Part shown: in pieces, positions 1 through 64,000 of the stretch
How the letters are laid out: each line of letters opens with the position of its first letter
Numbering within the stretch: position 1 is the first letter of the stretch
Assembly: GCF_900078545.1 (NCBI RefSeq)
Contig: NZ_FLLS01000002.1
Location: 496,001 to 560,000 of the forward strand
From: Olegusella massiliensis
GTDB lineage: Bacteria; Actinomycetota; Coriobacteriia; Coriobacteriales; Atopobiaceae
Direction of reading: 5' to 3'
Length of the DNA stretch: 64,000 nucleotides
The notes under the pieces: model-generated
Databases searched by the model: none
What the model saw: only the letters and a program-made list of their open reading frames with translations
What the model was told of the DNA's origin: nothing
Program-made: the position numbers and the translations under genes

Positions 1-251
1 TGTACATCAGGGTGCGTACCATGTGCCACGCGCTGACACTCCTGACACGTACCGTCTCCCCCACAAGGACAGACGACGCACTGCGCCAAGGCCAGCGCCG
101 CTTCCGTTTTACCCGAACCCGCAGGACCCACAAACAAATACGCATGCGATACATACTCATGTGATACGGCAAAAGCAAGAAAATCTCGCACCTGGATATT
201 CCATTGAATTTGTTGTAAAGCCGGAGGTAGTGGGGATGCAAACTCACTCAT
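1..251 (-). CDS. holB: DNA polymerase III delta' subunit, N-terminal part (cut by window start)
   Basis: This reading frame opens at ATG 251 and runs off the left edge, so only about 83 residues are visible. They include a Walker A loop (GPAGSGKT, about residues 42-49) followed by a cysteine cluster (C-x2-C-x-C ... C-x2-C) typical of the zinc module in clamp-loader AAA+ subunits (HolB/DnaX). The start overlaps the stop of tmk by 8 bases; tmk-holB is a common bacterial gene order. The product would be part of the clamp loader that opens the sliding clamp at primed DNA. DnaX-type subunits share these motifs, but the position after tmk favours delta'. Confidence 0.85.
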   Translation of the reverse strand, partial: MSEFASPLPPALQQIQWNIQVRDFLAFAVSHEYVSHAYLFVGPAGSGKTEAALALAQCVVCPCGGDGTCQECQRVAHGTHPDV

Positions 252-885
252 CTCTTGCCTCCGCCAACGGGGGAAGCAAATCTGCTAAAGCCCTACACAC
301 GCGGGCAAAGACCTCTTCTGGGCTGCCGGTGGCATCCACAAGTTTGACACGTTTGGGCTCTTCTTTTGCAAGCCTTACGTACGCAGAACGCACGCGCTGC
401 TGAAACTCTAAACCTGCCGCCTCCATGCGATCAACGCCCGTTGCAGTTGCGCGGGCAAAGGATTGTTCAACGGGCATGTCTAACACCAGCGTCCTGTTGG
501 GCTTGCGCCCAAGACTACCCAGTGTATTAGCCTGACGCACCAATGAATCCAAAAGTCCTCGACCACCCGCTTGATAAGCGTACGTCGAATCAAAAAAGCG
601 ATCACAAAGTACTAAGGTATCCGCAGCCAACGCGGGCTCAATTACCTCGTGTACCAACTGCGCACGCGAGGCTTCATAGAGCAACAATTCGCACTCAGAG
701 CACATACCCGCATTTGCTGTATCCAACAACAACGTACGAATCTTTTCGGAAACCTTCGTCCCACCCGGTTCGCGTAGACGGCATACGCTATACCCAGCCT
801 CAAGAAGAGCAGTGTTCAAGCGCGTGGTCTGCGTTGTCTTACCGCAGCCATCGGGACCTTCAAGCGTTATGAACAAGCCGCTCAT
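244..885 (-). CDS. tmk: Thymidylate kinase
   Basis: 213 residues, normal length for the family. It phosphorylates dTMP to dTDP in the cytoplasm for dTTP synthesis. The N-terminus carries the P-loop GPDGCGKTT (about residues 10-18), and a DRFF(D)STYAYQ segment near residue 95 matches the DR(Y/F) substrate-binding motif. ATG 885 is preceded by GGAGATGGTCGC, a good ribosome site. It starts 12 bases after the topA stop and overlaps holB, so topA-tmk-holB look cotranscribed. Confidence 0.95.
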   Translation of the reverse strand: MSGLFITLEGPDGCGKTTQTTRLNTALLEAGYSVCRLREPGGTKVSEKIRTLLLDTANAGMCSECELLLYEASRAQLVHEVIEPALAADTLVLCDRFFDSTYAYQAGGRGLLDSLVRQANTLGSLGRKPNRTLVLDMPVEQSFARATATGVDRMEAAGLEFQQRVRSAYVRLAKEEPKRVKLVDATGSPEEVFARVCRALADLLPPLAEARDE

Positions 886-896
886 GCGACCATCTC

Positions 897-3470
897 CTAG
901 CTCTTGCGTGAGGCTGTCTTTTTGCTGCTTGCCTTCTTAGTGCTGGCCTTCTTACTGCTCGTCTTGCGTGTGGAGCTCGCCTTGCGCCCAGCAGAACGCC
1001 CACGAGTCGTGGGTTTCTTTTCCTTGCTCGGACAATCCATGTTGACACAAATCTTCCAAGGACCCCGCTGGGTATTGACCACCACCATCGGTGCGCCGCA
1101 GTCAGGACACGTCTCACCCGTTGCCTCAAGCTTACCGCGCTGTGGCAAGGGATAGCTCGTACCGCAGATATCATAGTTGCTGCAGCGAATAAAACGTTTG
1201 CCCGTACGCTCAGATTTATGCGCCACCAAATCACCCTGGCGACCAGCCTCCGCGCACGCCTTGCACTTTCCCACCACCAGATCGGGCTCAACATTGGTAG
1301 GACAAGCAGGATTAACGCACGTTTCAAAGACGCGTTGACGGAAGGGATGCACCTTAACGCGGGGAGCTCCACATTCTGGGCAGATGCCTGCATCACCCTC
1401 AAGCGGCTCAATGCGACCCGTTGGCACAGGATAGGTAACATCACAATCAGGCCAGCCCATGCAGCCAATAAAGCTGCCGCGAGTCTTTGCCGAGTGCTTC
1501 ATCACAAGATCGCGACCACACTTAGGACAAGTACCCACCTTGGCATCAGCGGTCACGGCATCCGAAATACGGTCACCCAAATCATCTTTGTGCTCAATCA
1601 GCTCGTCCATCATGCTGGCAAGAAGCGCCCGCGAATGCATAACAACCTGATCTTGTGACTTACTGCCTTCGGCCACCTGAGTCATATCACCTTCGAGCTC
1701 AGCGGTCATATCGGGAGTTGTAATGTGTGGAGCATACTGCGACAAAGCGTCAACGACCGCCATGCCGAGCTGGCTTGGCTCTACAGGATCATTTTTGAGA
1801 TAGCGCACATCATAGAGACGCTGAATAATCGATGCGCGCGTGGATTTGGTACCCAGACCGCGTTTTTCCATCTCCTGAATGAGTTTGCCTTGACTATATC
1901 GCGCAGGAGGCTCGGTTTGCTTGTGATCCTTATTCATGCTCGCAAGCGACAACACATCCCCCTCAGCAAGACTGGGTAACTGCTCGTCTTTGCGCAGACC
2001 ATAAGGATAAATGGCACGAAAGCCTGGTTTTGCCAGCACCGATCCTGACGCGCGGAAAGGCTCTCCTGCAACATCAAGCTTTACCTTGGTATCTTCGATA
2101 ATCGCAGCCTCAGACAGCGTTGCTAAAAAGCGCCGCGCAATAAGGTTGTAGAGCTTCCACGCGGCTGGCTGGAGCTTATGAGGATCCGCCGCCGCAGTAG
2201 GGTAAATAGGCGGATGGTCGGTAGTTTCCTGCTTTCCACGGGTGGCAGTCAGCTTTGATTTGCCAAGCAGTTCTGTGCACGTCGGACGGTAGTTAGGCAC
2301 AGCCGAAAGAGTCTTTACGACATCACGCAAATCAAGCGAGCGCGGATAAACCGTATTGTCAACGCGAGGGTAGGAAATCAGGCCATCCATGTAGAGTGAC
2401 TCTGCCAAACGCATAGTACGCGAAGGAGAAAGACCCTCTGATGCCGCCGCTGCCTGCAGTGAGGTTGTATTAAAAGGCGCTGGTGGACGCACGGTACGTG
2501 TCTTTTTGCTCACAGTACTAACCGTCGCTTCCTTGGCATCACAGACACGTGCAAAAATCTCAGCTGCAAGCTCCACTTCCCAAAAGCGACCTTCTTTGGT
2601 GCCCGGATGAGAAATACGAAAAGCACTCTCAACATCATCTTGCTGGCGATGCGCCATACCCCAAATGACCCAATAATCCTTGGGAACAAACGCCTGACGT
2701 TCGCGCTCACGCTCAACTACCAGCGCAAGGGTAGGTGTCTGCACGCGACCAGCCGAGCGCACATTTCCAAAGCCACCAAAGTGTGCCATCGTGAGGTAAC
2801 GAGTCAACACGGCGCCCCAGATAAGATCAATATATTGGCGGCTCTCACCCGCATCTGCGAGATCGTGGTCAAGCGGTACCAAATTGGCAAAGGCGTGGTC
2901 AATCTCAGATTTGGTAAAGGCTGAATAACGTGCACGAGATACAGGAACTTCTGGGGCTACCTGCTGCATCTGCCGTAAGGCATCTGATCCAATAAGCTCA
3001 CCTTCGCGGTCAAAGTCTGTGCCAATAATTATGGCATCGGACTTCTTCGCAAGATTTTTGAGCGCACGGATGATTTCTTTTTCAGCAGGCTGTTTTTCGA
3101 TAGGAGCCCAAACTAAATACGGGAGACTGGGGACCTTCCAGCCTTTGATATCGATGCCATCAGCGAGGTAAGGTTTACGCTTGCTCGTGTAGGGTGGACG
3201 ATCCAAGCCATCGGGCAAATCCGCAGCTAAATGCTCGCCTGAAAGAGTTTCTGCATACCAACCTTCACGCTGATTAAACCTCAATGCCGGCGGAAAATCA
3301 GGCGCCATAATATGCCCACGTAGACCAATTGTTACGCAGTCATGCCCATCATGACTAAAACGGTAGATGGGCGTGTTGTAAACCTTATCTGGCTTTGGCT
3401 TGCCAATGTCACAGAGCAATCGTGCAATCTGTTGGGCAGCATCATTTTTCTCGGTGACAATTAGTATCAA
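897..3470 (-). CDS. topA: DNA topoisomerase I (type IA)
   Basis: 857 residues. The enzyme relaxes negatively supercoiled DNA by cutting one strand. The Toprim domain is at the N-terminus, with the acidic motif TDFDREGEL (D152, D154, E156). The catalytic tyrosine is Y367 in LISYPRVDN. The C-terminal third has four Cys4 zinc ribbons (each C-x2-C ... C-x4-6-C), then a Lys/Ser/Thr-rich tail of about 40 residues, a tail type also seen in actinobacterial TopA. The best start is TTG 3470, preceded by AGAAAGG about 8 bases upstream; there is no ATG nearby in frame. It follows tatC on the same strand after 42 bases. Confidence 0.95.
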   Translation of the reverse strand: MILIVTEKNDAAQQIARLLCDIGKPKPDKVYNTPIYRFSHDGHDCVTIGLRGHIMAPDFPPALRFNQREGWYAETLSGEHLAADLPDGLDRPPYTSKRKPYLADGIDIKGWKVPSLPYLVWAPIEKQPAEKEIIRALKNLAKKSDAIIIGTDFDREGELIGSDALRQMQQVAPEVPVSRARYSAFTKSEIDHAFANLVPLDHDLADAGESRQYIDLIWGAVLTRYLTMAHFGGFGNVRSAGRVQTPTLALVVERERERQAFVPKDYWVIWGMAHRQQDDVESAFRISHPGTKEGRFWEVELAAEIFARVCDAKEATVSTVSKKTRTVRPPAPFNTTSLQAAAASEGLSPSRTMRLAESLYMDGLISYPRVDNTVYPRSLDLRDVVKTLSAVPNYRPTCTELLGKSKLTATRGKQETTDHPPIYPTAAADPHKLQPAAWKLYNLIARRFLATLSEAAIIEDTKVKLDVAGEPFRASGSVLAKPGFRAIYPYGLRKDEQLPSLAEGDVLSLASMNKDHKQTEPPARYSQGKLIQEMEKRGLGTKSTRASIIQRLYDVRYLKNDPVEPSQLGMAVVDALSQYAPHITTPDMTAELEGDMTQVAEGSKSQDQVVMHSRALLASMMDELIEHKDDLGDRISDAVTADAKVGTCPKCGRDLVMKHSAKTRGSFIGCMGWPDCDVTYPVPTGRIEPLEGDAGICPECGAPRVKVHPFRQRVFETCVNPACPTNVEPDLVVGKCKACAEAGRQGDLVAHKSERTGKRFIRCSNYDICGTSYPLPQRGKLEATGETCPDCGAPMVVVNTQRGPWKICVNMDCPSKEKKPTTRGRSAGRKASSTRKTSSKKASTKKASSKKTASRKS

Positions 3471-3512
3471 GCTTCTGAGCCTTTCTTGATAATGTCCTCT
3501 ACAAAGCTGGAC

Positions 3513-4367
3513 TTAGGACTTTTTCTTTGCAAGAGCTTTTTGTTGCTCAGCTTCCTGCCGGGCGAGTTTGCGAGCTTCGAGCTCGTCTTGATGTTCCTCG
3601 TAATCTTCGCGACTCCACTTAAGCGCTGCTTTGCCATCGCGCACCGTAATAACTTGTCGAGCAACTGCAAGAGCAATCTCGTACAAAAGTACCATGGGGA
3701 AATACATCAGCAGCATGGTCATAGGTGATGCATCAGGGGTAAAGCAGGCGGTCAATACCAACAGGCCTACATAGACATAGCGCCAGTTTTCGCGGAAAGC
3801 TTTGTAGGGAATAACATGCAAAATTGACAGGTAAAAAACGAAGAGCGGCAACTGAAAGGTCACACCGAACGCAACTTCAAGCAGCATCATCAAGTTAAGG
3901 TAGTCGGTGGCCTCTGCCACGACATTAGCGTTCATCTCGATTGCTTGCTCAACCAGCCAGCCAAACGCCGCCTGCAAAATCACCGCATAACAAAAAGCCA
4001 TGCCCAAGAAGAAAAGAAAAACCATAATCATAAAGGTAGGAACTACCCAGCGACGTTCTCTTTCCTTGAGAGCCGGCAACACAAAACCAAAAATCTCCCA
4101 AACGATGATAGGCGTGCAGACAATCACGCCAAAAAAGAGTGCCACTTTAAAGCGGATAGTAAAGCCACCCAAGGCGGTAAGTACGGTGAGCTCTGTACCT
4201 TTAGGCAGAGCCTGACGGATAGCGTCCATCATCATCTCGATAAGCGTTGGGGTAGCCACATATACGACCACAGTCGTAATAAGTACCGAAACGATAATAA
4301 TGGTCATTCTCCGGCGAAGCTCGCCAAGGTGATCCAACAAGGGCATACGCGCAGGACCAATAGGCAT
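3513..4367 (-). CDS. tatC: Sec-independent protein translocase TatC
   Basis: 284 residues with six predicted membrane segments. TatC is the multispanning receptor of the twin-arginine pathway, binding RR signal peptides and exporting folded proteins. The N-terminal MPLLDHLGELRRRM matches the conserved cytoplasmic HLxELRxR motif. The tail after about residue 245 is long, charged and coiled-coil-like (rich in E, A, K, Q), longer than in E. coli TatC. It starts 15 bases after the tatA/B stop, so the two are cotranscribed. The ribosome site is weak, which suggests translational coupling. Confidence 0.93.
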   Translation of the reverse strand: MPIGPARMPLLDHLGELRRRMTIIIVSVLITTVVVYVATPTLIEMMMDAIRQALPKGTELTVLTALGGFTIRFKVALFFGVIVCTPIIVWEIFGFVLPALKERERRWVVPTFMIMVFLFFLGMAFCYAVILQAAFGWLVEQAIEMNANVVAEATDYLNLMMLLEVAFGVTFQLPLFVFYLSILHVIPYKAFRENWRYVYVGLLVLTACFTPDASPMTMLLMYFPMVLLYEIALAVARQVITVRDGKAALKWSREDYEEHQDELEARKLARQEAEQQKALAKKKS

Positions 4368-4382
4368 ATCTATACGGGAACG

Positions 4383-4925
4383 CTACTCTTGCGCGTCCCC
4401 TCCCTCCTTCCTGGGGGTGAGGGCATACAGCGCAGCAGCACTCGTATCAGGCTTTACAGGAGCGGCAACAGGCACTGCAGGAGCATCACTGTCCGCATCA
4501 AGATCAGCATCCAAGTCAGCATCTTCTACCGAAGTTGTGCCCTCAGAAGAACTCTTCTGAGCTTCGGCGGCTTCTTTTGCAGCAGCTTCAGCAGCGGCAC
4601 GCTCAGCCTTGAGACGCTCACGGCGCTCGGCAAAGGTCTCCTTGTGAGCAATTGCTGCCATGTCCTCATCAAGGTCCGCATCCTCTGCAGCAGCTGCAGC
4701 CATCGCATCACGCTTGGCCTTTGCCTCAGCTGGATCGTTAAGCGCATCAGAAAGCGGGTCGACCACCTCAGCCTGCACAACCTGCGTAAAACCCTCCTGT
4801 GCATCACGGAACTGACGCAGCATACGGCCAATCGTCCTGCCCATACCCGGCAATTTATCCGGGCCAAAGAGCAAAAAACCAAAGATCAAGATGATGACCA
4901 TCTCTGTTGTGCCGATACCAAACAC
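4383..4925 (-). CDS. Twin-arginine translocase subunit TatA/TatB family
   Basis: 180 residues. One N-terminal membrane helix (TEMVIILIFGFLLFGPDKLP) ends in the FGP motif and is followed by an amphipathic helix, the TatA/TatB fold. The remaining ~120 residues are an acidic, alanine-rich tail with a DADLDADLDADSD stretch. Such a long tail is more TatB-like, but no second TatA/B gene is visible here, so it may serve both roles. The start is GTG 4925 behind AGAGGAGCC. It lies directly upstream of tatC. Confidence 0.88.
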   Translation of the reverse strand: MFGIGTTEMVIILIFGFLLFGPDKLPGMGRTIGRMLRQFRDAQEGFTQVVQAEVVDPLSDALNDPAEAKAKRDAMAAAAAEDADLDEDMAAIAHKETFAERRERLKAERAAAEAAAKEAAEAQKSSSEGTTSVEDADLDADLDADSDAPAVPVAAPVKPDTSAAALYALTPRKEGGDAQE

Positions 4926-4964
4926 CTTGGCTCCTCTTCTTTAGAACTCAGTAATTAGGACGCC

Positions 4965-5282
4965 CTAGTCGCTTTCGCGCACGCCAAGCTTATCGGCCAC
5001 ATCAAGCAGCGTGAAAACGCGCGCAACATTGCGTTGTGGATTGGTGACATGAAATGCTATGCCAGCCTCAAACGCCTTATGCGCAAATGCTACCAGTACG
5101 CCAATACCTGTCGAATCAATATAGGGTACCTGTGCGAGATCAACCTCAATGGCACATGGCGTACTTGCAAGCTGTATATCTAACTCATCACGCAGCTCAG
5201 AAGCATTCGATACGTCTACTTCACCTATAACGCTTATGCGCACGGTATCTTCTAGGCGCATCATCTGGATATCCATTGCCAT
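4965..5282 (-). CDS. STAS-domain anti-sigma factor antagonist
   Basis: 105 residues, a single STAS domain. Family members (SpoIIAA/RsbV) release a sigma factor by binding its anti-sigma kinase when a conserved serine is unphosphorylated. The core motif YIDSTGIGVLVAF supplies the Ser/Thr that would be phosphorylated. ATG 5282 is chosen because AGAGGGGTGAG lies just upstream; an in-frame GTG at 5300 would bury that site. No anti-sigma kinase or sigma gene is adjacent. It is 39 bases upstream of tatA/B on the same strand, so it may be the first or second gene of the tat operon. Confidence 0.85.
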   Translation of the reverse strand: MAMDIQMMRLEDTVRISVIGEVDVSNASELRDELDIQLASTPCAIEVDLAQVPYIDSTGIGVLVAFAHKAFEAGIAFHVTNPQRNVARVFTLLDVADKLGVRESD

Positions 5283-5333
5283 ACGTCTCACCCCTCTCAC
5301 ATGAACTCAGTCCATGTTGTCATCTAATAATAT

Positions 5334-6194
5334 CTACTTCTTGAGATCAGAAAGTAAATTGTCAATGCGAGAACTATTGTTACCAGTCGCACTCGAACTG
5401 TCTGTTGTTGTGGGCTGTTGTTTTTCTGCCGCCGTAAGCTGTGCAAGGCGGGTCACAGCCATGCTACGAGCACCAAATTCATCATTGGGGTCAAGCTTTT
5501 GTGCCTGCTGATAGGCCGCTTTTGCAGAGTTTGTATCACCTTTTGCCTGATAGGCAATGCCTAGATACATATAGGCATAACCGTACTCAGATCCCGCATC
5601 CTGAGGTGCGGCATCAGTGAGCTTTTTGAGTGCGGTAATGCCATTCTCGATATTGCCTTCATACAAATCGCAAAGAGCTCTGTCAACGCGAACGGTCACC
5701 GCATCCTGTAAAGCCAAATAGCGATCAAAATAGCCTTTTGCCTGATCAAAAAGGGTGACAACCTTCTTTGCATCATCATCGGTTTTTGCCACGCTTGCTG
5801 CTTTGCCGCCCGCTTCCATATAGGTCTTGCCACACTGCAGCAAATCTACCAAGCTATTTTTGTCTTTCTCCAACGCTTTTTCGTGACGGGCAATATCGGT
5901 AGAGTACAGCTTCATGATGCCATCAACTGTCGTGGTATCTGCCGCTTCAGTTTGAGAAGCAGAACCCGCCTCAGCGTTTTGCTTCTTTTTTGCCGCCTCG
6001 GTTTGGGCTTGCTTGTCAGCCTGATTAGTATGAGAAGCAAAAATCTGAGCGAGCGAAGGCAGTGTCATCGAAAGAGCCATCAACACTGCAAAGGCAATAA
6101 TAATGATGCTAGTGAGCTTTTTCTTGCCATCCTTCTCTTTAGTCTCAGGAGCTCGGCGATTGGCGCGCAACTTATCTGCGTTTTGTCTTGACAT
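5334..6194 (-). CDS. TPR-repeat membrane-anchored protein
   Basis: 286 residues. A basic N-terminus is followed by one membrane segment (about residues 27-50) and an alanine/glutamine-rich linker, then several tetratricopeptide-like helical pairs (for example around YGYAYMYLGIAYQAKGDTNSAKAAYQQAQ). TPR domains bind other proteins, so this is probably an extracytoplasmic or membrane-tethered scaffold; the partner is unknown. The C-terminus is Thr/Ser/Asn-rich. It lies upstream of the STAS gene on the same strand with a 51-base gap and may be cotranscribed with the tat genes. Confidence 0.7.
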   Translation of the reverse strand: MSRQNADKLRANRRAPETKEKDGKKKLTSIIIIAFAVLMALSMTLPSLAQIFASHTNQADKQAQTEAAKKKQNAEAGSASQTEAADTTTVDGIMKLYSTDIARHEKALEKDKNSLVDLLQCGKTYMEAGGKAASVAKTDDDAKKVVTLFDQAKGYFDRYLALQDAVTVRVDRALCDLYEGNIENGITALKKLTDAAPQDAGSEYGYAYMYLGIAYQAKGDTNSAKAAYQQAQKLDPNDEFGARSMAVTRLAQLTAAEKQQPTTTDSSSATGNNSSRIDNLLSDLKK

Positions 6195-6327
6195 AAACGT
6201 TCATGCCTTTCATCCAGCCCTAACGGGCAGAAAAATCATCCAACTGCGTACTGACAATCAATGTAGTGACGAGGCTACGTGCCCGCACATAATGACAACA
6301 CTTTTGGTGCAGAGTTCATAATATTAC

Positions 6328-6384
6328 AAAAAAGGCTTTACCCATCGTTTTTGTATAGAGCCTACAAGTGCCTAGCAAAAGCCT
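6328..6384 (-). terminator. Possible terminator of the aminotransferase gene
   Basis: Read on the minus strand, AGGCTTT (6384-6378) can pair with AAAGCCT (6339-6333), followed by a run of six T. The loop is long (about 38 bases), so the call is tentative. It lies 9 bases past the stop of the aminotransferase gene. The rest of 6195-6392 shows no gene. Confidence 0.4.
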
Positions 6385-6392
6385 CTTGACAC

Positions 6393-7676
6393 TTAACGGC
6401 TTGTCCGAGCAAGACGCGCAGCGACAAGCTTGACAACCAAAACAAAAACATCGAGAGCACAAGCAAGCTCTTCTAGGCTAGGATAAGTCGGTGCAATACG
6501 GATGTTGGTATCGTGAGGATCGATACCACCAGGCCAAGTTGCACCAGCACCAGTCATTTTGACACCAAGTTCAGCCATCAGCGCTACAACTGCGCGTGCC
6601 GATCCTTCAGGGCCATCAAAGCTGACAAAGTAACCACCACGAGGATGACTCCAATGAGCAACATGGAGTTCAGAGAGGCCCTCGCTCAGCTTGCGTTCAA
6701 CTAGCTCAAAACGCGGGCGAACAATGGCCGCATGCTTTTTCATATGAGCACAGACCCCAGCCGCATCACGCAAGAAAAGCACGTGGGCGAGCTGAGTAAG
6801 TTTTTCGGGGCCAACCTGCTCGACGGCAAGAGTTCCGCGTACTTCAACCATGTCTTGGGGATCGGCTGTAATCCATGCCAAACCAGAACCAGGGAAGGTA
6901 ACCTTGGAGGTTGAAGCAAACTCATAAACGAGGTTTGAGGTACCGACTTCTCTCATTGCGTCAAAAATATTAAGCAACTGGTCGGGCTCATCGTAGAGAT
7001 CGTGAACAATATACGCGTTATCCCAATAGATACGAAAATCTGGTGCTGCAGGTTTGAGCGCAGCAAAACGACGCACAACCTCATCGGAATACGTTATACC
7101 GTTGGGATTGGCATACTTGGGGACACACCAGATACCCTTGACCGAACTGTCATGGTTGACCATCTGCTCAACCAAATCCATATCAGGGCCTTGAGCATTC
7201 ATTGGTATGGGGATATTTTGAATACCGTAGGTTTCGGTCACGCGGAAATGACGGTCGTAGCCGGGGCTGGGACAAAGCCACTTGACCGTGTCCTGCTTGC
7301 ACCAAGGCGTCTGTCCTGCCACACCACGCGTATAACCATGTACCACAAGGTCATGCATCAAATGCAGACTCGATGAGCCTGAAACCACTACGTTGGCAGG
7401 ATCTACCCCAAGCAATTCAGCTGCCAGTTCGCGGGTCTTGGGTAGACCATCAGGAAAACCGTAGTTATCGGCAACTCCACCTGCAGCGGTAAAATCACTG
7501 CTTGAACTCAACAAATCCAGCATGGGACGGGACAGATTGGTCTGTTCGGGGCTGGGCTTGCCACGTGCCATATCAAGTGAAAGCTTACGAGCTCGTACCT
7601 CATCAACACGACTTTCTAAAGAAGCAATTTCTGCATCAAGAGTTGGGGTGTCCATCAAATCAAAAGCGCTCTTCAT
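6393..7676 (-). CDS. Aminotransferase class I/II (putative aspartate aminotransferase type)
   Basis: 427 residues. A PLP-dependent fold type I aminotransferase of the Asp_aminotransf subfamily, marked by the N-terminal LDMARGKPSPEQ motif. The PLP-binding lysine is in FASTSKVTFPGSG (mid-protein), and DNAYIVHDLYDEP is the cofactor-ring aspartate region. Likely transfers amino groups between an amino acid (aspartate or similar) and a 2-oxo acid; the exact substrate cannot be read from sequence. ATG 7676 is chosen because GGAGGC lies 7 bases upstream; an open frame continues further upstream to 7739 without a ribosome site. Confidence 0.85.
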   Translation of the reverse strand: MKSAFDLMDTPTLDAEIASLESRVDEVRARKLSLDMARGKPSPEQTNLSRPMLDLLSSSSDFTAAGGVADNYGFPDGLPKTRELAAELLGVDPANVVVSGSSSLHLMHDLVVHGYTRGVAGQTPWCKQDTVKWLCPSPGYDRHFRVTETYGIQNIPIPMNAQGPDMDLVEQMVNHDSSVKGIWCVPKYANPNGITYSDEVVRRFAALKPAAPDFRIYWDNAYIVHDLYDEPDQLLNIFDAMREVGTSNLVYEFASTSKVTFPGSGLAWITADPQDMVEVRGTLAVEQVGPEKLTQLAHVLFLRDAAGVCAHMKKHAAIVRPRFELVERKLSEGLSELHVAHWSHPRGGYFVSFDGPEGSARAVVALMAELGVKMTGAGATWPGGIDPHDTNIRIAPTYPSLEELACALDVFVLVVKLVAARLARTSR

Positions 7677-7814
7677 AGCTGCCTCCATTGTCTGCATCAC
7701 ATGACAGACTCGACAACGTGTCTCCACCTTTTCCTGCACGAAGTATAAACTACCTAGACCTCAGACCCTGTTAGCATGGTATATACACCACAGACTTATC
7801 TGTTAGGAGTTTTC

Positions 7815-8096
7815 ATGATACGCCGAACCCAAGCTATGCCCTCAGGTAGCAAACCCGCCGCAGAATACGGAGAGTTGCAACGCCTGGTTGACGAGCTCTA
7901 TGCACAAGGGCCTTCGCAGGCGGTATCACGTATGGATGCTTTGGTGCGTGCAGAAGTCGATGATCTATCCGAAGATCTCATCGAGATTATCGAGCTGCTG
8001 CCTGCAGGTTCATATCATCGCGGGAAGCTCTGCGATCAGCTCAATTCCATCATCACAGCCCATGGTTGGGCCTACGTCTACGGCACGGTAGAGTAG
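7815..8096 (+). CDS. Small conserved-looking protein of unknown function
   Basis: 93 residues. ATG 7815 has TTAGGAGTTTTC upstream, a good ribosome site. The product is acidic and predicted mostly helical, with no membrane segment, no cysteine cluster and no motif I recognise. The helix around residues 30-60 (RLVDELYAQ ... EDLIEIIELL) looks like a protein-interaction surface. It is transcribed alone, divergent from the aminotransferase and convergent with nhaA, whose stop is 9 bases away. Codon use resembles its neighbours, supporting a real gene. Confidence 0.65.
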   Translation: MIRRTQAMPSGSKPAAEYGELQRLVDELYAQGPSQAVSRMDALVRAEVDDLSEDLIEIIELLPAGSYHRGKLCDQLNSIITAHGWAYVYGTVE

Positions 8097-8105
8097 GCCA
8101 ATTAC

Positions 8106-9521
8106 CTACTTAGATTTTTTGCGTAAGGCGTCACTAACGTTGACATAGAGCAAGCCTAAGGTACTCGAAGCCAGTGCCGCGACTAAAATTGCGCACTTAG
8201 CAATATTGACCTCGTGCGGGCTAAAAGCAAGGCTGGCAATCAGGATAGACATTGTAAAGCCAATACCACCCATGAGACCAACAGCGGTTACCTGATGCCA
8301 GTCGACATGGTGCGGTAGCTTAAAGATACCTGTCTTGACCAATAAGAAAGTCACGCCAACAATTCCGATGGGCTTACCAAACACGGCACCCAAAAACACA
8401 CCCTGTGCCACAGGATCAGCAAAGACTTGTCCAAGATCAACTCCCACAATACGTACTTGTGCATTCACAAAGGCAAACAGCGGCAAAATCAAAAAGTTCA
8501 CTGGCACGGTCCAGTACTGTTCCATACGTTGCAGAGGTGGACGCACATGATGCATAACACGTTCGACATGCCACGCTGCATGCGTGAAATCATGCTGACC
8601 CAAAATATGTTCTTGACTATCGTAGTCACGATCAAGCTCAATGGCCTGCGCATCCAACCATCCTCGCAGCGCAGAAAGCTGAACATCAGAATGCGAAGGC
8701 AAGAAAAATGCCAAGATAACGCCTGCCAACGTAGCGTGAATACCTGAGTTAAACATGCAAAGCCATAATATGAGACCCACAAACACATAGGGCTTAAGCG
8801 AGTACACCTTTGCGTGATTGAGCAAAGCAAGCGTAAAAACTGCTCCTAAAGCTGCCGCTGTCCACATCACATCAATGGTTTGCCCATAAAAGAGTGCCAA
8901 CACCACAATGGCCAAAATGTCATCTGCAATAGCAAGTGTCTGAAAAAAGACCTTCGCTTCAAAAGAAACCTTATCACCCAGCAGGCTCATGACCCCCAGC
9001 GCAAAAGCAATATCTGTTGCAATAGGAGTGGCCCAACCCTGGTGTGCACCATGCAGATTAAAGATGAGATACATAATCGCAGGTACGACAACGCCTCCAA
9101 CAGCAGCAAGCATGGGAAGCGCAGCTTGGCGAGGGTAACGCAGCTGTCCTACAGTCATTTCATACTTGAGCTCAACGCCTACCAGCATAAAGAAAATGGC
9201 CATCAAAAAGTCATTGACAAATTGCTCGGCACTGATTTCAACGGCAGCCCGTCCCACACCTACCATTAGCGGCGCTTCAATTGCATGGCGTACTGCTTCA
9301 TAAAGAGGAGAATTGGCAACCATAACGGCCAGCACTGCAGCAAAGACCATCACTGCAGCAGCTATCGTTGAGCTTGAGCTCAGCTCAGATAGGGCACTGC
9401 GCTGGCCGATGCGACGTATGACCGCATCTTCGTCGTAAATGCGCGCAGCATAGTGACGTGCCTCTTGGGCCTTGGTAAGGCTAATGAGAGACGTATATTT
9501 GCTCCTTCTTTTTTCACTCAT
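8106..9521 (-). CDS. nhaA: Na+/H+ antiporter NhaA
   Basis: 471 residues with about 12 membrane segments. NhaA expels Na+ in exchange for protons at high pH or salinity. The functional aspartates are visible: ATDIAFALGVMSLLG (equivalent to E. coli Asp133) and LAIADDILAIVVLALFYGQ (the Asp163/Asp164 pair). FFMLVGVELKYEM matches the family signature. The N-terminal cytoplasmic extension (about 60 residues) and a central hydrophilic loop near DSQEHILGQHDF make it longer than the E. coli protein. It is monocistronic and divergent from the lipoprotein gene. Confidence 0.95.
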   Translation of the reverse strand: MSEKRRSKYTSLISLTKAQEARHYAARIYDEDAVIRRIGQRSALSELSSSSTIAAAVMVFAAVLAVMVANSPLYEAVRHAIEAPLMVGVGRAAVEISAEQFVNDFLMAIFFMLVGVELKYEMTVGQLRYPRQAALPMLAAVGGVVVPAIMYLIFNLHGAHQGWATPIATDIAFALGVMSLLGDKVSFEAKVFFQTLAIADDILAIVVLALFYGQTIDVMWTAAALGAVFTLALLNHAKVYSLKPYVFVGLILWLCMFNSGIHATLAGVILAFFLPSHSDVQLSALRGWLDAQAIELDRDYDSQEHILGQHDFTHAAWHVERVMHHVRPPLQRMEQYWTVPVNFLILPLFAFVNAQVRIVGVDLGQVFADPVAQGVFLGAVFGKPIGIVGVTFLLVKTGIFKLPHHVDWHQVTAVGLMGGIGFTMSILIASLAFSPHEVNIAKCAILVAALASSTLGLLYVNVSDALRKKSK

Positions 9522-9551
9522 ATCTCTACTCCACGAAAATCTTTGCTGAAT

Positions 9552-9569
9552 AAGAGTAATTCTGCTCTA
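9552..9569. promoter_or_regulatory. 18-bp motif shared with position 55035-55052
   Basis: The sequence AAGAGTAATTCTGCTCTA lies between nhaA and the lipoprotein gene, which diverge. An identical 18-mer occurs between two other divergent genes at 55035. AGAG and CTCT form short inverted arms, as in an operator. No known consensus was recognised. Confidence 0.45.
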
Positions 9570-9673
9570 GTTTCTTTTTTCTTCCTTTTCAAAAATATCC
9601 TAAAGCAGCTTTCTGCTAGATGCTAGAGCCTGCATGCTGCCGAAATGCATATGGGCACGAGAAAGGAGTCATC

Positions 9674-10531
9674 ATGAAGCATAAAGGAATGATCAGTCTG
9701 CTTTTGGGAACCCTGTTGCTCTGCTTTGTGCTAGTCGGCTGCGGTGGGAAAAACTCCTCTGCGGACGCTGCGAGCGCCTTCATTGGTACATGGGATTTAT
9801 ACGAGATTACCGGCGATGATGGCACCAGCCACGAAGACATCAAAAGCATGAACGAGTTTGGTCTTGAAACCTATCTTGAAATAGAAAAAGATGGAAAAGG
9901 CACCTTTAATGTCTTTGGGGAAGAAATTTCCCTTACCTGGAAGGCAAAAAATAGCACACAAATTGAAGTCACCATGGAGTACGACGGAGAAAAGCAAACT
10001 GAGCCTCTTACCCTCAAAGATGGCAAAGTGAGTTTTTCCGTAGAAGGTGAAAAGGCCATGGTCTTTGAAAAGGGCAAAAAGCATGACAGGTCAGACAAGC
10101 CTGCTTCTGGCTCAGAAAAAGGTGGAGCAGCTGCACCTGACAGCTCGAAGGGCGATGATGATGAGAAAAATGTCAAAGAAATCAATAGCGTAGTAGCTGA
10201 TGATGACACCGTAAAAATTGAAGCTATCAAGATGTATGACGATACCTTTGGCGATGCCATCATAGAGTTTAAGGTTACCAACAAAAGCGATAAAAACCTG
10301 GTGATTTCCTGCTCATATGGTAGTTGGTCAGTCGATGGAAAGATGGTTGATCCATCCATGTATGAAAACATTAAAGCAGGCACCTATACCGATGCAGCCC
10401 TTTATTTCACCAAAGATAATCTAGGCGGAGGCACCGAAAAGCTCGTCAATATCGATGGTAAGTTTGAGGTTACCGATGATGACTACAACACCGTTGGTAC
10501 CTATGAGTTTAAGTACGAACAGAAGGGTTAA
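9674..10531 (+). CDS. Secreted lipoprotein of unknown function
   Basis: 285 residues. A lipoprotein signal peptide ends at the lipobox LVGC (Cys about residue 21), so the mature protein is lipid-anchored outside the cell. Two beta-rich parts are separated by a Ser/Gly/Asp linker (about residues 138-165). The first ends in a lipocalin-like strand pattern (GTWDLYEI ... ISLTWKAKN). The second, with TFGDAIIEFKVTNKSDKNL, resembles the Ig-like DUF4352/DUF5067 type of extracellular domain. ATG 9674 follows AAAGGAG; upstream in-frame codons lack a ribosome site. A strong terminator follows. Confidence 0.75.
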   Translation: MKHKGMISLLLGTLLLCFVLVGCGGKNSSADAASAFIGTWDLYEITGDDGTSHEDIKSMNEFGLETYLEIEKDGKGTFNVFGEEISLTWKAKNSTQIEVTMEYDGEKQTEPLTLKDGKVSFSVEGEKAMVFEKGKKHDRSDKPASGSEKGGAAAPDSSKGDDDEKNVKEINSVVADDDTVKIEAIKMYDDTFGDAIIEFKVTNKSDKNLVISCSYGSWSVDGKMVDPSMYENIKAGTYTDAALYFTKDNLGGGTEKLVNIDGKFEVTDDDYNTVGTYEFKYEQKG

Positions 10532-10559
10532 TTAACGGGCCATTTTGCCCTATAGTTGC

Positions 10560-10604
10560 GCGGCGCACATCAGACTCGGTTTTTGGATGTGCGCCGCACT
10601 TTTT
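10560..10604 (+). terminator. Rho-independent terminator after the lipoprotein gene
   Basis: GCGGCGCACATC (10560-10571) and GATGTGCGCCGC (10586-10597) form a perfect 12-bp GC-rich stem with a 14-base loop, followed by ACTTTTTG. The lipoprotein gene therefore appears monocistronic. Confidence 0.9.
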
Positions 10605-10733
10605 GTTCAGCAAGCCGCCTTTTGTTTTGCTTGACTCGCTGCCAGTTCGCCGACACGTTGCTACTCCAGCTAGCGCGAGCGCTTTGTGAAGGTCATACTA
10701 AAGAAGATTTACGAGCACGTAAAAGGAGTTTGC

Positions 10734-12170
10734 ATGCCTAACGAGACTGTCAACTACCATTGCCCTGCATGTGGCGGGTCAATGCGCTACGACGGCGAGC
10801 TTGCCAAACTCCGTTGCGATTTTTGCGACTCAACTTTTACCGTGGCACAAATCGAAGCACTTTATGCGCAACAACAACAACGGGCAGACTCTGCTGCAGA
10901 AGCTACCAATGAACAAGCTGCAGCGGGCACACTCAGTGATTACGAAGTTGCAGGTAGGGTTGCTGGTGAAGGCAAACGCACGGTAGCCGAATCCCTTGCA
11001 GATGCGCGCGAAGTTTCGGCACACGAAGTTGACCCTATCAAGGCCTTTCTTGATCGTGCAAGCTGGAACGAGAGTGAACGAGCAGGGCTGAGAACCTATA
11101 CCTGCTCATCTTGTGGTGCAGCCCTCACGGTTGATGCAAGCCAAGCTGTGGCAGAGTGCCCGTATTGCGGAAGCAGTGCGGTAGTGCCTGGAGCGCTGAC
11201 CGCTGGTGCAAAACCCGAGATGGTCATTCCCTTTAGAGTGAAACATGACGATGCTCAGGCAGCTTTAGCAAGCTACTACAAGGGAAAGAAATTCTTACCT
11301 AAAGCTTTTGCTTCAAATAACCGCATCGCACATATTCAGGGTGTCTACGTTCCCTTTTGGCTGTATGACTCCCACGCTTCGGGGCGCGCAAGCTTTGAGG
11401 CTACCAATACTCACAGCTATATCTCGGGAGATTATCGCGTTACTAAAACTGATGTATACGATGTGAGACGCGCAGGTAGTCTGGCGTTTTCACGAGTACC
11501 CGCCGATAGTTCCTCAAAGATGCCAAATGCGCATATGGACGCTATCGAACCTTTTGATTACGGCGAGCTGACAGACTTCTCAACGGCATATCTCACAGGA
11601 TATTTGGCCGAACGCTATGACATTGAGGCAACTGAGTGTCGGCCCCACGTAGAGCAGCGTATGAAGCACTCCATGCTCGATTCGCTGCAATCAACGGTCA
11701 CAGGCTATGGCAGTGTATGTCTTAAATCTGGTGAAGCACAGGTGAGTTGGAAAGACTTGCACTACGCTCTGCTTCCCGTGTGGCTGCTCCATACACAATG
11801 GCAAGGGGATGACTACCTTTTTGCCATGAACGGCCAAACAGGGCGCTTTATCGGAAATCTACCAGTAGATAAGTTCAAAGTTGCCCTCTGGTTTGTTGGC
11901 ATATTCTTGCTCGCGGCGGCAGCTATATGGGCTATCTGTATATTTTTGCTCGATATGGCTGACGACAGCCTGCTATGGCCAGCGGTTATAGGTGTTGGCG
12001 CAGCTATTGCAGCGGGAATCTGCTGGATGTTTTATGCCGAAATGAAAACCGCGCATGAGCGAAGTGAAGCTGCTGAGTATATCTCGACTCCTCTAGAGCT
12101 CAGCGAGAAGTCGGATCGCTATGTCACCACCCGTGTCACACGTACGCACATTGAACGTTCCAATAATTAG
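10734..12170 (+). CDS. TFIIB-type zinc-ribbon membrane protein (YdjG-like)
   Basis: 478 residues. The N-terminus has a zinc ribbon CPACGGSM ... CDFC, and a second follows near residue 125 (CSSCGAAL ... CPYCGS). A large soluble middle domain ends in two membrane segments (about residues 383-435) and a short cytoplasmic tail. This layout matches Bacillus YdjG and its relatives, often mis-annotated as helicase or PriA because of the ribbon. In Bacillus these sit beside the SPFH protein YdjI and help place it on the membrane; the same neighbour is found here. ATG 10734 has AAAAGGAG upstream. Confidence 0.75.
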   Translation: MPNETVNYHCPACGGSMRYDGELAKLRCDFCDSTFTVAQIEALYAQQQQRADSAAEATNEQAAAGTLSDYEVAGRVAGEGKRTVAESLADAREVSAHEVDPIKAFLDRASWNESERAGLRTYTCSSCGAALTVDASQAVAECPYCGSSAVVPGALTAGAKPEMVIPFRVKHDDAQAALASYYKGKKFLPKAFASNNRIAHIQGVYVPFWLYDSHASGRASFEATNTHSYISGDYRVTKTDVYDVRRAGSLAFSRVPADSSSKMPNAHMDAIEPFDYGELTDFSTAYLTGYLAERYDIEATECRPHVEQRMKHSMLDSLQSTVTGYGSVCLKSGEAQVSWKDLHYALLPVWLLHTQWQGDDYLFAMNGQTGRFIGNLPVDKFKVALWFVGIFLLAAAAIWAICIFLLDMADDSLLWPAVIGVGAAIAAGICWMFYAEMKTAHERSEAAEYISTPLELSEKSDRYVTTRVTRTHIERSNN

Positions 12171-12327
12171 CGTATGACACAAATGGCAGTAAGCTGGGTA
12201 TGCTAAAGGTGTTCCTCATACCCAAAAAACGATGGAAGGACAAGCACCAAACCGCAAGGTCGGGTACTTGGAATGTAAGGGAATCCGAAGCGCTACGGAC
12301 GACGACGGATTAGCGAAAGGGGCCACA

Positions 12328-13575
12328 ATGGGTCTAATTAAGGCAGCAGTAGGAGCAGCGGGCGGCGTCTTAGCTGACAGCTGGAAAGAAATGATTTACT
12401 GCGATTCTTTGCCCGAGAATGTACTTGCCGTCAAGGGTCAAAAACGCACGAGCGGACGTAGCTCTAATGTTCACGGTGAGGAAAACATCATCACCAATGG
12501 CTCACGTATCATCGTTAACGATGGCCAGGCAATGATTATCGTAGACCAGGGAGCTATCGTTGATTTTTGCGGCGATCCTGGCGAGTATACCTACGATCAA
12601 TCCAGCGAGCCGTCCTTCTTCTCTGGTGACCTTGGTGAAAACATCACAAAGATGTTTGAGCAAATCGGCGGACGCTTTGCCTTTGGCGGCGATACTGGCC
12701 ATGACCAGCGTGTGTACTATTTCAACACCAAAGAGATTATTGGCAACAAGTATGGAACCGCATCACCTGTCCCCTTCCGTGTGGTTGACAATAATATCGG
12801 TCTTGATGTTGATATTTCCGTTCGCTGCAATGGTCTGTATAGCTACAAAATTACCAACCCCCTGCTTTTTTATAAGAATGTCTGCGGCAATGTTGAGCAG
12901 CCCTATACGCGCGACCACTTAGATGCACAGCTCAAAAGCGAGCTGCTAACAGCCCTACAGCCTGCCTTTGCAAAGATTTCTGGCATGGGCATCCGCTATA
13001 GCGCAGTTCCTGCACACACCCTCGAACTTGCCGAAGCTCTCAACGAGCAATTAAGTAGCAAGTGGCGCGATTTGCGCGGTATTGAAATTGCAGAGTTTGG
13101 CGTTAATTCAATTTCTGCTTCACCTGAAGACGAGCAGATGATTAAGGATCTGCAGAAGTCTGCTACGATGCGCGATCCTAGTATGCGTGCCGCTGCCTTG
13201 GCGGGTGCTCAGGCCGATGCAATGCGTGCTGCTGCCAGCAATACAGCAGGTGCTATGACCGGCTTTATGGGTATGAATATGGCAGGGATGACTGGTATGG
13301 GTGCTCAGCAAACCTACGCTCAGGCTCCTGGTCAAACGCCAGCAAATCAGTACCAGACCGCAGCAGGCGGTGGCTTTGCGGCACCGACACCCGCACCTAC
13401 AGAGGCACCCGCTGGTAGCTGGACCTGCAGCAACTGTGGTGCTAGCAACACAGGTAAATTCTGTGCTGAATGCGGCACACCCAAACCTGCAGCCTCTGGC
13501 AAGTGGACTTGCCCCAAATGCGGCGCTGCCAACACAGGTAAGTTCTGCTCTGAGTGTGGAAGCCCACGCGCGTAG
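12328..13575 (+). CDS. SPFH-domain protein with C-terminal double zinc ribbon (YdjI-like)
   Basis: 415 residues. The N-terminal two thirds is an SPFH/'virion core protein'-type domain (MGLIKAAVGAAGGVLADSW start, then the IIVNDGQAMIIVDQG strand pair). A Met/Gly/Ala-rich, low-complexity stretch follows (about residues 280-350). Two near-identical zinc ribbons end the protein (WTCSNCGASNTGKFCAECG and WTCPKCGAANTGKFCSECG). It likely oligomerises on the inner membrane face together with the upstream zinc-ribbon membrane protein. ATG 12328 is chosen because AAAGGGG precedes it. A terminator follows at 13691. Confidence 0.8.
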   Translation: MGLIKAAVGAAGGVLADSWKEMIYCDSLPENVLAVKGQKRTSGRSSNVHGEENIITNGSRIIVNDGQAMIIVDQGAIVDFCGDPGEYTYDQSSEPSFFSGDLGENITKMFEQIGGRFAFGGDTGHDQRVYYFNTKEIIGNKYGTASPVPFRVVDNNIGLDVDISVRCNGLYSYKITNPLLFYKNVCGNVEQPYTRDHLDAQLKSELLTALQPAFAKISGMGIRYSAVPAHTLELAEALNEQLSSKWRDLRGIEIAEFGVNSISASPEDEQMIKDLQKSATMRDPSMRAAALAGAQADAMRAAASNTAGAMTGFMGMNMAGMTGMGAQQTYAQAPGQTPANQYQTAAGGGFAAPTPAPTEAPAGSWTCSNCGASNTGKFCAECGTPKPAASGKWTCPKCGAANTGKFCSECGSPRA

Positions 13576-13690
13576 TTAAGCAAAACAGCTGCGGCTTTAC
13601 CGCTGTGTTCACGCATTGCTGCATATCCGCGCGATATCTCGTACTCGTAGTAACGCTCTGCATCCGCGCAGCGTTCTGTATTTATCCAAT

Positions 13691-13728
13691 GCCCCGACCT
13701 GCGATACCTCGCTCGTCGGGGCTTTTTG
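13691..13728 (+). terminator. Rho-independent terminator after the SPFH gene
   Basis: GCCCCGAC (13691-13698) pairs with GTCGGGGC (13715-13722), an 8-bp perfect stem with a 16-base loop, followed directly by TTTTT. It separates the SPFH gene from the riboswitch operon. Confidence 0.9.
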
Positions 13729-13792
13729 TGCTCATAAATATGGCTTCGTTCACACGCACAAAAGCTGTACAAAACGGGTATAGTCAATTTGT

Positions 13793-13920
13793 CAGTTTCA
13801 GGGCGGGGTGAGATTCCCCACTGGCGGTGACGGGACCTATGTCCCCCAGTCCGCAAGCTGCATTGCAGCAGACCTGGTGTAAATCCGGGACCAACGGTAC
13901 AGTCCGGATGGAAGAAACGG
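13793..13920 (+). promoter_or_regulatory. FMN riboswitch (RFN element)
   Basis: The conserved RFN blocks are present in order: AGGGCGGGGTGAGATTCCCC, ACTGGCGGTGA, CCCCCAGTCCGC, GACCTGGTGTAAATCCGGGA, CCAACGGTACAGTCCGGATG. The closing stem P1 can form between CAGTTTC (13793-13799) and GAAACGG (13914-13920), with one mismatch. The 3' strand of P1 runs into the Shine-Dalgarno sequence ACGGAG of the next gene (13917-13922). I infer translational control: FMN binding stabilises P1 and hides the ribosome site. It heads the riboflavin transporter operon. Confidence 0.95.
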
Positions 13921-13927
13921 AGCCATT

Positions 13928-14521
13928 ATGGCAACTTTTTCCTCGCAGCATTTATCTGCAAATCGTCACGATACACACTCAACAACTACCCAAGGCGGAT
14001 CGTGGTCAACCAAACGCATCGCTACGTTAGCCATCCTTTGCGCAGTTGCCCTTGTAACCAGCTTCATTGAAATCCACATTTTTCCGCCCGCGCCTTGGCT
14101 GAGCTTTGACCCCTCTGGCATAGTAGTACTCGTTGCAGGCTTTGCTTTTGGACCAGGCACTGGCGTTCTTGTTGCGGTGCTATGCTGGCTTGTTCACTTG
14201 CTTTTTGCCTTTGACCCCTACGGTGTTCTCATGGCAATTATTTCGTTAGTATCGCTTGTTGCACCAGCATCGGCAATCTATTGGCACAAGCTCAATATGC
14301 GTGGCGCAATCACCGGCATGATTGTTGGCAGCATCTGCTCTATCGTTGTGTGCATTTTGGCAAACCTCGTCATCACGCCACTTTACACACCCATTGCTCT
14401 AGCTGATGTTATCGCAATGATTCTGCCTATCTTGCTGCCTTTTAATCTGCTCAAAGTAGTTTTGATTTCCGTCATTACAGCTCTTATATACAAGCCTATT
14501 TCCCAAACAATCGCGGGTTAG
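13928..14521 (+). CDS. ribU: Riboflavin ECF transporter substrate-binding subunit RibU
   Basis: 197 residues. After a polar N-terminus of about 32 residues there are five to six membrane segments, the fold of ECF S-components. The motif pattern (IFPPAPWLSFDPSGIVVLVAG, then GPGTGVLVAVLCWLVHLLF) fits RibU, which binds riboflavin outside the cell. The FMN riboswitch directly upstream supports this specificity. Its ribosome site ACGGAG overlaps the riboswitch end. It heads an operon with the fused ATPase and EcfT. Confidence 0.92.
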   Translation: MATFSSQHLSANRHDTHSTTTQGGSWSTKRIATLAILCAVALVTSFIEIHIFPPAPWLSFDPSGIVVLVAGFAFGPGTGVLVAVLCWLVHLLFAFDPYGVLMAIISLVSLVAPASAIYWHKLNMRGAITGMIVGSICSIVVCILANLVITPLYTPIALADVIAMILPILLPFNLLKVVLISVITALIYKPISQTIAG

Positions 14522-14530
14522 CGAGCTGTC

Positions 14531-16369
14531 GTGGTCAAAGCTTTTACCAGCAGCAACACCCCTGACAAGCAAAACGCACAAGTAGACACCCTGCTTGCTG
14601 CGCACCATGTCAGCCTCATTTATGATGACGCTCACAACAAAAGCACCTACGCTCTAGACGATATTTCAGTCGAGCTGCGAGCGGGTGAGCGCCTGTGCAT
14701 TTTGGGTGCAAATGGCTCGGGCAAGTCGACTTTGGCATCAGTACTGTGTGGTTTGCTGGCGCCTGACTCAGGTGATGTATGCCTCTTGGGCGAGCAGGTC
14801 TGCCAAGACGGAAAGATTGATTTGGAAGCCTATCGCCGAGCACGCCGTGGCATTGGTCTGGTATTCCAAAATCCTGGCGATCAGATTGTAACGAGCGTTG
14901 TGGAGGAAGATGTTGCCTTTGGTCCTGAAAATCTTGGTGTACCCAGCAGCAAAATTGCCACTCGTGTAGGGCGAGAACTACATCGTGTTGCTCTTGATGC
15001 CTATGCCCATGCAGACCCGCGCCGTCTTTCGGGGGGCCAACAGCAACGCGTTGCCATTGCTGGTGCGCTTGCAATGGAACCACAAGCAATCGTCTTTGAC
15101 GAACCAGGGGCGCTTTTAGATGTACGCGGGCGTCGCTCAATTTTGCATGTCATGGACCGCTTGCGCGCTGCGGGAGTTGCAGTTGCTCACATCACTCACT
15201 ACATGGAAGAAGCTCTCAGCGCTGACCGTGTGATCGTACTTGACCACGGCAAAATTGCGCTGGAAGGTAGTCCTGCTGAGATTTTTTCTCAGAAAAACGA
15301 TCTCTCTACACTAGGCCTTGAATGGCCTTTTGCAGCTCGTCTTGCACGCGCACTACGCGAGCGCGGGCTGCCGATTCCTTGGGTCTCTACAGACAAAGAA
15401 CTGCTCGCAGAGCTTGGTAAGTTAGAAGCCATATCAGCAGCAGCTCCCGCTAAAAACAGTACAAAAGTCCCCAGCACTGCTGCCGTTCTCGCAACAGAGC
15501 GGCTGGGGTTTTCTTATACTCCAGAGCGCAAAGCGTTAGAAAATATCACTCTTTCAATTCCTGCAGGAAGTCGGGTTTCTATCGTAGGTCAAACTGGTTC
15601 AGGTAAATCCACACTGCTTCGTTTGCTTTGTGCCCTGGAACTACCTGATGAAGGCAGGGTGCTCATCGATGGACACGATAGTACACATGGAGGCCACAGT
15701 CGTCGAGGACGTGCATGGCGCGCAAAGCTCAGGTCACACGTCGGCTATGTTATGCAGCGCCCCGAGCGTCAACTGTTTGCCAATACCGTTGAAGAAGATA
15801 TAGCTTTTGGCCCTTCAAACCAAGGGCTTTCCGTGCAAGAAGTACAAAAGCGGGTGGAGGAAGCAATCAAGATTTGTGGGCTACAAGACAAGCGCACTGC
15901 TTCTCCTTTTGAGCTTTCGGGAGGCCAGCAGCGTCTCTGTGCGATTGCTGGTGTACTTGCTATAAAACCCGAGGTGCTGGTGCTTGATGAACCAACGGCG
16001 GGGCTTGACCCACAGGGGCGCCAAGAGTTATACCGCCTGCTTTCACGGCTCAATGCTCAAGGAGTGACCATCGTGCAGGTCACACATTCAATGAATGACG
16101 CTGCTACCTCCCAAATTGTCTATGTACTTAATCAATCACAGCTACTTGCCACAGGTAGTCCTCAGGAGATTTTTTGTCGAGCACATCAACAAAAACTAAG
16201 GTCTTGTGGACTCGGCTTACCTTTGGCTTTGCAGTGGGCAATCAAATGCGAAGAAGTGGGATATACCCAAGCGGACGAGTTGGGTCAGCCGCTTACCATC
16301 GATGAGCTGGCAGATAGCCTCGCTTCAAAGTTTGTTGCAAAGGAGGCGCATAATGGCCGTCAAAATTAG
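14531..16369 (+). CDS. Fused double ATPase of ECF transporter (EcfA1-EcfA2)
   Basis: 612 residues with two complete ABC ATPase domains in one chain. Domain 1 (about 20-250): Walker A GANGSGKST, signature LSGGQQQR, Walker B IVFDEPGALLD. Domain 2 (about 315-545): Walker A GQTGSGKST, signature LSGGQQR, Walker B VLVLDEPTAGLD. In the first domain PGALLD replaces the usual PTAGLD, as in the divergent EcfA1 half of other systems. The enzyme powers vitamin uptake by ATP hydrolysis. The start is GTG 14531, 9 bases after the ribU stop, with only a weak ribosome site, so coupling is likely. The end overlaps ecfT. Confidence 0.92.
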   Translation: MVKAFTSSNTPDKQNAQVDTLLAAHHVSLIYDDAHNKSTYALDDISVELRAGERLCILGANGSGKSTLASVLCGLLAPDSGDVCLLGEQVCQDGKIDLEAYRRARRGIGLVFQNPGDQIVTSVVEEDVAFGPENLGVPSSKIATRVGRELHRVALDAYAHADPRRLSGGQQQRVAIAGALAMEPQAIVFDEPGALLDVRGRRSILHVMDRLRAAGVAVAHITHYMEEALSADRVIVLDHGKIALEGSPAEIFSQKNDLSTLGLEWPFAARLARALRERGLPIPWVSTDKELLAELGKLEAISAAAPAKNSTKVPSTAAVLATERLGFSYTPERKALENITLSIPAGSRVSIVGQTGSGKSTLLRLLCALELPDEGRVLIDGHDSTHGGHSRRGRAWRAKLRSHVGYVMQRPERQLFANTVEEDIAFGPSNQGLSVQEVQKRVEEAIKICGLQDKRTASPFELSGGQQRLCAIAGVLAIKPEVLVLDEPTAGLDPQGRQELYRLLSRLNAQGVTIVQVTHSMNDAATSQIVYVLNQSQLLATGSPQEIFCRAHQQKLRSCGLGLPLALQWAIKCEEVGYTQADELGQPLTIDELADSLASKFVAKEAHNGRQN

Positions 16370-17147
16370 TCTTGGACAATACATCTCGGGCGATTCTTGG
16401 CTGCATCATCTCGACCCCCGATCCAAACTTTGCTGTGGGCTTATCTTTGTAATTGCCGCCTTTACGGTATTTACTTTGGAGCAGCTGTTACTTGCACTGA
16501 TAGCTACCACAACCATTCTCACAAGCAGCAAAATCTCCCCCCGAGCAATATTTCGCTCAATTCGCCCCGCACTTGCTCTGCTTGCCATCTTGGGGCTTTT
16601 TAATCTCTTTTTCATCAAAACGGGTACGGTATTATTCACGTTGGGAAGCGTTCACATCACCAGCCAAGGTCTTTGGGCAGCTATTCTCTATCCCACCCGC
16701 TTTGCTATTGCGCTGGTTGTTGGCTCGCTGACAACATGTACTACTACCCCCACCGCTATCGCAGATGCCTTTGATTCCTTGTTATCACCCCTGTCGCGCA
16801 TAGGTCTTCCGGGGCACGAAATTGCGATGGTCCTTGCACTGATGCTGCGCTTTATTCCCACACTTGTTGATGATGTACAAACTATTTCCGAAGCCCAAGA
16901 ATCTCGCGGAGCTGCACTTTCTTCGGGAAAGCTAGGACTGCGTATACAGGCTCTGACCGCTCTTTTAGTCGCTGTTTTTGCAAGTGCTCTTCGTCATGCC
17001 AACAATCTCTCTCGCGCACTGGATGCTCGCTGTTATGAGGGAAACGCGAAGCGCACTCATCTACACCCTCTCAGATTCCAGCATCGTGACCTCATCTGCG
17101 CAATTTTGACCTGCTCATTTGTAGTAGCCCTTATCTGCCTTGCCTAA
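16353..17147 (+). CDS. ecfT: ECF transporter transmembrane subunit EcfT
   Basis: 264 residues with about five membrane segments. ECF T-components connect the ATPases to the S-component. The near-C-terminal coupling motif ARG-like segment EAQESRGAALSSGK, and later SRALDARCYEG, match the two Ala-Arg-Gly-type coupling helices. ATG 16353 is preceded by AAAGGAGG and overlaps the ATPase gene by 17 bases, showing tight coupling. An open frame begins earlier but without a ribosome site. It ends the ribU operon. Confidence 0.9.
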   Translation: MAVKISLGQYISGDSWLHHLDPRSKLCCGLIFVIAAFTVFTLEQLLLALIATTTILTSSKISPRAIFRSIRPALALLAILGLFNLFFIKTGTVLFTLGSVHITSQGLWAAILYPTRFAIALVVGSLTTCTTTPTAIADAFDSLLSPLSRIGLPGHEIAMVLALMLRFIPTLVDDVQTISEAQESRGAALSSGKLGLRIQALTALLVAVFASALRHANNLSRALDARCYEGNAKRTHLHPLRFQHRDLICAILTCSFVVALICLA

Positions 17148-17214
17148 ATTGCCCAGCCTTATTTTTTGAAACCCATACCTGCCAAACTTGCCCTGCTTTT
17201 GCCGCATCAAATCT

Positions 17215-17235
17215 GTTGCAACCTCAGGTTGCAAC
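17215..17235. repeat. 21-bp palindrome, copy 1
   Basis: GTTGCAACCT-C-AGGTTGCAAC is a perfect 10-bp inverted repeat around one central base. It lies 68 bases after ecfT, between convergent genes. Copy 2 at 17298 is its exact reverse complement. No T-run follows on either strand, so a simple terminator is unlikely. The rest of 17148-17413 holds no gene. Confidence 0.8.
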
Positions 17236-17294
17236 ACCAGCACATATAGCTGCAGAAATACTATATATACGCAGGTTGAACGCTTACACAAATA

Positions 17295-17321
17295 GACGTT
17301 GCAACCTGAGGTTGCAACGTC
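17295..17321. repeat. 21-bp palindrome, copy 2 (extended to 27 bp)
   Basis: GTTGCAACCT-G-AGGTTGCAAC (17298-17318) with extra flanking GAC/GTC gives 13-bp arms. It is the exact reverse complement of copy 1, 62 bases away, so the pair could also fold into one large hairpin. This is the layout of REP-type pairs or of a double operator. Confidence 0.8.
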
Positions 17322-17413
17322 TGGAGATACTACAAAGCAAAACCTAAAAGCAAGTAGTCCTTATTGAGGCTTGAAAAGGCCAAGTAACTCCTGTCACCAA
17401 CAGCTCTCATCAC

Positions 17414-20400
17414 CTACTTCGCGCCAACCTCAACCTTAGCGCGCTCAATTTCTGCGAGCTGTTCGTCAGTCAGATGTAGTGAGAAATGACTTGTTTCCTG
17501 ACCCCTATCAATATCGCAGCAACCACCCTCATTCACGATTGAGTCATCTAGCTGACCAGGGCGGCGACGTTCCTCAAAGACGGGCCAATCCTGACGCATG
17601 GTCGGATCGTCATCATTTTGCAGCTTAAAGCCACCATTTTCTTTGAAGTTTTCTTTGGCGACTGAGATCATCAGCTTAATACGATTGAGCTGATTGACCT
17701 CAGAGGCACCAGGGTCATAATCAACCGCGACGATATTGGATTCTGGATACATCTGACGCAAGCGTTTGATAACTGACTTGCCTACTACATGGTTAGGAAG
17801 ACAAGCAAATGGCTGCGCACACACAATATTAGAGGTACCGTGCTCAATCAAGTCAATCATCTCAGCAGTCAACAGCCAGCCCTCGCCCATGTTGTTGCAT
17901 AGCGAGACCACGCGACTGGCTTTTTTGGCCAAAGACATGATGGGCTCGTAGGGCTCAAAACGCTCGGACTTCATCAGCATCTGGTCAATAGACTTACGAA
18001 TACTTTCAATGAGCTTGATACCCGTGCCATGCAGCGCACGCGTCACGGCAGACGAACCGAGCTCGCGACGACCAGTAATGGGATTTGCAAAGCCATACAG
18101 GAAGAAGTCCACCAAACCAGGCACGTTGGCTTCGCACCCTTCCCCCTCAATAACTCTGACCAATTCATTATTAGCCGTTGGATGGAACTTAACTAAAATC
18201 TCACCAACCACACCGACACGAGGTTTGCTGCGGTCGTTAACTAGAGGAAGCGTGTCAAAGGCTTCAATCGTATCGCGACACAGACGGAAGAATTCCCTAC
18301 GGCTACAGTGCACCATCTGCACGCGAGCACGACTATTAAAGCTCTCATAGAGGCGCTCAGCAGCACCACGCTCGGCCTCATAGGGACGCACACGATACAG
18401 CAGTTGCATCAGAAGATCGCCATACAGCAAAATACATACCGCACGCATTAAGAACTTGGGCTTGAGCACGTCAAAGCCAGGATTATCCTCATCCAAGCCG
18501 CCTGCCATCGCCAAAGAAATAACGGGGATATTCTCATGACCAGAATCCTTGAGCGCCTTGCGAATCAACGCAATATAGTTGGTAGCACGGCATCCGCCGC
18601 CCGTCTGGCTGATGAGCAGCGCTGTACGGTCAAGGTCATATTTGCCAGAAAGAACTGCTTCCATCAGCTGGCCTACGGTCAAAATCGAGGGATAGCAAAT
18701 ATCATTGTTGACATACTTCAGGCCAGTTTCAACGGCACCATGATCCACAGAGGGTAGCAACACAAGATTCAAGCCAGCATCATGCAGTAAGGGCTCAAGC
18801 AAATCAAAGTGAATGGGGCTCATCTGCGGCGCCAAGATGGTATAACCCTGTTGAGCCATCTTTTTGGTAAAGCGAACCTTCTTAAAGGCAGCAGAGGCAG
18901 CCTTACGATAGATGGGACTGCGACGAGAAAGATCCGTCGGGCGTGCATGTTCTAAAGAGCCATCTGCCAAATAGACATTCTGAGGCCGCTCTTCCTGCAC
19001 CAGGCCTGCAGCTGTCTGACGTTTGAGCTCGGCTTCTTGCTCGCGCAGAGCCGCCATCAATGAACGAATACGGATACGCACCGCACCAAGATTAGATACC
19101 TGGTCAATCTTTAGGTTGGTGTAAATCTTGCCCGAGCCTTCCAGAATCTCCTGTACCTCATCGGTGGTAAGAGCGTCCAGGCCACAACCAAAACTCTGCA
19201 GCTGTACAAGATCTAGATCATTGCGCGCTGCAACAAAACGAGCAGCACGATAGAGGCGGCTATGATAGGTCCACTGGTCAACAACGCGAATCGGGCGCTC
19301 AATTTCCATCTTGTGTGCAACAGAATCCTCGGTAAGCACGGCAAAACCAAAACCGGAAATCAGCTCAGGAATAGCATGGTTGATCTCTGGGTCATTGTGG
19401 TATGGACGACCTGCAACAACGATGCCATGGCGACCAGTCTGCTCAATCCAAGCGAGGGTCTCGTCACCCTTGCTGCGCATTTGCGCCTTAAACTCAAGGT
19501 CTGCGTCCCAAGCAGCATTAACCGCATCATCAATCTCCGCACGAGTGATATGCGCACCCTTAAAGCGACCCTTACCCTGCTTAGCATCGGCCTCACGCTG
19601 AATTGAAATCAACTCATACAGGCGACGTTTAAGTTCACGCTTGTTGTCATAAGGAATAAAAGGTGCCATATATTCGACCGATGGATCTGAGAGCTCATCC
19701 ACATTGAGTTCGAGACTCTGCGGATAGCTCATAACAATCGGGCAATTATAGTGATTGGTCGAATGCTCATCTTCCTGACGTTCCCAACGAATGCAAGGCA
19801 TCCAAATGAAATCAGGATCTTTGGCCAACAGATTCATGATATGGCCATGACTCAGTTTGGCGGGATAGCACACCGATTCAGAGGGCATCGACTCAATACC
19901 TGCCTCATAGGTGTTTTTGTTGGTTTGGTCGGAGAGCACAACCGAAAAGCCCAAATAGGTAAAGAACTCATGCCAGAAGGGGAAATTCTCATACATATTA
20001 AGCGCACGTGGAATACCCACAGTGCCACGAGGAGCCGTCTCAATAGCAAGCGACTCACGCTCAAAGAGCAGCTTGTTTTTGAAAGCAAAGAGGTTTGGTG
20101 CAGGTTTTTGCGTTTTTTCCTTTTTGACCTTGCCGGCACCACGCTCGCAGCGATTGCCCGTAATGAATTTGCGACCCTTACCAAAGCTATTAACGGTCAG
20201 CAAACAATTGTTGGCACAAAGGCCACAGTGGACATTGGTGTGCTTCACCTTCAAAGCATCAATCTCTTCACGCGGCAAAATACTCGAAACACCAGTCTGA
20301 CCTGCTCGATCACGGGCAAGCAGAGCAGCGCCAAAGGCGCCCATCACACCTGCAATATCAGGACGAATAACATCGCGACCCGTCAACAACTCAAAAGCAC

Positions 20401-22144
20401 GCAGAGTTGCATCGCTCATAAAGGTGCCGCCTTGAACGACGATATACTTGCCAACCTCGTCGTAGTCACGCAGTTTGATGACCTTAAAAAGGGCATTTTT
20501 GATGACCGAATAGGATAGTCCTGCCGCAACGTCACCAATGGTAGCTCCCTCTTTTTGGGCCTGCTTAACACGGGAGTTCATAAAGACGGTGCAGCGCGAA
20601 CCCAAATCAACAGGAGCAGTACCGGAAACTGCCGCCTTGGCAAAGTCCTGTACACTCATGTTCATCGAGTCGGCAAACGTTGCAATAAAGGATCCGCAGC
20701 CCGAAGAACATGCCTCGTTGAGGCTAATGTGCTCAATAACACCATCTTTAATCTGCAAGCATTTCATGTCTTGACCACCAATATCGAGAATAAAATCGAC
20801 ATCGGGGACAAATGCTTTGGCACCACGCAAATGAGCAACTGTTTCGACTTCACCCGAGTCCGCACTAAGGGCTGCTTGCAAAATTCCCTCGCCATAACCT
20901 GTCGTGGTTACATGGCCGATAGTACAGCCATGGGGCAATTGGTCGTAAATCATATCCATGATTTTGCGTGCCACACCGACAACATCACCGTTGTTATTGC
21001 CATACCATGTCCAAAGCAGCTCGCCACTTTCGCCAACTACTGCGGACTTGATAGTAGTTGAACCCGCGTCGATGCCGATAAAGACACGTCCCTGATAACC
21101 CTCGAGACTGCCTTTGGGTACGACCTGCTTGTCATGACGAGCTTTGAATTCTTGATAGTCCTGCTCGAGTGCAAAAAGCGGATCAAGACGCTCGACCTCA
21201 GAACCCTGAGTATCACCTAGATTATCAATCGCGTCGATAACCTGCGCAAAGCTGACCTGCTTATGAGACTCGCCTGCCATCGCAGCGCCCGTTGCCACAA
21301 AGAGGTGAGCATTTTCGGGCAACACACGGTGTTCTTCATCAAGATGTAAGGTCTCATAAAAACGATGACGTAACTCAGAGAGATACTGCAGAGGGCCACC
21401 GAGGAAGGCAACATAGCCACGAATGGGATGTCCGCAGGCAAGACCAGAAACCGTCTGATTTGCTACAGCCTGAAAGACCGATGCCGCAATATCCTCACGA
21501 GGAGCACCTTCGTTCAGCAGGGGCTGAACGTCGGACTTGGCAAAAACACCACAACGACTCGCAATGGGATAGATATGTGTTGCGGACTTTGCTAGCTCGT
21601 TCAAACCAGGTGCGTCAGTCTCAAGGAGTGAAGCCATCTGGTCAATAAAGGCACCCGTACCACCAGCGCAGGTACCATTCATACGCTGCTCGATACCGTT
21701 ATCAAAAAATATAATCTTTGCGTCCTCGCCACCAAGCTCAATAGCGCAGTCAGTCTGAGGAATCAAAGCTTCAACCGCACGCTTGGAAGCGATAACTTCC
21801 TGGACAAACTCCAAGTCAAGCCACTCGGCCAGCAACATACCGCCCGAGCCCGTAATAGCAACGCGCATGGGCACGTCACCTACGGTCTTGCGTGCGCGAG
21901 CAAACAAAGCACGAGCTGTCGCTTTAACATCAGTATGATGGCGCTCGTAGTTGGCATAAACCAAGTGGTTTTGGCTATCTACCACGGCAAGCTTGACTGT
22001 TGTTGAGCCAACGTCAATACCGAGGCGCAGGCGAGCGTGCGACAAGTCTGCTTTGCGCGGAACAAGTTCAGCATCGTGCTGCACAAGCTCAAGCGGCTCT
22101 TTTGCAGCCGCCTGGGCGCGATTGCTAGAAGTAGTGTTAGTCAT
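17414..22144 (-). CDS. 2-hydroxyacyl-CoA dehydratase activase fusion (BadF/BadG ATPase x2 + DUF2229 + dehydratase-like)
   Basis: 1576 residues. Two ASKHA-type activase domains come first: LGIDVGSTTVKLAVVD (about 41-330) and FIGIDAGSTTIKSAVVG (about 353-620). Their ATP and cluster motifs are IELGGEDAK/NGTCAGGTG and LDIGGQDMK/CSSGCGSF. DUF2229 follows (about 690-910, with ESVCYPAKLSHG), then a C-terminal region like the dehydratase D subunit (NNDICYPSILTVGQL). By family, ATP-driven electron transfer from a [4Fe-4S] cluster would activate a dehydratase. No substrate enzyme is adjacent. AGGAGAGCATC precedes the ATG; the TetR gene sits 9 bases upstream. Confidence 0.88.
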   Translation of the reverse strand: MTNTTSSNRAQAAAKEPLELVQHDAELVPRKADLSHARLRLGIDVGSTTVKLAVVDSQNHLVYANYERHHTDVKATARALFARARKTVGDVPMRVAITGSGGMLLAEWLDLEFVQEVIASKRAVEALIPQTDCAIELGGEDAKIIFFDNGIEQRMNGTCAGGTGAFIDQMASLLETDAPGLNELAKSATHIYPIASRCGVFAKSDVQPLLNEGAPREDIAASVFQAVANQTVSGLACGHPIRGYVAFLGGPLQYLSELRHRFYETLHLDEEHRVLPENAHLFVATGAAMAGESHKQVSFAQVIDAIDNLGDTQGSEVERLDPLFALEQDYQEFKARHDKQVVPKGSLEGYQGRVFIGIDAGSTTIKSAVVGESGELLWTWYGNNNGDVVGVARKIMDMIYDQLPHGCTIGHVTTTGYGEGILQAALSADSGEVETVAHLRGAKAFVPDVDFILDIGGQDMKCLQIKDGVIEHISLNEACSSGCGSFIATFADSMNMSVQDFAKAAVSGTAPVDLGSRCTVFMNSRVKQAQKEGATIGDVAAGLSYSVIKNALFKVIKLRDYDEVGKYIVVQGGTFMSDATLRAFELLTGRDVIRPDIAGVMGAFGAALLARDRAGQTGVSSILPREEIDALKVKHTNVHCGLCANNCLLTVNSFGKGRKFITGNRCERGAGKVKKEKTQKPAPNLFAFKNKLLFERESLAIETAPRGTVGIPRALNMYENFPFWHEFFTYLGFSVVLSDQTNKNTYEAGIESMPSESVCYPAKLSHGHIMNLLAKDPDFIWMPCIRWERQEDEHSTNHYNCPIVMSYPQSLELNVDELSDPSVEYMAPFIPYDNKRELKRRLYELISIQREADAKQGKGRFKGAHITRAEIDDAVNAAWDADLEFKAQMRSKGDETLAWIEQTGRHGIVVAGRPYHNDPEINHAIPELISGFGFAVLTEDSVAHKMEIERPIRVVDQWTYHSRLYRAARFVAARNDLDLVQLQSFGCGLDALTTDEVQEILEGSGKIYTNLKIDQVSNLGAVRIRIRSLMAALREQEAELKRQTAAGLVQEERPQNVYLADGSLEHARPTDLSRRSPIYRKAASAAFKKVRFTKKMAQQGYTILAPQMSPIHFDLLEPLLHDAGLNLVLLPSVDHGAVETGLKYVNNDICYPSILTVGQLMEAVLSGKYDLDRTALLISQTGGGCRATNYIALIRKALKDSGHENIPVISLAMAGGLDEDNPGFDVLKPKFLMRAVCILLYGDLLMQLLYRVRPYEAERGAAERLYESFNSRARVQMVHCSRREFFRLCRDTIEAFDTLPLVNDRSKPRVGVVGEILVKFHPTANNELVRVIEGEGCEANVPGLVDFFLYGFANPITGRRELGSSAVTRALHGTGIKLIESIRKSIDQMLMKSERFEPYEPIMSLAKKASRVVSLCNNMGEGWLLTAEMIDLIEHGTSNIVCAQPFACLPNHVVGKSVIKRLRQMYPESNIVAVDYDPGASEVNQLNRIKLMISVAKENFKENGGFKLQNDDDPTMRQDWPVFEERRRPGQLDDSIVNEGGCCDIDRGQETSHFSLHLTDEQLAEIERAKVEVGAK

Positions 22145-22153
22145 GATGCTCTC

Positions 22154-22876
22154 CTAATACTGACCCATAAAGCTCGCGAGCAGCGAAAGCCCAAACGCTG
22201 GCGCATCAAAGTCGATAGTTTTGCCATACAGATCGCCGGGACGCAAAAACATGAGTGAAGTCATCACGCGTGCCATCAATTCAACACTTTCATGGGTGCC
22301 GGTTGTAAGCCAACGCACCAACACGCCCGTCTCCGCCGAGATGACATAGGTGAGGTAGTAGTCAAAAAAGGCACCGAAAACACTCAAGTCAAGACCTTCT
22401 TGAGCACGCTTTTCAATAGCATGGCGCGCAACAACCTTCATGCGCTTAGCAAATGCAGGATCTCCCCCATCACCAAGCAATGGCGACAGATAGCTCGCAC
22501 GATCACGAAAATAGCTCAGTAAAGCTATGGCACCCGGACAAGCTTCCTGCGCTGCGAGCGCTACTTCCAGCTCATCCAAGCGTACTGCCGCAATATCTTC
22601 CATTAGTGGACGCAAATCCGAGAGAGTCTCGCCCTCAATCTGGGCAACCAAATCAAAAATGTCCCGAAAGTGAGAATAAAACGTACGACGAGTCACTCCA
22701 GCACGGTCAGCAACTGCTTTGACCGTAATCTGAGATAAGTCGCCTGTCGAAACAATTTCTGTCGCGAGGGCATCGCGCAGTGCCAAGCGCGTACGTTGCG
22801 TGCGCGGGTCGCCCGTAGCCGTGTACAAACGAGTGGCTGCTCCAGCCGCAAGTGGCATAGTCAGCGTCTGTGACAT
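22154..22876 (-). CDS. TetR/AcrR family transcriptional regulator
   Basis: 240 residues. The N-terminal helix-turn-helix is clear (ITVKAVADRAGVTRRTFYSHF, about residues 50-70). The C-terminal ligand domain (about 85-240) is not assigned to a known ligand class. ATG 22876 has AAAGGAGTTTT upstream. It lies 9 bases ahead of the activase gene on the same strand, so it probably regulates its own operon. Three similar operator-like sites lie just upstream. Confidence 0.9.
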   Translation of the reverse strand: MSQTLTMPLAAGAATRLYTATGDPRTQRTRLALRDALATEIVSTGDLSQITVKAVADRAGVTRRTFYSHFRDIFDLVAQIEGETLSDLRPLMEDIAAVRLDELEVALAAQEACPGAIALLSYFRDRASYLSPLLGDGGDPAFAKRMKVVARHAIEKRAQEGLDLSVFGAFFDYYLTYVISAETGVLVRWLTTGTHESVELMARVMTSLMFLRPGDLYGKTIDFDAPAFGLSLLASFMGQY

Positions 22877-22901
22877 AAAACTCCTTTGACAAGAAGAAGC
22901 T

Positions 22902-22953
22902 ATTACTCAGAGTGTGCAAATTACACAGTGTGTGAATTATTACTCAGAGTGTG
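22902..22953 (-). promoter_or_regulatory. Cluster of three similar operator-like sites before the TetR gene
   Basis: ATTACTCAGAGTGTG occurs at 22902-22916 and again at 22939-22953. Between them is a related site TTACACAGTGTGTGAA (22921-22936). All three share TTAC-CAG-GTGTG. A TTGACA-like -35 hexamer (minus strand) overlaps the upstream copy. The arrangement suits an autoregulated TetR operator. The remaining 22954-23082 shows nothing recognisable. Confidence 0.6.
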
Positions 22954-23082
22954 TCAAAAGTCTCGCAGTTTGTCGACTGCCACAGACTCGCCATATTTTC
23001 TTGCACGTGGCACCCTGCACTGTAGTGGGCACGTCTCATCCCCTATATCCCAAAAGCAGAGCGCCGCCGCTAGAGTTTGTCG

Positions 23083-24345
23083 TTAGAGCTTTCCCGTAAG
23101 ACTGCAGCTTTTGCGGTCATAGTGAGAGCCCAAAACACCCTCACAGTACTTATGACAGCTTTCAAGAGTGAGAGGCGTTAGGTTCTTGCTTGCCAGCTCA
23201 TCGGTGTAATCGGAAAGCTTGTACACACTAAAGTCCGTACCTTCAGCACGCTGAGTTACCACAGGATCAAACTCCCAATGAGCTACCCGTGCACCATCTT
23301 TGTCTTTTACTAAGCCTACCTTGACCTGACCACCAAGCGAAGTCATCGTGCCTTCTATCTGATTGGACATAAAGTTACCCAAGGAATAAAAAATCAGCAT
23401 TTTGTGACCCGATGTATTGGTCATCGTATCCACAGGCCCTATGGTATGCGGATGAGAACCAATCACGACATCTACGCCAAGCTCATTAAAGAGCTGGGCA
23501 TAATGCTGCTGAAACTCATCGGGAGTTGCTTGATATTCAGTACCCCAGTGGGCCCACACTACCACCAGGTCTGCCTTCTTTTTTGCTCGGGCCACATCCG
23601 CACGAATCGTATCGTCATCAAAGAGATGTGTGGCATAGGGGTTGGATTCAGGAATGGGAATGCCGTTGGTATCGTAGGTATAATTCAAAAATGCCACACG
23701 AAAGCCCTCTTTTTCGTAGACATAAATGTTATCGTAGCTTTCCTTACTATCTGCCATGCCAATGATGGCTGTCTTAGGATGTTGTGTGTGCCAAAACGCG
23801 AGCTCTGCGCTTATGCCATCTGCACCCATATCCAACACGTGGTTAGATGCCTTAACGAGTACATCCCAGCCTGCTTTGACCTCGGAATCACCAATTTCTG
23901 TAGGTCCATTAAAGGCAGGATAGCCCGAATAGCCAAAGTCCTTGCCACCCAAAATAGTCTCTTGACTCAGCAAAGCCAGGTCAGCGGCCTTAACTTCCTT
24001 GGTCACATGCTTCCACAAATGGTCATAGTTATAGCTGCCATCAGACTTTTGGCCACTTTTGATGACGGGACCATGCACAACCACATCGCCTGAAGCCAAC
24101 AAATTAATAGTAATTTGGTCTTTCTTTTTTTCAACTTGCACATCGAGATCGCCCACGATGGGCATGTGCTCGCCCTCAAAAAGCTTAGCTGCTGTACTCG
24201 CACTAAAACTCACAACGCCGCCGACAAGCTTAATTACCACGATGAGCAACAGCAAAACTCCAGCAGCAACGCTAAGCCAATTCCAAATTGGCCTACGGGC
24301 ATGATGATTATTGTTCGTTGTTCTCCTGTGCGGCTTTGAACTCAT
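23083..24345 (-). CDS. CapA-family protein (poly-gamma-glutamate synthesis/metallophosphatase fold)
   Basis: 420 residues. A basic N-terminus and one membrane segment (about 23-45) anchor an extracellular CapA domain. Family motifs are visible: LASGDVVVHGPVI, LSQETILGG, VVWAHWGTEYQ, VVIGSHPHTIGPVD and YSLGNFMSNQ. These form the metal site of the calcineurin-like fold. CapA proteins are linked to capsule or cell-envelope polymers; no capB/capC neighbours are present, so its role here is open. AGGAGGTAGACG precedes ATG 24345. Confidence 0.88.
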   Translation of the reverse strand: MSSKPHRRTTNNNHHARRPIWNWLSVAAGVLLLLIVVIKLVGGVVSFSASTAAKLFEGEHMPIVGDLDVQVEKKKDQITINLLASGDVVVHGPVIKSGQKSDGSYNYDHLWKHVTKEVKAADLALLSQETILGGKDFGYSGYPAFNGPTEIGDSEVKAGWDVLVKASNHVLDMGADGISAELAFWHTQHPKTAIIGMADSKESYDNIYVYEKEGFRVAFLNYTYDTNGIPIPESNPYATHLFDDDTIRADVARAKKKADLVVVWAHWGTEYQATPDEFQQHYAQLFNELGVDVVIGSHPHTIGPVDTMTNTSGHKMLIFYSLGNFMSNQIEGTMTSLGGQVKVGLVKDKDGARVAHWEFDPVVTQRAEGTDFSVYKLSDYTDELASKNLTPLTLESCHKYCEGVLGSHYDRKSCSLTGKL

Positions 24346-24582
24346 CGTCTACCTCCTGCTGCACAACGTCTGTTGTCTCCTATAGTGTCTCATGCTCCAC
24401 CACTTTCGTCTGCCTTTCACCGCCCAACAATTCTGTAGACGGCGAAAGCTTTGCAGACGCGTCATAATGTGAGAGTTAGCCGCAAAGTCATCCGTTACCA
24501 GATGCACGCGACAAGCAGAGAAAGATTTGGTTGTCTGCAAGCAGAACCATCCAGCTACAGACATTTTTTCGAGGAGGCACAG

Positions 24583-25947
24583 GTGTCGATTACCCCCGAA
24601 GAGGTCGCCGAGACCCGAAGCATGGTTGCCGAACAGCACCTTGATCTACGTACTATCACCATGGGCATCTCTCTTTTGGGCTGCGCAGATGAAGACATGA
24701 ATCGCATGGCAACCAAGATATATGACCGCATCACCCAAACTGCCGAGCATTTAGTACCTGTAGCCGCCCAACTCGAACGCGAGTATGGCATTCCTATTGC
24801 CAACAAGCGCGTCTCCGTTACGCCGATTGCACAGGTAGCAGCAGCTTGTGCAGACAACGATTTTTCTCCACTCGCACAGGCAATGGATCGCGCTGCCGAA
24901 ACTCTGGGCATTGATTTTATGGGTGGCTTTTCTGCTTTGGTACAAAAGGGCATGGGTGTCGCTGACCGTAAACTCATCGATTCAATCCCTGAAGCACTTG
25001 CGTCAACCACACGCGTATGTTCTTCAGTCAACGTTGCAAGCTTGCGCGCTGGCATCAACATGGATGCCGTTGCACTCCTGGCACAAAAAATGATTGATGC
25101 AGCACGCCTCACCACTGATATCAACTGCTACGGTGCGGCAAAACTGGTTGTTTTTGCCAATATGGTTGAAGACTCTCCTTTTATGGCAGGTGCTGTACAT
25201 GGTAGTGGTGAAGCAGATGCTGTCGTCAATGTAGGCGTTTCTGGCCCTGGCGTCATGGCAGCAGCACTGGAGCGTCTGCCAAAGGATGCCGATCTGATGG
25301 ATGTGGCTGAAGAAATCAAACGTAGTGCCTTCAAGATTACTCGCGCGGGAGAGCTGATGAGTCGCGAAGCGGCACGCCGCCTCGGTGTTGCAAAAGGCAT
25401 TGTCGATTTATCGCTTGCACCTACTCCTGCTGCAGGCGATTCGGTTGCGCGCATCTTGGAGATCATCGGCGTTGGTACCTGTGGAGGCCCTGGCACTACA
25501 TGCGCGCTTGCCCTGCTTAACGATTGCGTCAAAAAGGGCGGCGTGATGGCAAGCTCCAGCGTAGGCGGCCTGTCAGGCGCTTTTATCCCTGTATCTGAAG
25601 ATATGGGCATGATTGCTGCTGTCGAAGCGGGAGCCTTGTCGCTCGAAAAGCTTGAAGCCATGACCTGCGTCTGCTCGGTCGGCCTCGATATGATTGCAAT
25701 TCCCGGAGACACGCCAGTCGAAGCTATTGCCGGCATCATCGCAGATGAGATGGCTATCGGCGTTATCAACAACAAAACCACCGCTGTCCGTCTCATCCCC
25801 GCAATTGGTCATAAGGAAGGCGACATATTGGAATACGGTGGCCTCTTTGGTTCTGCACCAGTCATGCCTGTCAATCCGCATGCAGGCTCTGTGCTTGCGC
25901 ATCGTGGCGGTCGTTTCCCCGCTCCTCTCAACTCGCTTAAAAATTAG
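24583..25947 (+). CDS. UPF0210 / DUF711 family protein (PFL-fold-like)
   Basis: 454 residues, the usual family length. The family has a fold related to glycyl-radical enzymes but no established activity. Typical segments are [19 protein letters not shown] at the N-terminus, [17 protein letters not shown], and [26 protein letters not shown] 24583 is chosen because GAGGAGGCACAG precedes it; this removes 44 upstream residues that family members lack. The ACT-domain partner (UPF0237) often found next to it is absent. The next gene starts 5 bases after its stop. Confidence 0.88.
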
Positions 25948-25952
25948 GCGCA

Positions 25953-27062
25953 ATGCACAAAGAGCGGGACATATCGGCGGTTCAAAGGCTCCTATATCAG
26001 GTGAGACGCCTGCGCTTGGCACTACTTGCTACTGCCCTTGCAGGGATAGGCGTGCTTGTAGTTGCCATCTTGCAAGGAACCCATATCAGAGAAAAAGCAG
26101 TACCTATAGCTTCAACTCTTTTAGATTCCACAGGCTCATCTACCTATAGCACTTCTGCCATAACGACAGAAAATGCAGCCAATGCACCTGATACAGAGGC
26201 AGGAGACGAAATCGAGCCCTTTGCAACTACTGCAAGCCTTCTGCCTCTTTTCTTTGACGAACACAATCAATCCTATCTACAAAATCCCCATGCGGCTGCA
26301 CTATTAAGGAGTGAGGCTATGGGAAATCTTGCTGATGAGATTTCCTTACTTGAAAAAGACGGTTACAGCGTAGGGGTTGTTTTGCTGGATATTCAGACAG
26401 AACGACAACTAACCTATCACGCTGATGAAGTTTTTTATCCTGCAAGCAGCATCAAAGGTCCCTACATTACCAGTCTTTACCAGCAGCTTATCGAGACAGG
26501 ACAGGTGAGGGAGTCTGCGCTAGCTACGACCGCAAGCAATGTATTGCGTTACTCAGACAACACAAGTTATGCTCAGCTGCGCCTTCGTTATGGGTCTGAG
26601 CCTTTCGAAGCTTGGCTTGCTGCGGCAGGTATTGATGCGGGAGCCTATGACACCCTCGCCGATTATGCCACGCCCTCCTATCCCAATACCACTCCCAGAC
26701 AACTGCTGGGCATGTGGCAGCAGATTTATCACTATTTGGAGCAGGACAGTGATGCGGCCAATGCCTTGGAATATGCAATGTCACAGCGCGAAGTTTCTGC
26801 TCTCGATGATGCGCTCGAAGGTCCCGAGCTCTCTTGGGGTAAAGCTGGTTGGTATCCAGCTGATGCGGGCGACAACTATTGCGCTACCGTCGATGCAGGT
26901 ATCGTATGGTCCGACCAAGGACCGTATATTGCTGTGGTAATGAGTGATGTGCCTGATAACATGGCCGCCCTTGTGCCCATCTTTACCGCCTTAGACGAAA
27001 TTCACGCTACCTTTGCAACAACGACAGCGTCAGCTATCGTGCCGACTACAACAAGCGATTAA
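25953..27062 (+). CDS. Class A beta-lactamase-like serine hydrolase, membrane-anchored
   Basis: 369 residues. One N-terminal membrane segment (about 22-40) is followed by a Ser/Thr/Ala-rich linker and a penicillin-binding-fold domain. Catalytic motifs are present in order: SxxK as S165-S-I-K168, SDN at 201-203, and K297-A-G in place of KTG. By family it could hydrolyse beta-lactams or act on peptidoglycan peptides; the anchored form and KAG motif make a true lactamase less certain. It starts 5 bases after the UPF0210 gene and is likely cotranscribed. Confidence 0.82.
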   Translation: MHKERDISAVQRLLYQVRRLRLALLATALAGIGVLVVAILQGTHIREKAVPIASTLLDSTGSSTYSTSAITTENAANAPDTEAGDEIEPFATTASLLPLFFDEHNQSYLQNPHAAALLRSEAMGNLADEISLLEKDGYSVGVVLLDIQTERQLTYHADEVFYPASSIKGPYITSLYQQLIETGQVRESALATTASNVLRYSDNTSYAQLRLRYGSEPFEAWLAAAGIDAGAYDTLADYATPSYPNTTPRQLLGMWQQIYHYLEQDSDAANALEYAMSQREVSALDDALEGPELSWGKAGWYPADAGDNYCATVDAGIVWSDQGPYIAVVMSDVPDNMAALVPIFTALDEIHATFATTTASAIVPTTTSD

Positions 27063-27150
27063 TGGCGCAACAGAGGTGATTTCTCATCTGCGGCTTCCAA
27101 GCAAGGAGTGCGAGGGCTCGCACGTCCCCTATTTGAGCGACAAAAGCAGG

Positions 27151-28074
27151 TTAACCCAGAAAGCGGACTTCAGGCTCCATATGAACGCCAAACTGACGCT
27201 CAACTTCATCTTGGACATGCGCAATTACCGCACGCACATCAGCTGCAGTTGCGCCACCTAGATTGACAACAAAGCCAGCATGCTTGGTTGATATGCCTGC
27301 ACCACCATACTGATAGCCCTTAAGTCCTGCATCGGTAATCAACTTACCCGCAAAATAACCTTCAGGACGCTTGAAAGTCGAGCCAGCGCTAGGCAATTCC
27401 AACGGCTGTTTTTCTTCTCGACGCACAGTGAAATCATCCATCTTGGCGCGGATTTTTTTGGGATCTCCACAACGGAGGGCAAAGCTTGCACTTACCACTA
27501 CCAAATTGTCCGTCTTGACGCGGCTCGTACGATAACCCATGGCAAGTTCATCAATGCTCAGAGTCTGCTGCTCACCTGTTGGCAAAATCACACGAACACA
27601 AGATAAGACATCGGAAATACAACCATCATAGGCACCAGCATTCATAAAGCAGGCACCACCCACAGATCCTGGAATACCACAGGCAAACTCAAGGCCTGTC
27701 AGACCCAATTCACATGCCATCTCGGATGCCTCACGCAAAGGCACGCCCGCCTCGCAGGTCAGGAGCTCATCGTCAGCAGTAACGCCTGTCAGGCCATCCG
27801 CAAGTCCAATGATCACACCGCGATAGCCCTCATCAGCAACAAGCAAATCAGAGCCCTTGCCCAACACAAAATACGGCACTTCTCGCTCACGACAAATATC
27901 AAGAATCTCCGCGAGCTCGGCCACATCTTCAGGAATCACATACAGATCAGCGGGACCACCAATCTTGAAAGTTGTATGCTCGCTCATAGGTTCGTTGAGA
28001 AGGACATCTTCCTCTCCTACTATCGAGCGAAACTTCCACGCCAGACCCTCAAGGTCATAAGCAGACTCCGACAT
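27151..28074 (-). CDS. murB: UDP-N-acetylenolpyruvoylglucosamine reductase
   Basis: 307 residues. MurB uses NADPH and FAD to make UDP-N-acetylmuramic acid, the second step of peptidoglycan synthesis. The FAD-binding N-terminus (TTFKIGGPADLYV), the YRTSR motif (about 181) and the catalytic serine S232 in SAGSTFKRPEG are visible. ATG 28074 follows GACGGGAG. It lies downstream of azlD on the same strand with a 58-base gap. Confidence 0.94.
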   Translation of the reverse strand: MSESAYDLEGLAWKFRSIVGEEDVLLNEPMSEHTTFKIGGPADLYVIPEDVAELAEILDICREREVPYFVLGKGSDLLVADEGYRGVIIGLADGLTGVTADDELLTCEAGVPLREASEMACELGLTGLEFACGIPGSVGGACFMNAGAYDGCISDVLSCVRVILPTGEQQTLSIDELAMGYRTSRVKTDNLVVVSASFALRCGDPKKIRAKMDDFTVRREEKQPLELPSAGSTFKRPEGYFAGKLITDAGLKGYQYGGAGISTKHAGFVVNLGGATAADVRAVIAHVQDEVERQFGVHMEPEVRFLG

Positions 28075-28132
28075 CGTACTCCCGTCCTCGCGGTATAAGA
28101 CATCACTAGTTTGACAGATTTGAACTGCTTCG

Positions 28133-28462
28133 TCACACCACCCAAAACAGTGCCGCATAGGCAAGCATACCCACAACGGCGCTCCAAATGAGTGACCCTG
28201 TCTTTTTTGCAACAAAAATAACGGGTAGCGCAGCTACAAAAGGTAGTACTCCCGCTTTGGGATCTCTCATCAACAGCTCAGGCTGAATAAGGTCATTTGC
28301 CACCAACGCCGCAAAAGCAGCTACTGGTATTAATGAAAATGCCTCTTCAACGCGCTCGGGTAGAGTACGTCCTTTGAGCAGCAAAATAGGCGCCACACGA
28401 CAGACAAGTATCTCAAGCAAAACACCCACATAAATAAGAAGGTAACTCGCATAGGGACTCAT
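28133..28462 (-). CDS. azlD: Branched-chain amino acid exporter small subunit AzlD
   Basis: 109 residues with three to four membrane segments. AzlD is the small partner of AzlC; together they export branched-chain amino acids or analogues. The start at 28462 overlaps the azlC stop by 4 bases (ATGA), the hallmark of this pair. Sequence such as RVAPILLLKGRTLPERVEEAFSLIP fits the family. Confidence 0.88.
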   Translation of the reverse strand: MSPYASYLLIYVGVLLEILVCRVAPILLLKGRTLPERVEEAFSLIPVAAFAALVANDLIQPELLMRDPKAGVLPFVAALPVIFVAKKTGSLIWSAVVGMLAYAALFWVV

Positions 28463-29148
28463 GATTTCACCGCCCCATACACGGTGCCTGCTATTACGCC
28501 GAGCAACGCCCCGAGAAAGACTGCCAGTCCGCCCAGCCCCACCAGCTTGCAAACAGCAACACCCAACACAGCTACTACCAACGCAAGTACGGCTTCGATA
28601 CGCATTTTCTGGCCCACAAGCAGGCAAATAAAAATGGCAGTCATTGCAAAAGAAGTAATTTCTGTTGGCAAGGCAAGCAGAGGTCCCACCAGCGCACCGA
28701 TGCAGTTTGCACTTGCCCACGAAAACATACTTTCAAGATTGATTGCCAATGCATCTTGAGGAGTCCAGTCCTCGCCAACGCGTGAAAGTTTGTCGAGATT
28801 GATGCCAAAGGTTTCATCAGTTACCGTAGCTGAAAAAACCACCGTGAGCAGCCGGCTTGTTTTGCGAAAAAAAGGTGCAAAGGCTGCTGAATAAAGTACT
28901 TGGCGTGTATTGACAAGAGAAATCGAAGCGATGATTGCAAGAGGACTTGCTCCTGCGAGCACCATATTGGGGAACATAAACTGGCCCGCACCTGAATAGA
29001 CCGTTGCACTTACCACAAAACAAGCCCATGCGGGAACACCTACCTGAGCTGCAAGAATGCCGCTCGGAAGGCCAATGGCTAAGTAGCCCAACATGACAGG
29101 CAGTGCCACAGGAATCGTTTTTTTAAGTCTTTTGATCATGCGAAACAT
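28459..29148 (-). CDS. azlC: Branched-chain amino acid exporter large subunit AzlC
   Basis: 229 residues with about five to six membrane segments. The N-terminal LPVMLGYLAIGLPSGILAAQ and SATVYSGAGQFMF motifs are typical of AzlC. The start is uncertain: ATG 29148 is used, and ATG 29139 is also possible; neither has a strong ribosome site. It begins just inside or after the rsmJ-type gene end (29168), suggesting coupling. It overlaps azlD by 4 bases. Confidence 0.87.
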   Translation of the reverse strand: MFRMIKRLKKTIPVALPVMLGYLAIGLPSGILAAQVGVPAWACFVVSATVYSGAGQFMFPNMVLAGASPLAIIASISLVNTRQVLYSAAFAPFFRKTSRLLTVVFSATVTDETFGINLDKLSRVGEDWTPQDALAINLESMFSWASANCIGALVGPLLALPTEITSFAMTAIFICLLVGQKMRIEAVLALVVAVLGVAVCKLVGLGGLAVFLGALLGVIAGTVYGAVKS

Positions 29149-29167
29149 TCTAATAGCTTGTGAGACG

Positions 29168-29863
29168 TTATTGCGATAAAGTGTGCGGCGGCACAATTAC
29201 ATCAAAACGCACTGCTTTACCCAAAAGACTATAACTAGGGCGCGAAGAGGCAAGTGTTGGCGCCTTGAGAGGTCGCTTAACAAGCACTTTGCGCGGGTTA
29301 GCTGCAAGCGCAGCATGTAACAGCGCTCTTTCGTCAGTGCACGGCTGCTCGAGATGATGCAAGAGTTGGAATTTCTTCTTGACTGCCGCTGACTTGGTAC
29401 GCCCTGGAAACATCGGGTCAAGATAGACGACATCTACCTTGTTTGCCAAGCTAGGCAGTACATCAACGCTATTGCTTTCAAAAAGCTGCATACGTCCAAC
29501 GACCGGTGCTAACTGAGCTACGTTCGCCGCTCGTTGCAAGCCATCACGCAATAATGCCGCAATGACGGCGTCGCTTTCAAAAAGCAAAACCTTGCAACCT
29601 GCCGCAGCAAAGAGCAGCGAGTCCTCACCCAGACCCGCTGTCGCATCAACTACTACGGGCTGTGTAACAGCCTTAATACGCGCCGCTCGCACTACTAATT
29701 CACGTGCTAGTCTATCTTGGCGCAAGCGCGGTAGCAGAGCCGTAAAATCACAGCTCAGCTCCATCGCGCCATCAGTCAAAACCAGGCCACATGCGCCTTT
29801 GATAAGCTCAAGTCCCGCTTGTCTTGCTTCCTGCTGTGCTTGGTCTAAATCTGTATCCATCAC
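29168..29863 (-). CDS. rsmJ: RsmJ-like 16S rRNA methyltransferase
   Basis: 231 residues. Class I SAM-dependent methyltransferase close to the RsmJ (YhiQ) family, which methylates G1516 of 16S rRNA in E. coli. The SAM motif VVDATAGLGEDSLLFAAAGC, the following LFESDAVIAALLRDGLQRA, and VVYLDPMFPGRTKSAAVKKKF match the family pattern closely. RsmJ is best known from Gammaproteobacteria, so a Gram-positive relative is notable. It sits between degV and azlC on one strand, with 21 bases to degV. Confidence 0.78.
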   Translation of the reverse strand: MMDTDLDQAQQEARQAGLELIKGACGLVLTDGAMELSCDFTALLPRLRQDRLARELVVRAARIKAVTQPVVVDATAGLGEDSLLFAAAGCKVLLFESDAVIAALLRDGLQRAANVAQLAPVVGRMQLFESNSVDVLPSLANKVDVVYLDPMFPGRTKSAAVKKKFQLLHHLEQPCTDERALLHAALAANPRKVLVKRPLKAPTLASSRPSYSLLGKAVRFDVIVPPHTLSQ

Positions 29864-29884
29864 ATCGCCTGTACACAGCTGTAG

Positions 29885-30766
29885 TTACACGCGCTTGGCA
29901 AAGAACGACACGGCAATAGCGCCAGGACCAGTATGCGTACCAATGGTGGCACCCATGGGCCAAACGGGAGGCTTTCCCGCCGCGCTCTCCCAAAGATGAG
30001 AGCTGTCCTTGATGTATTTGTTGGCAAGATGCGCAGAGGTGCCCGCATAGCCCACATTAAGAGGCAGCTCATAGTCAATACCACCTACTGCTTCAATCTT
30101 TTGGTTGAGCAGGTTTTTGCCATTTTTGGAACCGCGCGCTTTGCCCAAAATACTTATAACGCCATCACGAAGCTCGACTACAGGCTTGATAGAAAGCAGT
30201 GCACCCATCGCAGCAGCACCTCCTGTAAGGCGGCCACCACGGCGCAGATACTCAAGGGTGTCAAGCAACACCACGACGCGCAAATCGCGCTTACGCAACT
30301 CGAGTTCCTTGACGATTTGCTCGCAGCTCATGCCCTCGTGCAACATGCGAAGTGCCCACTCTACCAGCGCACGCTGGCCCACACAGGCTGAGCCCGACTC
30401 AATGATATGCACACGCGCTGCCCACTCGGGGTCCTTCGTTTCAATTTCGGAAAGTGCGAGCTGAGCGCTTTGATACGTACCTGAAAGACCAGATGCAATG
30501 GTAATGACTACCACATCATCGTTTGCCTCACGAGCAGACAGATACGCATCGCGAAAAAGTCCGGGGGCAGGCTGGCTTGTCTTGGGCAACGTATCCGTCT
30601 CAACTAACAACTCGTAAAAACGCTGCGGAGTCAGATTAACGCCATCGGAATAGACCTTTGCGTTGGCACCTTCACCAAAGGTGATAGACAGGGGAACAAT
30701 TTCAAGGCCTTGCTGAGAACCCTGAGCTATATCAGATGCAGAGTCGGTGATGATGCGGATTGACAT
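29885..30766 (-). CDS. DegV family fatty-acid-binding protein
   Basis: 293 residues, the family norm. DegV/FakB proteins hold a fatty acid for phosphorylation by FakA and transfer to phospholipid synthesis. The N-terminal IITDSASDI and mid SGLSGTYQSAQLAL segments carry the conserved Ser/Thr residues, and RLTGGAAAMGALLSIKPVVEL is the C-domain signature. GGAGGTAGACC precedes ATG 30766. No fakA is in the window. Confidence 0.92.
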   Translation of the reverse strand: MSIRIITDSASDIAQGSQQGLEIVPLSITFGEGANAKVYSDGVNLTPQRFYELLVETDTLPKTSQPAPGLFRDAYLSAREANDDVVVITIASGLSGTYQSAQLALSEIETKDPEWAARVHIIESGSACVGQRALVEWALRMLHEGMSCEQIVKELELRKRDLRVVVLLDTLEYLRRGGRLTGGAAAMGALLSIKPVVELRDGVISILGKARGSKNGKNLLNQKIEAVGGIDYELPLNVGYAGTSAHLANKYIKDSSHLWESAAGKPPVWPMGATIGTHTGPGAIAVSFFAKRV

Positions 30767-30938
30767 GGTCTACCTCCACTTTACTGCCGAGCAAAAAGCA
30801 CTTGTTATTAGGATAATCGAACAGCGAGAATGCCGTCTGATTCTCTGAAATGATAGTATGAACCGGCAATGTTTGCGGTAAAAGTATGAGCCACGTAACT
30901 TTTTGGCGTGGGTAAGTAGCCCGCATCAAGGTCGTAGC

Positions 30939-32648
30939 ATGTCAAGAGTAACTGGTGAAAGGTTGGACGTGAGAACTAATATACAAACAAACTCCCCCAA
31001 AAAGTCCACATCTAGCGAGTCTTCTGGTGAGCTTACAGCTACTGGTCTCGTAATAGGCATCATTGGCTGCATCATCATCACGGCCTCATCCGTCTATACC
31101 GCGCTTAAAATGGGCGCGCTCCCCTGGCCAACGATTTTTACCTCAATTACGGCACTCACTCTGCTGCGCGCTTTTGGTCATCGCAGCCTGAACGAGGCAA
31201 ATATTACACAGATCATTATGTCTGCAGGATCGATGGTTGCGGGTGGCCTCGCGTTTACTATTCCCGCAGCGTGGATGCTCGGTATGGCTGACCGCGTAAA
31301 CTGGGTGGTAATGCTACTCGTTGCGCTCGGCGGTACCTTGCTGGGTCTTAGTTGGACAGCACTTTTTCGCCGTCGTTTAGTGGAGCGCTCAGGATTGGAA
31401 TACCCCATCGGTATCGCTGCAGCGCAGACTCTAGAAGCAAGTACCGCTGGCGGTAGTACAGGCAAAAAACTCTTTGGCTCAATGGCGGTGGCCGGTCTTT
31501 GGAGCATAGCACGCGATGTATTAGCTCTTATGCCGCCCATCGTAGCCCAGCTTCCCATTCCTGGCATTGCGTTTGGCATCTATAACTCACCCATGATGCT
31601 TTCTGTCGGCTTTCTTGTAGGTGGGAGCGCTGTGGCATTTTGGCTTGGCGGAGCTCTGTTTGCCAACTTTGGTCTCACGGTGGGAGGCACCGCACTTGGA
31701 CTCTGGGATCTTGCGACGGCAAGCCGTATCGTGCCAAGTTTAGGTATGGGTCTGATGATGGGATCTGGCGCTGGCGTTATCGTCAAAGACATCATTCCTC
31801 AGTTTGTTTTTTTCTTGCGTCAATCCAAACACCGTGATGCCATACAAAGCGATGATACCGCTGAGTCGGCTTGGCTCTCTCGTACCGATGCGGGAGCTTT
31901 GGGTTTGCTGATAGCTGCTGCGGCACTGCTCATTTGCTTTGGCTTGGGACTAGGTCCTGTAGCAATGCTCGTTATCGTGGCACTCAGTTTTGTGACCACT
32001 ATCATGAGCGCACAGTCTGTTGGGCAAACAGGCATCGATCCCATGGAAATTTTTGGCCTCATTGTTTTGCTAGCCGTTGCTGCCTTGGGAGAAGCTGACG
32101 AAGTTAAGCTTTTCTTTGTCGCAGGTATCGTGGCTGTCGCTTGTGGCCTTGCGGGCGATGTGATGAGCGACTTCAAGACGGGTCAGCTCCTCGGTACCAG
32201 CCCTCGTGCCATGTGGAGGGGTCAGGCTATCGGCGCTCTGCTTGGTTGTTTAATTTCGGTGGCGGTTATGGCAGCACTGCTTGCGGCACATGGTGCAGAT
32301 GCTTTTGGACCTGGCAAGGAATTTGTCTCGGCCCAGGCTTCTGTTGTTGCAACAATGGTTGCTGGTATCCCAAGTCTTTCTGCCTTTATTGCAGGTATCG
32401 TTGCAGGAGTAGTGCTTCATTGCTTTGGCCTACCTGCCATGATGCTAGGACTGGGCGTTTACCTGCCTCTTTATCTATCACTCACCGCTCCTATTGGGGC
32501 TCTTGTCAAGTTTATCTATGACCGTATACGCCCTCAGAACAAGGGCGGCGAGGACGGCATTGTCATAGCTTCTGGCCTGCTTGGTGGTGAATCTATCGTC
32601 GGCGTTGTAATCGCATTGATTGCCGTTGCTACCGGTTTGCTTGCCTAG
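30939..32648 (+). CDS. OPT family oligopeptide transporter
   Basis: 569 residues with about 14 membrane segments. OPT transporters move oligopeptides, or metal-chelate siderophore-like compounds, with protons; the substrate here is unknown. Family features include SSVYTALKMGALPWPTIF near the N-terminus and repeated Gly/Ala-rich helices. ATG 30939 has AAGG 7 bases upstream; GTG 30969 with GAAAGG is an equal candidate. It is divergent from degV, and 30767-30938 should hold both promoters. Confidence 0.88.
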   Translation: MSRVTGERLDVRTNIQTNSPKKSTSSESSGELTATGLVIGIIGCIIITASSVYTALKMGALPWPTIFTSITALTLLRAFGHRSLNEANITQIIMSAGSMVAGGLAFTIPAAWMLGMADRVNWVVMLLVALGGTLLGLSWTALFRRRLVERSGLEYPIGIAAAQTLEASTAGGSTGKKLFGSMAVAGLWSIARDVLALMPPIVAQLPIPGIAFGIYNSPMMLSVGFLVGGSAVAFWLGGALFANFGLTVGGTALGLWDLATASRIVPSLGMGLMMGSGAGVIVKDIIPQFVFFLRQSKHRDAIQSDDTAESAWLSRTDAGALGLLIAAAALLICFGLGLGPVAMLVIVALSFVTTIMSAQSVGQTGIDPMEIFGLIVLLAVAALGEADEVKLFFVAGIVAVACGLAGDVMSDFKTGQLLGTSPRAMWRGQAIGALLGCLISVAVMAALLAAHGADAFGPGKEFVSAQASVVATMVAGIPSLSAFIAGIVAGVVLHCFGLPAMMLGLGVYLPLYLSLTAPIGALVKFIYDRIRPQNKGGEDGIVIASGLLGGESIVGVVIALIAVATGLLA

Positions 32649-32812
32649 CGCCTTGTCATGGCATGAAAATACTGCGCTCACAGACAGATAATAAATTGCT
32701 TATATTGCAGGAGAGCTTAAGAAAAACTTAGGGAATCGTATACCTCTTGGCTAGGTTTTAGCCTCATTATAGTGTCATCAGCAAACGGCGCAGATGTTCA
32801 AGGAGGGACATC

Positions 32813-34012
32813 ATGTGGGAACGTTATGACCTAAAAGAAAAGGCCAAGAGGAGTCTGCGAGCCAACTATTGGAAAACCGTCTTGGTTGCTTTTTTGCTAA
32901 CAGCAATTGCGGGCGCCAGTGTAGGTGCAAGCGCTGGGACAGCTGCTAATGCGGCATTTCAGGAAGTCACCAAGGGAGCTGGGAGCGCAGCTTACAGCTC
33001 GTCTGAGTACTACAGCAGTAGTGACCCAGAATTTATTGACAACTTTGATGAGGACTTTGAATACGGCGTGGGCGAAGACGAGGGTAGTTTTGTCATGAAT
33101 AACTCAGACACGGCTTTTCCTCACCACGAATACGACGATTCATCCCTGCCTGCCATTGTGCTGCTGCCATTTGTGGCTTTAGGTATCCTGGCGATTGTTG
33201 TAGCCATAGCTGCCGCAGCCGCCTTGCAAATTCTTATCTACAATCCCTTGCGTGTCGGCATGAGCCGCTTTTTCCTACGCAATCTTAATCAACCTGCCAA
33301 TGTTGCTGAGGTTGGTCGTAGCTTTGACCGCAACTTTAGCGAAAACTTCAAAACGCTCTTTTTCATGGATTTGTACATCTTTGCTTGGTCTTTGTTGCTT
33401 GTTGTCCCCGGTATCATCAAGTTCTATGAGTACCGCATGATTCCTTATCTTTTGGCAGATGACCCTACCATGACCCGCGAGCGTGCATTTGCTGAGAGTC
33501 GTCAGATGATGAATGGTAATAAGTGGCAGACCTTCGTACTAGACTTGTCCTTTATCCCTTGGCATATACTCGCTGGCTTGACCCTAGGCATTCTCGACAT
33601 CTTTTATGTGGAGCCCTACATCCAAATGACTTATGCCGCTCTTTACGAGACGCTACGCTATGGCACAAATTCGTCTGCTTTACCCTTTAGTGCAGGTGAG
33701 CAAAACAGCAGCTGGAACGCTTCTGCCAACCATGGTCCTGTGCCTCCTACCGTCAGCTATCCCATGAGCACTACTTCTGTAGCTGCAGCTCCTATCGAAA
33801 CTGCTCGCGATGAAGCTTTCACTCCAGAAGTGCCCGCAACAGAACAATCCACGGAAGATACCCGTGATGAGGGTGCTGCCAGTGATACGACCGCTGTTAG
33901 TGATGAGAACGCCGCTAACGATGAGGGCGCCGCTAGTGATGCGGACACCAAAAACAATGAGGACGATAGCCCTCATAGCTCAAGCGATACCGATGAAACC
34001 GCGCTTCTCTAA
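32813..34012 (+). CDS. DUF975 family membrane protein with acidic repetitive tail
   Basis: 399 residues. The N-terminal KEKAKRSLRANYWKTVLVAFLL is typical of DUF975, followed by about four to six membrane segments and RERAFAESRQMMNGNKWQTF. The last ~80 residues are low-complexity and acidic, with repeats of D-E-G/N-A-A-S/N-D. The tail is probably disordered. CAAGGAGGG precedes the ATG. Function unknown; it lies ahead of the two-component pair. Confidence 0.82.
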   Translation: MWERYDLKEKAKRSLRANYWKTVLVAFLLTAIAGASVGASAGTAANAAFQEVTKGAGSAAYSSSEYYSSSDPEFIDNFDEDFEYGVGEDEGSFVMNNSDTAFPHHEYDDSSLPAIVLLPFVALGILAIVVAIAAAAALQILIYNPLRVGMSRFFLRNLNQPANVAEVGRSFDRNFSENFKTLFFMDLYIFAWSLLLVVPGIIKFYEYRMIPYLLADDPTMTRERAFAESRQMMNGNKWQTFVLDLSFIPWHILAGLTLGILDIFYVEPYIQMTYAALYETLRYGTNSSALPFSAGEQNSSWNASANHGPVPPTVSYPMSTTSVAAAPIETARDEAFTPEVPATEQSTEDTRDEGAASDTTAVSDENAANDEGAASDADTKNNEDDSPHSSSDTDETALL

Positions 34013-34127
34013 GTGAAATTTACCTCGCACTGAGCTTGCATTACGTTCTAGCGTTACCATTTGTCTTGAGACGCGCCGCCCAGGCATTGCGCTTGAGCGG
34101 CGCCTGTGCAGTTAAAGGGGAAATCAC

Positions 34128-34895
34128 ATGAGCAGCAGTGAACATCGTTGCATCCTGATTGCCGATGATGAAGCAGAGATTCGCGAAGTCTTGCGTCTCT
34201 ACCTAGAAAATGCTGGTTATCAGGTAGTAGAAGCATCAGACGGACAAGAAGCACTCGATGTTCTTGCAGCTCAACCCATTGACTTGTGTCTCTTGGACAT
34301 CATGATGCCCAAGGTGAATGGTTATGAGATTCTCCGCCAGCTGCGCGCCACAGCACCCACGCCTGTAATTTTGATTTCGGCAAAGGGCCAGGATGCTGAG
34401 CGTGTTATTGGCTTGGATTTAGGTGCCGATGACTATTTAGTCAAACCCTTTAATCCCCTAGAGGCAGTTGCGCGCTCCAATGCATTAATGCGTCGCGTTT
34501 ACGCTATTGATGCGCAACCCCTTCCCTCCAAACCTGTTGCTACAGAGGCGTCAAGCTCCGCTACAGCTACCGCAGCCCCTCAAGCAGAACGTAATGAAAA
34601 TCGCCAGCTGAGCGTGCGCGACCTTGTGCTTGACTTAGACGCCTGCGAGCTCACCCGCGCGGGCAACCCCATCGAGCTCACTTCGGTAGAATTTCGCGTA
34701 ATGGAACTTCTGATGGAACATCCTGGACGCGTTTTTACCAAGCAACAAATTTACGAGAAGGGCTGGGGAGAGACCTACATGGCTGCCGAAAATAACGTCA
34801 TGGTATGCATTAGCAAGCTTCGCGCCAAGCTCTCCGATGATGCAAATGTCTACATCCGCACTATTCGTGGTCTTGGCTACCGTTTGGAGCGCTAG
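34128..34895 (+). CDS. OmpR/PhoB-family response regulator
   Basis: 255 residues. Receiver domain (1-120) with phosphoacceptor D57 and acid pair DD at 13-14; KPF at about 106-108. A linker of about 45 residues rich in Ala, Ser and Thr is longer than usual. The C-terminal winged helix (about 165-255) has the VMVCISKLRAKLSDD recognition helix. AAAGGGGAAATCAC precedes the ATG. The kinase gene starts 3 bases after its stop. Confidence 0.93.
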   Translation: MSSSEHRCILIADDEAEIREVLRLYLENAGYQVVEASDGQEALDVLAAQPIDLCLLDIMMPKVNGYEILRQLRATAPTPVILISAKGQDAERVIGLDLGADDYLVKPFNPLEAVARSNALMRRVYAIDAQPLPSKPVATEASSSATATAAPQAERNENRQLSVRDLVLDLDACELTRAGNPIELTSVEFRVMELLMEHPGRVFTKQQIYEKGWGETYMAAENNVMVCISKLRAKLSDDANVYIRTIRGLGYRLER

Positions 34896-34898
34896 AGT

Positions 34899-35933
34899 AT
34901 GGCACAGCACACCAAGCCAAACGCACCCGCAAATAATGCCGATGAACTTAGATCTTTTAACGGGTATCTCAGCGTGAGATTTGTGCTGGTATGTAGTTTG
35001 GTGGTCTTTATCGAATGGATTATCTGGCCCTTCGCTAACAGATTTGTTTTTCGCCATTCTTTTGCACTTCTTGCCACAGCAATAAAAGGCACTACGACAG
35101 CCTGGACTCACGGTATCGCTAGCTTACTCTTTGGCATATCGCTGATATTTGCTCCCCTATTTATCGGTTCTTTGCTCTTTGCCCGCATGATTGAGCACCG
35201 CGTCAAGCAAGAACAGAAGAGGCGCGATCTTGAGCAAGCAAAGCTCTACGCTCGGCGCAATCTCATGATTACTGATATGGCCCATGACTTGCGCACACCT
35301 GTGATGAGTATCGGTGGTCTTGCCCAAGCTCTAGCAGACGGCCTTGTAAGTAATCCTGCCGACCAAGAACGTTATCTGCGCTCTATCCAAGCAAAAGCTG
35401 ATCGTATGGGACGGTTAACTGACGTACTTTTTGATTTTACCAAGCTCGAAAGCGAAAATTATACCCTCAGCCGAGAGCGCTGCGACCTACCACAAATCGT
35501 ACTAAGCGAAGCTGCTGCCAGCTATACTGATGCGGAAGAAGCAGGGATGACACTTGAGGTGGAGGTGCCCGAAACGCCCCTTCCTATCTATGCTGATGCG
35601 CATCAACTCGGTCGTGTCTTTGCTAACCTTATCACCAATGCCATCAGGCACAATCCCGCTGGTACCACCATCTATGTGGGACTTGTTCACCTTGCGGGAG
35701 CCGTCGCTGTCGTTATCGGCGATACAGGTATGCCCATCGCTGGAGATACCGACGCACTTTTTGAACCTTTCTCACGCGGCGACATGGCACGCAATACCAA
35801 TTCAAGTGGCAGCGGGCTGGGCCTTTCCATTGCAAAAAAGATTGTCGACCTTCACGGATATCAAATACGCCTTGATCAGCCATACGGATGGCTGATCAAG
35901 GCATTTGTGGTGACATGCACTATTGAAGACTGA
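34899..35933 (+). CDS. Sensor histidine kinase
   Basis: 344 residues. Two membrane segments (about 25-45 and 75-100) flank a short loop. The H-box is MAHDLRTPVMS; the ATPase domain has N-box ANLITNAIRHNP, F-box FEPFSRGD and G2 box SGSGLGLSIAKK. The G1 box is IGDTGMP rather than DxGxG. It partners the response regulator just upstream. Its 3' end contains a perfect 15-bp inverted repeat. Adjacent downstream is the dlt-type cluster, so it may sense envelope stress and control D-alanylation. Confidence 0.92.
   Translation: MAQHTKPNAPANNADELRSFNGYLSVRFVLVCSLVVFIEWIIWPFANRFVFRHSFALLATAIKGTTTAWTHGIASLLFGISLIFAPLFIGSLLFARMIEHRVKQEQKRRDLEQAKLYARRNLMITDMAHDLRTPVMSIGGLAQALADGLVSNPADQERYLRSIQAKADRMGRLTDVLFDFTKLESENYTLSRERCDLPQIVLSEAAASYTDAEEAGMTLEVEVPETPLPIYADAHQLGRVFANLITNAIRHNPAGTTIYVGLVHLAGAVAVVIGDTGMPIAGDTDALFEPFSRGDMARNTNSSGSGLGLSIAKKIVDLHGYQIRLDQPYGWLIKAFVVTCTIED
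35869..35902. repeat. Perfect 15-bp inverted repeat inside the kinase gene
   Basis: GCCTTGATCAGCCAT (35869-35883) and ATGGCTGATCAAGGC (35888-35902) flank a 4-base loop ACGG. It lies in coding sequence 32 bases from the stop. No T-run follows, so a terminator is not obvious. It encodes the ordinary C-terminal sequence LDQPYGWLIK. Confidence 0.85.
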
Positions 35934-36127
35934 GGTTCGCTCAATACCCTAACCGCAGCTCATTTAAGTTATTTTTCTTATTTCTTAAGAAAGAATAGGC
36001 TTAGATGTAAGGTTGTCCTAAGATTTTCCTTCTACCATAAAAGTTATCCTTGTCACACTACTGAACGGATACGCCAGCATTTTAAACGCGACATATTGCG
36101 AGCAGCGCGCCCCATGGAAGGAAAAGT

Positions 36128-37639
36128 ATGACTTATACAAACGTTCTTCAATGGCTTGAGGAGTCAGCCCAGCGGTATGCTGACAAGATTTCATATGCAG
36201 ACGATAAAAAAGCCCTGAGCTACTCTGAACTTCTCACGCAGGTTCAAAGCGTAGGCAGCACGCTCGCTCGCTGTGGCAAAGCACAGCAGGCAATAGCCGT
36301 TCTACTCCCTCGTGGGGTCGATCAGGTTGTCGCACTCTTGGGTATCGCCGCTGCTGGTGGCCATTATGCCATCCTAGATGCTGAGTCTCCTCGCGAGCGT
36401 CTCGCGAACATCGTGACATCCTTTAAGCCAGCAGCTATTTTGGTCTGCGAACAAACTGCCCAGCTTGGAGAAGAACTGCTTCCTGGCGCTTGTATCGCTA
36501 TCGATGAGGCTTCCACAGGAGATATCGATACCACCATGCTGGCCGATATTCGTTGCAAGACTCGCCCCGACGATTTACTTTACGTACTCTATACCTCAGG
36601 TTCAACCGGTATGCCCAAAGGTGTCATGGTAAGCCATGCCAATGTCATTTCCTATGTCAGCTGGTTTGCAGACTGCTTTGACATTAGCGAGGAAACCATA
36701 TTTGGCAGCCAGACACCGCTGTACTTCTCCATGTCTGTCTCGGATATGTTTGCCACCATTCGTCAGGGCGCTACGATGTACCTCATCTCCAAACGCCTCT
36801 TTAGTTGGCCCGTACCTCTTGTCAACTGGCTTAATGAACGTAAGGTCAACACTATCTATTGGGTGCCCACTGCTCTTGGTATGCTCTCTCGTTGGGATGT
36901 ACTATCCGTCGCTCCGCTAGAACATATCTGCAAAGTTCTCTTTGCTGGCGAGGTAATGCCTACACCCACACTCAATTACTGGATGGATAAGCTTCCCAAA
37001 GCAAAGTTTGCCAATCTCTTTGGCCCTACCGAAACTACCGATATTTGTACCTATTACAAGGTTAACAGACGCTTGTCTAACGAGGAGTCGCTGCCTATAG
37101 GTCGTGTCTGCGAGGGTATGAAAGCTCTTGTGATACGCGAGGACGGTCAAGAAGCTGGCATTGATGATGAGGGCGAACTGTATGTAGGTGGACCTTTTGT
37201 TGCCCTGGGATATTTGGGAGATGCCAAGCGAACCGCAGAAACCTTTGTTGTCAATCCGCTCGATGCACATGATTCACAACTCTATTATCGCACTGGTGAT
37301 ATCGTGCGACCTGCCCGTGATGGTGATCTGCGCTATGTGAGCCGCAGGGACTTCCAAATTAAACGCAACGGCTATCGCATCGAATTAGGTGAAATTGAGG
37401 CTGCTGCAGCTGCATGTGAGGGTGTCGCAAGCTGTGCGGCTATCTGGGAGCCCACGCAAGGTCATATTGTTATCTTTGCTTCAGGTAACAAACTCAACAA
37501 AGACGAGCTGCACCAACAGCTGACTCATCGCCTGCCCACCTATATGATGCCTGACAACATCAACTTGTTGGCCACACTACCTCTTAATGCCAATGGCAAA
37601 ATCGATCGTCATGCTTTGCTTGATGCTTGTTGTGTGTAG
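36128..37639 (+). CDS. dltA: D-alanine--D-alanyl carrier protein ligase (DltA)
   Basis: 503 residues, usual DltA length. An adenylation enzyme that activates D-alanine and loads it onto DltC. Motifs: YTSGSTGMPKGVM (P-loop-like A3), NLFGPTETTDIC (A5), YYRTGDIV (A7) and NGKIDRHAL (A10, with the catalytic lysine). GGAAGGAAAAGT precedes the ATG. D-alanyl esters on teichoic acids reduce negative charge and raise resistance to cationic peptides. Confidence 0.92.
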   Translation: MTYTNVLQWLEESAQRYADKISYADDKKALSYSELLTQVQSVGSTLARCGKAQQAIAVLLPRGVDQVVALLGIAAAGGHYAILDAESPRERLANIVTSFKPAAILVCEQTAQLGEELLPGACIAIDEASTGDIDTTMLADIRCKTRPDDLLYVLYTSGSTGMPKGVMVSHANVISYVSWFADCFDISEETIFGSQTPLYFSMSVSDMFATIRQGATMYLISKRLFSWPVPLVNWLNERKVNTIYWVPTALGMLSRWDVLSVAPLEHICKVLFAGEVMPTPTLNYWMDKLPKAKFANLFGPTETTDICTYYKVNRRLSNEESLPIGRVCEGMKALVIREDGQEAGIDDEGELYVGGPFVALGYLGDAKRTAETFVVNPLDAHDSQLYYRTGDIVRPARDGDLRYVSRRDFQIKRNGYRIELGEIEAAAAACEGVASCAAIWEPTQGHIVIFASGNKLNKDELHQQLTHRLPTYMMPDNINLLATLPLNANGKIDRHALLDACCV

Positions 37640-37705
37640 CTTTACCTGCTGTTTTTTGCTTCTATATACTGTTCAACGGTAATTTTTTAAAAGAAGGGGA
37701 ATGTC

Positions 37706-37945
37706 ATGGACGAAATCAAAGAGCAAGTACGCGATATGTTGCAGGAGATTCTTCCTGATGTTGATATCGACAACACTGATGACCTCGTTGGATCGGGTGC
37801 CATCGACTCGATGACCTCAATTATGCTTGTTAGCGCTATCGAAGACGAGTTTGAAGTACGCGTATCTCCCCTGGAAATGACACCAGATAACTTTGCTTCC
37901 GTTGATTCCATCGCAGCGCTTATTGAGCGCCTCCTTGACGAATAG
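37706..37945 (+). CDS. dltC: D-alanyl carrier protein (DltC)
   Basis: 79 residues, an acyl-carrier-protein fold. The phosphopantetheine site is the serine in GAIDSMTSIML. It would carry the D-alanyl thioester made by DltA. AAGGGG lies upstream of ATG 37706, and dltB starts 8 bases after the stop. Here it sits before dltB rather than after it as in Firmicutes. Confidence 0.92.
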   Translation: MDEIKEQVRDMLQEILPDVDIDNTDDLVGSGAIDSMTSIMLVSAIEDEFEVRVSPLEMTPDNFASVDSIAALIERLLDE

Positions 37946-37953
37946 AGTGTAAC

Positions 37954-39549
37954 GTGTCCCTCACAGCTTGGAAGGGTCTGGCACTCTATCTCGGAGTGTT
38001 TCTCCCTTTTGTCTATCTTGCCTATTTTATTGTTCCTAAGCGTTGGCGCTGGATTATCCTGTTGGCCGCCAGCTACGCTTTCTTCTGGAACTCCAGCAAG
38101 ATCTTGGTGGTCTATCTCATTGCAGCTACCTTGGTCACTTGGATCAGCGGGCTGCTTATTGAACGGGCAAAAAATTCCATTCAAAAGCCTGAGGGACGTA
38201 AAGAAACTCGCGACGAACGCAAGCAGCGCCGCGCTATCACACAAAAGCGCATGCGTTTGGTATGCACCATCGGTAGCCTCATTTTGTTGGGTATCCTCGT
38301 GGTACTGAAATATGGTGGCTTTATTCAGGGCATCTTTGTTGATCTGTTTAACGCTGATGCCACACTTCCGTTGGCAAGAGTTGCGCTGCCGCTCGGCATC
38401 TCGTTTTACACCATGTCTGCTATGGGCTATGTCATTGACGTATACCGAGGTAAATACGCCGCCTGCCACAATCTGGGGACTATCGCGCTGTTTTTGTCCT
38501 TCTTCCCTACGCTCACCGAAGGTCCTATTGGGCGCTTTGATGAACTCGCACCACAACTACGTGCCGGAGAGATTGCCCGCGGTGAGCGGTTAGTCTATGG
38601 GCTGCAACTTATCGTATGGGGCATGATAAAAAAGATTGTCGTTGCCGATCGTGTTGCGCCGTTGGTAGGTATGATTTTTACCAACCACACCTCCTACAAG
38701 GGTGTCATGGTCATTATTGCCGCGGCGCTCTATACTCTGCAGCTCTACGCTGATTTCTCAGGCGTTGTGGATATTGCCCGCGGTAGTTCCGAACTGTGCG
38801 GCATCACGTTAGCTCAGAATTTCCGTCAGCCTTTCTTCTCAAAAAGTGTTAATGAATTTTGGCGTCGTTGGCACATGACACTTGGTGGATGGCTGCGCGA
38901 CTATGTTTTTTATCCCGTATCGCTATCAGGCGCTACGCGGGCGCTTTCAACATGGGCACGCAAGTATCTAAAGGGCAACGCCGTACGCATTGTGCCAACT
39001 CTTTTGCCTTTGCTTGCCGTGTGGTCTGCTACAGGTATCTGGCATGGTGCCGCCTGGAAATACCTCGCCTATGGCCTGTACTACTTTGCACTAGTCGTGG
39101 TGGGCATGGTACTGGAGCCTTTATTTGCCGCTTTCTTTGAGCGCACGGGCATCAAGCGTGATGGTCTGCTTAATCAGGGTATCACCATGATGCGCACCAT
39201 AGCTCTAGTCATTATTGGCATGATGCTGTTCCGTGCCGATACGCTCACTGACTTTGTACAGATGTTTAAGTCTCTCTTTGCTGGCCTAGGCACAGAGCCG
39301 CTTGTTGACAATCTGTGGCTCAGCTTCCGTGTCTCTGGCGCCGACCTCATCATTGCACTTATTGGCGGCGCAGTAATGCTTGCTGTCGATATTGCTCATG
39401 AGTGTGATATCGCTCTACGACCGCTGTTGCTTAGGCATGGTACGGCGCTGCGCTGGGCAGTAGGTATTGCCTTGGTCGCTTTTGTGCTGACCTTTGGAGC
39501 CTATGGACCTGGCTATGACGCCATTCCCTCAATTTACGCCAACTTCTAG
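37954..39549 (+). CDS. dltB: MBOAT-family D-alanyl transfer protein (DltB)
   Basis: 531 residues with about 11-12 membrane segments. MBOAT acyltransferase that moves the D-alanyl group across the membrane. The MBOAT motif is NEFWRRWHMTLGGWLRDYVFYP, and the active histidine is in ATGIWHGAAWKY. It is longer than typical DltB (about 400 residues), with a basic cytoplasmic insert (KPEGRKETRDERKQRR) near residue 75 and an extended C-terminus. In this it also resembles AlgI/PatA-type MBOATs. The start is GTG 37954. Confidence 0.87.
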   Translation: MSLTAWKGLALYLGVFLPFVYLAYFIVPKRWRWIILLAASYAFFWNSSKILVVYLIAATLVTWISGLLIERAKNSIQKPEGRKETRDERKQRRAITQKRMRLVCTIGSLILLGILVVLKYGGFIQGIFVDLFNADATLPLARVALPLGISFYTMSAMGYVIDVYRGKYAACHNLGTIALFLSFFPTLTEGPIGRFDELAPQLRAGEIARGERLVYGLQLIVWGMIKKIVVADRVAPLVGMIFTNHTSYKGVMVIIAAALYTLQLYADFSGVVDIARGSSELCGITLAQNFRQPFFSKSVNEFWRRWHMTLGGWLRDYVFYPVSLSGATRALSTWARKYLKGNAVRIVPTLLPLLAVWSATGIWHGAAWKYLAYGLYYFALVVVGMVLEPLFAAFFERTGIKRDGLLNQGITMMRTIALVIIGMMLFRADTLTDFVQMFKSLFAGLGTEPLVDNLWLSFRVSGADLIIALIGGAVMLAVDIAHECDIALRPLLLRHGTALRWAVGIALVAFVLTFGAYGPGYDAIPSIYANF

Positions 39550-39557
39550 GATGAACC

Positions 39558-40547
39558 ATGGTTGAAGAAAAGAAGAGCTGCGATACGACTGCAACAAAGC
39601 AGCATGGTGCTGGGCAACAGTCTTCCGCCGAGAGAAAACACTCAGATGCGCCATCGCTTTTCCATGGCATTATGCGCTCGTTGGGATTTATGGCCGTACT
39701 CTATGCGGTTCTGCTGGTACTCTCTGCCGTGGTGACACCACACAACCCTGTGGTCACCTTAGGTTTGCACTTCCCTAATCAATTTGACTATACACTGCTT
39801 GACCGCAACAGTCTTGACCTTATCTTTGTTGGTGACTCAAGTGCACAAAGCAGTTTTGCCCCTGAGCTTATTGAACAACGTATAGGCATCCGCTCATACA
39901 ATTCTGCTCGTCCGCTACAAAAGCTCGCCGAGTCTGATGAGATTGCCAACGATACCTTTAACTATCACCATACCAAGCTTGTTGTTGCCGAAACCAACAA
40001 CTTCTTCCACCGTACGGGCGTTCGCATGGTTATGCAAGATGTTGGTCGCAGAATTTGTCCTTTGCTGCGCTATCACAGCAACTGGAAGCTCATTGCCACA
40101 GGGCACATGGATGACAATCCCCAAGGCATTGCTCCGCATATGGGTTATAAAAAGAAAGAACAAGTAGTCCCTTACAAGGGCGGCGATTATATGAAGGACA
40201 AGGGCAACAAGATTTCCTTGACTCCCATTGCCGAGTACTACCTCAATGACCTAAAGAAAAGCTGTGAAGAGCATGGTGCAAAATTAGTACTAGTAAGCGC
40301 TCCAAATGCTCGCGAGTTTACTTTTGCAAGACATGTTGAGCTTGAACGCTGGGCAAAAAAGAACGGTGTCACCTACTACGACATGAACGATCCCTCTTCT
40401 AAGGTTGGCATCGACTGGTCGGTCGATTCGCGCGACGGTGGCACACATCTTAATTTTGCGGGTGCTACCAAGGCCAGCAACTGGCTCGCCGATCGTCTTT
40501 ACACCGACTTTGGCATTGGCCATAAGCCCACGGGAGATCAAAAGTAG
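39558..40547 (+). CDS. SGNH-fold DltD-like protein
   Basis: 329 residues. One membrane segment (about 40-60) and an extracellular SGNH domain. The nucleophile block is FVGDSSAQSSF and the Asp/His block is DGGTHLNFAGA. It takes the DltD position and probably completes D-alanine transfer to the polymer. It is shorter than classical DltD and its motifs are closer to general SGNH/AlgX-like proteins. Starts 8 bases after dltB with TAGGATG upstream. Confidence 0.75.
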   Translation: MVEEKKSCDTTATKQHGAGQQSSAERKHSDAPSLFHGIMRSLGFMAVLYAVLLVLSAVVTPHNPVVTLGLHFPNQFDYTLLDRNSLDLIFVGDSSAQSSFAPELIEQRIGIRSYNSARPLQKLAESDEIANDTFNYHHTKLVVAETNNFFHRTGVRMVMQDVGRRICPLLRYHSNWKLIATGHMDDNPQGIAPHMGYKKKEQVVPYKGGDYMKDKGNKISLTPIAEYYLNDLKKSCEEHGAKLVLVSAPNAREFTFARHVELERWAKKNGVTYYDMNDPSSKVGIDWSVDSRDGGTHLNFAGATKASNWLADRLYTDFGIGHKPTGDQK

Positions 40548-40603
40548 CGTCCTCGAAAAATGACAGATAGTTCACGTCATACGAATCTTGCATGGCAAAT
40601 AAA

Positions 40604-40742
40604 AGATGGTTCAAGCTTCGAGCCTTTTTTCAATAGATGGTTCGTTTGTCGAACTAGAGAAAAATCTGACCTGCGCTTTTACACTTGCTTACTTCGAAAC
40701 TCGAACCATCTTTTGTTTGAGGCGCCGAAACTTGAACCATCT
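40604..40742. repeat. Dispersed structured repeat, copy A
   Basis: A nested inverted repeat between convergent dltD-like and yaaA genes. Outer arms: 40604-40624 and 40721-40742 (AGATGGTTCAAG ... CTTGAACCATCT). Inner arms: AGATGGTTCG (40635-40644) and CGAACCATCT (40702-40711). The 77-bp inner unit is nearly identical to 51574-51650, including the loop block GAGAAAAATCTGACCTGCG. The rest of 40548-40853 has no supported gene. It could be a REP/MITE-like element or a two-way terminator. Confidence 0.8.
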
Positions 40743-40853
40743 ACGGCTCAGAGTGTATTTGCGGCAGTTGTGATAAACGCGCGCCTAGGCCAGCTGACAC
40801 CAAAGCACACCTACAGCAGCGGCAGCCGCATACGCAATGTGGGCGAAGCGGGC

Positions 40854-41612
40854 TTAGTTGGCTTTTCTTATAAAGAAAAACTCGGTATCAGTAGAAAGCT
40901 CCTCAGCAAAGCACCAATCCGGCGAGTCAAATTGCTTGAGTTCCTCAGGCGCTTTAACCTGATGCACGGCAGCATAACGCAGCATTTCGCCACGAGCCAT
41001 CTTGCAATAAACGCCTTTTTGCACCAGGCCACGCGCAGTTTCAACGACGAAATTGCAACTAACCATCCGGTCTTGTGGCATGAGATAGCGCTCCACTATG
41101 CGTGAATACTCTGTGGAAGCAAGGTTAACAACCACATGGTCAGTACCTACGCCACGCATTGCTTCTTGATAGACTGCATCGCCCCAATACTCATAAAGGC
41201 TGCGTGTGCCAGCCACCTGCGCTTTTTCCTGCATTTCTAGGCGATAGGGTACCACTGCATCAAAAGGTCGCAGTGCGCCATAAAGTCCCGACAGTATAAG
41301 CAGATGATCTTGCAAATAGGCCAGCTGCTCTTCTTCCATAACACCAGCCGCGAGGTAGTTAAAAGCAATGCCATCATATGACAAAATTGCCGATACAAGC
41401 CCGCGCTCTAGATTTGCTTGCGCAAGCGCATCATAAGCTGCCTGTGCAATAGAGTCGCTCGTCTTCCATAGGCGCTTTGCTTCCTCATAAGAAAGCGACT
41501 GCAACCATTCAAGCACTGTTTGCGCTTGTGCAAGAAAAAGCGGCTTGGTAAGCGGAGCAAGGTCATCAGCCTCACTCCGCATACGTTTTGCTGGGGAAAA
41601 AATGATTCTCAT
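40854..41612 (-). CDS. yaaA: Peroxide stress protein YaaA
   Basis: 252 residues. YaaA/DUF328 limits free iron and protects DNA under H2O2 stress. The N-terminus IIFSPAKRM, YDGIAFNYL (YxGxA-like) and LYGALRPFD match the family, as does YRLEMQ. ATG 41612 is used (a GTG directly precedes it). It lies 15 bases upstream of the bcp stop side: the bcp gene ends at 41628 on the same strand, so bcp-yaaA form an oxidative-stress operon. Confidence 0.9.
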   Translation of the reverse strand: MRIIFSPAKRMRSEADDLAPLTKPLFLAQAQTVLEWLQSLSYEEAKRLWKTSDSIAQAAYDALAQANLERGLVSAILSYDGIAFNYLAAGVMEEEQLAYLQDHLLILSGLYGALRPFDAVVPYRLEMQEKAQVAGTRSLYEYWGDAVYQEAMRGVGTDHVVVNLASTEYSRIVERYLMPQDRMVSCNFVVETARGLVQKGVYCKMARGEMLRYAAVHQVKAPEELKQFDSPDWCFAEELSTDTEFFFIRKAN

Positions 41613-41627
41613 CACAGGGACAATCTT

Positions 41628-42086
41628 TTAGGCGTCAAGCAGATCGAGCGTATCCTGGGGGTTTTCTGCAGCCTTCACTTTGGTCTGCACGCGCGCAATG
41701 CGGCCCTTCTCATCAATAAGGTACGTACTCCGCACAATGCCCATATAGGTTCTGCCATAGTTTTTCTTTTCCTGCCACACGCCATAAGCCTCGATGACTT
41801 TATGTTCAGGGTCAGATAGCAGGGTAAAGGGCAGGTTAAACTTCTCCTGGAATTTCTTGTGTGATGCCACGGAGTCTTTGGAGACTCCTAGGACAACAGC
41901 ACCTTTCTCAAGGAACTGAGGATAACGCTCAGCAAAACCACAGGCTTGCTTGGTGCAGCCAGGTGTATTGTCTTTGGGATAAAAATACAAGACAACTTTT
42001 TTGCCCTGATAATCACTGAGTTTATGCGTCACACCATCTTGATCGGGCAGCTCGAAGTCCGGTGCAATGGCTCCAATTTCTAACAT
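41628..42086 (-). CDS. bcp: Thiol peroxidase, Bcp/PrxQ type
   Basis: 152 residues. Reduces H2O2 and organic hydroperoxides using thioredoxin. Peroxidatic C44 in [10 protein letters not shown] and resolving C49 five residues later show the alpha2-helix 2-Cys type. ATG 42086 has AAAAGGAGAAGG upstream. It is cotranscribed with yaaA, which starts 15 bases after its stop. Confidence 0.93.
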
Positions 42087-42203
42087 ATTCCTTCTCCTTT
42101 TAAAAGCAGGGCGCAACGCCCTTGCGTCACGTCCTGCTTGAATCTATCTGGTCCTACTCATTGCAAAATGACACGACTGGACCACGATGCGCCTGCGAAG
42201 CGT

Positions 42204-43142
42204 CTACTTATAAGAGTAAAAACCCTCGCCAGCATTGATGCCTGTCTTGCCTTCGGCAATCATGGCCTCAATCTTTTTGATAAGGATATTATGAATATCG
42301 TTGGGGTCATCAGTGGTAACCTGCATCTTAACGATGTTAAGCACCGTGGTCAAACCAACAACATCAATGATGCGGAACGGGCCATGAGCAGCACCTGTAG
42401 CAATCTCCCAGACTCGGTCGATATCCTGAGGACTCGCGACATCCTTTGCCCAGAGCATCTGCGCTGCACTCAAGAGGGGAACGAGCATGGAGTTGAGCAC
42501 ATAACCCGGCTGCTCCTTGTGCAGCTGGATGGGAACCATAGCGATGTCTTGGGAGTACTGTACCAGCTGCTGGTAGACATCATCGCTGGTGCCAGGATGC
42601 GGCATAATCTCAGCAGTATTGCCAATCCAAATATTATTGGCAAAGTGGTATCCCAAAAACTTTTCGGGACGCCCCGTCTTTTCGGCAAAAGTGCTGGGCA
42701 ACAGAGTTGAGGAGTTGGTAACGACGATGGTCTTTTCGGGAAGGTGCTTCTGAAGCTCTTCGTAGAAGGCTATCTTCTGCTGAGGATCCTCAGCCACAGC
42801 CTCGATAACGAGGTCTGCATCACTAAAAGCCTCATCCCAGTCGGTGGTTAAGTGAAGATTGGTACGAGCAGCAACAGCAGCAGCCTTAAGCTCATCGATA
42901 TGCTCATCCGTTGCCTCTTCGAGCTTGCCAAAACCAGGAGCCCACTTGCTCTTGTCGGTCTTTGCAGCTTCTAGACTCGCAACATAAATTCCCTGCAGAC
43001 GATCAAGTTTGGGTTCGCAACGGGCAATAGAGGCCTCACTACGCAGCCAAATGGTAACGTTAAAACCTCTGAATGCACTTTGGTAAGCAATCTGGCTACC
43101 TAAAACACCGCCACCTGCAATGGTGACCTTTTTAATACCCAT
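42204..43142 (-). CDS. 3-hydroxyacyl-CoA dehydrogenase
   Basis: 312 residues. NAD-binding N-terminus (TIAGGGVLGSQIAYQSAFRG) and a C-terminal 3HCDH domain. It interconverts 3-hydroxyacyl-CoA and 3-oxoacyl-CoA. The catalytic His and Glu fall in KFLGYHFANNIWIG and HKEQPGYVLN. AAAGGAGCCAATAC precedes the ATG. No other fatty-acid or butyrate gene is adjacent, so its pathway is not clear from context. The pseudogene upstream is on the same strand. Confidence 0.88.
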   Translation of the reverse strand: MGIKKVTIAGGGVLGSQIAYQSAFRGFNVTIWLRSEASIARCEPKLDRLQGIYVASLEAAKTDKSKWAPGFGKLEEATDEHIDELKAAAVAARTNLHLTTDWDEAFSDADLVIEAVAEDPQQKIAFYEELQKHLPEKTIVVTNSSTLLPSTFAEKTGRPEKFLGYHFANNIWIGNTAEIMPHPGTSDDVYQQLVQYSQDIAMVPIQLHKEQPGYVLNSMLVPLLSAAQMLWAKDVASPQDIDRVWEIATGAAHGPFRIIDVVGLTTVLNIVKMQVTTDDPNDIHNILIKKIEAMIAEGKTGINAGEGFYSYK

Positions 43143-43203
43143 GTATTGGCTCCTTTCAAAGAGCTGTAAAAGTATAGCGAAGCAAGTCACGAGGATTTTA
43201 TGA

Positions 43204-43790
43204 GCCTCAAGCTTCGCCAGCCATATGTCAAGTTATACCCCTTGCTGCGTGTAAATAGACCCCCGTCAAGTGACTGGCAGGATTGCTTGGGTAAATGGGG
43301 CGTATTTTTTTGCTCAGCGTCGTGGCGGACAATGATTTCATAGACTTCAGCATTCCCACGAAGGATTTTATTTTTTGTTTTGCTCTCACGGTCGCCAAGA
43401 GAAAGATAGACTGCCTTGGGCATAGCGGCTTGAGTGCGCATAGCAAATGGATGAGTAAGCGCATATTCCTTGAAATCAGGAAATTACAGCGAGCCAGAAA
43501 CGCAAGCTGCTCCCTTGAAAATATCTGTCTGATAAAGTGACCAAAGAGCAAAAAGTCCTGCCAGAGAATAACCTGAAATATATGCTTCGCCGTAGTATTC
43601 GCCCAATTCATGCTGAGCAAGGGGCACCACTACGCTAAGCAACCAATCTAGGTATGCGGGCGCGTCACCCGTAAAATGATCTTGATTTCCAAGAACGCGA
43701 TTTGCTTCCCAAGGGGAAAGATCCTCATTCCAATTGATACCTGAAATTGTGACTAAGTGGAAAGATGGACAGGATGGAAGTTACTAGCTA
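43204..43790 (-). pseudogene. Decayed alpha/beta-hydrolase (esterase) gene
   Basis: Minus-strand translation gives a recognisable esterase cut by faults. Reading LVTISGINWNEDLSPWEA, then SGYSLAGLFALWSLYQTD (nucleophile elbow GYSLAG), it hits TAA after CVSGSL, where relatives have Trp. It continues FPDFKEYALTHPF and KAVYLSLGDRESKTKN, then loses frame; NPASHLTGVYLHAARGIT appears in another frame and ends in TGA where Trp is expected. The N-terminal part is missing. So it has two stops, at least one frameshift and a 5' loss. Confidence 0.8.
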
Positions 43791-43920
43791 ATTATGAAGA
43801 CAATGGTCTCACATTCCGCATCCGCATGCGCTAATGCTACCCGTGAGGATCACGGCATACATTCCACTGACATGTTGAGCGGAATTCCAATGGAATTGCC
43901 TCAAAAAGCCAGCAACTTTG

Positions 43921-44150
43921 ACCCCTATTCGCTCTAACGCACGATATGCGCCATTAAGCAATATCTGAGCAAGTATGTTTGTGCTGGTAGATGCACTAAT
44001 TTTTGAGGCAGGTGTTTTCCCGGGTTTTGTCCTGACTTTTTGTATTCGTAAAAGCGCTGGTAGTTGGGATGACACCAAAATAAACGCATTAATAATCAAA
44101 CAAAAAGACTCATGAATTGGCGCATATCGTACGTTAGAGCGAATAGGGGT
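43921..44150. repeat. 34-bp inverted repeats flanking about 160 bp
   Basis: Left arm 43921-43955 (ACCCCTATTCGCTCTAACGC...) and right arm 44115-44150 are reverse complements with one mismatch and one indel. No clear target duplication flanks them. The inside shows no convincing gene. It may be a MITE-like element or an inverted duplication; on both arms a GAYR-x-LERIG peptide is encoded in opposite directions, suggesting a duplicated gene fragment. The whole of 43143-44420 looks decayed. Confidence 0.7.
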
Positions 44151-44420
44151 ATGCAAAAAACGCTTATCTAAAAAACTTAGTATCTGAAGTGCATCGATAT
44201 TTTGCAGTAAAACCAAGGAATAGGCTCCCTTCGCTAGAACCATACAAACACAACGAGCAATCTACCTTTGATTTAGCGATTTGTAATCTGAATAGATAAA
44301 TAGACACAACAAATTTCCCCTAAGGGGCAACTCAGCTCTCAACTTGTGCAAGTTAGCATAACCAGAAGTGCATTCCCTCCTCTCTCCCCTATGCTTTCAT
44401 TACACGGAGATGTAGGAGAA

Positions 44421-44873
44421 ATGATGGTTATACAGCATATACAGCAAGAGGGCCAACGCGACATCAAAGTAGTCGTAACAAGTGCACCAGCTGACCCGCA
44501 CGCAATAAGGATTATTGATCAGCTTAAAACACTCGATGGAAAACTCATCGCATATGAACCTGGCACTGTAACGCACCGCATACTGCCCTATAACGATGTG
44601 CTGTTCATTGAAATTCATGCCCATCGGTGCTGGGTCTATTGCACCAACGGCATGAAGCTCGAAAGTCCCCAACGCCTCTACGAACTAGAAGAGTCGCTCG
44701 CACACACAGAATTCATCCGTATCTCAAAGCAGGTTATTGTCAATTTCGATAAGGTCTTACGCATCCGACCTGAATTCAACCACCGTCTTATGCTCGAATT
44801 GGAAGACGGTACGCAGATACTCGTCACGCGCAACTATGTATCCGAAATTAAGCGGCGTCTCAGCATGCTATAG
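44421..44873 (+). CDS. LytTR-domain transcriptional regulator
   Basis: 150 residues. A short N-terminal part is followed by a LytTR DNA-binding domain (about 50-150), with YELEESLAHTEFIRISKQVIVNFDKV typical of the family. There is no receiver domain. ATG 44421 follows TGTAGGAGAA. The DUF3021 membrane protein follows after 34 bases; such pairs work as regulator plus membrane inhibitor in streptococci. A perfect 14-bp palindrome AACTTGTGCAAGTT lies at 44341-44354. Confidence 0.88.
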   Translation: MMVIQHIQQEGQRDIKVVVTSAPADPHAIRIIDQLKTLDGKLIAYEPGTVTHRILPYNDVLFIEIHAHRCWVYCTNGMKLESPQRLYELEESLAHTEFIRISKQVIVNFDKVLRIRPEFNHRLMLELEDGTQILVTRNYVSEIKRRLSML

Positions 44874-44907
44874 GTTTATCGCCCGTACATTTTAAGAAAG
44901 GACAACC

Positions 44908-45399
44908 ATGAAGACAGAAAAAGACACGCCTTCTACCAGTATATTTGGCGAAGCATATGAGCATAAACCCGTAACCATATTTGTGCGCGGTATATTTAGT
45001 GGCAGCTTGTTTGCAGTTGTATGGTTACTTCTTGCTTGCGCCATTTGCGCAGTAGCAGGTATGTGGAATCAAGGAATAGCCATCTGTTTTTCCCTTATCA
45101 TAGCAAGCCTTTTGGGAGGATTATTACAGCAGTTTTGGTTTAGCTATGCGCTATTCGTCAAACCAAGCTACCCAATGAGAATTGCTGGCTTTGGTCTAAG
45201 TTACTTTGTCGTTCTTGCGTTTTGCGCTTCAATTGGTGCTTGGTTTCCTACAAAAAATCTTGGTGCATGGATTAGTTTTATCGTTGCCTATTTGCTCATA
45301 CTTGCCATCATTACCGCTGGCTTTACCATTACATTCCGTCGACAAGGTGCCAGTTACAGCGAACGCCTCGCTGCCTACCGCAAACAACAGGGCAAGTAA
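44908..45399 (+). CDS. DUF3021 membrane protein
   Basis: 163 residues with four membrane segments. DUF3021 proteins accompany LytTR regulators and hold them inactive in related systems (HdrM/BrsM-like). AAGAAAGGACAACC precedes the ATG. A terminator follows, so the pair forms its own two-gene unit. What signal it senses cannot be read from sequence. Confidence 0.82.
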   Translation: MKTEKDTPSTSIFGEAYEHKPVTIFVRGIFSGSLFAVVWLLLACAICAVAGMWNQGIAICFSLIIASLLGGLLQQFWFSYALFVKPSYPMRIAGFGLSYFVVLAFCASIGAWFPTKNLGAWISFIVAYLLILAIITAGFTITFRRQGASYSERLAAYRKQQGK

Positions 45400-45422
45400 T
45401 CACCAATCAAAGCTCCCATAAG

Positions 45423-45456
45423 AAAACCTAGGTGACTCTTCACCCACCTAGGTTTT
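45423..45456 (+). terminator. Terminator after the LytTR-DUF3021 pair
   Basis: AAAACCTAGGTG (45423-45434) pairs with CACCTAGGTTTT (45445-45456), a perfect 12-bp stem with a 10-base loop ending in TTTT. Confidence 0.9.
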
Positions 45457-45616
45457 CATTGCTTTTTAACTAACCCCAATTGAACTTGATGTGATGGACC
45501 AATGCTGTTCAAGGTATTCTTTCTTGGCATTTTTCTATACTAGAGACAAACCATTTGAATGCCCGCTTTGCTTTACCGCAGCCAGCATTTCAAGTGCGCA
45601 CAAAGAAAGGACCTCT

Positions 45617-46693
45617 GTGAATCTGCCTTGGAACCTTATTGTTTCTCTCATTGCCACCATCCCACTGACAATCTCAATCTTTCTTTTTGTCAGACAATGG
45701 CATCGTGAACGCAGGGCACTAAGGCTAGCCGCGGAATTAGGATTAATTATCCTCAGCTTGATCTTTTTTATTGGTGGCATCAGTACACAGCTGGGAAGTG
45801 AGTCGCCTTTTGTTCGTATCGGATTAGTAGTACTTGCCATCATGGCACTCGTACTTATTAGTTTTCCTTTTGTGCTTATTATGTCTGCCATTACAACAAG
45901 CATAACTCTTATTCGTCGCGAAGGACTCAAGCCAAGGAATTTACTTTCCTTAGGCGCGGGTTTGCTTGCCCTGTTTTATCCTCTGGCGTGGAAACTCTTT
46001 CAGCCTCAAACGAGCAACAGCACCCTTCTCACAATCCTTGGAATTACCTACACCCTATTCTCAACTGCGGTAACCTTTATTTCTATTCTCTTTTTACTCT
46101 ACGTAGTGGCAAGCTGGCTCAATCTTATTCCTCTACATCGCAAGCACTACGATTACATTGTCGTATTGGGAGCAGGACTCAGCGGAGGTCGAAAAGTAAC
46201 TCCTTTGCTGGCCAAACGTGTAGAAGCAGGTATTAAAGCGTGGCACAAAAACCCTGGTAGCATACTCATCATGTCAGGCGGGCAAGGCGCAGATGAACTT
46301 GTCCCCGAGGCACAGGCGATGTGCGAATATGCAATCGAACAAGATATTCCCAAAACAGCAATTATGGAAGAAAACCGCTCTGTCAATACACTGCAAAACA
46401 TTCAGTTTTCTTTTGGCATTATCAATGCCAAAAGCATCACCAGCCCCAACGCCAAGCCAAATGTATTAATCGTGTCAGATGACTACCATGTATTTCGCGC
46501 ACTGCTTCTCGCGCGCAACAATGGCTTTATATGTGATGGACGCGGTTCACGTACACGCCTGTACTTCTACATTAATGCAATGGTGCGCGAGTTTGTCGCA
46601 TTTCTTGTATCTCGAAAAGCCCAACTCGCAAAACCACTGGTTATTGTTTTGGGTCTTGAGCTTTTTATCTTTATCGCACGATTGGTTTCGTAG
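45617..46693 (+). CDS. DUF218 (YdcF/SanA-like) membrane protein
   Basis: 358 residues. Five to six membrane segments come first (to about residue 170), then a DUF218 domain with VVLGAGLSGGRKVTPLLAKR, ILIMSGGQGADE and ENRSVNTLQNI. DUF218 proteins affect envelope integrity and antibiotic tolerance in other bacteria; the reaction is unknown. GTG 45617 is chosen because AGAAAGGACCTCT precedes it; an open frame reaches further upstream into the terminator region. Confidence 0.85.
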   Translation: MNLPWNLIVSLIATIPLTISIFLFVRQWHRERRALRLAAELGLIILSLIFFIGGISTQLGSESPFVRIGLVVLAIMALVLISFPFVLIMSAITTSITLIRREGLKPRNLLSLGAGLLALFYPLAWKLFQPQTSNSTLLTILGITYTLFSTAVTFISILFLLYVVASWLNLIPLHRKHYDYIVVLGAGLSGGRKVTPLLAKRVEAGIKAWHKNPGSILIMSGGQGADELVPEAQAMCEYAIEQDIPKTAIMEENRSVNTLQNIQFSFGIINAKSITSPNAKPNVLIVSDDYHVFRALLLARNNGFICDGRGSRTRLYFYINAMVREFVAFLVSRKAQLAKPLVIVLGLELFIFIARLVS

Positions 46694-46749
46694 TGTGCAT
46701 ACGTGCATGATTTCCCAAGAGGCAGTGCCAATAAAATGGAGGCGTAAGG

Positions 46750-47355
46750 ATGATTGGGCTGGAGGAAAAGATGTTTCCCGTCTACTTTGCCAGCTACTCA
46801 TCCCCTTTGGGCAAAATTTCCCTCGCCGCCAACGCAGAAGGACTCTGTGGAGCATGGCTTGAAAACCAAGCACATTTCGAAGAAAAGCTCGCAATGCGCC
46901 TTGGCATTTCAACGGCAGATTTGCCCCATGAAGACCTCAAAAGAAACGCTGGCATTTTGAGCTCACCGTATATCTCACGTAGCCGCGCATGGCTGGATGC
47001 GTACTTTGCAGGAGAAATACCTACTACCTTCCCTCCTTTTTCTCTTCATGGGACAGCTTTTCAGGAAGAAGTGTGGACGCAGTTAACTCAAATTCCTTAT
47101 GGCAGACGTATCACTTACGGCGCACTTGCACAACAAATAGAAAACCAGCAAAATGACGGGAAGAGAGTTTCTCCTCGAGCCGTTGGCGCAGCAGTTGCAC
47201 GCAACCCTATTTCAATTATTATTCCGTGCCACCGCGTTATAGGTGCAAATGGGAGCCTTACGGGTTATGCAGGCGGCGTTGAGCGCAAACAAAAACTGCT
47301 TGACTTTGAACAAAAAACTATGAAAAATTTGGTACAAAAAGGTATCAAAATATGA
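46750..47355 (+). CDS. ogt: Methylated-DNA--protein-cysteine methyltransferase
   Basis: 201 residues. Repairs O6-alkylguanine by moving the alkyl group to its own cysteine, C160 in IIIPCHRVIGANG. The N-terminal domain and PYGRRITYGALA helix-turn-helix fit Ogt. ATG 46750 has GGAGG 7 bases upstream; ATG 46771, with its own GGAGG, is also possible. It overlaps the Crp/Fnr gene by 4 bases. Confidence 0.92.
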   Translation: MIGLEEKMFPVYFASYSSPLGKISLAANAEGLCGAWLENQAHFEEKLAMRLGISTADLPHEDLKRNAGILSSPYISRSRAWLDAYFAGEIPTTFPPFSLHGTAFQEEVWTQLTQIPYGRRITYGALAQQIENQQNDGKRVSPRAVGAAVARNPISIIIPCHRVIGANGSLTGYAGGVERKQKLLDFEQKTMKNLVQKGIKI

Positions 47356-48131
47356 ATAAAAGCAGGGAAAGCATGGCAGCAAACGACCACGAAAACATCT
47401 CCAGCAGTCCACAGGAAACTACTGTTAGCCCCACCGTCGGCACTAGTGTTGGCCCAAAGAATGCGGACCACATTTTTATTGGTTTTATCCCTTTGTTTGC
47501 GGGGTTATCTGATGATGCCAAGGAAAGCCTTATCTCAGGAGCAATACATAGTTTGCGTTCCAAGGGATCCATCTTGGTACATGAAGGCGACCCTATTAAT
47601 TCCATTATTATTGTTCGCTCGGGACGTATCAAAACTTTTCGTACCGACAGTAACGGTCAGGAATATGTATTGGACGTTCTCCATGATGGGCAGGCTATTT
47701 GGCACGGCGTCTTCATGGAAGAGCAGACCTATCACTACTCTGTAGGCTGCCTTACTGATGTTGATCTCTATTTCATTCGCCGCTCTCATTTTGAAGCGCA
47801 GATCAAAAACAATCCTACGGTAGCCATAGGACTGATACACATGATTGGCGCAGAACTTTTTGAAGCTGAAGAAAAGATTATGATGCTCGGCATACGTGAC
47901 CCTCAACGCAGGCTTGCGGAATATCTTTTGTATCGCGATGAGCGGTGCGTCGGCCCTGAAATTCGTCTTAAGTTACAAGATATTGCGAGCTCTGTTGGAC
48001 TACGGCCCGAAACCGTCTCTCGCACCCTTAGTGCCTTTGAGCGCAAGGGTATGTTGCGTAGGGTAGGACAAGGGAGACTTTTGTTGCTCGATCGTTCTGC
48101 TTTACACGATGTAGCAGTCGGAAGCAACTAA
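47352..48131 (+). CDS. Crp/Fnr-family transcriptional regulator
   Basis: 259 residues. A cyclic-nucleotide-binding-fold sensor (about 45-165) and a winged HTH (LKLQDIASSVGLRPETVSRTLSAFERKGML). The N-terminus has about 38 extra residues. No Fnr-type cysteine cluster is visible, so any oxygen sensing would be indirect. The R-x4-SR recognition pattern is Fnr-like. It overlaps ogt by 4 bases and lies upstream of pflA-pflB, which have an FNR-like box. Confidence 0.9.
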   Translation: MNKSRESMAANDHENISSSPQETTVSPTVGTSVGPKNADHIFIGFIPLFAGLSDDAKESLISGAIHSLRSKGSILVHEGDPINSIIIVRSGRIKTFRTDSNGQEYVLDVLHDGQAIWHGVFMEEQTYHYSVGCLTDVDLYFIRRSHFEAQIKNNPTVAIGLIHMIGAELFEAEEKIMMLGIRDPQRRLAEYLLYRDERCVGPEIRLKLQDIASSVGLRPETVSRTLSAFERKGMLRRVGQGRLLLLDRSALHDVAVGSN

Positions 48132-48147
48132 GCGGAAATAGAAGACA

Positions 48148-48214
48148 GGCACGCGTGAGGCCATACGAGTGTATGGCGCAGTTCTTGCGTGACCCTCGTG
48201 CCACACTATTTTTA
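48148..48214 (+). terminator. Possible terminator after the Crp/Fnr gene
   Basis: GGCACG and CGTGCC enclose an inner 7-bp hairpin GCCATAC-GAGT-GTATGGC (48160-48177). A TTTTT run follows at 48209-48213. The stem is interrupted, so confidence is moderate. Confidence 0.45.
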
Positions 48215-48295
48215 TCCGACAAACCTGCGCCTTGACAAAACACGTGGTGAATAAGCAAGTCCATATCCGCGGCAATGTCATAAATTTCTTGTAAC

Positions 48296-48309
48296 TTGAT
48301 TCTAATCAT
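48296..48309 (+). promoter_or_regulatory. FNR/Crp-like binding site before pflA
   Basis: TTGAT-TCTA-ATCAT matches the FNR consensus TTGAT-N4-ATCAA in 9 of 10 positions. It lies 72 bases before pflA. A TAGATT -10-like hexamer (48332-48337) is placed as expected for a class II site at -41.5. The Crp/Fnr gene next door is a likely user. Confidence 0.6.
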
Positions 48310-48381
48310 AGAATGTACTCCTCTTCCCCTCTAGATTGAACGTTACACAATGCAAGAAATTGCTGCGAGGAGATGTAACGC

Positions 48382-49134
48382 ATGCTGGGAAGAGTTCACT
48401 CAACAGAGTCGTTTGGTTCGGCTGATGGCCCTGGGGTGCGCTATCTTATTTTTCTCCAAGGCTGCTCGATGCGTTGTCGCTACTGTCACAATATTGATAC
48501 CTGGGCGCTCAACCACGGTGAGCTAAAAAGTGCTGATGATCTACTAGATCAGGCCGAACGCTACCGTAACTACTGGGGAGAAGAAGGTGGCATCACGGTA
48601 AGCGGAGGCGAAGCGCTTCTGCAAATCGATTTTTTGCTTGAACTCTTTTCCAAAGCGCATATGCGTGGTATTAACACCTGCCTTGATACATCTCTTGCGA
48701 CTTTTTCACGAAAGGAGCCTTATTTTGAAAAATTCCAAAACCTCATGCAGGTCACTGACCTCATTCTCGCAGACATCAAGCATATCGACCCTGTTGAGCA
48801 CAAGGCCCTTACGGGCAAGAGCAACGAAAACATCCTTGATGCCCTGCGCTACCTCTCCTCTATCAACAAACCCGTCTGGATACGACATGTGCTCGTTCCC
48901 GGCATCACAGATAACGACAACTACCTCAAGCAAACACGAGCTTTTATCAAGACATTAAAGAATGTCAAGCGTATTGAGGTATTGCCTTATCACTGTCTCG
49001 GCACCTTTAAGTGGGACAAACTTGGGATCCCCTATACCTTGGGAGATACCAAGCCGCCTACTGCAGAACGCGTGGCTAACGCAGAGCGCATTCTTCTGGG
49101 CACAGATGAATGCGCTATAAAGCATACATGCTAA
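48382..49134 (+). CDS. pflA: Pyruvate formate-lyase activating enzyme
   Basis: 250 residues. Radical SAM enzyme that makes the glycyl radical of PflB. The [4Fe-4S] motif C28-x3-C32-x2-C35 lies in QGCSMRCRYCHN; SGGEALLQ follows. GAGGAGATGTAACGC precedes the ATG. The order pflA-pflB is reversed from E. coli, and only 12 bases separate the genes. Confidence 0.95.
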   Translation: MLGRVHSTESFGSADGPGVRYLIFLQGCSMRCRYCHNIDTWALNHGELKSADDLLDQAERYRNYWGEEGGITVSGGEALLQIDFLLELFSKAHMRGINTCLDTSLATFSRKEPYFEKFQNLMQVTDLILADIKHIDPVEHKALTGKSNENILDALRYLSSINKPVWIRHVLVPGITDNDNYLKQTRAFIKTLKNVKRIEVLPYHCLGTFKWDKLGIPYTLGDTKPPTAERVANAERILLGTDECAIKHTC

Positions 49135-49146
49135 GGAGGCATAGAA

Positions 49147-51417
49147 ATGCAAGTTCGTGACGAATGGAACGGCTTTACGGGAGGCCACTGGACTGAAGAC
49201 ATCAATGTGCGAGACTTCATCCAGAAAAACTACACCCCTTATGAGGGTGACGAGTCATTTCTCGTAGGCCCCACTGAGGCAACCGACAAGCTCTGGAGCA
49301 AGGTACAGGAGCTTCAGGCCCAGGAACGCGCAAATGGCGGCGTCCTTGATTGCGAAACCGAAATTGTCTCTAGTCTCACTGCCTATGGTCCTGGCTATAT
49401 TGACCCTGATATGAAAGACTTGGAGCGCATTGTCGGCCTTCAGACTGACAAGCCTCTCAAGCGTGCTTTTATGCCTTACGGTGGCATCAAAATGGCCCAG
49501 CAGGCAGCCGAAACCTATGGCTATCACATAAACGATAAGTACGACAAGATTTTTAACGAGTATCACAAGACTCATAACCAAGCCGTCTTTGATGCATATA
49601 CCCCTGAGATGCGCGCCGCACGTCACTCTCATATCGTCACTGGCTTGCCTGATACCTATGGTCGCGGTCGCATTGTTGGCGACTATCGCCGTGTTGCACT
49701 CTATGGCATCGACTTCCTCATCGCCAAAAAACAAGAAGACCTTGCCAACTGCGGTGATCGCACCATGACTGACGCTGTCATTCGCCTGCGTGAGGAAATC
49801 GCCGAGCAAATTCGTGCCCTTAAGGGTATGAAAGAGATGGCCAAGATCTACGGTTATGACATCTCTGCTCCTGCTGCTAATGCACACGAAGCCTTCCAGT
49901 GGCTTTACTTTGGCTACCTTGCTGCTATCAAGACTCAAAACGGTGCAGCCATGTCTGTTGGCCGTATTTCCACCTTCCTTGATATCTATCTTGAACGTGA
50001 CCTTGCCGCAGGGACACTCAGCGAATCTGAAGCCCAGGAACTTGTGGACCACATGGTGCTCAAATTCCGTATGGTCAAGTTTGCCCGCATCCCCTCTTAC
50101 AACGAGCTCTTCTCAGGTGACCCCGTATGGGCAACCCTTGAAATGGCAGGCCTTGGTATAGATGGCCGTCACATGGTAACCAAAAACGACTACCGTTTCC
50201 TGCATACGCTTGAAAATATGGGACCTGCACCCGAGCCCAACTTGACAGTTCTCTATTCACAAAATCTTCCCCAAAGCTTCCGCAAGTACGCTGCCAAGGT
50301 TTCTATCACTACCTCATCGGTTCAGTACGAAAACGATGACCTTATGCGTCCTGTCTGGGGCGATGACTACAGTATCTGCTGCTGCGTGTCTGCCACCGAA
50401 ACTGGCAAAGAAATGCAGTTCTTTGGCGCTCGTGCAAACCTGGCAAAATGTTTGCTCTACGCCATTAACGGCGGTGTCGATGATAAGTTTAAGGACAAGC
50501 AGGGACACAATATGCAGGTTGGCCCTGAGTATGCTCCTATTACGTCTGAATACTTGGACTATGATGAGGTTATGCACAAGTTTGACCTCATGATGGATTG
50601 GCTTGCTGACATTTATGTCAACATCTTGAACCTCATCCAATATATGCACGATAAGTACTATTACGAGGCTTCCGAGATGGCACTCATCGATACCGACGTC
50701 CGTCGTACGTTTGCCACGGGCATTGCGGGCTTCTCACACGTTGTCGACTCGATTTCGGCAATCAAATATGCCAAGGTCAAGTGCCTTCGCGATGAAAATG
50801 GCATTGTCTATGACTTTGAGACTGAAGGTGATTTCCCCCGTTACGGCAACGACGATGACCGCGCAGACGATATCGCGGTATGGCTGCTTAAGATATTCAT
50901 GACCAAAATCAAAAAGCATCACACCTATCGTGATTCTGAGCCGACTACCTCTATTCTTACCATTACCTCAAACGTGGTCTATGGCAAGGCAACAGCTGGC
51001 ATGCCTGACGGTCGCAAGCCCTACACGCCCTTTGCCCCTGGTGCCAACCCTGCATACGGTGCCGAGCAGAACGGTCTGCTTGCCTCACTCAATTCTGTAG
51101 CAAAGCTCCCTTATGAGTACGCACTTGATGGCATCTCTAACACGCAAACTATTAGTCCCAGCGCACTTGGCAATGATCTTGATCAGCGTAAGGCAAACTT
51201 GGTGAGTGTGATGGATGGTTACTTTGCTGCAGGCGCGCATCATCTCAACGTGAACGTCTTTGATACCGACAAGCTCAAGGATGCAATGGAACATCCCGAG
51301 AAACCCGAGTACGCCAACTTCACCATTCGCGTCTCTGGCTATGCAGTTAAATTCATCGACCTCACACGTGAGCAGCAACTTGATGTTATTGCTCGCACCT
51401 GCCACGGTCAGATGTAG
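49147..51417 (+). CDS. pflB: Formate C-acetyltransferase (pyruvate formate-lyase)
   Basis: 756 residues, normal length. Converts pyruvate and CoA to acetyl-CoA and formate in anaerobic fermentation. The catalytic cysteines lie in [17 protein letters not shown] (C411-C413 run; two of them act), and the glycyl-radical residue is G731 in [24 protein letters not shown] precedes the ATG. It is cotranscribed with pflA. Extra cysteine in the CCC run is slightly unusual. Confidence 0.96.
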
Positions 51418-51458
51418 CACCACTCTAATGGAGCAAATCGTTAATTAGAAGTGCTATG

Positions 51459-51529
51459 GCCCGGGCTACTTGTGTCGCTTATGACGCTTGTGGCCCGGGC
51501 TATTTATGGCGCGTTTATAGCCCGGGCTA
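51459..51529. repeat. Three copies of GCCCGGGCTA after pflB
   Basis: GCCCGGGCTA occurs at 51459-51468, 51493-51502 and 51520-51529, each with a self-complementary GCCCGGGC core followed by TAC/TATT. Spacing is 34 and 27 bases. They lie between pflB and repeat copy B, in a 294-base gap between convergent genes. Confidence 0.8.
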
Positions 51530-51534
51530 CTAAA

Positions 51535-51650
51535 TTTCAACAGATGGTTCATTTCTCGATAGCTTATTTCGACAGATGGTTCGTTTCTCGAGTTAGAGAA
51601 AAATCTGACCTGCGGTTTTATGACTTGCAACTTCGAAACTCGAACCATCT
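51535..51650. repeat. Dispersed structured repeat, copy B
   Basis: Two near-identical 25-bp units (51535-51559 and 51567-51591, TTTCRACAGATGGTTCR...) precede the same 77-bp core as copy A: arms AGATGGTTCG (51574-51583) and CGAACCATCT (51641-51650) with loop GAGAAAAATCTGACCTGCG. It also lies between convergent genes (pflB and the LuxR regulator). Confidence 0.8.
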
Positions 51651-51711
51651 TTGCTTGGCATATGCAAGACGGGCGTGAAAAAATGGATGAGAAACATCGA
51701 TACTTTGCTTT

Positions 51712-52335
51712 TTATACTCCGCTGATTACGGCACCAGAATCCACTGCAGCAACAGCTAGCATTGTTCGCGTAGCAAAACCCGTTTTGTTTAACATGCTTT
51801 GAATGTTGTTGCCCACGGTACGATCAGATAACCCAAGACGTGATGCGATCTTGGCATTGGTTGCACCTGTTGTCAGTTCGCGAAGGATGCGCACTTCCAA
51901 CGGCGTAAAGTCGCTTACCAAAGCCTCACCCAATTGGACCTGAGGTACGGAAGCAGGAAAAACTCGCTCGCCTGACATGGTGCGCTGTATAAGCTCAACA
52001 AGCGATATGTCACCTGCAGTCTTATACCAAAATCCATCCACACCGGCGCTTTTTGCACGCGCAATAAAGTCCACCTCAGGCTGGGATGTTACTACTAAGA
52101 CCTTTATGTGAGGCATGCTTCTCTTGAGCTTTGATGCGGCCTCGAGTCCGCTTGCACGACCTGCCGTCACCACGTCCATGAGAACTAAATCCACGGAATG
52201 ACCTAGGCACCACGCCTCAGCAAGTGCCGCGCTGGCGAGTGTTCCCGACAGCTCACACCCCTTCGATTCCTGCACAATAAGCTCAAAGAGACGAGCAGCA
52301 ATGGGATCGTCTTCTACTATCAACACCTTATACAT
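51712..52335 (-). CDS. NarL/LuxR-family response regulator
   Basis: 207 residues. Receiver domain with D54 as phosphoacceptor and ED at 8-9; C-terminal LuxR HTH (FTPLEVRILRELTTGATNAKIASRLGLSDRTVGNNIQSML in pieces). ATG 52335 has GAGGCGG upstream and overlaps the kinase stop by 8 bases. It is the output of the three-gene signalling module. Confidence 0.92.
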   Translation of the reverse strand: MYKVLIVEDDPIAARLFELIVQESKGCELSGTLASAALAEAWCLGHSVDLVLMDVVTAGRASGLEAASKLKRSMPHIKVLVVTSQPEVDFIARAKSAGVDGFWYKTAGDISLVELIQRTMSGERVFPASVPQVQLGEALVSDFTPLEVRILRELTTGATNAKIASRLGLSDRTVGNNIQSMLNKTGFATRTMLAVAAVDSGAVISGV

Positions 52336-53341
52336 TGTCCGCCTCGCCTTCATCTCTTTGTGGCAACAATACCAGCAACTTAAACTGAGGCCATGTCTCA
52401 ATCTGCATTACTCCTCCTGCAGATTCTATTTTTTTGCGCAGTGCAGCAAGTCCACCGCCTTCAACTATAGGTCCCTTTGGCAGCTCACCGTTGTTAGTAA
52501 GCTCACAAGACCAGCCATGGCTCAGACGCTTGCCCTCAATAAAAAGCTCGTCACCACGTGCATGCCGCATGAGGTTTGTCAGTGCCTCCGCTCCCGCTGC
52601 CAACAGTAGATTGGCTGCCTCACCCTGTTGTGGCAGCTCTCCCAATGTCTGCAGCTTTATACCTACCGACTGAGCCGTATCACGTAACTGCTGCAAAAGG
52701 TCAGTTTCTTCAGGTGCTTCTCGTCCCTTTTCAGACAAGATAAGCTCAGCACTTAGCCGCCAACGGTTCCAAATGCCTTCAAGTGTTGCCGAAGTGGAAT
52801 CCTCATTGCGCAGTAGTGCATGGGTCTCTGCTAGCAAACGCCCCAACTCATCATGTACCGCGGCTTTGCGATCAAGAAGCTCGCGTTCCACCATCAGGGA
52901 TTCAGCCTCCTGCGCATAGGCATGAAGCTGCTGTCCACGCTTTGCAAGCAAGACGTTTTTCTTTTTGAGCTCGCGATTAAGCAGGATAAGTTCGGTGACC
53001 TTGTGCGCAGTAATTTCTATAGCTTCCTCACCGCGATAGGGAATGTAAGCGTGGTGCAGGTGCCAATACTGTCCTCGCAACTCCACAATAACATCTTCGG
53101 TATAAAGATTTGCCAGCTGAGCATCTCCAGACAATTCTCCCGCTCGCAGCATCTCCCAAAAAAGCTTTGCATTATCAAGCGGAGCACCAAAAAACTCATT
53201 GCAAAGCTTATCCATACATACATTAACCAGGATGATTAAGCCGTTTTTTTGGGCGAAGACTACACCACTGGGCATCGTATCGATGCCTTCTTTTATCGCA
53301 GTTGCGGATATCCTAATTTTTAATGGGGACAAGATCGACAC
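52328..53341 (-). CDS. Soluble histidine kinase with PAS-like sensor domain
   Basis: 337 residues and no membrane segment. A PAS-like N-terminus (about 20-120), a coiled-coil, then the histidine H163 in KAAVHDELGRLL. The ATPase domain has N-box AEALTNLMRHARGD and the G-rich GGGLAALRKKI. The D of the G1 box is replaced (LTNNGEL). GTG 53341 is chosen: GGGGAGG lies 8 bases upstream and the start overlaps the upstream stop. Its partner is the LuxR regulator. Confidence 0.82.
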   Translation of the reverse strand: MSILSPLKIRISATAIKEGIDTMPSGVVFAQKNGLIILVNVCMDKLCNEFFGAPLDNAKLFWEMLRAGELSGDAQLANLYTEDVIVELRGQYWHLHHAYIPYRGEEAIEITAHKVTELILLNRELKKKNVLLAKRGQQLHAYAQEAESLMVERELLDRKAAVHDELGRLLAETHALLRNEDSTSATLEGIWNRWRLSAELILSEKGREAPEETDLLQQLRDTAQSVGIKLQTLGELPQQGEAANLLLAAGAEALTNLMRHARGDELFIEGKRLSHGWSCELTNNGELPKGPIVEGGGLAALRKKIESAGGVMQIETWPQFKLLVLLPQRDEGEADNV

Positions 53342-54981
53342 TACAAACACCTCCCCAGTGGCATGGTGAGCACAACGCACCACAAGTGTCCATCAAGTTG
53401 GGTTTGTACCTTTGCACCCAGACGCTCTGCTCGCCTGCGCGTGCGCACAATACCGTCCGCAGCAAACGCATCTTCGGCACATTCCAACTGTAGATTTAAC
53501 ACTAAGCAATCCGCTTCTACTGCAAGATTTACCAGCAATGCTGAAAGGGTCGGATAAGCCCATTCAACGAGCTCTTCAAAAAAGTCATAAGCTAGCTCGA
53601 GTTTTTGCAAGGAAGCCTCTGCCTCACCTGAGTTCAACACCGTAGCGCGCCTGCCCGCTTCACTCAAATGGTCACATGATTCCCGCAGACACCAAAAAAG
53701 CTCACGAGTGCTTGCCTGAGAATGCTGGCCTTCGATAATGATGAGATTGCAACGACGTTTGATGTAACAACCCACCACACACAGCTGCGCAAGGAGTTCG
53801 GGACGCCTGTCTACAAGCACCTCTCCTTCGTCAACTAAATGGTGAATCAGGTTAAATTTATCCCCACAATCATGCTTAATACGGCTGAAAAGCTTTGCGC
53901 GCACATCAAGCTCTGCTCGTCTGCGTCTGATATCAACGCGGGCCTGAGCTAGTTCTGCGTCTTCCATGAGCTCAGTATTCTGCTCTTCTAATTGGCGTCG
54001 AGCTTCATATTCCAGGCTATTATCCTCGACCCAACAAAAACTGCCCTCTGACACAGGAATGCTGTGCACTGATTTACCGATAGAAGCGCTCTGCTCCCAG
54101 GTAATGGGCGCATTTTTAGAAGCAGCTAACATCTGACCTTCCTCGTCAAGCAAAGCTGCCTGGATCGAAGATGCTTCAAATAACTCTTGGTAATTGCTGT
54201 TAGTACGAATGAGCCCTGCTGACATCAAGCATTCATACTCAAACATCACCAGCAAACAATAAAAACCGGTCATATCTAGATAGTCACGCAGCTGATATAA
54301 AATCCCATAAATAATGCCCATGGCAAGCGGAATTAATAGTGCTACCAGCCAATTTCGACTGTAGGGAACATGGCTGCGACGAATGATGATAGCTATGGTA
54401 GCGACGGCACATGCAATAATAAAAGCTAGTACGATATAGCGAAGCGGACCATACGTGTAGCCGTGTCTATTCCAAGAGGCAGAATCTGAAAAACAAAACA
54501 TCAGCTGATGTGCGTCATTAGAAAACACGCCAAACGAGAGTAGTACTCCAACGCCAAGCAGTACTCCATGCTGCCAGGTGGGATGCCAAGCCATAGGCTT
54601 GTTGATGGAAACCGCACAGACCACGCTTAAGGCTGGCATTAAACAAATAGGAAAATAGAAGGCATACCACAGGTAGCGAATGATTGTCGTATCTTCTACA
54701 TAATGCCATTTGACTATACGTAATATCATCCAAAGCAACATCAGTGCAGCTACACCTAAGAGCAGATAACGTGTCCATCGCTGAACGATATTGTTCACGC
54801 GAAAAAAGCTCCAACCCAAAAGCACAAAAATCAAATAGACGTCATATACAAGTCCTGGTGAGGGCCCAAAGAACCATAAGTAACTGCCAAAAAATCTCCG
54901 TAGAAAAAGCCAGATAATAAATGCAGATAAAAGCAGCGCTGGTGCACTATAAGCCTGCAATTTTCTCAGCGCCGTCTGCAT
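53341..54981 (-). CDS. 7TM-type membrane sensor with degenerate kinase-like domain
   Basis: 546 residues. Seven to eight membrane segments (about 12-255), then a PAS-like part, a coiled-coil (ARRQLEEQNTELMEDAELAQ) and an H-box-like RIKHDCGDKFNL (H370). No clear N-box or G-box is found, so ATP binding is doubtful. It lies directly upstream of the soluble kinase. It probably senses a signal at the membrane and passes it to that kinase. Confidence 0.72.
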   Translation of the reverse strand: MQTALRKLQAYSAPALLLSAFIIWLFLRRFFGSYLWFFGPSPGLVYDVYLIFVLLGWSFFRVNNIVQRWTRYLLLGVAALMLLWMILRIVKWHYVEDTTIIRYLWYAFYFPICLMPALSVVCAVSINKPMAWHPTWQHGVLLGVGVLLSFGVFSNDAHQLMFCFSDSASWNRHGYTYGPLRYIVLAFIIACAVATIAIIIRRSHVPYSRNWLVALLIPLAMGIIYGILYQLRDYLDMTGFYCLLVMFEYECLMSAGLIRTNSNYQELFEASSIQAALLDEEGQMLAASKNAPITWEQSASIGKSVHSIPVSEGSFCWVEDNSLEYEARRQLEEQNTELMEDAELAQARVDIRRRRAELDVRAKLFSRIKHDCGDKFNLIHHLVDEGEVLVDRRPELLAQLCVVGCYIKRRCNLIIIEGQHSQASTRELFWCLRESCDHLSEAGRRATVLNSGEAEASLQKLELAYDFFEELVEWAYPTLSALLVNLAVEADCLVLNLQLECAEDAFAADGIVRTRRRAERLGAKVQTQLDGHLWCVVLTMPLGRCL

Positions 54982-55034
54982 CGCTCCCCCATCCGTCTTT
55001 GGTATGTATTGTGCAATGAGATCCCCAGATAAAA

Positions 55035-55052
55035 AAGAGTAATTCTGCTCTA
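55035..55052. promoter_or_regulatory. 18-bp motif shared with position 9552-9569
   Basis: AAGAGTAATTCTGCTCTA is identical to the copy at 9552. It lies between the divergent 7TM sensor and DUF4428 genes, 66 bases before the latter's start. Both copies sit in divergent promoter regions. Confidence 0.45.
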
Positions 55053-55118
55053 TGCAACAAGTGGTAGCTCGAGCAAGGTGAAAGCAACAAATTACCCTCG
55101 TTGATGAAGGGAGAAACT

Positions 55119-55850
55119 ATGGGCCTGTTTGATCGCTTCAAAAAGAGCAACTGCGCAGTCTGTGGCAAAGAGGTCGGTGCTTTGGGCAAGCGCAAGATAG
55201 ACGATGGCTACATCTGCAAGGAATGTGCCAATAAACTCTCCCCCTTCTATCTGGGTCGCAAGAAGTCTTCCGTGGAAGACATCAAAGCGCAACTAGAATA
55301 TCGCGAGGCAAATAAAGCCGAAGTTGCAGCATTCCAGGCAAATCGCACGCTTGGCTTGGATGAAAAGGTCATGATTGATAGCGTTAAGGGCAACTTTGTT
55401 GTGGTACGCCAAGGCCGCAATTGGAAGGAAACTAACCCAGACGTCATCCCCTTAGCGCAGGTCACAGGTGCACAGGTGGATTTTGACGAAGAGCGTGATG
55501 AAGAAACCTACACGGACAAAGACGGCAACACCAAGCGTTATGTACCTCCTCGCTACACGTATTCATATACATCAAAGGTTGTGGTAAGTGTCAATAATCC
55601 TTGGTTTGATGGCTTTACCATTGATGTATCAAGTGGAAGCACTTCAATGCCGCACTCCTTGGAATCCGAGCAGGCGCGTACAACAGCGCAGGAAATTTGT
55701 GAAGCTCTTACTACCGAGCGCGAGCGTATTTACGAATCCATCGAAGCAGATCGCGCACCAAAGACGGCAATGACCTGTCCTCACTGTGGCGCCACAACAA
55801 CACCCGATGCCTCAGGCTGCTGCGAATTCTGCGGTGGTGCGATGACGTAG
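55119..55850 (+). CDS. DUF4428-domain zinc-ribbon protein
   Basis: 243 residues. The N-terminal DUF4428 ribbon has CAVCGKEVG ... CKEC; the C-terminus has another (CPHCGATT ... CEFCGG). The middle has a PH-like, beta-rich stretch (KGNFVVVRQGRNWKE). Function unknown. ATG 55119 follows GAAGGGAGAAACT. In architecture it belongs with the zinc-ribbon proteins at 10734 and 12328. Confidence 0.8.
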   Translation: MGLFDRFKKSNCAVCGKEVGALGKRKIDDGYICKECANKLSPFYLGRKKSSVEDIKAQLEYREANKAEVAAFQANRTLGLDEKVMIDSVKGNFVVVRQGRNWKETNPDVIPLAQVTGAQVDFDEERDEETYTDKDGNTKRYVPPRYTYSYTSKVVVSVNNPWFDGFTIDVSSGSTSMPHSLESEQARTTAQEICEALTTERERIYESIEADRAPKTAMTCPHCGATTTPDASGCCEFCGGAMT

Positions 55851-55883
55851 TTTTGGCTGCGAACTGCCAAGATAAAGAAATGC

Positions 55884-55942
55884 ATGAGGGGCATAGTTTA
55901 ATCGAAAAGCCGTATGTGTAAAAGAAAAGCTATGCCTCTCAT
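55884..55942 (+). repeat. 13-bp inverted repeat (possible RNA hairpin)
   Basis: ATGAGGGGCATAG (55884-55896) and CTATGCCTCTCAT (55930-55942) pair fully in RNA if one G-U pair is allowed, with a 33-base loop. No T-run follows. The second arm overlaps the start of a short open frame. Confidence 0.55.
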
Positions 55943-56102
55943 CATGTCTGCCCAAGCAAATCTACATGGTATAAAGCCAGGTTCTCTCAAGGTACAACTC
56001 TATACACAGGGCAAACCTACCGGCAATCCAATGACTCTTAGCGCAAAGCGCTCTCTAAAGAAGAAGATGCCACAGCCCTTTCGCTCCTCACTTGAAGCGT
56101 AA
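55914..56102 (+). CDS. Possible small basic protein, unrecognised
   Basis: An open frame of 62 codons (ATG 55914; a later ATG at 55950 is possible) giving a lysine-rich, soluble peptide with no membrane segment. No clear ribosome site. It lies between two real genes and may be a remnant or spurious. I cannot assign a function. Confidence 0.25.
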   Translation: MCKRKAMPLIMSAQANLHGIKPGSLKVQLYTQGKPTGNPMTLSAKRSLKKKMPQPFRSSLEA

Positions 56103-56178
56103 TATACAGAAGTGAGGTAGCTAATTAATAAGGAAGGCATTGAGACACTTTTCTTGCGGTATGTGAAAGCGTGATCTT

Positions 56179-57066
56179 ATGTGGTTGATAGCGGCTGTTG
56201 GATCGGCGATTTTTGCAGGACTCACTTCAATACTTGCAAAATGTGGGCTAAGTGATACAGATTCTGATATTGCAACCGCACTTCGAACAATCGTCGTTTT
56301 AGTATTTGCCTGGCTTATGGCAGCTATCGTGGGGTCTGTAGAAAGCATCGTCACTATTGATGCAAAATCCCTACTATTCCTTGTACTGTCTGGACTGGCA
56401 ACGGGTGCATCATGGCTTTGCTACTTCAAAGCGCTATCCCTTGGAGACGTGAATAAAGTTGCTCCTATCGATAAATCTTCTACGGTTTTATCCATACTTG
56501 GCGCTACATTTTTCTTGGGTGAGAGTGCACATCTTGCTTTAAAACTTATACTCACCACTCTTTTGGCTGCCGGAATTTTTTTAATGATTGAAGAGCACCA
56601 ATCACCCGCACAACAATCGAGCTCGCTTCAGCCAGCCGCAGGTAATTCTTGGATAATCTATGCATTGCTCTCTGCCATCTTTGCTGCTGCAACGGCAATT
56701 CTTGCAAAAGTCGGCATTACACAGGTCGAATCAAATCTTGGTACTGCTATTCGTACCTGTGTGGTCCTCGTTATGGCCTGGGGCATCGTGTGTATGCGCG
56801 GCAAACAAAATCAGCTCACCTCACTCAATCACAGAGAGCTGCTCTTTATTATCCTTTCTGGACTGGCAACGGGCGCATCGTGGCTTTGCTATTACTACGC
56901 TATCCAAAACGGCATGGTAAGTATCGTTGTCCCCCTAGATAAACTCAGTATCTTGGTGACTATTGCATTTTCTGGAATTGTCTTTCATGAAAAGCTGTCA
57001 CCAAGAGCTGCTTTGGGTTTGGCTCTTATGTCAGTCGCAACTCTTGCAATGGCACTATGGTTATAG
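56179..57066 (+). CDS. EamA/DMT-family transporter
   Basis: 295 residues, ten membrane segments in two homologous halves. The repeat SGLATGASWLCYFKA / SGLATGASWLCYYYA shows the internal duplication, which is still visible in DNA (56389-56424 and 56857-56892). Family members export small metabolites or amino acids; the substrate is unknown. The ribosome site is weak. It is convergent with the MerR gene. Confidence 0.87.
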   Translation: MWLIAAVGSAIFAGLTSILAKCGLSDTDSDIATALRTIVVLVFAWLMAAIVGSVESIVTIDAKSLLFLVLSGLATGASWLCYFKALSLGDVNKVAPIDKSSTVLSILGATFFLGESAHLALKLILTTLLAAGIFLMIEEHQSPAQQSSSLQPAAGNSWIIYALLSAIFAAATAILAKVGITQVESNLGTAIRTCVVLVMAWGIVCMRGKQNQLTSLNHRELLFIILSGLATGASWLCYYYAIQNGMVSIVVPLDKLSILVTIAFSGIVFHEKLSPRAALGLALMSVATLAMALWL

Positions 57067-57116
57067 GCAGAGTGCACCTATAGCTGCACAGTCTGGCATG
57101 TCATATCCGCAGTAAT

Positions 57117-57848
57117 CTACAGGGCAATAAACGCAGCAATTGCATCGCTGGCGTATTGGGCAGTACCTTCTCCAAACTTATCAATATTCTTCTTGAATTC
57201 TGGATTGGCAGAATAACCAGCTCCAATGTAGCCAAAAACCTCACGTGAGCAGTCAAAAACATACGTATTGATATGCTCAAAAAGCTGGTTTGCAAGCTGC
57301 AAATTTTCTTCCGACGCAGCAGGAATGTCTGCTGCCAAGTTTGTCGCAAAAGCGCGAAATACCTTATTGAATGCCGCGGCGATTTCTTCTTCCCTACCTT
57401 TTTGACGATGTTGTGACTCATCAATAACTTCGTTACCGTAAAGTTTGCGAGCCTCGCTTTCATACTTGGCATTGCCCTTCCAAGAAAAACCCTGGAACTT
57501 CTCCTCAACTGACATGGTGGTCTCTCCCTTATATGCACTAATGGTCTTCTTTAATGTATTGACCAGTGTGTTTAGTTGGCTTTGCTCATGTTGAAGAAGC
57601 AAAAGCTGGCTCTCAAGCAGCCCTAGACGATCCTCTTTTGCACTTTCTAGTAATCCGCAAATCTCTTTCAATGAAAATTTAAGTTGACGATAAAACAGAA
57701 TACTCTGCAATGTATCAAGGTCTTCATCGCTGTAATAGCGATACCCATTTTTTGTCCGCTTTGGCACCAACAAACCGATTTGGTCGTAGTGATGTAGTGT
57801 GCGAACGGATATGCCCGAAATCCTAGCTGCTTCTTGGATAAGATACAT
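57117..57848 (-). CDS. MerR-family regulator with TipAS effector domain
   Basis: 243 residues. MerR HTH (ISVRTLHHYDQIGLLVP, about 12-28) and dimerisation helix, then a TipAS domain (about 120-243, with FSWKGNAKYESEARKLYGNEV). TipA-type regulators bind thiopeptides and other drugs and activate export or their own genes. GAGGAGGGGTGT precedes the ATG. A 19-bp-spacer promoter lies directly upstream. Confidence 0.92.
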   Translation of the reverse strand: MYLIQEAARISGISVRTLHHYDQIGLLVPKRTKNGYRYYSDEDLDTLQSILFYRQLKFSLKEICGLLESAKEDRLGLLESQLLLLQHEQSQLNTLVNTLKKTISAYKGETTMSVEEKFQGFSWKGNAKYESEARKLYGNEVIDESQHRQKGREEEIAAAFNKVFRAFATNLAADIPAASEENLQLANQLFEHINTYVFDCSREVFGYIGAGYSANPEFKKNIDKFGEGTAQYASDAIAAFIAL

Positions 57849-57868
57849 ACACCCCTCCTCCGCAAACA

Positions 57869-57899
57869 GTTATACGACCTCACGTTGCGTAAGGGTCAA
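57869..57899 (-). promoter_or_regulatory. MerR-type promoter with 19-bp spacer and dyad
   Basis: On the minus strand -35 TTGACC (57899-57894) and -10 TATAAC (57874-57869) are 19 bp apart, the long spacing that MerR activators correct. The spacer holds the dyad CCTTACG-CAA-CGTGAGG with one mismatch. It fits autoregulation of the TipA-like gene. Confidence 0.75.
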
Positions 57900-58023
57900 G
57901 CATGTTTTTAATATTTTTATTTTGGTTTCTATCCTCACGAACACAAAGCGGATTGTACCTAGATGAGAATGCAGCATAGTAGGGCTTAAAACTTAGCTAC
58001 TGGTTGCGCTATCTTGCCTGCGC

Positions 58024-59757
58024 CTAGATACCACAAGGATAACTGCTGGCATGCATCTGCTCGTCCAGCACAACGGTGCGATAAAAACCAAAGCCTCCCG
58101 AGAAGTTATAGCAATCAATACCCTTTTGCTTGAGGATGCGTGTCGCAAGGTAACTACGCAGGCCGCTCTGACAAATAAGATACGCGGGTTTGTTCGTGTC
58201 AATTTCGCCGATACGCTCGCGCAGCTCGTCCACCGGGATATTTACAAAGCCCTCGATATGACTGCGGTCATACTCAGCTGCCGTACGCACATCAAGCAGG
58301 GTTACCCTACCATCACGTGGCAACTCGGAAGCCATATCATAATGCCACTGCTTTACCAATCCGTTCTCAAGATTCTCAATCATAAAGCCGGCCATATTGA
58401 CGGGATCTTTTGCCGAAGAATAGGGTGGCGCATATGCTAGGTCGAGCTCTGCCAATTCAGTAGCTTTCATACCTGCATGAATCGCTGTAGCCAACACATC
58501 GATGCGCTTGTCTACGCCCTGCTTGCCAACAATTTGCGCACCGAGGATACGCAGACTGCCCTTTTCGTAGATAAGCTTTAGGGTCATTGCACGCGCACCT
58601 GGGTAATATGACGCATGTGACACAGGGCTGAGAACCACCTTGTCGTAGTTGAGACCCGCGCTTTTTGCGGTGGTTTCATTGATACCCGTAGATGCAACGG
58701 TGAGGTCAAAGAGCTTAATGATGGATGAGCCCTGTGAGCCTGTAAACCGCGCATCGATGCCGCATATATTGTTTGCAGCAATACGGCCTTGTTTGTTGGC
58801 GGGACCTGCGAGAGCAATCGAAGTATCAGCACCAGTCACAAAATGCTTAACCTGCACGGCATCACCAACTGCATAAATATCCGGGATGGAGGTCTGCATG
58901 TGATCATTGACCACAATGCTGCCCTTGATACCCAGCTCAAGACCTGCTTCGCGCGCCAATGCCGTATCGGGTGTCACTCCAATAGCTAAAAGCACCATAT
59001 CCGAATGCAGCGCTTCTGCATCCTTAAGGAGCGTTGACACGCCTGTCTGCGCATCGCGAGCAGGCCCTTCAGATTCTTCAGGCGTGGCAGTCTGTGCATC
59101 GCGAGCAAAACCTTCAACCGTGGCATTCAGACGCAGGTCAACGCCCTGCTTGCGCAGTTCGGCATGGCAAAAAGCTGCCATATCTGCATCGAGAGGAAGC
59201 AATACCTGTGGGGTGTTCTGCACAAGGGTGACCCGCACGCCCAGCCCCACCAAGTTTTCAGCCATCTCAAGACCGATAAAGCCACCGCCTGCAACAACAG
59301 CAGTCTTGGGCTGGTGCTCGACAATCCACTCTTTAATTTTGAAGGTATCTTCCACCGTGCGTAGCGTAAAGACCCCATCAAGCTCAGTACCCACAAAGTT
59401 AGGTACCGTTGGACGAGCGCCAGGTGAGAGCAGCAAGCGGTCGTAGCTTTCCTCAAACTCCTCGCCCGACTCAAGATTACGAACAAGCACAATCTTGCGC
59501 TCAGGAATGATACGCACTACTTCATGGCGCACACGTACATCCAAACGAAAACGCTTGTTGAGACTTTCAGGAGTCTGTACCGCAAGAGCCTTCTTGTCGG
59601 TAATAATGCCTCCTATGTAATACGGAAGACCGCAGTTTGCATAAGAAACGTAAGCAGAGCGCTCAAAGATAATAATCTGGGCCTGCTCATCAAGTCGACG
59701 AATACGAGTTGCCGCACTTGCTCCGCCAGCTACGCCACCCACGATGACCACTTTCAT
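58024..59757 (-). CDS. CoA-disulfide reductase / rhodanese fusion
   Basis: 577 residues. An N-terminal FAD/NAD(P)-disulfide reductase (VVIVGGVAGGASAATRIRR; redox C42 in SYANCGLPYY) and a C-terminal rhodanese domain (LLDVRTAAEYDRSHIEG; catalytic C529 in LICQSGLRS). Such CoADR-RHD proteins reduce CoA-disulfide, per- or polysulfide. Between residues about 217 and 240 there is an in-frame 15-codon tandem duplication (ARDAQT twice) in a loop. The start ATG 59757 is well placed. It probably serves sulfur or redox stress. Confidence 0.9.
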   Translation of the reverse strand: MKVVIVGGVAGGASAATRIRRLDEQAQIIIFERSAYVSYANCGLPYYIGGIITDKKALAVQTPESLNKRFRLDVRVRHEVVRIIPERKIVLVRNLESGEEFEESYDRLLLSPGARPTVPNFVGTELDGVFTLRTVEDTFKIKEWIVEHQPKTAVVAGGGFIGLEMAENLVGLGVRVTLVQNTPQVLLPLDADMAAFCHAELRKQGVDLRLNATVEGFARDAQTATPEESEGPARDAQTGVSTLLKDAEALHSDMVLLAIGVTPDTALAREAGLELGIKGSIVVNDHMQTSIPDIYAVGDAVQVKHFVTGADTSIALAGPANKQGRIAANNICGIDARFTGSQGSSIIKLFDLTVASTGINETTAKSAGLNYDKVVLSPVSHASYYPGARAMTLKLIYEKGSLRILGAQIVGKQGVDKRIDVLATAIHAGMKATELAELDLAYAPPYSSAKDPVNMAGFMIENLENGLVKQWHYDMASELPRDGRVTLLDVRTAAEYDRSHIEGFVNIPVDELRERIGEIDTNKPAYLICQSGLRSYLATRILKQKGIDCYNFSGGFGFYRTVVLDEQMHASSYPCGI

Positions 59758-59807
59758 GGCTACCTCTCAATCTTGCCTCGGTATGTCGCAATACCACTGG
59801 ATGCGTA

Positions 59808-60860
59808 TTAGTTTTGACGCCGAATCCAAGCCCTTAGAGCAGAGTATATAACCACAAACAAAACGGCTGCAACAGGCCAAATCCCCCAAGAATGAGCCCA
59901 ATCCCAGGTGAAGATGGAATATGCTAGGTAAATAGCAGTCACAAGACACCAATACACTCTAGGTAACCAGTCAATACAGCGACCAATACGTTTGTTTTCT
60001 ATGGTGAAATCTTCTATTTGCAGTAGTTTGAGATAACTCGAGCGGATCATCCCAAATTTAACGAGGAAAAATACTCCTGCTCCCACAAAGGCAAGAAACA
60101 AAGGAACGCTAAGATACGAAACGGGGTCATCTTCAAATATTGATCCTATAACAACCACAGGCAGCACGCCTAGAAAGATTAAAATGATGCTGAATGCAAG
60201 CGTAAGATGATAAGAGCTTTCAAACGCTTCTTTTTTACGCAGAATGGCAGCTTCCACACCATATTGCAGCTCAAGCTCCTCGCCTTCTAAGTATTCATAG
60301 CGTTTTAGCTTGCCACCGTTAACGATGAACAACGCTGTAGCAACTGCAACAGCAAGCAATAAAACTGCGAGACCAATTCCTGTAGCGGTGCCCTCACTCA
60401 TCCCCATAAAATTTTTTTCGCTAAGCGCTTCCAGCACAAACAATACAATGGGAGACCATGTGCACAGGGCAACTCCAAGGGCCATAGCAGAAGAACTTTG
60501 TGCCACAAGGTTGGTATATTCACTCGCTTCCTCGAGTGAAACTTTACGAACATCAGACGATTCTGATGCCGCCAAAACATTAGTGTCAGAACGAGAATTG
60601 CTTGTATACGCCTCGCCGCTCTCTTGATTGTCCACAAGAAGCGATAAGTTCTGCTCATCATCAGCAGTATCTTTGAGTAGGTAATCAATACTCACACCAA
60701 AAAGCTCGCTCATCTGCACGACCTTGGTAATGTCAGGCATAGCATTTGTAGCTTCCCACTTTGATACAGACTGACGTGATACACCTAATTGCTGCGCAAG
60801 TTCTTCTTGGGACCAGCCGAGACGTTTGCGTAAGCTCATAATTTTTTCTGCGAGAATCAT
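59808..60860 (-). CDS. XRE-family HTH regulator with membrane domain
   Basis: 350 residues. The N-terminal XRE HTH is clear (WSQEELAQQLGVSRQSVSKWE). After a Ser/Asp-rich linker there are about five to six membrane segments. Such fusions are common in Gram-positives and may couple membrane state to gene control; the target is unknown. ATG 60860 has GAAAGGCAC upstream; an open frame starts earlier without a ribosome site. Confidence 0.85.
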   Translation of the reverse strand: MILAEKIMSLRKRLGWSQEELAQQLGVSRQSVSKWEATNAMPDITKVVQMSELFGVSIDYLLKDTADDEQNLSLLVDNQESGEAYTSNSRSDTNVLAASESSDVRKVSLEEASEYTNLVAQSSSAMALGVALCTWSPIVLFVLEALSEKNFMGMSEGTATGIGLAVLLLAVAVATALFIVNGGKLKRYEYLEGEELELQYGVEAAILRKKEAFESSYHLTLAFSIILIFLGVLPVVVIGSIFEDDPVSYLSVPLFLAFVGAGVFFLVKFGMIRSSYLKLLQIEDFTIENKRIGRCIDWLPRVYWCLVTAIYLAYSIFTWDWAHSWGIWPVAAVLFVVIYSALRAWIRRQN

Positions 60861-61235
60861 AATTAGTGCCTTTCGGATAATGATTTTCCTCTTCGTCGAC
60901 GCGGTTAAAAGCTTAGGAAACATAGCTCAATTTCGCTACCAACTTTGGTTGGAACCTTGTCAACCACTGGTTGCATAGGCCCTTTAGCTGAAAATATAGC
61001 TAAGTATCTTTCTGCAAAGATACAAATTTTGCCTGCCAAACCACTAACCTATGTGCTTATCAACGTAGCCACGTGTTGCCATCGCTCTATCGCAGTCTTA
61101 AAACGTTGCAACGAATCGGGAGGGTTTTGGTTACAGATTTGTACGCAAGAGATACTAATCCCATACAACTAAGCAGCAAGTGTGGTTTGAAAAGTAATTC
61201 TCAAATAGGATAAAGCAATCAACTAGCATATTATT
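60861..61235. other. Divergent intergenic region without a gene
   Basis: Between the XRE and methyltransferase genes. It contains two short hairpins (CCAAC-TTTG-GTTGG and CAACCA-C-TGGTTG near 60938-60974). I see no supported gene; a 75-codon open frame has no ribosome site or recognisable motif. Promoters of both flanking genes should be here. Confidence 0.5.
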
Positions 61236-61257
61236 ATAGTTAGTCATACCTAACTAT
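61236..61257. promoter_or_regulatory. Palindromic operator candidate before the methyltransferase gene
   Basis: ATAGTTAG-TCATAC-CTAACTAT has perfect 8-bp arms and lies 11 bases before the start ATG at 61269, overlapping the likely leader. It could be a repressor site. The regulator is not known. Confidence 0.5.
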
Positions 61258-61268
61258 AGGAGTTTAGT

Positions 61269-61898
61269 ATGAATAAAAAGACGTGGGATCGCTTTGCGCC
61301 GATTTATAACTTGGCGCTAAGATCTGAAAGACATCTTTTCGAGACAATGTATACGCGCATTGCTCAACTGGTCGAGAACAAAGATGTATTGGAAATCGCC
61401 TGTGGTCCAGGACAGCTCGCAAAGCACATTGCACCATCAGCCCATGAGGTTGTAGCAACAGATTATTCTTCAGGCATGATTTATGAAGCACAAAAAGGTA
61501 CGATACCTGCAAATCTCAGTTTTATGGTTGCAAACGCCGTGGATCTGCCATTTGAAGATAATACGTTTGATGTTGTTGTTATAGCAAATGCACTGCATAT
61601 AATCCCTGCCCCCGAGAGGGTACTTGCGGAAATAGATCGTGTACTCAAAACTGGCGGCTTACTTGTAGCGCCTAACTTTGTTGCGCGTGAGGGCAAGCAG
61701 AAAGCTAAGTTGTGGACACGCATTCTCGAAATTGCTGGCGTTACATTTGAGCAGCAGTGGGCTGCAGCAGACTACATGACATTTCTTGCAGATAATGGCT
61801 GGCAGATACAGCATTTTACGACGCTGTATGCTCGGATACCTCTTCTCTATTGCGAATGCATCTCATCAAGCTCTTCTGCGAGTATGCCCCAAAGCTAA
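61269..61898 (+). CDS. Class I SAM-dependent methyltransferase
   Basis: 209 residues, UbiE/Methyltransf_11 type. SAM-binding motif VLEIACGPGQLAKHIA and the post-motif ATDYSSGMI are clear; VVIANALHIIPAPERVLAEI is motif II/III. The substrate cannot be told from sequence. ATAGGAGTTTAGT precedes ATG. It is convergent with the metal ATPase. Confidence 0.87.
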   Translation: MNKKTWDRFAPIYNLALRSERHLFETMYTRIAQLVENKDVLEIACGPGQLAKHIAPSAHEVVATDYSSGMIYEAQKGTIPANLSFMVANAVDLPFEDNTFDVVVIANALHIIPAPERVLAEIDRVLKTGGLLVAPNFVAREGKQKAKLWTRILEIAGVTFEQQWAAADYMTFLADNGWQIQHFTTLYARIPLLYCECISSSSSASMPQS

Positions 61899-61969
61899 GC
61901 TTTCAGCCTCAGTCCACTCAAAAATACTTCCTCAATATATATGAGCGATTGATCTGCTGGCAAACCTTG

Positions 61970-64000
61970 TTAATCAGATAAACGCTTTTGCGACGGCTGA
62001 GTCCGCAGCAGCGGAGTCACATTATGAGTCGCAACCGCAAGTGTCGAGGCATTATGTAGAAAGGCAGCAGTAGTAATGGTAATAAACTGCGCCACACCAA
62101 GTGCGATGAGCGCAGAGTTGAACATGACAATAAAGTGATACTTACGGTGGATGCGTTGCATAAGTCGCTGCGAGAGTACTCGCAACTCAACAAGAGACTC
62201 AAGGGAAGAGCCGTGCACTGAGACATCCGCTACGGCACGCGCAATATCACTTGCATCAGCAAGAGCTACCGATACATTTGCCGCCGCCAGTGCAGGTGAG
62301 TCATTAATACCATCACCAACCATTACCACGACATGGCCTTCATCGCGTAGCTGCTGTACAAAATCGCTTTTATCCTCGGGAAGTACCTGAGCATAATAGT
62401 GGTCAATACCAAGTTCTGCGGCAACCGTAGCAGCACAGTACTTGGAATCCCCTGTAAGCATCACAACATCCTTGATACCTAAGAGCCGCAACTGGCGAAT
62501 AACCTCAGTTGCTTCGAGGCGCAAGGGATCAGAAACACAGATGGCACCCAGCAAACGACCAGCCATTGACACATAAATGTGAGAGCTGTCTGGCTCCTCG
62601 CAAATAATCCGTTTGAGCAAATCTTCGTTGCGTGGCACTCCTTCATCTTCGAATATAAAATGGGCTGACCCAATCAATGTGTCCTGACCATCTATCGTTG
62701 TTGAGATGCCATGCGCTATCACATAACGCACCTCAGCGTGCAGTTCTCGTTCATGATGTAGCCCGCGTAGCTTTGCTTCACGCACAATAGCGCGTGCTAC
62801 GCTGTGGGGGTAATGTTCCTCAACGCAAGCGGCATAGCGCAGCAGAGTATCTTCATCTACATCTGCGCATGTCAACACCCGCTTGACACGTGGTTCTGCC
62901 ACGGTAAGCGTGCCTGTCTTATCAAAAACAATTACATCAGCAGCCGCAAGTGCTTCAAGGTATTTGCCACCCTTAACAATCACATTACGGTCAGCTGCCT
63001 CTTTCATCGCACTCATCACTGCGATAGGCGTGGAAATTTTTATTGCACAGGAATAGTCCACCATGAGCACAGCCATAGCCCGCAGGATATTGCGCGTGTA
63101 TACAAAAACACCAAAAAAGGCAGCAAAGCTCCAGGGTACAAGTGCATCAGCAAGTCGTTCTGCACGGCTTTGACTTGCAGCTTTCAACTCTGATGAACTT
63201 TCTACCATCGAAACGAGCTGGTCGATACGCGCGCGTCCTGGGGGTGCTGTTACTTGTACCTGCAGGTCACCATCCTCAAGCGCTGTGCCAGCATAAACAG
63301 TAATACCCTTATCCTTATGTACAGGACGAGACTCGCCAGTCATGCTTGCCTCGTTAAGCTCACCTTCTCCTGCCACAATAAAGCCGTCAACAGGCAAGAC
63401 CTGACCGCTACGAATATGCAAAATATGACCCTCGCGCACATCCGCAAGCGAGACTTCAACGTCAATACCATCTATAATTCGCCACACGGTCTCAGCACGG
63501 GTGAAAAGTCCATCTGCCAAAGCAATGCGAGCGCGTCTCTGTATATGTTCCTGCAGGATATCAGAGATGCCTAGTAGAAAAATAACAGTAGAAGCATCAG
63601 CAAATGCACCGCGCAAAAGCGACACAGTAATTGCTGTTGCATCAAGAACCTCAACAGTCAACTCACCTTTTACCAGTCGCCTCAGACCCTCCCAAATGCG
63701 AGGTATAGCGCGAAGAATAATCATCGCGTATCCGATGGGTCGTGGGAGAAATAGCCTACATAGTAAGCGTTGCGCAACAAGATTGCCCGTTTGCAGGGCA
63801 AAATCGTTGTCCGCCACTGCCATGGACAGCTCACCCTCGTCTGCCTTTTGAGGCAAATTGAGCGTATTGAGATTATCAACTGTCGCCAATACAGCATCAC
63901 GAGCAGCAGGACTACCCGTAACCAATATCGAACCGTTGGCCGTATGAACCTCTGCCGAGTAGACCCCATCGAGCGCCATCAATGCATGCGCAACGCCACG
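61970..64000 (-). CDS. P1B-type heavy-metal ATPase (5' end beyond window)
   Basis: 677 residues visible. Remains of an N-terminal metal-binding domain are followed by membrane segments, the actuator loop (NEASMTGESRPV), DKTGTLT phosphorylation site and GDGINDSPALAAAN. The metal-site helix reads DYSCAIKISTPIAV: the usual CPC/SPC is replaced by Y-S-C-A, which means metal choice cannot be predicted by the usual rule. The gene starts right of 64000. By family it moves a transition metal out of the cell. Confidence 0.9.
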   Translation of the reverse strand, partial: RGVAHALMALDGVYSAEVHTANGSILVTGSPAARDAVLATVDNLNTLNLPQKADEGELSMAVADNDFALQTGNLVAQRLLCRLFLPRPIGYAMIILRAIPRIWEGLRRLVKGELTVEVLDATAITVSLLRGAFADASTVIFLLGISDILQEHIQRRARIALADGLFTRAETVWRIIDGIDVEVSLADVREGHILHIRSGQVLPVDGFIVAGEGELNEASMTGESRPVHKDKGITVYAGTALEDGDLQVQVTAPPGRARIDQLVSMVESSSELKAASQSRAERLADALVPWSFAAFFGVFVYTRNILRAMAVLMVDYSCAIKISTPIAVMSAMKEAADRNVIVKGGKYLEALAAADVIVFDKTGTLTVAEPRVKRVLTCADVDEDTLLRYAACVEEHYPHSVARAIVREAKLRGLHHERELHAEVRYVIAHGISTTIDGQDTLIGSAHFIFEDEGVPRNEDLLKRIICEEPDSSHIYVSMAGRLLGAICVSDPLRLEATEVIRQLRLLGIKDVVMLTGDSKYCAATVAAELGIDHYYAQVLPEDKSDFVQQLRDEGHVVVMVGDGINDSPALAAANVSVALADASDIARAVADVSVHGSSLESLVELRVLSQRLMQRIHRKYHFIVMFNSALIALGVAQFITITTAAFLHNASTLAVATHNVTPLLRTQPSQKRLSD

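Follow-up and report, generated by a model that had tools for sequence, protein, structure and literature searches.

Dispersed bacterial repeats are usually defined by their conserved ends and attributed either to RNA folding or to a known transposase. REP and BIME elements, which are associated with RAYT (Y1) transposases, are extragenic palindromes dispersed in tens of copies, with arrays of alternating orientation and a preference for gene ends. The repeat described here shares these properties but differs in that its genus lacks a Y1 transposase, its unit is 77 bp long, a constant core lies between variable arms, and its parts keep a helical register. MITEs, including RUP and Correia elements, are short and non-coding, with inverted ends, near-identical copies at unrelated sites and an empty site, as here. 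However, their ends are conserved and their middle varies, whereas the present repeat has variable ends around a middle that is conserved throughout the order. BOX elements of Streptococcus pneumoniae are also modular intergenic repeats with a variable number of sub-units; compared by description rather than by sequence, they differ from the present repeat, in which sub-units are inverted around a core in a 31-bp register. Core-and-arm recombination sites (the phage lambda attP type, Tn7 and Mu ends) combine a core with repeated, oriented protein sites for which helical spacing matters. A core flanked by helically phased, putative protein sites is likewise found here, through a 10.5-bp ladder and a 31-bp spacing. 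In contrast to those sites, this element occurs in dozens of copies, carries no cargo, has no identified recombinase, and has arms that are symmetric and lineage-specific. The element appears to resemble a core-and-arm recombination site in design; membership of that class would call for a cognate recombinase and strand exchange at the core, and is not claimed. The combination of a constant core with the ladder does not fit integron attC sites, retrons, type III antitoxin arrays, invertible promoters or single-strand origins, which were also considered. A literature search of partial coverage returned no published description of the element.

Two copies in the window and their repeat family

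The window analyzed here is a 64,000-nucleotide stretch of the Olegusella massiliensis genome (contig NZ_FLLS01000002.1, positions 496,001 to 560,000). The original prediction placed a 77-bp unit with inverted arms at 40635-40711 and again at 51574-51650, and both positions are borne out. The two units are alike, with 65 of 77 bases matching (84%), for which "nearly identical" was slightly strong wording. Both carry the arms AGATGGTTCG/CGAACCATCT and the block GAGAAAAATCTGACCTGCG. The block occurs exactly twice in the window, against an expected 0.02, and AGATGGTTCG-type sites in the window outnumber those in every shuffle. The outer arm pair claimed for copy A is found at 40604-40613 and 40733-40742, and the tandem extra half claimed for copy B corresponds to one additional left half-site, at 51542. 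The features of the two copies, in window coordinates, are:

40604..40634, + strand: copy A outer left half-site unit, 31 bp; half-site AGATGGTTCAAGCTTCG, 31-bp register
40635..40711, + strand: copy A 77-bp core element; covariance-model score 98 bits, and sequence
40635..40653, + strand: copy A inner left arm
40667..40682, + strand: copy A constant centre (TGACCTGCGCTTTTAC)
40693..40711, + strand: copy A inner right arm
40712..40742, + strand: copy A outer right half-site unit, 31 bp, with inverted half-site
51542..51573, + strand: copy B outer left half-site unit, 32 bp
51574..51650, + strand: copy B 77-bp core element; covariance-model score 98 bits
51574..51592, + strand: copy B inner left arm
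51606..51621 (contig 547606-547621), + strand: copy B constant centre (TGACCTGCGGTTTTAT), from a 16-mer search
51632..51650, + strand: copy B inner right arm

Pfam matches confirm three flanking genes as YaaA, pyruvate formate lyase and a LuxR-type response regulator; the open reading frame at 39558-40547, called dltD-like, has no Pfam match. Both window copies lie between convergent genes, as claimed, but this placement holds for only about half of the family. Three copies of GCCCGGGCTA, two of them within near-palindromes, occupy positions 51457-51530, 3' of the pyruvate formate lyase gene and 5' of copy B, and the trio is missing from the sister species at the corresponding place. Within the repeat itself, positions 40608-40624 resemble a terminator: the left outer half-site of copy A folds there into a stem of 5 pairs with six T behind it. 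Elsewhere in the window, positions 13790-13923 are an FMN riboswitch (Rfam RF00050, 107 bits).

Searching the genome and its relatives with the 77-bp unit, as the original prediction had proposed, returned further copies, and a check of the arms for covariation found compensatory changes; a chance duplication, which would have neither, is thereby dismissed. Covariance-model scoring gives approximately 24 copies in this 1.81 Mb genome and approximately 40 in the sister species Atopobium sp. oral taxon 810 (F0209), many of them at loci common to both; because copies of one genome are related, counts over copies are not all independent. No member of the repeat family was found in the three other genus members searched. 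The covariance model (R1), whose inner helix is one base off register, served as a search tool only, and pair counts were taken from alignment A3.

The core is exactly 77 bp long in 50 of 58 aligned copies and comprises a left arm (positions 1-19), a constant centre (approximately 27-46), in which TGACCTG is the best conserved stretch, and a right arm (59-77). Additional half-sites reach outward from the core, to one side or to both. Clear half-site clusters in the genome are all joined to a core, and core-less half-sites amount to a few isolated weak matches. Neighbouring half-sites on the same strand are spaced by 31 bp in 37 of 46 cases, despite differing intervening sequence. The sister species also harbors a second family of like design, with other arms (GGGTTCAAKAAGCACCC ... 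TTGAACCGTCTG), a related centre (ACCTG), half-sites 30-31 bp apart and repeats at 93 bp. At nine loci, this second family forms arrays in which several cores follow a 31-bp grid, and one sister-species locus is a hybrid of both families.

A constant core between changing arms

Of 121 genomes of the order, 62 contain the 16-mer TGACCTGSGGTTTTRY, at approximately 150 sites or more, with zero control matches; as the search used one exact 16-mer, these figures are an undercount. We take the genomes that carry the constant centre to be those of common bacteria of the gut and mouth, in the Collinsella, Eggerthella and Atopobium groups. The core motif ACCTGSGGTTTT has 58 matches in ten other genomes, versus 1 for the reversed pattern. 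Among genomes chosen for carrying the core motif, half of the distinct core sites (50 of 100) lie within an inverted repeat with a stem score of at least 13, versus 1.3% of 3600 random anchors. The arms are genus-specific, with examples being AAGTGAGTAGACTTTTT, GAGGGTATGTACACC, TTGTGCACGATTTTT, TGGCCAAAAATGACGACCTGACGAC and TGGCACAGATTCACCG, and in another genus, GAGGGTATGTACACC half-sites stand in tandem at 22 bp, as read by eye. Weak model matches in distant genomes of the order have the centre alone in common, and their arms are new. One weak distant match was rejected as a core element, being a GGGGACGGTTC-type repeat.

Within a single genome, the two arms of any one copy agree with each other, including where the copies diverge. 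No weight is given to a shuffle test run on one genome's arms, because register confounds it. This copy-specific identity calls for an added process, such as conversion between arms, and hairpin-templated repair or inter-arm conversion is a fair candidate for its source.

Outside the order, the 16-mer is rarer, with approximately 22 matches in approximately 180 genomes and 0 in the control; there it sometimes adjoins a tRNA gene and mostly lacks arms. The armless core stands directly beside tRNA genes at seven loci, in the order and elsewhere in the phylum. Some viral contigs (six) contain the core with iterated or inverted flanking repeats of their own, and a stem score of at least 11 is reached at 19 of 249 distinct sites on viral contigs. 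BLAST searches returned no plasmid or phage homologues of the element.

Helical register and the form in which the element works

The geometry of each hairpin was expressed as D, the left arm-to-core distance minus the core-to-right arm distance, which is independent of the chosen arm ends. Over 40 hairpins, D takes values of -17, -8 to -6, 3 to 5, 12 to 14, 24, and 35-36. As offsets of the core from the palindrome centre, the steps of the ladder are -17, -7, 3.5, 13.5, 24 and 35. For a period of 10.5 bp, these values give a vector length R of 0.90. The 19 values outside the modal cluster give R = 0.91, a value that none of 5000 random sets attained for periods between 5 and 20, and a hand-made list with one value per genome and cluster (26 values) also gives R = 0.91. 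Random anchors or stems at the same loci give R = 0.18. Four further hairpins, with offsets beyond 40 bp, lower R to 0.82 when added; they fit the ladder less well and count against the explanation that we favor. D is approximately 3 in both Atopobium families, as derived by hand from the consensus, and the modal D sets the dyad on the G of ACC-TGC-GGT, a sequence that is itself near-symmetric. Because D changes by whole turns of B-DNA, each arm keeps its helix face relative to the core.

The original prediction offered a small structured RNA and a two-way terminator as readings of the repeat. In such an RNA, single-strand hairpin or terminator, the arms would pair in the transcript or in single-stranded DNA, and the loop would be recognized or would end transcription. 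Predicted folding is indeed strong (z -3.5 to -8.4), the copies are positioned at 3' gene ends, and arm pairing in the Atopobium family exceeds that of shuffles, although two copies of one protein site would also give such pairing. The arm mismatches tell against this alternative: across the order, they comprise 12 G-T, 11 A-C and 21 other pairs, and this near balance of G-T and A-C is expected of double-stranded DNA and not of RNA, for which a G-U bias is missing. The 10.5-bp ladder is likewise at odds with a small RNA. Orientation relative to co-directional genes is roughly equal (about 15:10 by hand count), with no clear strand preference, and the element has no Rfam match. Against a two-way terminator, which would have a short GC-rich stem, a small loop and T-tracts on either side, the 77-bp element has a large loop of approximately 40 nt and no T-tract after its stem, and copies are found beyond convergent gaps too; terminator scans of the two window gaps returned few matches, all weak and close to the level of shuffles. 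In favor of a terminator, the core outside the order can make up one side of a terminator-like hairpin that follows a tRNA gene. That intrinsic terminator, with CTGACCTGGGGTTTT as one half, contains the same 16-mer; there the 16-mer is a stem half followed by T, whereas here it is unpaired amid a larger palindrome. These readings are improbable on balance. The ladder, the tandem spacing, the mismatch balance and the lack of a clear strand preference together indicate, with high confidence, that the element works as double-stranded DNA bearing a helically phased protein complex.

Retention, turnover and probable mobility

Approximately 17 of the 24 copies here have an element at the same locus in the sister species, with orientation alike at approximately 12 loci and reversed at 5, copy A being among the reversed. 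In the eight countable orthologous pairs of like orientation, the arms and centre are 86-97% identical and the spacers 42-54%. A paired change has occurred species-wide, with positions 10/68 being mostly G/C here and A/T in the sister species. Once small spurious ORFs are excluded, approximately 30 of 59 copies lie in convergent gene gaps, approximately 25 in co-directional gaps and 2-4 in divergent gaps, versus approximately a quarter convergent and a quarter divergent among background gaps of at least 100 bp in the same regions.

The elements might instead be host-owned sites that organize or insulate the chromosome, such as gene-end roadblocks or nucleoid sites, bound by conserved host proteins, spreading slowly and kept at gene ends by their function. 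Loci common to two species at approximately 90% nucleotide identity, constraint on arms and centre, enrichment in convergent gaps with avoidance of divergent ones, and a core conserved throughout the order would all fit such sites. However, the family is absent from three other genus members, copy number varies widely, some copies are recent and near-identical, and arms differ even among copies of one genome. We regard a host-owned site as unlikely, although elements that are retained at shared loci and avoid divergent gaps would be compatible with a host function.

Neutral palindromes would require a short conserved core of other function to lie in quasi-palindromes that replication slippage or template switching has perfected and sometimes inverted. 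Such a process would produce the copy-specific arm identity, the neutral mix of mismatches and the five shared loci with reversed orientation, but it leaves the 10.5-bp ladder, the constant 31-bp half-site spacing and the constraint on the arms unexplained, and its probability is low. Hairpin-templated repair or inter-arm conversion could also lie behind the reversed orientations.

Recent turnover is evident in both genomes. The sister genome holds a near-identical 77-bp core in five places of unrelated context, some with a further 31 bp on each side (139 bp in all), and this genome holds a 138-bp pair that is 96% identical. At one old copy here, the sister species retains two arms only, joined through an internal deletion. 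One empty site was found:

8105..8109, no strand assigned: empty site; an element-carrying insert of approximately 310 bp in the sister species, none here

The sequence at this site is CCTACTT here and CCTACAT/CCTACTT at the ends of the sister insert, an imperfect 7-bp repeat, CCTAC(A/T)T. Two more searches for empty sites yielded no clear case. Species-specific amplification, recent near-identical copies and the empty site suggest a non-autonomous mobile element.

The proposal of a mobile REP/MITE-like element is partly supported, in that the repeat is multi-copy, dispersed and probably mobile; a strict REP does not fit a genus without Y1 transposase, nor a classical MITE an element with variable ends and a conserved centre. 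A classical MITE would be an internally deleted insertion sequence, and REP units would be moved by a RAYT transposase. The intergenic, palindromic character, the tens of copies, the arrays in the second family and one possible target duplication are in keeping with either. Nevertheless, Y1 transposase (PF01797) was found in 0 of 5 genus genomes, with control genomes positive, no parent insertion sequence was seen in the regions read around copies, and across genera the ends vary while the centre is constant, making a classical MITE or REP very improbable.

Copy number, the constant core, the variable complementary arms, the ladder, conservation at orthologous loci and species-specific turnover can be read directly from the sequence. 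Our full account goes further, and we give it even chances: the repeats would be order-spanning, dispersed intergenic DNA elements that act as assembly sites in double-stranded form, and putative non-autonomous mobile sites served in trans. A near-symmetric conserved core (ACC-TGC-GGT in TGACCTGSGGTTTTRY) would lie at or near the symmetry centre of two inverted arms. The arms would be binding sites, some in tandem at two or three helical turns, in register with the core. A lineage-specific protein may occupy the arms and another factor, or domain, the core, and the two may work together in trans as a complex resembling a recombinase or transposase. The elements would have been amplified here and in the sister species, surviving best at gene ends. 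Such a mobile or duplicating element served in trans is favored by the near-identical copies, by families specific to one species, by the empty site and by an amplification confined to two species. Counting against it are the many copies kept at orthologous loci, needless for a purely selfish element, the reliance on a single empty site with an imperfect 7-bp repeat, and the added process that the copy-specific identity of the arms calls for. No candidate enzyme emerged from the Y1 transposase search or from the genes between neighbouring copies, which look ordinary by eye.

Rather tentatively, and at somewhat less than an even chance, we propose that the repeats represent a new class of element, order-wide and possibly extending through the phylum and its phages, in which a dyad core is combined with fast-changing, self-complementary, phased arms. 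Such an element may be served by a recombination or chromosome-architecture machine whose arm specificity shifts between and even within genomes. Hairpins of this design are easily mistaken for terminators or small RNAs, and their annotation would change. A geometry that follows the DNA double helix, together with a constant centre, would allow a concrete search for a shared protein complex in poorly known bacteria.

Follow-up and report, generated by a model that had tools for sequence, protein, structure and literature searches.

A predicted three-component system of Coriobacteriales that pairs a 7TM pseudokinase with a separate HPK7 kinase, and its likely envelope targets

Gene organization of the locus

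The window (the whole 64,000-nucleotide stretch of Olegusella massiliensis DNA analyzed here) encoded a 7TM sensor, a histidine kinase and a response regulator in three overlapping genes on the reverse strand (Table 1). The GTG start of the kinase gene shared the sequence TAGTG with the sensor stop, and the regulator gene overlapped the kinase stop by 8 bp, as described for these tightly coupled genes in the first-pass annotation. Genes for a radical-SAM activase and a 756-aa pyruvate formate-lyase-like protein (48382-51417) lay convergent with the module and were preceded by a gene for a Crp/Fnr-type regulator (47352-48131), these names being sequence judgements only. Three TGGCCCGGGCTA-type repeat copies (51457-51591) were located between the pflB-like gene and the 3' end of the regulator gene, followed by two 26-nt repeats (ATTTC.ACAGATGGTTC.TTTCTCGA) of which a partial copy occurred in inverted orientation at 51633; position 40632 carried a related copy.

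Table 1. Positions of the module genes, sensor regions, predicted operators and predicted target genes in the window
Feature	Positions	Strand	Remarks
Response regulator, REC and LuxR/NarL HTH	51712..52335	-	207 aa; D54
Soluble PAS-HPK7 histidine kinase	52328..53341	-	337 aa; GTG start; phospho-acceptor H163; N-box N256
7TM sensor, predicted pseudokinase	53341..54981	-	546 aa; HisKA_7TM, PAS-like, DHp-like and CA-like without ATP site
Sensor residues 12-254, eight membrane helices	54220..54948	-	hydropathy and AF2 model
Sensor residues 261-320, small PAS-like domain	54022..54201	-	AF2 secondary structure; hhalign to kinase PAS region
Sensor residues 322-419, coiled coil and DHp-like helices	53725..54018	-	AF2 model
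Sensor residues 422-541, CA-like fold, ATP lid of ~6 residues	53359..53718	-	AF2 model, hhalign, Foldseek
Predicted operator, 7-2-7 inverted repeat	55035..55052	.	divergent region between sensor and DUF4428 genes
Second predicted operator copy, identical over 18 bp	9552..9569	.	~105 bp before likely lipoprotein start
DUF4428/zinc-ribbon protein	55119..55850	+	predicted regulon member; conserved neighbour of module
Lipocalin-like lipoprotein	9674..10531	+	likely start ATG 9674 (ORF from 9620); predicted regulon member
YdjG-like double zinc-ribbon membrane protein	10686..12170	+	predicted regulon member
SPFH/Band_7_1 (YdjI-like) protein, C-terminal zinc ribbons	12232..13575	+	likely start 12328; predicted regulon member

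Domain architecture of the 7TM sensor

The sensor scored as HisKA_7TM (PF16927; E 4.7e-9, 36.9 bits against a gathering score of 28.6), the only domain that Pfam returned for the sensor family; no LiaF, Toastrack or PspC domain was found. The AlphaFold model (pLDDT 83.6) displayed eight membrane helices, in agreement with hydropathy and with the seven to eight segments first annotated, then a PAS-like domain, an extended coiled coil that included a DHp-like hairpin, and a complete CA-like sandwich in which the ATP-lid region spanned about six residues. In a profile comparison (hhalign; probability 97%, E 1e-11), sensor residues 254-546 matched the kinase over its entire PAS-DHp-CA part and, on this match, the cytoplasmic half of the sensor is a degenerate copy of the architecture of its partner. 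The N-box, G-boxes and ATP lid were gone, F468 and V472 occupying the N-box E and N positions in the alignment with the kinase.

No HATPase match was obtained with Pfam in the window sensor, and none was recognizable in any of 36 sensors, against 27 of 37 partner kinases. As controls, two intact 7TM kinases from Coriobacteriales scored HATPase at 5e-26 (L094) and 1e-20 (L095). These HisKA_7TM kinases (L094 4109-7195 and L095 5796-7595), one of them a hybrid with a receiver domain, had no soluble partner nearby and are useful controls for the split. Foldseek matches of the sensor model were histidine kinases, including DesK and ChpT, with low query-normalised TM-scores because only part of the chain aligned. 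Searched directly against the PDB, the sensor gave no match at E<=1, and the profile of its family no meaningful one; a scan against NCBIfam models returned none at E<=1.

The H-box-like KHDC noted in the first-pass annotation was present at residues 369-372 (H370 codon 53874-53872), but the histidine turned out to be confined to the genus rather than typical of the family: it occurred only in the window species (KHD) and its sister species (EHD), all other sensors having a non-histidine residue there. In one sensor subclade (L062, L063, L065, L075) the CA domain was missing and the protein ended after the DHp helices. Seven of the nine residues invariant in the sensor family lay in or beside the 7TM domain (W57, W105, Y106, N155, H158, F162, E250) and none in the CA domain; as read from these residues, the constraint on the family is on the sensing part.

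By sequence and modelled fold, the 7TM sensor is a catalytically dead pseudokinase that retained the histidine-kinase fold and lost the catalytic residues. The earlier suggestions that it has no clear ATP-binding motifs and may have lost kinase activity are supported: an ATP-binding domain was sought and not found, and structure prediction of the C-terminus, which had been proposed as a check, gave a CA-like fold without an ATP site.

The partner kinase and the response regulator

The kinase displayed the features of HPK7 (DesK/NarL-type) enzymes, with an H-box HD (H163), an N-box (E252/N256), G-boxes (G285, G295-297) and a LuxR-type partner. The invariants of its family included H163, G285 and G297. 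Alone, the kinase gave no Pfam match; its CA domain matched those of DesK, DevS and DosT, and a profile built with 37 relatives matched DesK at 8e-19. No convincing TM segment was found in the window kinase, and one weak hydrophobic peak belonged to an over-extended 351-aa frame starting inside the sensor gene. The first description of a soluble protein with its own H-box and ATPase therefore stands.

Most kinase relatives harbored about five N-terminal TM segments (predicted range 1-6) and some had one or three, while kinases without TM segments were those of the window species, its sister, G242 and G284. The kinase tree separated a clade with about five TM segments from one with zero to three; it is unrooted, so that loss of the TM part in the kinase lineage is likely, short of proof. 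Many kinase relatives carry a five-TM domain of their own, and in these the sensor may be one input among others. In the window lineage the kinase lacks a membrane part altogether, by which sensing and catalysis would be fully separated.

A heteromeric kinase could also be imagined, in which the soluble kinase phosphorylates H370 of the sensor in trans and the sensor serves as a ChpT-like phospho-carrier too. The KHD/EHD context of H370 in two species of the genus and the resemblance of the CA-like fold without ATP site to ChpT in the fold search agree with such a role; the histidine is missing from nearly all other sensors and that of the kinase, H163, is invariant, and we regard a phospho-carrier sensor as very unlikely. 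The pseudokinase reading of the sensor is kept in what follows.

The regulator harbored REC (1.8e-15) and GerE/LuxR (2.8e-9) domains in Pfam, with D54, T83 and K105 present, confirming the LuxR-type regulator annotated as the third protein.

Conservation across Coriobacteriales

A scan of genome contigs recovered a single relative, in Atopobium sp. oral taxon 810, after which order-wide searches of 301 Coriobacteriales genomes were used. Sensor and kinase were both found in 69 genomes, the sensor alone in 3, the kinase alone in 4 and neither in 225, counts that ignore phylogeny and in which many genomes belong to one genus. All sensor-only cases were at contig edges; kinase-only genomes had a diverged sensor next door (G006, G182, G264) or a frameshifted one (G255). 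Orphan sensors and kinases were thus dismissed. Separately, sensor frames were interrupted or shortened in three genomes (L054, L086, L087), being pseudogenes or assembly errors. Among 347 sampled Actinomycetota genomes, full-length sensors were found in Coriobacteriales only, with partial 7TM matches elsewhere.

Spacing was 20 bp or less between sensor and kinase genes at 45 of 50 loci, and between kinase and regulator genes at 38 of 43. Pairwise distances of sensor and kinase correlated with r 0.975, the highest of the pairs tested (others 0.87-0.91), a value to which shared ancestry contributes. The conservation search in Coriobacteriia that had been suggested at the outset yielded no true orphan, and by sequence the sensor-kinase-regulator trio is conserved across the order. 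Neither of the two results that the first-pass annotation had named as arguing against a split module, a fully formed ATP-binding domain in the 7TM protein or missing co-conservation, was obtained.

These results bear on whether the locus could be an ordinary kinase and regulator pair lying beside a decaying 7TM histidine kinase without a role. In favour of such a pair, the kinase is complete and most of its relatives have a TM domain of their own. The sensor was nevertheless kept across the order with open frames, tight coupling and invariant 7TM residues, its distances follow those of the kinase most closely, and the operon of the window species has no other membrane input; a sensor without a role is highly improbable, and we retain it as a probable partner of the kinase.

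Predicted target genes

The lipoprotein, YdjG-like and SPFH genes formed an operon (9674-13575) inside the window, 38 kb from the module. The SPFH protein matched Band_7_1 at 1e-19, the YdjG-like protein displayed sub-threshold zinc-ribbon matches only, and the window lipoprotein, without any Pfam match, was assigned to a lipocalin-like family through its relatives. The same families recurred as neighbours of the module at 56 loci (DUF4428 at 31, the window gene included, SPFH/Band_7_1 at 31, lipocalin-like lipoprotein at 33 and YdjG-like at 10, counts that rest on a codon-usage gene caller). Across the 301 genomes, phylogeny ignored, 63 had both DUF4428 and the module, 13 the module only, 10 DUF4428 only and 215 neither. 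The SPFH gene was present without the module in 30 genomes, so other regulators can run SPFH genes.

PspA/IM30 (PF04012) was absent from the window genome and present in 9 of 14 controls. A true Psp (phage-shock) system was rejected on this ground, and the absence of PspA leaves the YdjG/YdjI-like partners as the only tie to the phage-shock response.

A predicted operator common to the module and the distant operon

The sequence AAGAGTAATTCTGCTCTA occurred exactly twice in the window, 45 kb apart, against 0.06 expected matches (up to 3 mismatches). Its two inverted heptamers are separated by a 2-bp spacer (AGAGTAA-TT-CTGCTCT in the window genome); a 7-2-7 inverted repeat is the layout of NarL operators. 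No sigma-70-like promoter was found at either window operator. When up to 2 mismatches were allowed, one further site was found in the genome, before the gene of a 559-aa double zinc-ribbon membrane protein (L116 2398-4077; G000:C2, ~1.147 Mb); the sister species had the same three sites, this one included (L117). The three genomic near-matches and their sister-species counterparts all preceded zinc-ribbon or envelope genes, and a congener without the module had no site (<=2 mismatches). In G242, GGAGTAATTTTACTCT was found before the DUF4428 gene and AGAGTCGTTCTACTCT before its lipoprotein gene.

In other genera the site read TGGGACA-N2-TGTCCCA, and 667 kb of loci contained six near-matches, each of them before a module or regulon gene. 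Exact matches in G166 (probably Collinsella) preceded a DUF4428-YdjG-SPFH-lipoprotein operon, two tandem lipoproteins and a YkuD L,D-transpeptidase gene (L145 3904-5359 and L146 2066-3808); the last two suggest a wider envelope regulon in this genome. Over ten whole genomes, a relaxed operator pattern was clearly above the reversed control in G204, G101, G166, G079 and G191 and not in the others. In several genera the operator was weak or not clearly discernible. A de novo 7-2-7 search by group recovered, in one group, a related site (TTGGTCG/TTGGCCG) between the divergent sensor and SPFH genes, and coding or GC-rich noise only in others. Two motif matches within SPFH coding sequence were discarded.

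Where the sites were of the AGAGTAA type, the regulator had RTVGNN as its recognition helix; in lineages with TGGGACA sites the helix was GTVKRR/H. This joint change of helix and operator between lineages argues that the regulator of the module reads the predicted site. New here are the likely target genes of the module, proposed through the operator common to the module and the distant operon; judged from this common DNA site, the module probably switches on membrane-protection genes.

Proposed mechanism

We consider it fairly probable that the locus encodes a three-component envelope-stress system in which the 7TM pseudokinase gates a separate HPK7 kinase. The sequence observations behind this reading are that catalytic motifs are lost from the sensor and kept in the kinase, that the genes are co-conserved and coupled in an operon, that an operator is shared and that the target genes are conserved. 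The 7TM domain of the pseudokinase would sense a membrane or envelope signal, and the sensor would pair with the kinase through the coiled-coil/DHp region and set its activity, in line with the first suggestion that it may drive the soluble kinase. The kinase would then phosphorylate the LuxR-type regulator, which is predicted to bind the NarL-like inverted repeat and, in net effect, to activate the DUF4428 gene, the lipoprotein-YdjG-like-SPFH operon and the gene of another zinc-ribbon membrane protein.

The same parts could work with the opposite sign, the pseudokinase keeping the kinase off or in a phosphatase state until stress releases it, in a LiaF-like manner. LiaF-type accessory proteins are inhibitory (PMC3543457), and the sequence features are compatible with either sign of the sensor effect. 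RocA, the nearest precedent in mechanism, enhances the output of its kinase (PMC7028121); activation is preferred for this precedent only, and a sensor that inhibits is judged unlikely.

For the order as a whole, we lean towards an operon-encoded class of systems with two paralogous histidine-kinase chains, of which one was reduced to a membrane sensor only and the other serves as the kinase, driving a PspA-independent SPFH/zinc-ribbon membrane-protection response through lineage-specific operators. Only a few isolated examples of pseudo-histidine kinases are known; here a conserved operon of gut and oral Coriobacteriales splits sensor and kinase between two paralogous proteins. It allows different stages of reduction to be compared directly, with the histidine absent, the ATP site absent or the CA domain missing in sensors, and 5, 3, 1 or 0 TM segments in kinases. 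If the proposal is true, the module would be the first regulator of SPFH/YdjG-type membrane-protection genes in the lineage, in this case in a genome without PspA.

Comparison with known systems

By analogy, RocA-CovS is the closest mechanistic precedent. In group A Streptococcus, the multi-TM pseudokinase RocA acts on CovS, a membrane-bound kinase to which it is accessory (PMC7028121). The first-pass annotation knew no named system with such a split, a statement that RocA-CovS qualifies, the arrangement here being an operon with a soluble kinase. Like RocA, the sensor is multi-TM with DHp-like and CA-like domains, predicted to be without kinase activity, beside a separate kinase. A RocA without its CA domain still works, as cited in PMC7028121, which parallels the CA-less sensors of one subclade; the putative phospho-histidine of RocA is dispensable (PMC7028121). 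Unlike in RocA-CovRS, a single operon encodes the sensor, a soluble kinase and a LuxR-type regulator, the module occurs across the order, and no sequence relation between RocA and the sensor was seen by NCBIfam matching alone.

LiaFSR, VraTSR and EsrISR of C. glutamicum likewise combine a membrane accessory protein, a kinase and a regulator with envelope-stress targets (PMC9239133, PMC11237479, PMC9380581). Unlike in these systems, the accessory protein here is a predicted pseudokinase derived from a histidine kinase, and the window kinase has no TM segment.

The pspA-ydjGHI operon of B. subtilis is an envelope-stress operon (PMC8581546, PMC11237479) controlled by SigW (PMC8581546). The effectors proposed here resemble its products in comprising YdjG-like zinc-ribbon and YdjI-like SPFH/zinc-ribbon proteins (PMC8581546), a likeness of architecture as described in PMC8581546 and PMC11237479 rather than of compared sequences. 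In the window genome PspA is absent and YdjH was not identified; the linkage is instead to a DUF4428 protein and to lipoproteins.

C. glutamicum also offers a precedent for heterodimers of dead and active kinases, a kinase-dead ChrS that pairs with active HrrS and changes its output (PMC9491836); this case traces to a laboratory frameshift between paralogous systems, unlike the conserved operon described here.

The kinase DHp-CA part and the LuxR-type regulator resemble those of DesK-DesR and other HPK7 systems, DesK providing the nearest solved structures, and the five-TM kinase relatives resemble DesK in layout. Unlike DesK, the window kinase has no TM sensor of its own and would instead pair with a 7TM pseudokinase.
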